IMG/VR virus record: IMGVR_UViG_3300027852_000202
Span: 1 to 20,087 of that record
Strand: one strand, 5' to 3'
Length of the DNA: 20,087 nt
DNA from: a virus
In this document: positions 1 to 20,087 of the stretch, piece by piece
How positions within the stretch are numbered: the first letter of the stretch is position 1
Layout of the letters: the number at the start of each line of letters is the position of its first letter
Made by a program: the position numbers and the translations under genes
The notes under the pieces: generated by a model
Told to the model about the DNA's origin: nothing
Databases searched by the model: none
Seen by the model: the letters and a program-made list of their open reading frames with translations, nothing else

Positions 1-96
1 ACTCGATAATGGGTCAAGAAGTACGGTTGTACCGCTTTTCTGCTCAACTAATACAGCATCTTCAGCGGTGTTTTTTGGCAATGGGATATAGGTCAT
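1..96 (-). CDS. Partial hypothetical protein (N-terminal 32 codons)
   Basis: An open frame starts at the ATG at 96..94 and runs off the left edge. The ATG shares one base with the TAA stop of the preceding gene (TAATG), the same coupling used elsewhere in this operon, which supports it as a real start. The visible N-terminus begins MTYIPLPKNTAEDAV. It has no motif I recognise. Its place after the gp10-like gene suggests a tail or virion protein, but that is inference from position only. Confidence 0.55.
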   Translation of the reverse strand, partial: MTYIPLPKNTAEDAVLVEQKSGTTVLLDPLSS

Positions 97-530
97 TAGG
101 TTATTACCCAGTGAGAAGCTGTTATAGCAGTAAAAGTAATCGACATATATTGCTCATTCATTAAAACATCGGTATCTTCAACAACAGTTGACCCGACTCC
201 AGCGAATACGTTTGTATCAAATTTTGCATCAAAAATCTCTACAGTGATAGATTCACCAACATCGTTAGACGTAATAACTGGAAGCGTTATAATTACAGGG
301 GCCGTATCTGCCTCAACAATAATTAATGAGCCAAATGATTCAAGAATTAAATCACTTCCAGCAATAACAACTATTTTTTGACCCGCGACTAAATCCTGAC
401 TTCCGCCTGTTCTTTGCCAAAGCTGAAACAATATCGTTCTCTGCTGTTCAAAAAAACGCCTTGACTCTGGGTCATTAAAGAATTTCTCAGGTATTCTTAA
501 TTGTGGTGGCGGATTTACTTGTACGCTCAT
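96..530 (-). CDS. Hypothetical virion-region protein, 144 aa
   Basis: I do not recognise the family. The first 40 residues are proline- and charge-rich and look helical (FFNDPESRRFFEQQRTILFQ). The rest is rich in V, I, T and alternating hydrophobic residues, suggesting a beta-rich domain like those of small phage tail or head-fibre proteins. It starts inside the end of the gp10-like gene with a 4-base ATGA overlap and ends in a TAATG junction with the next gene, so it is translated within the structural operon. A short helical N-terminus followed by a beta domain would suit a virion accessory or trimeric fibre protein; that is inference. Confidence 0.7.
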   Translation of the reverse strand: MSVQVNPPPQLRIPEKFFNDPESRRFFEQQRTILFQLWQRTGGSQDLVAGQKIVVIAGSDLILESFGSLIIVEADTAPVIITLPVITSNDVGESITVEIFDAKFDTNVFAGVGSTVVEDTDVLMNEQYMSITFTAITASHWVIT

Positions 531-1948
531 CTTCCAGCAAGCCTCAAGTCTATTGTTGCAGAATAAAGGTTAATAGCCACTGGGTCAGATGCTGTTATCC
601 TTATAATCATATCGTAAAAGCTTTTCATGCTGAACCATTCCGCCCTCACGTTAAATTCGCCTAATCTGCCAACTCTTATCCATGTTCCGGTGCTCCATGA
701 GCGGCCACCATCGTATGATGCCTCTATCATTATTCTGGGGTTATCTCCTTGGCCTGTGCTTAGCCCTGTTCCAGATTCGAATATAAATTCCATTCTACTC
801 ATCTGTACGCGCTTTCCTGGCTGATTAAATACCTTCCCATTGATAGAAGTTAAAGTCCTTCTTCGCTGCCATGTATTGCCATTCTGTGTAAATGTATCAA
901 AATCAAGCGTATAAAGCTCACCATTAGATTTATGCCCCACAAGCGTCTCACCATACATGTCAAATAGAGAGCCTATTTTGTATTGGTCAGTGGATACACC
1001 ATCAGATAACTCAAACCAGCCATCTTTACCTAGTTCTTCAATTAACGCCCATGTTTTATTAGCTGTTGGGAACGTAAGCACATATACATCTTTATTATCA
1101 AGAGTAAAAACCTCTCCAAATGCGTCACCTACAAATGAATAGTCGCCAATTGCGCCAGATATTGCAGCAGTACTAACTACCTGATCTTGCCCGCCTCTTG
1201 CTCTATAAACATTTAGATCAGAGCCAAGCCAATAAATAAACTCCTTCGTATTATTAACCGAATGAGTAGCCGCTAAACCAACGTTAATAATTTGACCTTC
1301 TATCCTGTCAAATGGAGGAGTCCCAACGCCTGAGTTATACCAATTCTCAATAGATCGCTTGCCAAATCTATAAAGAACCTGATCAAATGCATAATCTCTA
1401 AGCAATTCATCTGGGTCGCTCTCTGCGCCTACAGCATTTAAGCTTGAAGCAGAAGCCCCGTTTCCAACATCGCTAAAAACAGTCAACAATGGGAATGTAT
1501 ATGCGAATTGGTTATTAATAAATGTTACTGATAACGCTCCTATTATGCTTGTATCGGCAACAATCGAAAGAGAGTCTGCTGATGAATCATAATGATATGT
1601 CCTCCCATGAGAGTTAATAAATAAATTAACCCCATCGTCAGCAAACGTGCATCTTTCATAGCCTATTATCTCGCCCTTGCTTGTGTGGACTCCATCAGAT
1701 AAAACTTTATAAAGACTATCCCCAACAACCCTATAAGCTATCTCGTTCATTTGATGCATACCACGATCAATGCCTGCGGTCGTGCTTCCCAACAGCTTTT
1801 GACCTGGAAATGATTTTATTACGAATTGATCTTTGCCAGATTCAACAATCTCAGGATAGAAGTTTCTAGTTTCCTGAACAGATAGCGGTCTTGATCTATC
1901 CTGATAAGAAGGGCCTGTTATGTTTATTGGAACAGTCTGAAAAGCCAT
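527..1948 (-). CDS. P22 gp10-like packaged DNA stabilization protein
   Basis: Likely the tail hub protein that closes the portal after packaging and keeps DNA in the head, as gp10 does in phage P22. At 473 aa it is nearly the length of P22 gp10 (472 aa). Shared features I can see are an early SFPG turn (residues 46-49) followed by a G..RGMHQMNEIAYRVVGDSLYKV block, resembling the corresponding RGVEYN..VYRVCGGKLYK block of gp10. The middle is beta-rich with repeated aromatic residues, and the C-terminus carries WIRVGRLGE then RITASDPV, comparable to the RVGRIRKN..VITKSPV end of gp10. It overlaps its neighbours by 1 base (TAATG) and 4 bases (ATGA). The match is from memory of the family, not a search. 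Confidence 0.8.
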   Translation of the reverse strand: MAFQTVPINITGPSYQDRSRPLSVQETRNFYPEIVESGKDQFVIKSFPGQKLLGSTTAGIDRGMHQMNEIAYRVVGDSLYKVLSDGVHTSKGEIIGYERCTFADDGVNLFINSHGRTYHYDSSADSLSIVADTSIIGALSVTFINNQFAYTFPLLTVFSDVGNGASASSLNAVGAESDPDELLRDYAFDQVLYRFGKRSIENWYNSGVGTPPFDRIEGQIINVGLAATHSVNNTKEFIYWLGSDLNVYRARGGQDQVVSTAAISGAIGDYSFVGDAFGEVFTLDNKDVYVLTFPTANKTWALIEELGKDGWFELSDGVSTDQYKIGSLFDMYGETLVGHKSNGELYTLDFDTFTQNGNTWQRRRTLTSINGKVFNQPGKRVQMSRMEFIFESGTGLSTGQGDNPRIMIEASYDGGRSWSTGTWIRVGRLGEFNVRAEWFSMKSFYDMIIRITASDPVAINLYSATIDLRLAGR

Positions 1949-2577
1949 TATGGTGTCGGCCCTTCAATGCGCATCACAGGAGAAGGGCCAAATCTACCTA
2001 TCTTAGCCTTCTTATTCGCGCCTCTTATCGAGCTTATGAACTTATTATAAAATGATGCCGCTTTCTGCTCTTCGTCAACATGCTCATTCAACGCCCATAA
2101 AGCACCAAATAAATAAATAGTTGGGTGATTGGTTAGTATGGTATTGGTTGTGTTTGAACTAGATAGCGCAGTTAGATCAGCGTAATACTGAATTTCGCCT
2201 GTATATACTTGATCTGATACACGGTCGAACTCTATTTGATCTGTAACAGTAAAGAACTTAGGTAGACCAGCAGAACTAACTAAATTCATCTGCTCTGGTG
2301 TTCTAAACCTTAAAGGCTCTGATTCACCGTTAGCTATCTGAATCCTGAGCTTTCTACTTGACTGATAATCAGTAGGCAACGCTACAAATCTATCTGTTGT
2401 ATTGGTTGAAAATGCGGCCAATGTTTCTTGATCTCTAACCTGTAGAGGTTCAATAGCATTGGCTAACATTTCAGACTCTGCAAGATCAATAAATGTATCA
2501 ATCTTTAAGTCCATATCATCTCGATGCGACCAATTTATTAACTCAATTTTTAAATTTTCGTATGTATCGAGGCTCAT
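1948..2577 (-). CDS. Head-to-tail adaptor protein, 209 aa
   Basis: Likely the connector ring that sits under the portal. The N-terminal half is helical (TYENLKIELINWSHRDD, then DTFIDLAESEMLANAIEPLQVR). The middle has the ALPTDYQSSRKLRI segment common in phage adaptor proteins that follow portal and capsid genes, where a P-x-D-Y turn leads into a beta strand. The C-terminal part (YLFGALWALNEHVDEEQKA) is helical and typical of the same group. It lies between the cement/neck genes and the gp10-like gene, the usual place for an adaptor. Family assignment is by pattern and position; a P22 gp4-like role is an analogy. Confidence 0.65.
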   Translation of the reverse strand: MSLDTYENLKIELINWSHRDDMDLKIDTFIDLAESEMLANAIEPLQVRDQETLAAFSTNTTDRFVALPTDYQSSRKLRIQIANGESEPLRFRTPEQMNLVSSAGLPKFFTVTDQIEFDRVSDQVYTGEIQYYADLTALSSSNTTNTILTNHPTIYLFGALWALNEHVDEEQKAASFYNKFISSIRGANKKAKIGRFGPSPVMRIEGPTP

Positions 2578-2610
2578 TTGTCACACCTAATAGGGAATTA
2601 CCCCGTTATT

Positions 2611-2847
2611 TTATGAATCTTCTTGTTTTTCTTCTTTTGGCTTAGGCTTTGGGCCTGGCTTGCCTTTAGGCGTTTCCACCTTTTTCATCCATAACTTACT
2701 GAATTGATCTTCAGCAGAAATAATAATAGGCTTATCATTATCATCTAGCTTTGTGCTTTCAATAGGTTTTAATGTGATCGGCTGGCCTTCTTTACGCAAA
2801 GACCCATAAATGAACCCAGTTTTACCCTGTTTAACTTTTACTTTCAT
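2611..2847 (-). CDS. Small basic neck-region protein, 78 aa
   Basis: Short protein found after the cement protein in BPP-1-type head modules. It opens with a basic KVKVKQGKTGFIYGSLRKEG strand pair, has a core around FSKLWMKKVE (the F-S-x-x-W-M pattern recurs in small phage proteins at this spot), and ends in a lysine/proline tail (KGKPGPKPKPKEEKQEDS). The tail is disordered and may touch DNA. The Shine-Dalgarno sequence ACGGAG lies just upstream. The function is unknown; a head-completion role is inferred from position. Confidence 0.65.
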   Translation of the reverse strand: MKVKVKQGKTGFIYGSLRKEGQPITLKPIESTKLDDNDKPIIISAEDQFSKLWMKKVETPKGKPGPKPKPKEEKQEDS

Positions 2848-2863
2848 TTTGAACTCCGTTAGT

Positions 2864-2884
2864 CCTCCCCCGAAATGGGGAAGG
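2864..2884 (-). promoter_or_regulatory. Stem-loop between cement and neck genes
   Basis: On the minus strand CCTTCCCC (2884..2877) can pair with GGGGGAGG (2871..2864) around the 5-nt loop ATTTC, giving 8 bp with one G-T wobble. It lies 17 nt past the stop of the cement gene and just before the ribosome site of the next gene. No T-run follows on this strand, so it is not a classic terminator. It may slow transcription or protect mRNA ends, lowering expression after the abundant capsid genes (inference). Confidence 0.5.
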
Positions 2885-2900
2885 TTATTAACATTAGTGA

Positions 2901-3326
2901 TTAAGCGATAGTGAAGCCATCAGCATAGTTAACGTAACCGTCAACCATCTTCATAGGCATTACTTGAGCATCTACAGTAATTGTAGGGGTTGTGCCTGCA
3001 AGCGTATAACGTACCGCTATAAAGCCTTCAAGGTCAGTGTGGTCTATAGGCATAACAACCTTATCACCTACGCCTAGAGCAGTCGTTAAAACCGCCTTAG
3101 TAGATAATATGGTCGCTGAACTCATAGCGGCCACACTGTCTGTCTCAACAGCAAATGAATAAGTTTCATCGCCTGTTGTGAAGTCAGCAGCAACGCCAAC
3201 GGTAATAACTACCGCTAGAGGTTCGCCAATACCCATAGAATTATCCATAGGAGCCACGTTTGTGCTGAGTGCTGTAGCCGTTAAAGCTTGAGCATCAGAT
3301 AATTTTAGTAATGAATCAATATACAT
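2901..3326 (-). CDS. Bbp16-like capsid cement (decoration) protein
   Basis: Likely decorates and stabilizes the capsid surface. The N-terminus MYIDSLLKLSDAQALTATALST, read with gaps, matches the family pattern in which a short helix is followed by L-L-x-x-S-D-A-Q-A-x-T-x-T-A-x-S-T. Next come a conserved GEPLAVVITVGV strand and a small beta domain ending VMPMKMVDGYVNYADGFTI. The length, 141 aa, suits the family. It lies 11 nt after the major capsid gene, the standard position in BPP-1-like phages. A Shine-Dalgarno AAGGAG precedes the ATG. The family name comes from memory of these sequences. Confidence 0.75.
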   Translation of the reverse strand: MYIDSLLKLSDAQALTATALSTNVAPMDNSMGIGEPLAVVITVGVAADFTTGDETYSFAVETDSVAAMSSATILSTKAVLTTALGVGDKVVMPIDHTDLEGFIAVRYTLAGTTPTITVDAQVMPMKMVDGYVNYADGFTIA

Positions 3327-3337
3327 TTCAATTCTCC

Positions 3338-4354
3338 TTAAGCTACTACAGCTTCTGCATTGATGATACGGTCAACAAGGCGCACTGGAATGCCTAAGTA
3401 ACGTAACTCGTGAATGGTCATGCCAAACTGATTAACAGCAGGCTCGATTGTAACAGCGCCATTACTAACATCCATCGCCATAATACGAAGATGAGAAGCA
3501 ACGGTACGATTAACATAAAATGCCGCTTTATCACCTGGCCCATTAGGTAGATGATCAATTGAACGTGACATTAGCTTGTGTATTGCTGTTGCTGCTGTTG
3601 TTGCCTGAGTTGTTGCTTTAGCAACCAAGTCAGAGACATCAATATTAGCAATACGAACAACTTCACGCCAATCTTTAACAACAAGGCCGTTTTTCCACTT
3701 CCAAATATCCATGTAAGCACGGAACTTGTTACCACTAGCGTCTGTTGCATCGTCCAAGCCTAAATCTTCATGGCTTAAACCCGCACTTGAGCCTTTAGGG
3801 AATACACCGAATACTTTATTAGCGCCCCAGTTAACTAGCCAGATAGAAGTATTGTCAGAGCCTGAACCACCGGCACTAAGAATATTCTGAGCATTAGTCG
3901 CGCTTAGATCGTTGTAGCGATTAGCAAAACCTACATACTCTTCTGGATTAGCCGCAGAACCATAAATAAGCGTTTCAGCTTGAGTTTGTGACATAGCCTC
4001 TACAAAAGCTTCGGCCTCATCCATACGGTATTGACTAACGTTACCGTTTAACTCTGCTTCGTCTTGGTCAACTTCACTGCGAGCGGTAAGAATAGCCGCG
4101 TTCTCAGTTACTTGAGCCTTGGTTGATTTAGAGCTTGGAGTACCTGCATTGATCAAACGGTAATAAGCCGTTGGTAGACCTGTTCGGATACTTGTTTGTT
4201 CACCCGTAGGTAAATTACCCTCTTTGAATAACATATCATCGAGGATGCGATTTGATTGAGATAAAAGCTCAACCGTTTTTGCTACTTTGCCGTCTGGGTC
4301 AATACTCTTTGCCCAATCCGCCATAGTTAGCACTGTGCTTGCTAGTGTAGCCAT
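3338..4354 (-). CDS. Major capsid protein, 338 aa
   Basis: Coat protein of the icosahedral head, probably with an HK97-type fold. The recognisable segments are an N-terminal TMADWAKSIDPDGKVAKTVE helix, NRILDDMLFKEGNLPTGEQT (N-arm and spine-helix region), and LPTAYYRLINAGTPSSKSTKAQ. Further on are TEALIYG-type text (QAETLIYGSAANPEEYVG), WLVNWGANKVFGVFPKGS and the C-terminal LRYLGIPVRLVDRIINAEAVV. These are hallmarks of the capsid group encoded beside Bbp16-type cement proteins. It follows the scaffold gene by 27 nt and the Shine-Dalgarno is GGGAGC. There is no N-terminal protease-processed delta domain, in keeping with a separate scaffold gene upstream. The fold is inferred from family knowledge. 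Confidence 0.85.
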   Translation of the reverse strand: MATLASTVLTMADWAKSIDPDGKVAKTVELLSQSNRILDDMLFKEGNLPTGEQTSIRTGLPTAYYRLINAGTPSSKSTKAQVTENAAILTARSEVDQDEAELNGNVSQYRMDEAEAFVEAMSQTQAETLIYGSAANPEEYVGFANRYNDLSATNAQNILSAGGSGSDNTSIWLVNWGANKVFGVFPKGSSAGLSHEDLGLDDATDASGNKFRAYMDIWKWKNGLVVKDWREVVRIANIDVSDLVAKATTQATTAATAIHKLMSRSIDHLPNGPGDKAAFYVNRTVASHLRIMAMDVSNGAVTIEPAVNQFGMTIHELRYLGIPVRLVDRIINAEAVVA

Positions 4355-4381
4355 TATTTAGCTCCCGTTACTTTCCATTAA

Positions 4382-5272
4382 TTAACCAGCCTTATCACCG
4401 TAGAATACATCTGCACGGGTTTTAGGCTGAGTGGTTGTTTTTGCTTTAGGCTTAGATACCAGGGGCACTGATTCACGCTTCGCTTTTATCTCACGGCCTT
4501 TTTCCTGCAAGGCATCATACTTTGCTGCCTTTAGAATGGTCGTAATATAATGCGCTCTCGTTAATTGGCTTAATTCTTCGTTAGAAAATCCAGAACTTAC
4601 CGCATACTTATTCATCAGATCAATATCTTCATCATAAGTCTTGGTTGTTTTTTTATCAGCATCGAGCCAATCAGGGTTTGCTGCAAACAGCTTGCCTTGT
4701 TCGTCTGCGATAACTGCTGGGTCATCTATAGGCGTTTCACGCTCTGCCTTAACCTTATCTAATGCGGCTTTGCGATTATCTGCCTTTTCCTTAAGCTCAA
4801 TATACCTGTCTGGGTCGTCTTCCTTTAGCTCTGCCCAATCAATGGCTTCATCTTCCTGAACTAATACTGTCAATAAATCTGACATTTCAGAAACTTCGGC
4901 TTGTGATTTAAGCAAGTTTTCACGATCAGATTCACGCTCTGCATTAAAGGTTTTACGCTCATCCGCTAGTTCGGTTGTCTTTTTCGTGTAGTCAGATTGC
5001 ATCATGTGACCATCACGCCACTTTTTAACGTCATCAAGGGCTATCTCTTCGCCGTCTAATTCAACGTACAGAGATTCCTCGTTTTCGTCTTTGCTTTCTT
5101 CCTCTTCGGTTTCAGCTTTAACCTCTTCCGGTTTCTCAAGTTTTTCCACTTCCTGTTCAGGCTCTTGAATTTCCTGCTTTGTAACTTCGGCTTCTTCGGT
5201 TGGCTTTGTAGGCTCCTCAGATGCTGAGTTGTAAAACTGCTCGGCTGGTTCCACTGCTGGATTGTCAGACAT
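4382..5272 (-). CDS. Capsid scaffolding protein, 296 aa
   Basis: Likely internal scaffold for procapsid assembly. The first 80 residues are almost all E, K, P, T and V and must be disordered. A folded element follows (YVELDGEEIALDDVKKWRDGHM), then a long coiled coil from about residue 90 to 180 (KKTTELADERKTFNAERESD and beyond). The C-terminal region is basic (REIKAKRESVPLVSKPKAK), which suits coat-protein binding. It sits directly before the major capsid gene and is the first gene behind a promoter at about 5.32 kb. No serine-protease motif is visible, so a fused protease is unlikely. Confidence 0.75.
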   Translation of the reverse strand: MSDNPAVEPAEQFYNSASEEPTKPTEEAEVTKQEIQEPEQEVEKLEKPEEVKAETEEEESKDENEESLYVELDGEEIALDDVKKWRDGHMMQSDYTKKTTELADERKTFNAERESDRENLLKSQAEVSEMSDLLTVLVQEDEAIDWAELKEDDPDRYIELKEKADNRKAALDKVKAERETPIDDPAVIADEQGKLFAANPDWLDADKKTTKTYDEDIDLMNKYAVSSGFSNEELSQLTRAHYITTILKAAKYDALQEKGREIKAKRESVPLVSKPKAKTTTQPKTRADVFYGDKAG

Positions 5273-5320
5273 TGTGTTTTATCCTATTAATTAATTCTAT
5301 TAAATCTTATTGTTTAATAG

Positions 5321-5348
5321 TTTATACCTAATTTAATTAATTTACCAA
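5321..5348 (-). promoter_or_regulatory. Candidate promoter for the capsid operon
   Basis: Reading the minus strand, TTGGTA (5348..5343) and TATAAA (5326..5321) are separated by 16 bp, a near-consensus sigma70 arrangement. It lies in an AT-rich gap (5273-5418) between the upstream terminator and the scaffold gene, about 40 nt before its ATG at 5272 once a start point near 5314 is assumed. The gap is rich in TTAATTAA-like steps, so chance -10 boxes are likely; the position after a terminator is the main support. Confidence 0.45.
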
Positions 5349-5384
5349 TAATTAGCTAATCATTTAATTTATCTATCATTACAG

Positions 5385-5412
5385 GCAAATAAAAGCCGTA
5401 GAATATACGGCT
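5385..5412 (-). terminator. Rho-independent terminator after the portal operon
   Basis: On the minus strand AGCCGTA (5412..5406), loop TATTC, TACGGCT (5400..5394) forms a perfect 7-bp stem followed directly by TTTATTT. It begins 7 nt after the stop of the gene ending at 5419. It separates the terminase-portal block from the scaffold-capsid block, which then has its own candidate promoter. Confidence 0.8.
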
Positions 5413-5418
5413 AATTAA

Positions 5419-5691
5419 TTAATCGTTGATCTTATCTAGCTCAATCTGAGCCATTTTTCCTGTGGTCGCTATTGTTTCAAAGTATTTCTCGAAGGCGTTC
5501 ATATTAACCATAGTTCTATATGCCTCTTCTCTAACTTCTTGCTGATCTGGCTTGGTTCTACAGAACACATCGAATATATGCGCTTTTCTTGCTGTAATAG
5601 CCTGTTGAAACGATTTGTTATTCGTTACCTGCTTAATCTCGTTAGCAAATGCGACCTCTTGCTCTAATCTATCTTCTGTTTCATTGCTCAT
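5419..5691 (-). CDS. Small hypothetical protein between portal and scaffold, 90 aa
   Basis: A short, charged, probably all-helical protein. The central part (ITARKAHIFDVFCRTKPDQQEVREE) followed by AYRTMVNMNAFEKYFET resembles the small proteins found next to the portal gene in BPP-1-like phages (Bbp19-type), but I cannot confirm that. Its ATG lies 11 nt inside the end of the portal gene, so it is translationally coupled to it. A terminator follows its stop. The function is unknown; a head-assembly role is inferred only from position. Confidence 0.7.
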   Translation of the reverse strand: MSNETEDRLEQEVAFANEIKQVTNNKSFQQAITARKAHIFDVFCRTKPDQQEVREEAYRTMVNMNAFEKYFETIATTGKMAQIELDKIND

Positions 5692-7723
5692 CTAGTCCGC
5701 CCTCTAATTGCGCGCCAAACTTAAGCTCTAACTCTGTTATTTGGGCCGCTAATTTATCATTGAATTGATCTTGCTTCTGTGCTGTATCTATGTTGAATTG
5801 GCGCTGCTCTTCTTGCATCTTGGCTATTTCTAACGATCCTTTCCCTTGAGCCTCAATTAATTTAGCTTGCGCCTTGATTGTTTCAGCCTCGGCAAGTGGA
5901 TTTTGCAATGCCTGAACTTGCTCTTGTAATTGCTGGACAATATTTGTCAGTATTTCATTTTGAGCAATAACAAGCTCTTCTGGTCTTTCTGGATTGTTGA
6001 AAAACTCACCTTCTTCTGGAAGTCCTGAAGCATTAACCATTTGAGTTAAGATATTATGTCGCTTAACCTCGTCCGTCATTGGTGAATTATCAGCCTTTAA
6101 TTGCTGGTGAAGAGTCCATAAAGCCGTTAGTGTTTGCAGCTTCTTATCGTCATCACCCGCACCTAGCCCAACCTTAGACACCAACTTATGGCTAAACTTC
6201 CAATCAGAAGGATTAACCTTAAGCTCTTTACCTAATACCTGTATCTCTGTTTCTGTGTCTTGGAAATTAGAATCTAACCAAGCTACGCCCTCATATAGCT
6301 GCCTGAAACCAGTTTCAACCATAACCCTTGCTACTAGCTCAACCTTGGCCTTAGATGCCGTCTCAACGCCTGTAAATCGTGTCGCTGTCTCTTGCCCTAG
6401 GTCATCAGAGTTAAGGCCCTGATTAGCCATCAATGAGCCTGTTGTTTGAGCCCTTGAGCTATCTAAATACTGAATAACTTGCAGTGACTTATCGCCAATG
6501 TACGGAATCTCAACAGGGAACATGTTCTGGCCCGGGTTCGATTCGTCTGTTGTCCTGATAATACCGTTAGGACGGACAACAAGCAGATCATCCATATTGA
6601 CATTTGTATTTGCCGCTATTCGTGGATTGTTTACAGCGTAAATATTATCCATTGTTCCACGTAGTACGGCTGTTTTTATCTCAGCAGTAGGAGCCGTTAT
6701 CTCTGCGCGACTCTTACCGATAGCCTTATGAGGCATCAAGATAGAAGACATAACCGCGTAGGGAACGTGATTAAACACTTCATTGACTAGAATCACATCA
6801 CCTGAACGCATTATATGCCTGCGCTCCCATAGTCCATCCCCATCATAATCAATCAATGGGTATAAATCTTCTACTTCTACTTCTTCGCTAGCCCAGTTGG
6901 TTAAATCTGCCTGCTCATCTGAGCCGCCTTCTGATTTGTCTCTAATTTCATCTAATCGCGAATTATTCTGAACATCACCAACTAACTGCAAGGAACTTAT
7001 TAACTCTCGGCTGTGGCCTTCTGCTAGCAGCTCACCTCTTGTCTTTAGCGATACATCACCGACAATATCAGCATCGTATTTGCTTGCTGCATTTTTTGTC
7101 ATGCGGAAGTTTTCCAGCTCAACCGCAACGATCTTAACTGTTTTTCTTGTTTTCTTAACTTTAAAGACAATAGTGTTTTCTTCGTTCTCTCCCTCTTCCT
7201 CCCTAACAATCTCTACACTTTCAACATCATTTTCTTTTTCTAAGTCACCCTGAATAACCGCTAGCTCATCATTGCTAATGCCTTTTTTCTTATGCTCTTC
7301 AATATCTGTGCTTTCTTCAATGAAATACTTAACTACCGATGTTTTCTGTATTAGTGCATTCTTAATAAATCCATGCAATACAGGGAATGACCAGTCTTGC
7401 TCCCTTATCTGCCAATTAACATACTTAGTCTTGCTCTCTGCTTCTTCTGTATCTTCTTCATTTGCTGAGTTAGGCTTGAACTTAATTACATCGCCAGGGC
7501 CTAAGAATATTCTCGCCAATGATGGCATATCAGCCTCAACAACGTCCATCACATCGTTACTGATAACCTTTGATCGTTCTGGAACCTCGTCACCGTATGG
7601 ATTACCTTCATATCGGTCTAATAGATATTCGTTTTCTTCAATAAAGGTTGAATTGTTGCCTGTTGCATCTGTTGTTAAGCTGTCAAGCTCACTAAGTAAA
7701 ACATCTTCTGTCATTTGCGCCAT
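5681..7723 (-). CDS. Portal protein, 680 aa
   Basis: Forms the dodecameric ring through which DNA enters and leaves the head. The N-terminal part has the ENEYLLDRYEGNPYGDEVPE segment, then VISNDVMDVVEADMPSLARI and WQIREQDWSFPVLHGFIKNA, which characterise P22-type large portal proteins in many podoviruses. Also typical are GQNMFPVEIPYIGDKSLQVI and the SSRAQTTGSLMANQGLN-type clip/crown text. Residues about 580-675 form a long Q/E-rich helix comparable to the P22 portal barrel. Residues 130-190 carry an unusually acidic insert (EKENDVESVEIVREEEGENE). The gene overlaps the large terminase by 1 base (TAATG) and the next gene by 11. Confidence 0.9.
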   Translation of the reverse strand: MAQMTEDVLLSELDSLTTDATGNNSTFIEENEYLLDRYEGNPYGDEVPERSKVISNDVMDVVEADMPSLARIFLGPGDVIKFKPNSANEEDTEEAESKTKYVNWQIREQDWSFPVLHGFIKNALIQKTSVVKYFIEESTDIEEHKKKGISNDELAVIQGDLEKENDVESVEIVREEEGENEENTIVFKVKKTRKTVKIVAVELENFRMTKNAASKYDADIVGDVSLKTRGELLAEGHSRELISSLQLVGDVQNNSRLDEIRDKSEGGSDEQADLTNWASEEVEVEDLYPLIDYDGDGLWERRHIMRSGDVILVNEVFNHVPYAVMSSILMPHKAIGKSRAEITAPTAEIKTAVLRGTMDNIYAVNNPRIAANTNVNMDDLLVVRPNGIIRTTDESNPGQNMFPVEIPYIGDKSLQVIQYLDSSRAQTTGSLMANQGLNSDDLGQETATRFTGVETASKAKVELVARVMVETGFRQLYEGVAWLDSNFQDTETEIQVLGKELKVNPSDWKFSHKLVSKVGLGAGDDDKKLQTLTALWTLHQQLKADNSPMTDEVKRHNILTQMVNASGLPEEGEFFNNPERPEELVIAQNEILTNIVQQLQEQVQALQNPLAEAETIKAQAKLIEAQGKGSLEIAKMQEEQRQFNIDTAQKQDQFNDKLAAQITELELKFGAQLEGGLDEQ

Positions 7724-9174
7724 TAGACTATGCTCATTTTTTGATATTCCAAAGGCTCCATTACGGCCTTAACTTTAGGTTTAAATAGCCCCATCATAAC
7801 GCTATCGGACTCATTTGGCGAATCTATATCTAAAGCCTTCATTTCTTTTTTATTCATTATTTGAATTAATCCGTTGGGATTGTCTTTCTTTGGTATGCGA
7901 CAAATCTCTGATCTTAAGCCAGCTATGTTGTCTATTCCATCAGAATCAAAGCTTATCATTTCATCAGGGTCTACGTACTCACCCTTAACTACACACCTGT
8001 ACGTATTATAGCAGCGAGTCGCTAATTCTGTGTAGTATTGCGCTCTGTTGTTCTTGAATGTCTCGGCGTAGGTCTTTGGCTTTGTCTGCTCGTCGTCGCC
8101 ATACTGAGGCATATAAACCTTTTTAGCATTGTCTTGACCTATCCCAGACAGAGAGCCCCTGAACATATGATATTTAATACCTGTAGCTGCAAAAGCGGTA
8201 GATACTTGGCGTTTAAGCCCTGCGCCCATTCCATCCCCGTCCCATATGAACCAGTTAGCGTTATGCTGTATAGCCAAACCTGTGGCCCAGTCGCACCCGT
8301 CGTCTATCTCTCCGGTGTCCTTTGACTTCACTATCTTAACTATAGAGCCGTGCCTTAATGCAAACCCTTTTGCATCGTCTCCGGTGTCTGATGGATCATG
8401 TGAAGCAATGATAGCTCCATGAGGTGTGAATACTTTCTTTAGCCTTTCTATTTTGTGGGCGTCAATACAGGCGTTAAACCAATCAACCTTAATGATAGCA
8501 CCATCAACACTATCGGAATTCTCCCCTTCCCAAATATGAGCATATTCAGCAGCAGGCTTTGTTTCTTCATGCTTAATTCTTAGGTCGTTTAGGTTTTTAG
8601 GAAAAAACGGATTGTCATAATAATTTATCTTAATGATGGTGTACATATCATCAAAATGCTCACTATGAGTCTGTAGCTCTGTTTTGAATGGCTCTATGAA
8701 CTCTTGACTAATAGGGTCAGCACTTGAGCCAGGGTTAAACGTAAACCAAAGCTCTGCGCCTTCTTCTCGTAGCGTGGGGATAAGTAAGTCTATTGATTTC
8801 TTTGAAAGAGTAGATGCTTCTTCTACCCAGAACACCTTGAACCCGTGCATAGACTTAACTGATTCAGGGTTCCTTGCAAGGCCTTTGTATTTTATGCATC
8901 CACCTGATTCATGGTAAATAGCATTATTCTGAACAGCGAACCCTTGAAGGTCTAGCCTTTCTATTTCTGACACAAACAATGAATGAACCGAATCATCTAT
9001 AGAGTTCATAAGCTCACGCATTGCGCCAACCTTTAACCCTTCTGTCTGCACTCGCATAAGCAATAGTCCAGCAACAGACATAGACTTACCGCCACCCCTT
9101 CCACCATATATAACCTTAAACTTCTTAGGCTTTAGTAGTGGTAGAAGCTTTTTAGGTAATTGTAGCTTAGGCAA
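7723..9174 (-). CDS. Terminase large subunit (PBSX-type), TTG start
   Basis: ATP-driven packaging motor and nuclease. Visible motifs are Walker A GGRGGGKS (24-31), Walker B VFWVEEA (114-120, catalytic E119), and motif III FTFNP (144-148). Also visible are YYDNPFFP (184-191) and IWEGE (213-217), both typical of PBSX-type large subunits, and an RNase-H-like nuclease that begins near SHDPSD (257-262, probable metal ligand D259). The length, 483 aa, is normal. The start is TTG (9174..9172): no ATG lies upstream of Walker A, and the next in-frame methionine (residue 32) would remove that motif. The gene follows the small subunit after 2 nt and shares a base with portal. Confidence 0.93.
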   Translation of the reverse strand: MPKLQLPKKLLPLLKPKKFKVIYGGRGGGKSMSVAGLLLMRVQTEGLKVGAMRELMNSIDDSVHSLFVSEIERLDLQGFAVQNNAIYHESGGCIKYKGLARNPESVKSMHGFKVFWVEEASTLSKKSIDLLIPTLREEGAELWFTFNPGSSADPISQEFIEPFKTELQTHSEHFDDMYTIIKINYYDNPFFPKNLNDLRIKHEETKPAAEYAHIWEGENSDSVDGAIIKVDWFNACIDAHKIERLKKVFTPHGAIIASHDPSDTGDDAKGFALRHGSIVKIVKSKDTGEIDDGCDWATGLAIQHNANWFIWDGDGMGAGLKRQVSTAFAATGIKYHMFRGSLSGIGQDNAKKVYMPQYGDDEQTKPKTYAETFKNNRAQYYTELATRCYNTYRCVVKGEYVDPDEMISFDSDGIDNIAGLRSEICRIPKKDNPNGLIQIMNKKEMKALDIDSPNESDSVMMGLFKPKVKAVMEPLEYQKMSIV

Positions 9175-9176
9175 AT

Positions 9177-9590
9177 TTATAAATCTTCTGGTTTAATGAC
9201 TTCTATCACCCACTTATGCTCTTGGGGTTTTCCGTCTGGGCCGCTTACTTCCTTCTTGTCTACTGATAGTCCGTGTATCTTAGCCTTGCCCATAGTAGCT
9301 CCTGTCATGGCTGCTGGCTGTGCTGTTTCCTTTGCCAACTCTCTTGCTTCTTCAAGCTCTTTAGTCAGAGAATCAACGGTTACATTGTGTCGCTCTCTAT
9401 GTGTTTCTTGTAATTCAATCACCCTTTCAGCCACCTTGCGGTTTGCAAACAATACGCTTGCTTGCTCCCAAACAGTCTTTGCTGCCATGTTTTCAGCATC
9501 ATAAGCACGCCTATATGCTTCTGATTGATTGCCGCCGCACTCGATATATGCTTGACAGGCTTTCTCTTGTTTTTCAGTTAACCCCTTCAC
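9177..9590 (-). CDS. Terminase small subunit, GTG start
   Basis: DNA-recognition subunit that starts packaging. The N-terminus LTEKQEKACQAYIECGGNQS and EAYRRAYDAENM is the standard helix-turn-helix of the Terminase_2 family. The middle is helical (RKVAERVIELQETHRERHNV), forming the oligomerization core. The C-terminal part (GKAKIHGLSVDKKEVSG) also fits the family. The length, 137 aa, is typical. The start is GTG at 9590..9588, overlapping the stop of the Tat-signal gene as GTGA, so its translation is coupled to that gene. Confidence 0.88.
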   Translation of the reverse strand: MKGLTEKQEKACQAYIECGGNQSEAYRRAYDAENMAAKTVWEQASVLFANRKVAERVIELQETHRERHNVTVDSLTKELEEARELAKETAQPAAMTGATMGKAKIHGLSVDKKEVSGPDGKPQEHKWVIEVIKPEDL

Positions 9591-9853
9591 TTATCATTCC
9601 TAACTATAGCTATATTTGGCATTTTAATAGATGTGCTATATTTGTACTCACCCTCATAAACATGATCATAAGGAAGATCATCAAATAATTTATTAGTTTC
9701 TATTGTAGATTCTACAGCCTGATCAAGAGGCCCGCTTATAATGGCTGTCTTCTGAGTTGTGGATTTAGTTATATCAGACTTTGCTGATAGATTAGGCGCT
9801 TGAATAGCCGCTACTGTAGCTATAATTGATTTTATAAATGATCTTCGTTTCAT
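9587..9853 (-). CDS. Small protein with a twin-arginine (Tat) signal, 88 aa
   Basis: The N-terminus MKRRSFIKSIIATVAAI carries the Tat consensus (K-R-R-x-F-I-K) followed by a short hydrophobic stretch (about residues 9-18) and a possible cleavage point near NLSA-KS (residues 21-24). The mature part is about 64 residues, polar, without cysteines or metal motifs, and with acidic/aromatic text (FDDLPYDHVYEGEYKYS). I do not recognise it. A good Shine-Dalgarno (AAGGAA) precedes the ATG, and the stop overlaps the GTG of the small terminase gene. Export by Tat to the periplasm of the host is inferred from the signal alone; a cofactor or folded-protein role is not evident. Confidence 0.7.
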   Translation of the reverse strand: MKRRSFIKSIIATVAAIQAPNLSAKSDITKSTTQKTAIISGPLDQAVESTIETNKLFDDLPYDHVYEGEYKYSTSIKMPNIAIVRNDK

Positions 9854-9915
9854 AGCAATTCCTTAAGGTTATTCGCTAAGTTTATTAGATGTTTATTTTA
9901 GCACATATTAGACTA

Positions 9916-10125
9916 TTAATCATCTATTGCGCCTGCTTGTAGAGCTTCCATTAATCCGCTGTACTCATAACAAACGCCTGTTGCATCGGTTAAATTCCAT
10001 ATTCCATTGCGATAATAAATACTGCATTCATCATTATGGAATATAAATTTTCCATATCTATCATTAGATACTGAATATCCTAGAGTTATAGCTGGTACGG
10101 CCAATCTAATGGACTCATCAGTCAT
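9916..10125 (-). CDS. Hypothetical protein, 69 aa
   Basis: Unrecognised small protein, predicted beta-rich, with aromatic residues spaced through the centre (YGKFIFHNDE, IYYRNGIWNL). Its ATG shares a base with the stop of the gene before it (TAATG), and it is the last member of a chain of overlapping small genes from 11467 down to 9916. A 62-nt gap then precedes the Tat-signal gene. No motif suggests a function. Confidence 0.65.
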   Translation of the reverse strand: MTDESIRLAVPAITLGYSVSNDRYGKFIFHNDECSIYYRNGIWNLTDATGVCYEYSGLMEALQAGAIDD

Positions 10126-10481
10126 TATCTATTTAATCCCACGTTAAAATCCACTCTACCGCCAAATATAAACAGATACCAATCATCAATTCTAGCCTTA
10201 ATAACCGCTCTTTCTTCTGCCTTGTTGCTGTCTTGAATCTCTTGATAAGTGCGACTATTTGACCTTGTTTGAAGGGCTATATCCTTTACTCTGTAGTAAA
10301 GTTTATCATTTTTACCTAGGTCAATTAATACTAATTCTTCGTTCTTTAGCATCCTAGTGAATACATTGTTTAGCTTTTGAGGCTTACACATGAAAAATAA
10401 TGCTATATCTCTTTTGTTAAATCGCTCGTTTATTGGGATAAGGTTTAAGTGCGCTCTGACTTTGTTTGAGAAATCGCTCAT
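10125..10481 (-). CDS. Winged-helix-like small protein A, 118 aa
   Basis: Likely a DNA-binding protein. Residues about 20-72 read as helix, helix, helix and wing: FNKRDIALFFMC, then QKLNNVFTRMLKNEEL, then KLYYRVKDIAL. This segment aligns with the upstream neighbour (10478..10834), sharing K-x-x-x-LN-x-x-F-x-x-x-x-K and Y-x-R-x-KDI-x-L. Both are exactly 118 aa, so they look like an old tandem duplication. The C-terminal part (YLFIFGGRVDF) differs from the neighbour's. It has a 4-base overlap (ATGA) with the upstream gene. Winged-helix fold and DNA binding are inferred from the secondary-structure pattern, not from a known family. Confidence 0.65.
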   Translation of the reverse strand: MSDFSNKVRAHLNLIPINERFNKRDIALFFMCKPQKLNNVFTRMLKNEELVLIDLGKNDKLYYRVKDIALQTRSNSRTYQEIQDSNKAEERAVIKARIDDWYLFIFGGRVDFNVGLNR

Positions 10482-10834
10482 AGCTCACTCACCTCTAGCT
10501 TATATCCGTATTGGCCTGCATGACTTCCATAATAATCAATATCTGCCCTCATTGGTGTTGGAGTCCAGAACCTCCAAGCATGTTCACATAATTTATTCAT
10601 ATTGTCCTTATAGGTGTAAACAGGTGCTAGCTCTATGTCTTTAGCCCTTTGGTAGATAAAAGGGCGCTCTCCCTTGTTTAATCGCTTTATATAGCCGTCT
10701 TTGGTTAATTGCTTGAATAGATCGTTTAGCCTTGAATGCTTAAAGCCTAGCTGATCGCATACCCACAACCTGGTAAATTTAAACCGTTTCTTTAATGTGC
10801 TTATTAGCTCTTTGGCTTCTTCTTCTGTGTTCAT
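10478..10834 (-). CDS. Winged-helix-like small protein B, 118 aa
   Basis: Likely a DNA-binding protein related to the next gene. The N-terminal half reads as a winged helix: EAKELISTLKKRFKFTRLWV, then QLGFKHSRLNDLFKQLTKDG, then a wing ERPFIYQRAKDIELAP. The C-terminal part contains an aromatic/proline segment (HAWRFWTPTPMRADIDYYG) absent from its relative. It is joined to both neighbours by 4-base overlaps. The transcriptional or replication role is unknown; tandem relatives with different C-termini could bind similar DNA but different partners. Confidence 0.65.
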   Translation of the reverse strand: MNTEEEAKELISTLKKRFKFTRLWVCDQLGFKHSRLNDLFKQLTKDGYIKRLNKGERPFIYQRAKDIELAPVYTYKDNMNKLCEHAWRFWTPTPMRADIDYYGSHAGQYGYKLEVSEL

Positions 10835-11118
10835 GATTCACCTATTCGCTTATAACAGACAAAAAGTCCGTTCTTCTCTATCCATCGCTCTAGGTATTTA
10901 TACCTATATACCTTGTTTCTGTAGACAATAGTGCGTCTGTAAGGGTCAACCATTAGCTTTTTCTTATTCGTTAATGGAATAATTGCGTACATTTTGCTGC
11001 CGCATAGCTTGTAGTCGTAGGGTATCTCGTGATCCTTTAATCGCTTAAGCTCTGTTTTGATTAAGTCCTGAGTGCTTTTAAACTCATCTGTTGCCATTAG
11101 TTTTTCGCTAAATATCAT
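10831..11118 (-). CDS. Hypothetical basic protein, 95 aa
   Basis: An unrecognised, strongly basic protein with an N-terminal helix (KSTQDLIKTELKRLKDHEI) and a beta-rich, Tyr/Arg/Lys-rich second half (DPYRRTIVYRNKVYRYKYLE). The basic aromatic patch suggests nucleic-acid contact, but no known motif is present. Met1 is chosen because a GGAG Shine-Dalgarno lies 8 nt before it; Met8 would lack one. It overlaps the genes on both sides by 4 bases. Confidence 0.65.
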   Translation of the reverse strand: MIFSEKLMATDEFKSTQDLIKTELKRLKDHEIPYDYKLCGSKMYAIIPLTNKKKLMVDPYRRTIVYRNKVYRYKYLERWIEKNGLFVCYKRIGES

Positions 11119-11321
11119 TTATCTATCTCCGCATTGAGAATAGCTTTCATTAATTCCTTGCTTTTACTGATTGAAAGCTTTAAGAACCAATCTGTACGAC
11201 CAGCATCATGATAACAAGCCTCTCGCTGCTTCTTTAGCAGGTCATTAACCTCTGATTGAGTGTAAAGCTTACCGCCTTCACGAAATTTATTACACGCGCT
11301 TATAAACGTTTCATCGCTCAT
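11115..11321 (-). CDS. Hypothetical protein, 68 aa
   Basis: A small helical protein in the overlapping gene chain. The segment LYTQSEVNDLLKKQREACYH is the clearest feature and recurs in small phage proteins of unknown function, where a Y-T/S-x-x-E-x-x-x-L-L helix is followed by basic residues. There are ATGA overlaps at both ends. No function can be assigned. Confidence 0.65.
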   Translation of the reverse strand: MSDETFISACNKFREGGKLYTQSEVNDLLKKQREACYHDAGRTDWFLKLSISKSKELMKAILNAEIDK

Positions 11322-11467
11322 TTCTTCATATTCCTCAATTCTCTCAATATCTCTTCACTGGCTTTAAATGAAAAAGAACAGTTAACCCATCGAAAGCCGT
11401 CACTATTCAAGACTAACCAGCCTATAATCTCACAGTCTTTGTTTATGAATGTCTGCTCTGTTGTCAT
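11318..11467 (-). CDS. Small hypothetical protein, 49 aa
   Basis: A short open frame (MTTEQTFINKDCEIIGW...) that ends in RELRNMKK with its TGA overlapping the ATG of the next gene (ATGA). An AAGGTG Shine-Dalgarno lies 5 nt before the start, formed by the last codons of the lipoprotein gene. It fills what would otherwise be a gap in a chain of overlapping genes, which is good support. The product is small and soluble, with no known motif. Confidence 0.6.
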   Translation of the reverse strand: MTTEQTFINKDCEIIGWLVLNSDGFRWVNCSFSFKASEEILRELRNMKK

Positions 11468-11470
11468 ATG

Positions 11471-11761
11471 TCACCTTCTTCTTATGCTGCTTGATGCAGA
11501 TGAAGAGCTACTTGATAAGCTGCCAACGCCAAGCGCAAAACCAAAGTCATACCATCCGCCATTATTATAAATTGCATAAATAGATGTTGATTCAGAGAAT
11601 AACGAAACGATCCAAGCAAAAGGCAATATCATCCCATGCCATAGCCCATACCAAAAACCTACAGGATTAGTGGCTACAGCCTCACTAAACGTCACAGTAT
11701 CGGCGCATCCTGTAAACAACAAAGCAATACATATAACCCCTAATAATTTACTTATCTTCAT
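11471..11761 (-). CDS. Lipoprotein with membrane segment, 96 aa
   Basis: A probable envelope lipoprotein. A short basic N-terminus (MKISK) leads into a hydrophobic stretch and the lipobox LLFTGC, with the lipidated cysteine at residue 18. A second hydrophobic aromatic segment follows (VGFWYGLWHGMILPFAWIV), then AIYNNGGWYDFGFALGVG and a serine-run tail ending IRRR. Bacterial lipoproteins of this kind (GFWYGLWHG ... YNNGGWYDFGF) are common conserved hypotheticals. The start at 11761 is preferred over the ATG at 11776 because GAGGG lies 9 nt upstream. In a phage such a protein could change the host surface, for example in superinfection exclusion; that is inference. Confidence 0.75.
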   Translation of the reverse strand: MKISKLLGVICIALLFTGCADTVTFSEAVATNPVGFWYGLWHGMILPFAWIVSLFSESTSIYAIYNNGGWYDFGFALGVGSLSSSSSSASSSIRRR

Positions 11762-11894
11762 CTTCTTTACCCTCATATAAGCTCTCTCTGTCGCTGTCCT
11801 TGATTAAATTCATGGTATCTTCAAGGTTCATCGCTGCCAGGCTCTCTTGATCTGTTTCTTCTTCAAATCCTTGATCTATTTCTTCTTGTGTCAT
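11748..11894 (-). CDS. Small acidic protein, 48 aa
   Basis: A short frame with an excellent Shine-Dalgarno (GAGGTGA, 4 nt before ATG). It begins MTQEEIDQGFEEETDQES and ends SLYEGKEDEDK; more than a third of residues are D or E. The last codons contain GAAGATGAAGAT, which in another frame supplies the start codon of the lipoprotein, so the genes overlap by 14 nt. No motif is seen. DNA-mimic or anti-host roles are common for tiny acidic phage proteins but nothing here proves one. Confidence 0.6.
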   Translation of the reverse strand: MTQEEIDQGFEEETDQESLAAMNLEDTMNLIKDSDRESLYEGKEDEDK

Positions 11895-11897
11895 AAA

Positions 11898-12149
11898 TCA
11901 CCTCACTTTTAATTTCTTTCTTCTTAATGCTGTAGCTATGAGCGCTTGAGTAACTTCATCCTTGCTTTTTTTCTTGCACTTTCCACAAAGCCAGTTATCT
12001 CTATCTATCTTTCTAATAGCTGAAAGACAAAATTTCGCAATAAACCCACACTCATGGCATTCAACATTATAATCCCTATCAAAAGTAGCTCCACTTTGTT
12101 TCTTTGCTTGAGATAGCGCGGCAAAGTTTTTTTCTCCTACCATCCTCAT
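11898..12149 (-). CDS. Zinc-ribbon protein, 83 aa
   Basis: Has two CxxC knuckles, CHEC and CGKC, 27 residues apart, a classic zinc-ribbon spacing. A basic C-terminal helix follows (KKKSKDEVTQAL...ALRRKKLKVR), which suggests DNA or RNA binding. The frame can be extended to a TTG at 12182, but that codon lies inside a terminator hairpin. The ATG at 12149, preceded by AGAGAGAA, is the sensible start. Together with the preceding terminator this makes it the first gene of the next leftward message or a read-through product. The family is not recognised. Confidence 0.7.
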   Translation of the reverse strand: MRMVGEKNFAALSQAKKQSGATFDRDYNVECHECGFIAKFCLSAIRKIDRDNWLCGKCKKKSKDEVTQALIATALRRKKLKVR

Positions 12150-12167
12150 AACATTCTCTCTCTTATT

Positions 12168-12195
12168 AAAAAGCCCCCTCAAAGGGTAGAGGGGG
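12168..12195 (-). terminator. Rho-independent terminator after the recombination genes
   Basis: On the minus strand CCCCCTC (12195..12189), an 8-nt loop and GAGGGGG (12180..12174) form a perfect 7-bp GC-rich stem followed by CTTTTTAA. It lies 29 nt after the stop of the coiled-coil gene. It should end or attenuate the early leftward message, so late-type genes downstream need read-through, antitermination or another promoter. Confidence 0.88.
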
Positions 12196-12223
12196 AATAC
12201 TCACTACGACTCGGTTAAATCAA

Positions 12224-13252
12224 TTAATAGCTTATTTTCACATTTGGGATTGTTCTTTTTGCTATTAATGTTATAGCTTTTTTAGCATTTGTTTCATTCA
12301 TACCTCCTGCTACAAGCGCATCTACAGCCGCATTATTAATAGATGCCTTATGTTTTTTGTTTTTCTCCCTTGCCTCTGCCTCATCTAATAACCGCTTTTT
12401 TTCTGCCTCTTGCTCGTCCTTGATACGCTGCTCAGTTTCCTTAGCTTCACGCTCTGCAAGTTCAGCAGCTTCTTTTAACTCACGCTCTCTGTTTTCAGCT
12501 TCAAGACGCTCTTTCTGTGCGGCTAATTCTGAGGCTTTTATAGCTCTTTCTTCGGCTTCCTTAGCTATCTGTTCTTCGCGTTCTTTTTGCTTTCTATCTG
12601 CATCCTGCTTGTCTAGTTCAGCCTGCTTTGCGTCAAGTTCTGCTTGCTGCTCTAGCATTAGTTTTTGCTGTGCTTCATATTCTGCTTGTTGCTTCTCGAA
12701 TATTTCACGCTCTGCGATAGCATTTTCTAACGTATCTTTAACATTAAGCATTGACTCTTTTGCTGCTTCTATTTGATCTTCAAACTCTACATTGTTAATA
12801 ACAATTTCATTTGCAGCCTTTAACCTGGAGTTCAATACCTTTAAATCAGCACCTAATAAACCCTCAACCAGATTATTTATGTCAGTAACTTTCTGCTCAA
12901 TAGCAGCGATATGCGCGGCTTCTGCATCTAGTTTAGCCTGCTCAATAGCTTTCAATTCATCATCGCGCTTCTGTTTTTCAAGCTTAAACGGGCTCTCAAT
13001 TTCTAGTATTTCCGTTGTTATTCGCTTTGCTTCTGCGTCAATCAAACGACCACGGGCCAATGATTCAGCCTTTAGCTCTTTACGCTTTGCCTCAATTCCT
13101 GTGCGATAAGGCGAAATTATCTTAAGTGCTGACTTAATATCAGCGTATCCTTTTTCTGTTGATGAATCTGGAACCAGTGAAAACTTAGCTTTTAATTCTT
13201 GTAAAGCCGCATCTGTTATTCCATATTCAACCATTTGATTTGCATTGCTCAT
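12224..13252 (-). CDS. Coiled-coil protein paired with RecT, 342 aa
   Basis: The N-terminal 95 residues have the pattern YGITDAALQELKAKFSLVPD, then STEKGYADIKSALKIISPYR and EAKRKELKAESLARGRLIDA. I associate this pattern with a phage family encoded next to single-strand annealing proteins. Residues about 95-300 are an almost unbroken coiled coil rich in A, E, K and Q (for example QAELDAKQAELDKQDADRKQ). A compact helical C-terminus follows (INNAAVDALVAGGMNETNAK). It overlaps the RecT gene by 4 bases and ends before a strong terminator, so the two form a unit. No nuclease motif is visible. It may act as a structural or accessory partner in recombination (inference). Confidence 0.7.
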   Translation of the reverse strand: MSNANQMVEYGITDAALQELKAKFSLVPDSSTEKGYADIKSALKIISPYRTGIEAKRKELKAESLARGRLIDAEAKRITTEILEIESPFKLEKQKRDDELKAIEQAKLDAEAAHIAAIEQKVTDINNLVEGLLGADLKVLNSRLKAANEIVINNVEFEDQIEAAKESMLNVKDTLENAIAEREIFEKQQAEYEAQQKLMLEQQAELDAKQAELDKQDADRKQKEREEQIAKEAEERAIKASELAAQKERLEAENRERELKEAAELAEREAKETEQRIKDEQEAEKKRLLDEAEAREKNKKHKASINNAAVDALVAGGMNETNAKKAITLIAKRTIPNVKISY

Positions 13253-14205
13253 TGATTTTCTCCATTCATTGCTAATAATTTTTTAATTACTGATCTATAC
13301 AAAATATCACAGCCTTCCGGCTTTTCTTTTCCAAACTTACTAAAAACAGCCATTTGCTCATCGTTTGAAAGCCTTCTATATCCGTCCTGAACTCGTTTAT
13401 AGTCCATTTCGTCTACATCGGCATCAATTACCTCTTTGAATGCTATATAAGCCTTATCAACTAAATCCATATTAATTTGCTCACCACTTATAGCCCCTTT
13501 GTCAAACTCAATCCCTTCATGCTGATTAATAACGTCAATAGCCTTTGCTATTCGCTCGTTCTTGTCTGATTTAGGCCATGTTTTAGAGGCTCGTTTAAAA
13601 ATTGTTTTCTTTGCCATTTCGTAAAACCAATCTTTCCACGGCCCAGTTCTAGCTGTTGATTTATCTCTAACCTGGTTAATTTCTTCTGCGCTCATAACGT
13701 CAACAAGACAATCGCCCTCTTTAGTCTTTGCCATGCAATAAACACCAGTAAACTCGCCTCTATCTTTTGAGAATACGTCTGCTGTGTGATTTGGAGCCAT
13801 TGCAGGGCCGTTATATTCAAACTTATCATTAGCATAAACAATATCAGCCTTAGCCCACAATATAGAGCCGCTATCCGTCGCTAACTTAATTAAGCCTTTG
13901 TAGCTTATATCTAAGCAGCAATCACCGCCACGAGGCACTAGATAGGCGTACTGGGTTGCTGGGTTAAGACTTAACCCGATAGCTGCAATATTTATAACCG
14001 CATTTCTCAATGATTCAGGATTAGTGTTCGCTATTCCCATAAGATAATCGTTTTTCTTAATGGTCTGCATTGCGAACATTGCTTCTGTATCGTAGTTAAC
14101 GAAATTGTTTACAGCGTTTATCTCGTTAAACTTCTTTTTAGAGTTAGCTAGCGACACCATCCAGTTAGATAGTTGCTTTTCTTGTGGTACTTGCTCATTT
14201 TCCAT
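13249..14205 (-). CDS. recT: RecT-family single-strand annealing protein
   Basis: Anneals complementary single strands during phage recombination and repair. The recognisable RecT segments are the N-terminal helix after LSNWMVSLANSKKKF and SLRNAVINIAAIGLSLNPAT, then QYAYLVPRGGDCCLDISYKG followed by LIKLATDSGSI. Further on come GVYCMAKTKEGD, MSAEEINQVRDKS, and GPWKDWFYEMAKKTIFKRAS followed by KTWP, the conserved W-x-x-W/F-x-x-x-M-x-x-K block. The length, 318 aa, is normal. The ATG at 14205 is preferred over the one at 14211 because GAGGGG lies 7 nt before it but only 1 nt before the other. No RecE or YqaJ-type exonuclease gene lies beside it in the window. Confidence 0.9.
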   Translation of the reverse strand: MENEQVPQEKQLSNWMVSLANSKKKFNEINAVNNFVNYDTEAMFAMQTIKKNDYLMGIANTNPESLRNAVINIAAIGLSLNPATQYAYLVPRGGDCCLDISYKGLIKLATDSGSILWAKADIVYANDKFEYNGPAMAPNHTADVFSKDRGEFTGVYCMAKTKEGDCLVDVMSAEEINQVRDKSTARTGPWKDWFYEMAKKTIFKRASKTWPKSDKNERIAKAIDVINQHEGIEFDKGAISGEQINMDLVDKAYIAFKEVIDADVDEMDYKRVQDGYRRLSNDEQMAVFSKFGKEKPEGCDILYRSVIKKLLAMNGENQ

Positions 14206-14216
14206 TGTCATTCCCC

Positions 14217-14414
14217 TCAGAATATCTCTTCTCTAGCCATTTCTTGCACTACATCACTGAATTGATCGTTAAATATATCCAGGTCAATGTCGTTTAACGG
14301 TATCCCGCTTTTATATTCAGCATAAGCACAATAACTATCAACACAATCAGGATAGTCTCGCTTGCTTATGCCTTCTATCTTTATGGTCTTTAGGTTTATG
14401 TCTTTAATGTTCAT
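14217..14414 (-). CDS. Hypothetical protein, 65 aa
   Basis: An acidic small protein ahead of recT. The C-terminal half (DIDLDIFNDQFSDVVQEMAR) is helical and the centre has two cysteines (DCVDSYC) without a matching second pair. It shares a base with the stop of the previous gene (TGATG). Position in the early leftward unit suggests an accessory early function; nothing more can be said. Confidence 0.6.
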   Translation of the reverse strand: MNIKDINLKTIKIEGISKRDYPDCVDSYCAYAEYKSGIPLNDIDLDIFNDQFSDVVQEMAREEIF

Positions 14415-14599
14415 CAGGTATGGCCACCTAAATCAACTTGCTTATATTTATCATTAATATCTGGTTTTTCATCTTTTCTAGCCAGATAATATTCATAGTT
14501 GCATCCAACAATATAATTACCTTTCCCTTGCTCAGATACTTTTTTTAGTATCTCTATTACTTCATCTACAGTTGCGTATTCCTCTATTTCTCTGTTCAT
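14414..14599 (-). CDS. Hypothetical protein, 61 aa
   Basis: A short early protein whose N-terminal half is a helix (TVDEVIEILKKVSEQGKGNY) followed by a strand (YIVGCNYEYYLARKDE). The text is acid/base mixed without known motifs. Its start follows the stop of the preceding gene by 1 nt, and its stop overlaps the next ATG (TGATG). Confidence 0.6.
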   Translation of the reverse strand: MNREIEEYATVDEVIEILKKVSEQGKGNYIVGCNYEYYLARKDEKPDINDKYKQVDLGGHT

Positions 14600-14600
14600 C

Positions 14601-14837
14601 TTAATTCCCCATAGTTTGCTTAATTACAAATATTTGCATCAGCCATAATAAATCCATTGATTTAGTGCCATCATTCCACATTAAAGCTGCATGAAGATAG
14701 GCTGTTAAGTAATCACCTTCTTTTTTCCATGCTTTTTGTAGTGATTCGATAGCCAGTGGAACCTCTTGTTCTAGCTCTGACTTATCATTTTTAACTAAGC
14801 ATGGCTTAATATCTTGGCAGTTGTAATATCTAGTCAT
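14601..14837 (-). CDS. Hypothetical protein, 78 aa
   Basis: The N-terminus is MTRYYNCQDIKPCLVKND and the rest is mostly helical with many Leu and Trp (YLTAYLHAALMWNDG, SMDLLWLMQIFVIKQ). The last 20 residues are hydrophobic enough to lie against a membrane or pack as a dimer. The frame extends upstream to 14867, but AAGGA lies 8 nt before the ATG at 14837, so that start is chosen; an ATG at 14843 is the alternative. It overlaps the end of the acidic 40-residue gene by 8 nt. The function is unknown. Confidence 0.6.
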   Translation of the reverse strand: MTRYYNCQDIKPCLVKNDKSELEQEVPLAIESLQKAWKKEGDYLTAYLHAALMWNDGTKSMDLLWLMQIFVIKQTMGN

Positions 14838-14952
14838 CTTCATCTTCCTTATAGCTGTCTCGTTCATCTGCTAGACGGTCTTGCTCTTCTTCCCACTCAT
14901 CTTCTGTTTGTGGGTCGTCTGGCTCTTCGTAGCATTTGTCGTTGTTAACCAT
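14830..14952 (-). CDS. Very acidic small protein, 40 aa
   Basis: It reads MVNNDKCYEEPDDPQTEDEW, then an E/D/R-rich helix, and ends YKEDEDD. It fills the gap between two other small genes and its 3' end contains the ribosome site and start codon of the next one. Its own ribosome site is weak (ACGAG). It resembles the acidic 48-residue frame at 11748-11894 in composition, in its end and in how it overlaps its neighbour. Confidence 0.5.
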   Translation of the reverse strand: MVNNDKCYEEPDDPQTEDEWEEEQDRLADERDSYKEDEDD

Positions 14953-14957
14953 AGTGT

Positions 14958-15185
14958 TTACTCGTTACTTAGCTCTATTTTTCCGTTGAATGGCTTAAAT
15001 CCACCTATTCCCCATCCTTCTGCCTCATCACCTAGCGGATAAGTAGCGCCGCTTCCTTGCTGATAAACCAAGAAACCATCTTCTTCTGATTTCATAAGAA
15101 ACACCTTATTGCTGCCATCAGTCATCAAACATGGATACTCTATTTCTGGCTCTAATTTATTCTCTTCTATTCTTTTGCTTTTCAT
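14958..15185 (-). CDS. Conserved-looking phage hypothetical protein, 75 aa
   Basis: After a basic N-terminus the protein reads as a small beta fold: EYPCLMTDGSNKVFLM, DGFLVYQQGSG, then GWGIGGFKPFNGKIELSN. The F-K-P-F-x-G-x-x-x-L ending recurs in small phage proteins of unknown function. A GGGAGC ribosome site lies 8 nt before the ATG. It is part of the leftward early unit. Confidence 0.65.
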   Translation of the reverse strand: MKSKRIEENKLEPEIEYPCLMTDGSNKVFLMKSEEDGFLVYQQGSGATYPLGDEAEGWGIGGFKPFNGKIELSNE

Positions 15186-15186
15186 C

Positions 15187-15405
15187 TTACAGCTCCCACT
15201 TATTCAAATTATTTAGATCGGCTTTGCAACTATCTGAGCAGGTAGGATGGAAATTAATGCGCCTGGATTCTGCATAAGTTGTCTCTATTGGTTTATCACA
15301 CATGAAACACGAGCACTGATGCATCTTGTTCATGTCTCCGTGTGTTCCTACTTTGTTTGACCAGATAGCAAAGCGGCTATTGTTTGGTTGTTCTTGCATT
15401 CTCAT
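15187..15405 (-). CDS. Zinc-binding small protein, 72 aa
   Basis: Contains CSCFMC (residues 31-36) and C56-S-D-S-C60, the latter preceded by H53, which together can hold one zinc ion in a treble-clef-like finger. The flanking residues (ESRRINFHPTC) resemble the short zinc fingers of phage early proteins. The N-terminal 28 residues are probably flexible. It has a GGAGG ribosome site and a 4-base overlap (ATGA) with the previous gene. DNA, RNA or protein binding are all possible. Confidence 0.65.
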   Translation of the reverse strand: MRMQEQPNNSRFAIWSNKVGTHGDMNKMHQCSCFMCDKPIETTYAESRRINFHPTCSDSCKADLNNLNKWEL

Positions 15406-15722
15406 TTTTTAATACCTCCATGATTTTCAATAAATTCTGCAACAAGGCCAATAGGAATATATCCATACACAGAGTCAGTCCCATCAGAACACTCAAAGTC
15501 ACCATCGAAATACTCACCCCATGAATCATCAGGTCTTACACTTGGAAAACCAACTTCAACATGAGTGTAAGGCCCTATATTTTCTCGTGGCGTGCTGTAG
15601 TGATATTGGCTAGCTTGAACAGATAAGCCTTCACCATCATTACATTCTATTCTTTTCGCATTGCCTTTAAATCCATTTCTATTAACTTTTACCGAACTCA
15701 AATATTTGTTTAATTCATCCAT
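15402..15722 (-). CDS. First leftward early gene, conserved phage hypothetical, 106 aa
   Basis: The first gene of the leftward unit, 43 nt after the predicted start point. It has text I recall from a widespread phage/prophage family of unknown function: LSVQASQYHYSTPREN, then YTHVEVGFPSVRPDD, then DSVYGYIPIGLVAEFIENHG. The usual length is about 100-115 aa, as here. The ribosome site is GAGGGG, about 9 nt before the ATG. The promoter is controlled by the operators described at 15764-15794, so this gene is probably under control of the ribbon-helix-helix protein. Confidence 0.7.
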   Translation of the reverse strand: MDELNKYLSSVKVNRNGFKGNAKRIECNDGEGLSVQASQYHYSTPRENIGPYTHVEVGFPSVRPDDSWGEYFDGDFECSDGTDSVYGYIPIGLVAEFIENHGGIKK

Positions 15723-15757
15723 CTTTTTATCCCCTCATTTATTTAGTTGCTTTTCTC

Positions 15758-15786
15758 TTGAACGTGTCACAATAATATGATATTCT
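15758..15786 (+). promoter_or_regulatory. Rightward promoter facing the leftward one
   Basis: TTGAAC (15758-15763) and TATTCT (15781-15786) are 17 bp apart. The predicted start point is near 15793, ahead of the regulator ATG at 15822. The two promoters interleave so that each covers the -10 and spacer of the other; RNA polymerase cannot occupy both at once. Confidence 0.65.
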
Positions 15787-15794
15787 GTGTCACA
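15764..15794. promoter_or_regulatory. Pair of operator-like sites (GTGTCACA)
   Basis: GTGTCACA occurs at 15764-15771 and again at 15787-15794, with 23 bp between equivalent bases. Each core, GTG-T-CAC, is a small palindrome and the second extends to TGTG-T-CACA. For each promoter one site touches the -35 side of the spacer and the other lies just past the -10. Ribbon-helix-helix repressors usually bind such short tandem palindromes, and a gene for one starts 28 nt away. Binding itself is inferred. Confidence 0.65.
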
Positions 15795-15800
15795 GGTCAA
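15772..15800 (-). promoter_or_regulatory. Leftward early promoter
   Basis: On the minus strand TTGACC (15800..15795) and TATTAT (15777..15772) are exactly 17 bp apart, a strong sigma70 promoter. Transcription should begin near 15765 and enter the gene at 15722. A GTG-T-CAC motif lies in the spacer next to the -35 box and another directly after the -10 box. Confidence 0.75.
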
Positions 15801-15821
15801 CAGTTATTTGGAATTAATTTT

Positions 15822-15965
15822 ATGAAGAAACCAGCAAAAGAAAAGATCATTAAGGGTAGAGTAAGTGATAGTCAGTATGACAAGCTTATGAAGCACTGCG
15901 AAGGATTGGGCATAACAATGTCTCAATGGTTGAGGCAACGAATAGACAAGATGAGGGTTAAATGA
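15822..15965 (+). CDS. Ribbon-helix-helix regulator, 47 aa
   Basis: A small DNA-binding protein of the Arc/MetJ/CopG fold. After a basic tail (MKKPAKEK) the strand KIIKGRVSD is followed by helix 1 (SQYDKLMKHCEGLG) and helix 2 (TMSQWLRQRIDKM), the exact layout of the fold. The frame could start at 15777, but that ATG lies upstream of the predicted transcription start and within the promoter; the ATG at 15822 gives the standard size. The ribosome site is weak. It probably represses both divergent promoters, including its own. The next gene overlaps by 4 bases. Confidence 0.75.
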   Translation: MKKPAKEKIIKGRVSDSQYDKLMKHCEGLGITMSQWLRQRIDKMRVK

Positions 15966-16246
15966 TGAGAGATTATAATTTAAGTTTTACAGATGTGATT
16001 AAGCGATTGTTAGATCATGACTCATGGACAGTAAAATGTCTTTACGAAGACGCATCAATGGAGGTTATTGAAAATACGCTTGGGGAATTTTATTTTACAA
16101 ACTGCGGTGGAATGATGAGCTTAAGGGTTCATCCAATTACTCAGGTATATACTGTCGGGATTCTTGAATGGGCAATTATTGGCCCTCTAGCATATTGGAA
16201 CACTTTAACTGTAAAGAGACGATTAAAAAACCGCCCATTAACTTAA
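15962..16246 (+). CDS. Hypothetical protein, 94 aa
   Basis: Cotranscribed with the regulator through an ATGA overlap, with a GAGGG ribosome site at the end of the previous gene. It contains a helix (FTDVIKRLLDHDSW), a strand region (NTLGEFYFTNCGGMMSLRVH) and a hydrophobic stretch near the C-terminus (VGILEWAIIGPLAYW) that might be a weak membrane segment. The tail is basic (VKRRLKNRPLT). The family is unknown. Confidence 0.6.
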   Translation: MMRDYNLSFTDVIKRLLDHDSWTVKCLYEDASMEVIENTLGEFYFTNCGGMMSLRVHPITQVYTVGILEWAIIGPLAYWNTLTVKRRLKNRPLT

Positions 16247-16266
16247 TAATGAAGCGGCAACCAAAG

Positions 16267-16297
16267 CCCTGTCGAAAAGCTTACTGGCTTGATAGGG
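16267..16297 (+). promoter_or_regulatory. Intercistronic RNA hairpin
   Basis: CCCTGTC (16267-16273) pairs with GATAGGG (16291-16297), with one G-T, and inside it AAGC pairs with GCTT around the loop TTACTG, leaving a 3-nt bulge. No T-run follows, so it is not a terminator. It lies between two small genes of the rightward unit and could be an RNase processing or mRNA-stability element. A 23-codon frame (16249-16320) crosses the same bases but has no ribosome site. Confidence 0.45.
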
Positions 16298-16325
16298 ATT
16301 ATAGCATGATTAGATGGTAAAGATA

Positions 16326-16529
16326 ATGAGTGAGATTGATTACGACAAACAAACAGCAGCAGAAATGAACGCAATAGCAAATATGATTAAATATGCAGAT
16401 GAACAAGGGCTTCTAACTGAGGTTGTTTATACGCTTGCAAATTCATTGCTATACACAGATATACACGCCATAAAGCCAGAAACAATACCTCAACAGGCTG
16501 CCGGCGCATTAATTGAATGGGATTGCTAA
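16326..16529 (+). CDS. Hypothetical protein, 67 aa
   Basis: A small, acidic, mostly helical protein (MSEIDYDKQTAAEMNAIANM, then EVVYTLANSLLY) with no motif I know. The ATG at 16326 is preferred, with GGTAAAG just before it; an in-frame ATG at 16314 lies 12 nt upstream with no ribosome site. It stands alone between short untranslated gaps in the rightward unit. Confidence 0.55.
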   Translation: MSEIDYDKQTAAEMNAIANMIKYADEQGLLTEVVYTLANSLLYTDIHAIKPETIPQQAAGALIEWDC

Positions 16530-16570
16530 TATAGCAATAACACCTATTAAAGATAAAAGAGGGTTTAGCA

Positions 16571-16789
16571 ATGAATTATAAGCAGCAATATTTAGGTGAT
16601 TTTAAGCCAGATGAGCGCAGCATAAGGCTTTACGAAAAGCTTAAACAATATTATTTAGATACACCTGATTCCATGTCTAACAAAGGTGCTATGCCAATCT
16701 ATAAAGAATTTAAGAAATGGTGTCTTGAAAATGGATATACGCTATCAGAAGTTAATAGAATGAAAAGATCGTATAACTTTAATGTTTAA
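16571..16789 (+). CDS. Hypothetical protein, 72 aa
   Basis: A helical, basic, tyrosine-rich protein: SIRLYEKLKQYYLDTPDS, then PIYKEFKKWCLENGYTLSEV and NRMKRSYNF. The second half has helix-turn-helix-like spacing (YKEFKKWCLENGYTLSEVNR), which hints at nucleic-acid binding but is not diagnostic. The ribosome site is GAGGG, 8 nt before ATG. Confidence 0.6.
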   Translation: MNYKQQYLGDFKPDERSIRLYEKLKQYYLDTPDSMSNKGAMPIYKEFKKWCLENGYTLSEVNRMKRSYNFNV

Positions 16790-16814
16790 TTATAACACAA
16801 TAGAGAGATAGATT

Positions 16815-17258
16815 ATGGATAAGAGAGGATTTTCATGTATTGCACTGGACAACCCAAAGTCAGACGTTAATGTAGGCTCTGCATTACGTGCTGCTGGTGT
16901 TTATGGTGTTGATTTGATTGTCGCTAGCGGGACTAGATACAAGCACTCAGCAACAGACACTAGAAACCAGCACAAGCACACACCATTTATCAGAAATAAG
17001 AATGTATTTGATGCGCTGCCGCTTGATTGCGTTCCTGTTGCAGTTGATTTAGTTGAAAGCGCTATATCGCTGCCTGAATATAAACACCCAGAAAGGGCGT
17101 TTTATATATTTGGCGCAGAAGATGCAACACTAGGGAAAAGAGTAATAGATAAATGCAGAGACGTTATCTATGTTCCTACTGATGGATGTATGAATCTAGC
17201 AGCTACAGTTAATGTAATTTTATACGATAGATTAATGAAGCAGTTAACCACCCTATAG
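16815..17258 (+). CDS. SpoU/TrmH-family RNA 2'-O-methyltransferase, TrmL-sized
   Basis: A SAM-dependent methyltransferase with the knotted SPOUT fold. Motif 1 is N19-V-G-S-A-L-R25, motif 2 is IFGAEDATLG (98-107) and motif 3 is P121-x(5)-N127-L-A-A-T-V-N-V. All the landmark residues of the family are present. At 147 aa it has only the catalytic domain, like TrmL, which methylates the wobble nucleotide 34 of certain tRNAs, rather than longer TrmH or rRNA enzymes with extra RNA-binding domains. Two tRNA genes end just downstream on the other strand. That these or host tRNAs are the substrate is inference. The ribosome site is AGAGAG. Confidence 0.85.
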   Translation: MDKRGFSCIALDNPKSDVNVGSALRAAGVYGVDLIVASGTRYKHSATDTRNQHKHTPFIRNKNVFDALPLDCVPVAVDLVESAISLPEYKHPERAFYIFGAEDATLGKRVIDKCRDVIYVPTDGCMNLAATVNVILYDRLMKQLTTL

Positions 17259-17292
17259 GAGGGAGAAAAAGAAGTTTAGCAAATAATTTTAG

Positions 17293-17365
17293 TGGGGTGA
17301 CGTAGAGAATCGAACTCTTATCTTTCGGGCCACATCCGAACGCTTTACCATTAAGCTAACGCCAC
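17293..17365 (-). tRNA. tRNA-His (GTG), with an unusual T stem
   Basis: The minus strand folds as a cloverleaf. The acceptor is GTGGCGT with ACGTCAC (one G-T) and the D stem is GCTT/AAGC. The anticodon stem is TTCGG/CCGAA with loop ATGTGGC (anticodon GTG), and the T loop is TTCGATT. Discriminator C and CCA are encoded. The T stem has only 4 clean pairs (AGAG/CTCT), so the gene is a base short of canonical. The base before position 1 is T, not the G-1 that bacterial tRNA-His genes normally encode opposite C73. It may be functional, altered, or decaying. Confidence 0.75.
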
Positions 17366-17370
17366 ATAAT

Positions 17371-17444
17371 TGGTGGCCGGTACAAGGTTCGAACTTGTGA
17401 TACCAGATTCAAAGTCTGGTGTGTTACCACTACACTAACCGGCG
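17371..17444 (-). tRNA. tRNA-Gln (TTG)
   Basis: The minus strand gives D stem GTGT/ACAC and anticodon stem CCAGA/TCTGG with loop CTTTGAA (anticodon TTG, reading CAA). The T stem is ACAAG/CTTGT with loop TTCGAAC, with discriminator A and encoded CCA. The acceptor pairs GCCGGT with ACCGGC at positions 2-7, but the first pair is C-C. Weak 1-72 pairs are a known identity feature for glutaminyl-tRNA synthetase, so this need not be a defect. The 5-nt gap to tRNA-His means both come from one leftward transcript. Confidence 0.88.
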
Positions 17445-17499
17445 ATAATGCTAGTTTTGATGTCGCTGTCGTGTAGTTGTAAATGAGCTCATACTTATT

Positions 17500-17505
17500 A
17501 TTATA
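17500..17505 (-). promoter_or_regulatory. Possible -10 box for the tRNA transcript
   Basis: A perfect TATAAT on the minus strand lies 56 nt before the tRNA-Gln 5' end. No good -35 hexamer is found 16-18 bp upstream (best text TAGCAT), and the region is AT-rich, so this is a weak call. Confidence 0.3.
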
Positions 17506-17523
17506 ACTAATAACTAAATGATA

Positions 17524-17532
17524 TGCTATACT
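17524..17532 (+). promoter_or_regulatory. Extended -10 promoter for the structured RNA
   Basis: TGCTATACT is an extended -10 element (TGnTATACT) on the plus strand. It needs no strong -35 and none is seen. Transcription would begin about 7 nt later, near 17539, which coincides with the first base-paired nucleotides of the RNA at 17538. This match of predicted start and fold is the main support. Confidence 0.55.
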
Positions 17533-17537
17533 AACCT

Positions 17538-17653
17538 TATCGGATTACGGGATTTGACCACCGCCGATACATAACTAAGTTTAATAACCCGTTTAGGGTA
17601 GCGTGGAGTCTTAGTTCTCCGGTCAAAACGTTACACCTAAGCGGGTTTTTTTT
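17538..17653 (+). ncRNA. Candidate structured RNA with two pseudoknots, unknown family
   Basis: Helices seen in the DNA are P1 TATCGG/CCGATA (17538-17543/17564-17569), stacked on CGG/CCG (17548-17550/17561-17563), and P2 CCCGTTTAGG/CCTAAGCGGG (17588-17597/17636-17645). P3 is GTAGCGT/ACGTTAC (17598-17604/17628-17634) and P4 is GGAG/CTCC (17605-17608/17617-17620). Two more perfect 7-bp matches use only bases these leave free. One is TTTGACC in the P1 loop with GGTCAAA between P4 and P3 (17553-17559/17621-17627). The other is AACTAAG in the P1-P2 linker with CTTAGTT in the P4 loop (17573-17579/17610-17616). Because no base is shared, all can form together as a double pseudoknot. A T8 run ends it. 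It may act as a trans RNA, a ribozyme-like element or a leader controlling the replication genes. It does not match pistol, twister or hammerhead patterns that I can recall. Confidence 0.65.
17588..17653 (+). terminator. Strong terminator before the replication genes
   Basis: P2 of the structured RNA (10 bp, one G-T, extendable by two A-T pairs) is followed at once by eight T residues (17646-17653). The GGAG ribosome site of the replication initiator begins at the very next base (17654). Expression of the replication genes from upstream must therefore pass this terminator, an attenuator-like layout. Confidence 0.8.
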
Positions 17654-17665
17654 GGAGCAAATAAA

Positions 17666-18316
17666 GTGAGTAAAAGAAAGTCATTTTTAATTCACATTGA
17701 TAGCTTAGACGTTTTAGACGATCTAACTGTTGAGCAGTGTGGTGAATTATTTCAAGCCATAAAAGCACACCATAAAGATGAAGAACTAGAATTAAACCCT
17801 CTTGTTAAAATAGCCTTTTCTGCATTCAAAAATCAATTTATTCGTGACGATGAAAAATATACTAAAACTTGTGAAAGACGAGCTATAGCTGGCTCTAAAG
17901 GAGGGAAGCAAAAGGTAGCAAATGCTAGCAATTGTAAGCAAAAGATAGCAAACGTAGCAGATAGTGTTAGTAAGAATGATAGTAAGAGTAAGAATAAGAG
18001 TGATAGTGATAATAAAAGAAAGGTATTTAAACCCCCGCTTTTTCAAGAAGTATGCGATTACATAACTGATAAAAAATACACCGTATCTGCAAATCAATGG
18101 ATGAGTCACTACGAGTCTAACGGATGGATGGTCGGTAGAAACAAAATGAAAGACTGGAAAGCCGCTGTAAGAACTTGGAATAATAGGAACAAAGAAAATG
18201 AAACCAATAAACGAAACACTCAACAATCTACCGCTGAGAGAGTCTCAAACAAACTTGATGAAATCGCAGCAAGAGACATTGCAGAAAACGGCTTTACCCA
18301 TACACTGGATAACTGA
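17666..18316 (+). CDS. Replication initiator-like protein (DUF6291-type N-terminus), GTG start
   Basis: Likely the origin-binding replisome organizer, equivalent in place to lambda O. Residues 1-75 (SKRKSFLIHIDSLDVLDDL..EQCGELFQAIKAHH) match the DUF6291 type found at the start of phage replication proteins. A low-complexity linker follows (about 76-118, KQKVANASNC, KQKIANVADS, then S/K/N/D-rich). Residues about 120-173 are the conserved C-terminal block, YITDKKYTVSANQWMSHYES followed by NGWMVGRNKMKDWKAAVRTW. The GTG start has GGAG 8 nt upstream. The helicase-loader gene follows with a long overlap. The origin may lie inside the linker-coding DNA. Confidence 0.75.
   Translation: MSKRKSFLIHIDSLDVLDDLTVEQCGELFQAIKAHHKDEELELNPLVKIAFSAFKNQFIRDDEKYTKTCERRAIAGSKGGKQKVANASNCKQKIANVADSVSKNDSKSKNKSDSDNKRKVFKPPLFQEVCDYITDKKYTVSANQWMSHYESNGWMVGRNKMKDWKAAVRTWNNRNKENETNKRNTQQSTAERVSNKLDEIAARDIAENGFTHTLDN
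17907..18031 (+). other. Candidate replication origin inside the initiator gene
   Basis: Two copies of AGCAAAAGRTAGCAAA (R is G or A) lie at 17907-17922 and 17937-17952, exactly 30 bp apart, with a looser AGCA echo after each. They are followed by a strand free of C from 17959 to 18031 (73 nt) made of GATAGT/AGTAAGA-like units. Iterons next to an AT-rich, purine-skewed strand inside the initiator gene is the layout of the lambda origin in gene O. The same bases code for a low-complexity linker, so a purely coding explanation remains possible. Confidence 0.45.
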
Positions 18317-18650
18317 GCTATTTAAATTGTTTCAGGCGCGTTATTTAGCTAAGTGGGCCACCCCTATAAGCGGTATAGAAGAAAGAGCCGTTAAAGAGTG
18401 GTCTATTGGCCTTGCAGGGCTATCTACAGCACAAATTAAGCATGGTGTTGATAGCTGGAATGAAGAATGGCCGCCTTCGTTGCCTGAATTTAAGAAAACA
18501 TGCTTAGGAATAACAGATCAAGATGATTGGAGACATAAAGTAGGGGCCTACAAGTTCAACGATACAAAGTGTTTACCAATAATGAAGGCTCAGGAAAGTA
18601 TAGCAAAAGAAGAAATGCAAAAAATTAGAGATAAATTGAATAAAGGTTAA
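18198..18650 (+). CDS. Lambda P-like helicase loader, 150 aa
   Basis: Likely loads the host DnaB helicase at the phage origin. Residues about 35-103 fit the lambda P-type pattern: WITELFKLFQARYLAKW, then EERAVKEWSIGLAGLSTAQI, then KHGVDSWNEEWPPSLPEFKK ending in TC. The P-S-L-P-E-F-x-x-x-C end is the most diagnostic part. At 150 aa it is shorter than lambda P (233 aa). The ATG at 18198 has AGGA 9 nt upstream and overlaps the initiator gene by 119 nt in another frame; an ATG at 18258 would shorten the overlap to 59 nt but still overlap. Some overlap is unavoidable because the conserved domain begins before the initiator stop. Confidence 0.75.
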   Translation: MKPINETLNNLPLRESQTNLMKSQQETLQKTALPIHWITELFKLFQARYLAKWATPISGIEERAVKEWSIGLAGLSTAQIKHGVDSWNEEWPPSLPEFKKTCLGITDQDDWRHKVGAYKFNDTKCLPIMKAQESIAKEEMQKIRDKLNKG

Positions 18651-18661
18651 CCAACATTAAA

Positions 18662-18670
18662 GGCATATGC
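18662..18670 (+). repeat. GGCATATGC intergenic repeat, copy 1
   Basis: GGCATATGC follows the helicase-loader stop by 11 nt, and with ATGCC at 18674-18678 it can form GGCAT/ATGCC. A second copy (GGCATATGCC at 18892-18901, a perfect 10-bp palindrome) sits in the same place after the next gene. Both lie 25-32 nt before the next ATG. Confidence 0.4.
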
Positions 18671-18701
18671 ACTATGCCATAACATATAAAGTGAGGTAGA
18701 T

Positions 18702-18890
18702 ATGAAAGTAACAGAAGAGCAATACATGCTTTTGAGCGACAAAGGAAAGATGCAGTTTTTATTAACATCATTTAACGGTATATATCACTTATATGATGAT
18801 AAAGAAATAGGAGACGATCTAAGCAAGGCTTATAACTTGGTTCAAGAGTCTTATTTTAAATTGCAATCAAGGTTTGAAATATCAGATTAA
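18702..18890 (+). CDS. Hypothetical protein, 62 aa
   Basis: A small, mostly helical protein: VTEEQYMLLSDKGKMQFLLT and DDLSKAYNLVQESYFKLQSR. The ribosome site is GAGG, 6 nt before ATG. It follows the replication genes in the rightward unit. The family is unknown. Confidence 0.6.
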   Translation: MKVTEEQYMLLSDKGKMQFLLTSFNGIYHLYDDKEIGDDLSKAYNLVQESYFKLQSRFEISD

Positions 18891-18891
18891 C

Positions 18892-18901
18892 GGCATATGC
18901 C
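18892..18901 (+). repeat. GGCATATGCC intergenic palindrome, copy 2
   Basis: A perfect 10-bp palindrome 1 nt after a stop codon and 25 nt before the next ATG, matching copy 1 at 18662-18670 in sequence and placement. It could be a protein-binding site or small mRNA hairpin repeated between genes. Confidence 0.4.
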
Positions 18902-18926
18902 AGAACAGTTTAAATAGAGGTGAGAT

Positions 18927-19202
18927 ATGAATAATATAATTAAATTTCCAGAAAAGACCGATAGCGACCTATTTGCGTATTTTGAAGATGAAGCAGGAAA
19001 TATAGCTATAAAAACGATAGACGGACAAATTGAAATACATAAGCTTTATTTAAGTTCACAATCATTCGTTGTCGGAGACAAGATTATTAATAGAGAAGAG
19101 TTATCGCAATTCCTTTGGGCATCCGCTTATTTCCTTGATTCTGAAAAGAGATATATGCCAGAAGGTGAATTGGTTGGGATTAACTATACTGATGAGGAGT
19201 AG
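18927..19202 (+). CDS. Hypothetical protein, 91 aa
   Basis: Predicted beta-rich N-terminal half (DLFAYFEDEAGNIAIKTIDG, then QIEIHKLYLSSQSFVVGDKI) and helical second half (NREELSQFLWASAYFLDSE). It is acidic, without known motifs. The ribosome site is GAGGTGA, 4 nt before the ATG. Its last codons supply the GAGGAG ribosome site of the next gene. Confidence 0.6.
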   Translation: MNNIIKFPEKTDSDLFAYFEDEAGNIAIKTIDGQIEIHKLYLSSQSFVVGDKIINREELSQFLWASAYFLDSEKRYMPEGELVGINYTDEE

Positions 19203-19206
19203 TCGG

Positions 19207-19383
19207 ATGGAAATTGAGGAAGTAAACCAAAAGCTCAGACGTTATGTTGGCAAGTCTGACTTAGGAGTTTATGCAAGATTAACAGAAGAAGGGATGATTA
19301 AACTAGAAGGATATTTTAATTTAAATGATCTTACAGAGATTTCTAAAATATTAGGCGTTAAAGAAAAAATAGAGGATAAATAA
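19207..19383 (+). CDS. Hypothetical protein, 58 aa
   Basis: The ATG at 19207 follows GAGGAG by 7 nt. An upstream extension of this frame to 19069 overlaps the previous gene and has no ribosome site, so it is not used. The protein reads MEIEEVNQKLRRYVGKSDLG, then YARLTEEGMIKLEGYFNLND, and ends in a short helix. The function is unknown. Confidence 0.6.
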   Translation: MEIEEVNQKLRRYVGKSDLGVYARLTEEGMIKLEGYFNLNDLTEISKILGVKEKIEDK

Positions 19384-19425
19384 CATGCAATCACAATCAA
19401 TGATGATAGATGGAGCGGGGGAATT

Positions 19426-20087
19426 ATGAATTACCAGGTATTGGAAACTTTTGCAGGTATTGCCGGTTTCTCACTTGGTTTTGAAAAAGTCGGAATGAAA
19501 ACTATTGCATTCTGCGAAAATGATGAACATGCGATTCTTTTGCTAAAGAAGAATTTCCCTGGAATACCAATACATAAAGATATAAGGAGTTTAGATGGAA
19601 GACAATACAGAAGAGCAGCTAACGTTGTTTGCGGAGGGTTTCCATGTCAACCCCACTCATTCTCAGGTGACAGAAAAGCCTCAGAAGATAGCAGAGATTT
19701 ATGGCCAGAACAATTTAGGATTATTAGCGAAAGTGAGCCAGACTGGTTTATTGGTGAAAATGTACTCGGGATTCTCTCAAGTGAAGATGGACGGTTCTTT
19801 GGAAGAATACTCAGAGACCTGGCCTCAATCGGGTATGATGCAGAATGGTTTAATCTACCAGCTGGAGCCGTTGGTGCGCCACATATCCGCCCCAGAGTCT
19901 GGCTGGTTGCCTACCCCAACAAAGCACAACGAGAAAGAGGGTGCATATCCAAGCGAATACAACAGGAATACGCCAACGCTTGCTACACACGCTGGGGGAA
20001 AGATAAACCCGGAGTGGTCAGAACACTTGATGGCGTTCCCCAACAAATGGACAGACTTGCACGACTAGGCAATGCCGTTTGCCCAGT
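19426..20087 (+). CDS. C5-cytosine DNA methyltransferase (3' end outside window)
   Basis: Transfers a methyl group from SAM to C5 of cytosine. Motif I is FAGIAGFSLG (9-18) and motif II is CEND (30-33). Motif IV is GGFPCQPHSFSG with catalytic C74, motif VI is ENV (111-113), and motif VIII is HIRPRVW (153-159). Motif X is LGNAVCP (214-220), reached at the window edge. Only about 35-50 residues separate VIII from the RTLDGVPQQMDRL block before X, so the target-recognition region is small, as in many phage orphan enzymes. GGGGGAA precedes the ATG. A 14-codon frame just upstream (19385-19429) ends in an ATGA overlap. No restriction gene is seen here; protection from host restriction is a likely role. 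Another gene is nested in a different frame. Confidence 0.9.
   Translation, partial: MNYQVLETFAGIAGFSLGFEKVGMKTIAFCENDEHAILLLKKNFPGIPIHKDIRSLDGRQYRRAANVVCGGFPCQPHSFSGDRKASEDSRDLWPEQFRIISESEPDWFIGENVLGILSSEDGRFFGRILRDLASIGYDAEWFNLPAGAVGAPHIRPRVWLVAYPNKAQRERGCISKRIQQEYANACYTRWGKDKPGVVRTLDGVPQQMDRLARLGNAVCP
19595..20068 (+). CDS. Overprinted gene nested in the methyltransferase, 157 aa
   Basis: This frame lies wholly inside the methyltransferase gene, shifted by one base. It has its own AAGGAG ribosome site (19584-19589), 5 nt before the ATG. Its text matches a phage protein family I recall next to cytosine methyltransferases: SLEEYSETWPQSGMMQNG, then WLPTPT, and INPEWSEHLMAFPNKWTDL at the end. 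That last block also resembles a segment found before motif X in some C5 methyltransferases. Start signal and family-like motifs argue it is translated. The function is unknown; it may aid or regulate the enzyme (inference). Confidence 0.7.
   Translation: MEDNTEEQLTLFAEGFHVNPTHSQVTEKPQKIAEIYGQNNLGLLAKVSQTGLLVKMYSGFSQVKMDGSLEEYSETWPQSGMMQNGLIYQLEPLVRHISAPESGWLPTPTKHNEKEGAYPSEYNRNTPTLATHAGGKINPEWSEHLMAFPNKWTDLHD

Follow-up and report, generated by a model that had tools for sequence, protein, structure and literature searches.

The RNA encoded at 17538-17653 of the window (the whole 20,087-nt stretch of viral DNA analysed here) is best read, with a probability that we put at roughly 0.55, as an attenuator-like leader of a phage replication operon that is locked by loop-loop pairing. 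It appears, from comparison of the sequences, to belong to a much larger and hypervariable family, the likeness being one of architecture and place, with a sequence similarity too low to prove homology. The evidence from sequence supports the fold, its covariation and the order of promoter, RNA, terminator and first ORF in many phages.

Every helix described in the initial annotation, namely P1 to P4 and the two 7-bp pseudoknots (PK1 and PK2), is found at the coordinates claimed for it (Table 1), and no base is used in two helices, since both pseudoknots are disjoint from the nested helices. In the computed fold, the terminator hairpin gains two A-U pairs with the T run. The nested fold of the 116-nt RNA has an energy of -41.1 kcal/mol (z = -4.4) and none of 200 dinucleotide shuffles was as good. 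When the nested fold was held fixed and the unpaired letters were shuffled, one 7-bp complementarity arose in 1.9% of the shuffles and two disjoint ones in 0 of 20,000 trials. The RNA had also been claimed to start at its first paired base and to end at the T run, and both ends are supported by the sequence, the start being predicted at ~17538-17539 behind an extended -10 element. This element was not reported by a sigma-70 scan which also required a -35 hexamer. A simple terminator scan did not report the hairpin, probably because the 7-nt bulge and the interrupted stem lie outside the rule of the scan; the fold and the U run are clear.

Table 1 Features of the window RNA and its downstream genes, with homing-endonuclease-type genes at related loci (prefix L)
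Feature	Position	Strand	Remarks
Extended -10 element, TG-C-TATACT	17524..17532	+	TG 17524-17525, TATACT 17527-17532; read from sequence
P1, 5' hairpin, 6 + 3 bp	17538..17569	+	17538-17543/17564-17569 plus 17548-17550/17561-17563; loop holds PK1 5' strand
PK1 5' strand, TTTGACC	17553..17559	+	P1 loop
PK2 5' strand, AACTAAG	17573..17579	+	Linker between P1 and terminator hairpin
Terminator hairpin, P2 + P3 + P4 (10 + 7 + 4 bp)	17588..17645	+	Computed fold
P2, 10 bp	17588-17597/17636-17645	+	
P3, 7 bp	17598-17604/17628-17634	+	
P4, 4 bp	17605-17608/17617-17620	+	
PK2 3' strand, CTTAGTT	17610..17616	+	P4 apical loop
PK1 3' strand, GGTCAAA	17621..17627	+	7-nt bulge between P4 and P3, 3' side of terminator hairpin
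T8 run, expected RNA 3' end	17646..17653	+	Read from sequence
GGAG, likely ribosome-binding site of next gene	17654..17657	+	Outside fold; read from sequence
First operon gene, DUF6291 (PF19808) protein, GTG start	17666..18316	+	Weak similarity to DnaD-like helicase loaders
Second gene	18198..18650	+	Similar to lambda P-like helicase loaders
Homing-endonuclease-type genes directly behind leader	L007:1115-1663, L027:1000-1785, L107:1987-2514, L150:1881-2417, L200:1273-2103		

A covariance model built from the window RNA alone, with the nested helices only and the pseudoknots left out, matched sequences on two other viral contigs, L257:3346-3464 (E = 3e-22) and L007:992-1100 (E = 1.5e-8; L259 is the same contig as L007). 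As the search model contained no pseudoknots, their conservation is an independent test. PK1 is TTTGACC/GGTCAAA in the window, TTTGAGC/GCTCAAA in L257 and TTCGACG/AGTCGAA in L007, so that 20 of the 21 cells are paired over the three sequences and two pairs have two-sided changes. PK2, with AACTAAG/CTTAGTT, TAAATAG/CTATTTA and AACGAAG/CTTCGTT respectively, is paired in all 21 cells and four of its seven pairs have changed on both sides. Compensatory changes are thus present in both pseudoknot helices of these three sequences, the comparison through a covariance model and related sequences being one that the initial annotation had suggested. In the terminator helices, the six tabulated P3 pairs and the four basal P2 pairs all vary and all stay paired, and P1 is retained in L257 and is down to 4 bp in L007. 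Invariant sequence is limited to a few scattered bases. The register of the pseudoknots in this three-sequence table was set by hand from named strands, each verified to be present in its sequence; the strands were named explicitly because MAFFT and the model alignments misplace the PK2 loop. By this covariation, although three sequences are few, the structure of the window RNA is secure, and chance complementarity is effectively refuted as an account of that structure. L257 has TATAAT where the window has its -10 hexamer TATACT. An alternative pairing of ACGGG (17547-17551) with CCCGT (17588-17592), present in the window, is by eye absent in L007 and shortened in L257, and was rejected. When the window RNA alone was compared with phage records at the DNA level, chance matches were all that emerged, and an exact 19-base pattern found no match in viral contigs.

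A simpler form of the element, first met in loci sharing the first gene of the window, begins with a hairpin that can pair through its apical loop, over 6-9 bp, with the apical loop of a terminator lying directly before the first ORF; we propose the name kissing-leader family for RNAs of this plan. The window RNA fits this plan through PK1, the 3' strand of which is in a bulge beside the apical stem, whereas that of the others is in the apical loop. Six weak matches to the window model (L032, L034, L036, L037, L047 and L050; E 0.015-0.17) are of the simple form and have perfect loop-loop complementarity. Among 1367 distinct terminators, 73 have at least seven bases complementary to the loop of an upstream hairpin, compared with 8.5 after swapping of hairpins and terminators. 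The first filter, from which AT-only matches were excluded by rule, gave 102 element entries. The Bacteroidetes promoter motif TAnnTTTG, which played no part in finding the elements, lies upstream in 78 of the 102 as against 30 of 1481 ordinary terminators. Removal of eleven likely chance hits by a hand list and merging of repeats of one site left a curated set of 79 elements. The set has 51 pairing sequences, and the motif precedes 66 of the elements; because some are near-copies from related contigs, these are not 79 independent cases. The loop pair in this set has a pairing energy of -9.3 kcal/mol with its own partner and -1.35 kcal/mol when swapped. The pairing of each element with itself is guaranteed by the family filter, which demanded at least six paired bases; the evidence therefore lies in the swapped controls and in how many different pairing sequences a single site can have. 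Pairing is retained through compensatory change both in the three sequences of the window subtype and, for the simpler form, between the phages lillamy9-1 (GTGAGAC/GTCTCAC) and mumin6-1 (GTGGAAC/GTTCCAC), which share an RNA backbone and differ by matched changes on the two sides.

The initial annotation took the RNA to be a single knotted fold and not a switch, and this view gains from the covariation of both pseudoknots as well as from the wider family. In a leader that alternated between terminator and antiterminator, pairing with the own terminator arm should be stronger than with the arm of another element; over the 79 elements the energies are -8.2 kcal/mol (own) and -8.7 kcal/mol (swapped), whereas the terminator stem, used as positive control, gives -19.3 and -8.9 kcal/mol. 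There is no preference for the own arm, which speaks against a switching attenuator. Nor was any alternative pairing that excludes the terminator detected in the 79 elements. Neither does the RNA match a known class, as had been stated at the outset together with the suggestion of an Rfam search. With Rfam 15 at gathering scores, two tRNA genes of the window are matched and nothing in the RNA, for which the best score of a lax search was 17 bits against a gathering score of 47 (noise). The related loci gave no match either, lax searches of L013 and L238 finding nothing near the gathering score, and the covariance model of c4 antisense RNA (RF01695) had no match in the window. A search of the open-access literature, a scope outside which most subscription journals lie, found no description of the element. 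The family is absent from Rfam and apparently undescribed.

The position of the elements is as regular as their plan. They lie 4-60 nt before the first ORF, mostly that of a phage replication module, and frame an RNA of 90-117 nt between their own promoter and terminator. The distance from T run to ORF is mostly <30 nt, a space into which a further promoter would hardly fit. In the window, 12 nt separate the expected 3' end of the RNA from the GTG of the first operon gene, the product of which is, by its similarities, probably an initiator of replication or a loader. Apart from the promoter before the RNA, none is evident for the operon, because the tRNA genes upstream (tRNA-His and tRNA-Gln, 17293-17444) are on the minus strand; they lie behind a gene for a SpoU-type methylase (16815-17258). 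The gene following the RNA in L257 is DUF6291-like, as read from the sequence. L007 likewise has GGAG after the T run, and its next gene encodes an HNH endonuclease, with the replication gene after it. A similar first gene occurs in Vibrio and Pseudoalteromonas phages but is not preceded there by such an RNA, so the RNA is dispensable for that gene; the similarity itself suggests a marine gammaproteobacterium as the host of the window phage.

In several unrelated loci, genes of homing-endonuclease type (HNH, T5orf172/MUG113 and GIY-YIG) separate the leader RNA from the replication gene (Table 1), as if this junction were a hot spot for insertion. Many carriers have a small ORF of ~55-83 codons and no clear family in the same place (L260:986-1198, L194:2086-2313, L077:2516-2701 and L278-L320). 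Within the window, the part of the first replication gene that encodes a linker contains short direct repeats (17906-18012), few and imperfect, which resemble the origin repeats inside lambda O and make it a candidate origin. The PK1 strand TTTGACC occurs six times on the plus strand of the window (377, 1291, 1798, 10258, 15356 and 17553), where ~1.2 would be expected from window length alone, a figure that leaves composition and coding strand aside; GGTCAAA occurs there once, at 17621.

The carriers include cultured phages: Flavobacterium phages of the genera Muminvirus, Lillamyvirus and Elemovirus, the Cellulophaga phages phi18:3 and phi19:1, and Olleya phage Harreka_1. The same hairpin plan is seen in loci from Clostridia and Ruminococcus genomes (L200, L238) and in viral contigs with similar replication genes (L269, L331, L337 and L347). 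Two of the isolates have a second loop-loop element. That of mumin6-1 (L360, near 11680-11765; GTCGTCG/CGACGAC) precedes a NUMOD4 endonuclease gene, and that of phi18:3 (L361, near 23600-23690; CCTTCAC/GTGAAGG) precedes an early gene of unknown function, so that the two elements of one genome differ in pairing sequence and in operon. The annotations of mumin6-1 and Harreka_1 show no integrase, which makes lysogenic immunity unlikely as a general role; a tyrosine recombinase is annotated in phi18:3.

Loci with similar downstream DNA have RNAs that are either nearly identical or very different. Between L021 and L104 (the same contig as L009), the upstream DNA is 94% identical, the downstream DNA 99% and the RNA 75%, and the pairing sequence differs; for the isolates elemoA_7-9A and elemoA_13-1A, the corresponding values are 91%, 97% and 73%. 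Of 70 non-identical pairs, which are not independent of one another, 32 show clearly lower conservation in the RNA than in the downstream DNA, 34 show similar conservation and 4 show higher. One set of comparisons involving mumin6-1 or snusmum9-1 was excluded as the second element of those phages had been used. The pattern of these sequences would fit either exchange of the RNA as a cassette or selection for difference; alleles could arise from cassette recombination with no role in identity.

Three roles had been proposed for the RNA, a trans-acting phage RNA, a cis leader for replication genes and a ribozyme-like element. The cis leader fits the conserved position best; the ribozyme is unsupported. 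On this reading, the promoter before the RNA would give rise to a structured leader of ~116 nt, and an intrinsic terminator immediately before the replication operon would set its end. The hairpin at the 5' end would fold first, and its loop (with the linker as well in the window subtype) would then pair with the distal terminator hairpin to give one knotted fold. Most transcripts would be expected to stop at the T run, with the operon expressed by read-through; the RNA would thereby attenuate the replication operon, and the loop-loop lock would set the amount of read-through. More speculatively, free leader of the same pairing type might compete for the nascent loop, making control dependent on dose and specific to type, and such control might serve as copy-number feedback or to exclude like phages. 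Trans competition by pairing type would account for the allelic pairing sequences and for the differing elements within one genome. Against the attenuator view stands the observation that at least two further elements precede other operons.

The alternative that survives best, though we consider it unlikely, is a trans-acting phage small RNA whose place in the genome is secondary. The lock would protect both ends of the molecule, and its targets would lie elsewhere or in its own read-through mRNA, as with IsrK of Gifsy-1. A compact RNA framed by its own promoter and terminator is what this would predict, and in IsrK there is a precedent for a short terminated RNA acting in trans on its own read-through transcript (PMC4825925). 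However, if the RNA had no role in cis, its siting immediately ahead of the first ORF in many unrelated phages would be difficult to account for, and the pairing strands are engaged internally and are too variable in sequence for a common target.

Less probable again is a processive antitermination RNA like put of HK022 or EAR, loading on RNA polymerase so that later terminators are read through, with the hairpin and T run acting mainly as a pause site. The location at operon starts, the two elements before different operons in both mumin6-1 and phi18:3, and a single fold without an alternative are all consistent with it. Yet a polymerase binder should, we would expect, keep fixed contact bases, whereas stems and pairing sequences here are hypervariable, and long stems followed by seven or eight T resemble real terminators.

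We see little prospect for an RNA that primes replication or opens the origin through an R-loop near an initiator gene with possible origin repeats. The direct repeats at 17906-18012 and the position upstream of the replication operon speak for it, but the repeats are few and imperfect, nothing ties priming to a loop-loop lock that is conserved, and in several phages homing-endonuclease genes split the RNA from the replication gene. That the RNA is a ribozyme, or a riboswitch for a small molecule built on a knotted core, is very improbable. Compactness, two pseudoknots and a leader position might suggest one, but aptamers and catalytic cores keep their sequence whereas hardly any is invariant in the three homologues, no alternative fold is available to act as an expression platform, and neither the window RNA nor the related loci match Rfam. 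An ordinary terminator with chance complementarities can be dismissed almost entirely, since single 7-base matches do arise by chance (8.5 of 1367 swapped; 1.9% of window shuffles) but two disjoint ones do not in 20,000 shuffles, both pseudoknots have compensatory changes and the excess in the wider family is large.

Returning to the locked leader, a structured family at the head of replication operons in several bacterial groups, with cultured isolates among its carriers, lends itself to immediate tests of its role. Should the lock control termination, the design would be new among attenuators; should regulation between phages depend on the pairing sequence, that sequence would serve in their competition as an identity code made of RNA. 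We would venture, as a tentative extension that is itself unlikely, that there is a widespread class of RNA in which a 5' hairpin pairs with its own terminator to give a dose- and type-specific brake on replication, the pairing sequence being an identity code that diversifies under selection. Close phages, perhaps strictly lytic ones too, would then fall into exclusion groups coded by RNA.

Several known systems share part of this design. The put RNAs of HK022 and EAR of Bacillus are likewise structured, stand at the head of early or long operons and influence termination; to our knowledge, they have no terminator built into their own fold, and Rfam gave no match to them in the window. In satellite phage P4 (leader and CI RNA) and in the c4 systems of P1 and P7, short complementary stretches of the leader control early or replication genes by type-specific pairing. 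The complementary parts there are separate elements and serve prophage immunity, whereas several carriers here are without an annotated integrase and the c4 model is not matched in the window. Loop-loop pairing of ~7 nt in the control of replication, with loops that differ by compatibility type, is characteristic of the plasmid copy-number RNAs (ColE1 RNA I/RNA II, pT181 attenuation and the IncI pseudoknot leaders). In those, regulation is by an antisense RNA made from the opposite strand, whereas here a single sense RNA contains both partners, the loop of the terminator being one. The nearest described case, as far as the accessible part of its account allows us to judge, is IsrK (PMC4825925), a leader in the Salmonella prophage Gifsy-1. 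That part makes no mention of a loop-loop lock with the terminator; it describes one promoter giving both a short terminated RNA, which acts in trans to switch on translation, and a read-through mRNA. The layout read from the window sequence would fit such an arrangement, with a predicted short RNA, a terminator directly before an ORF and one promoter that may serve both forms.
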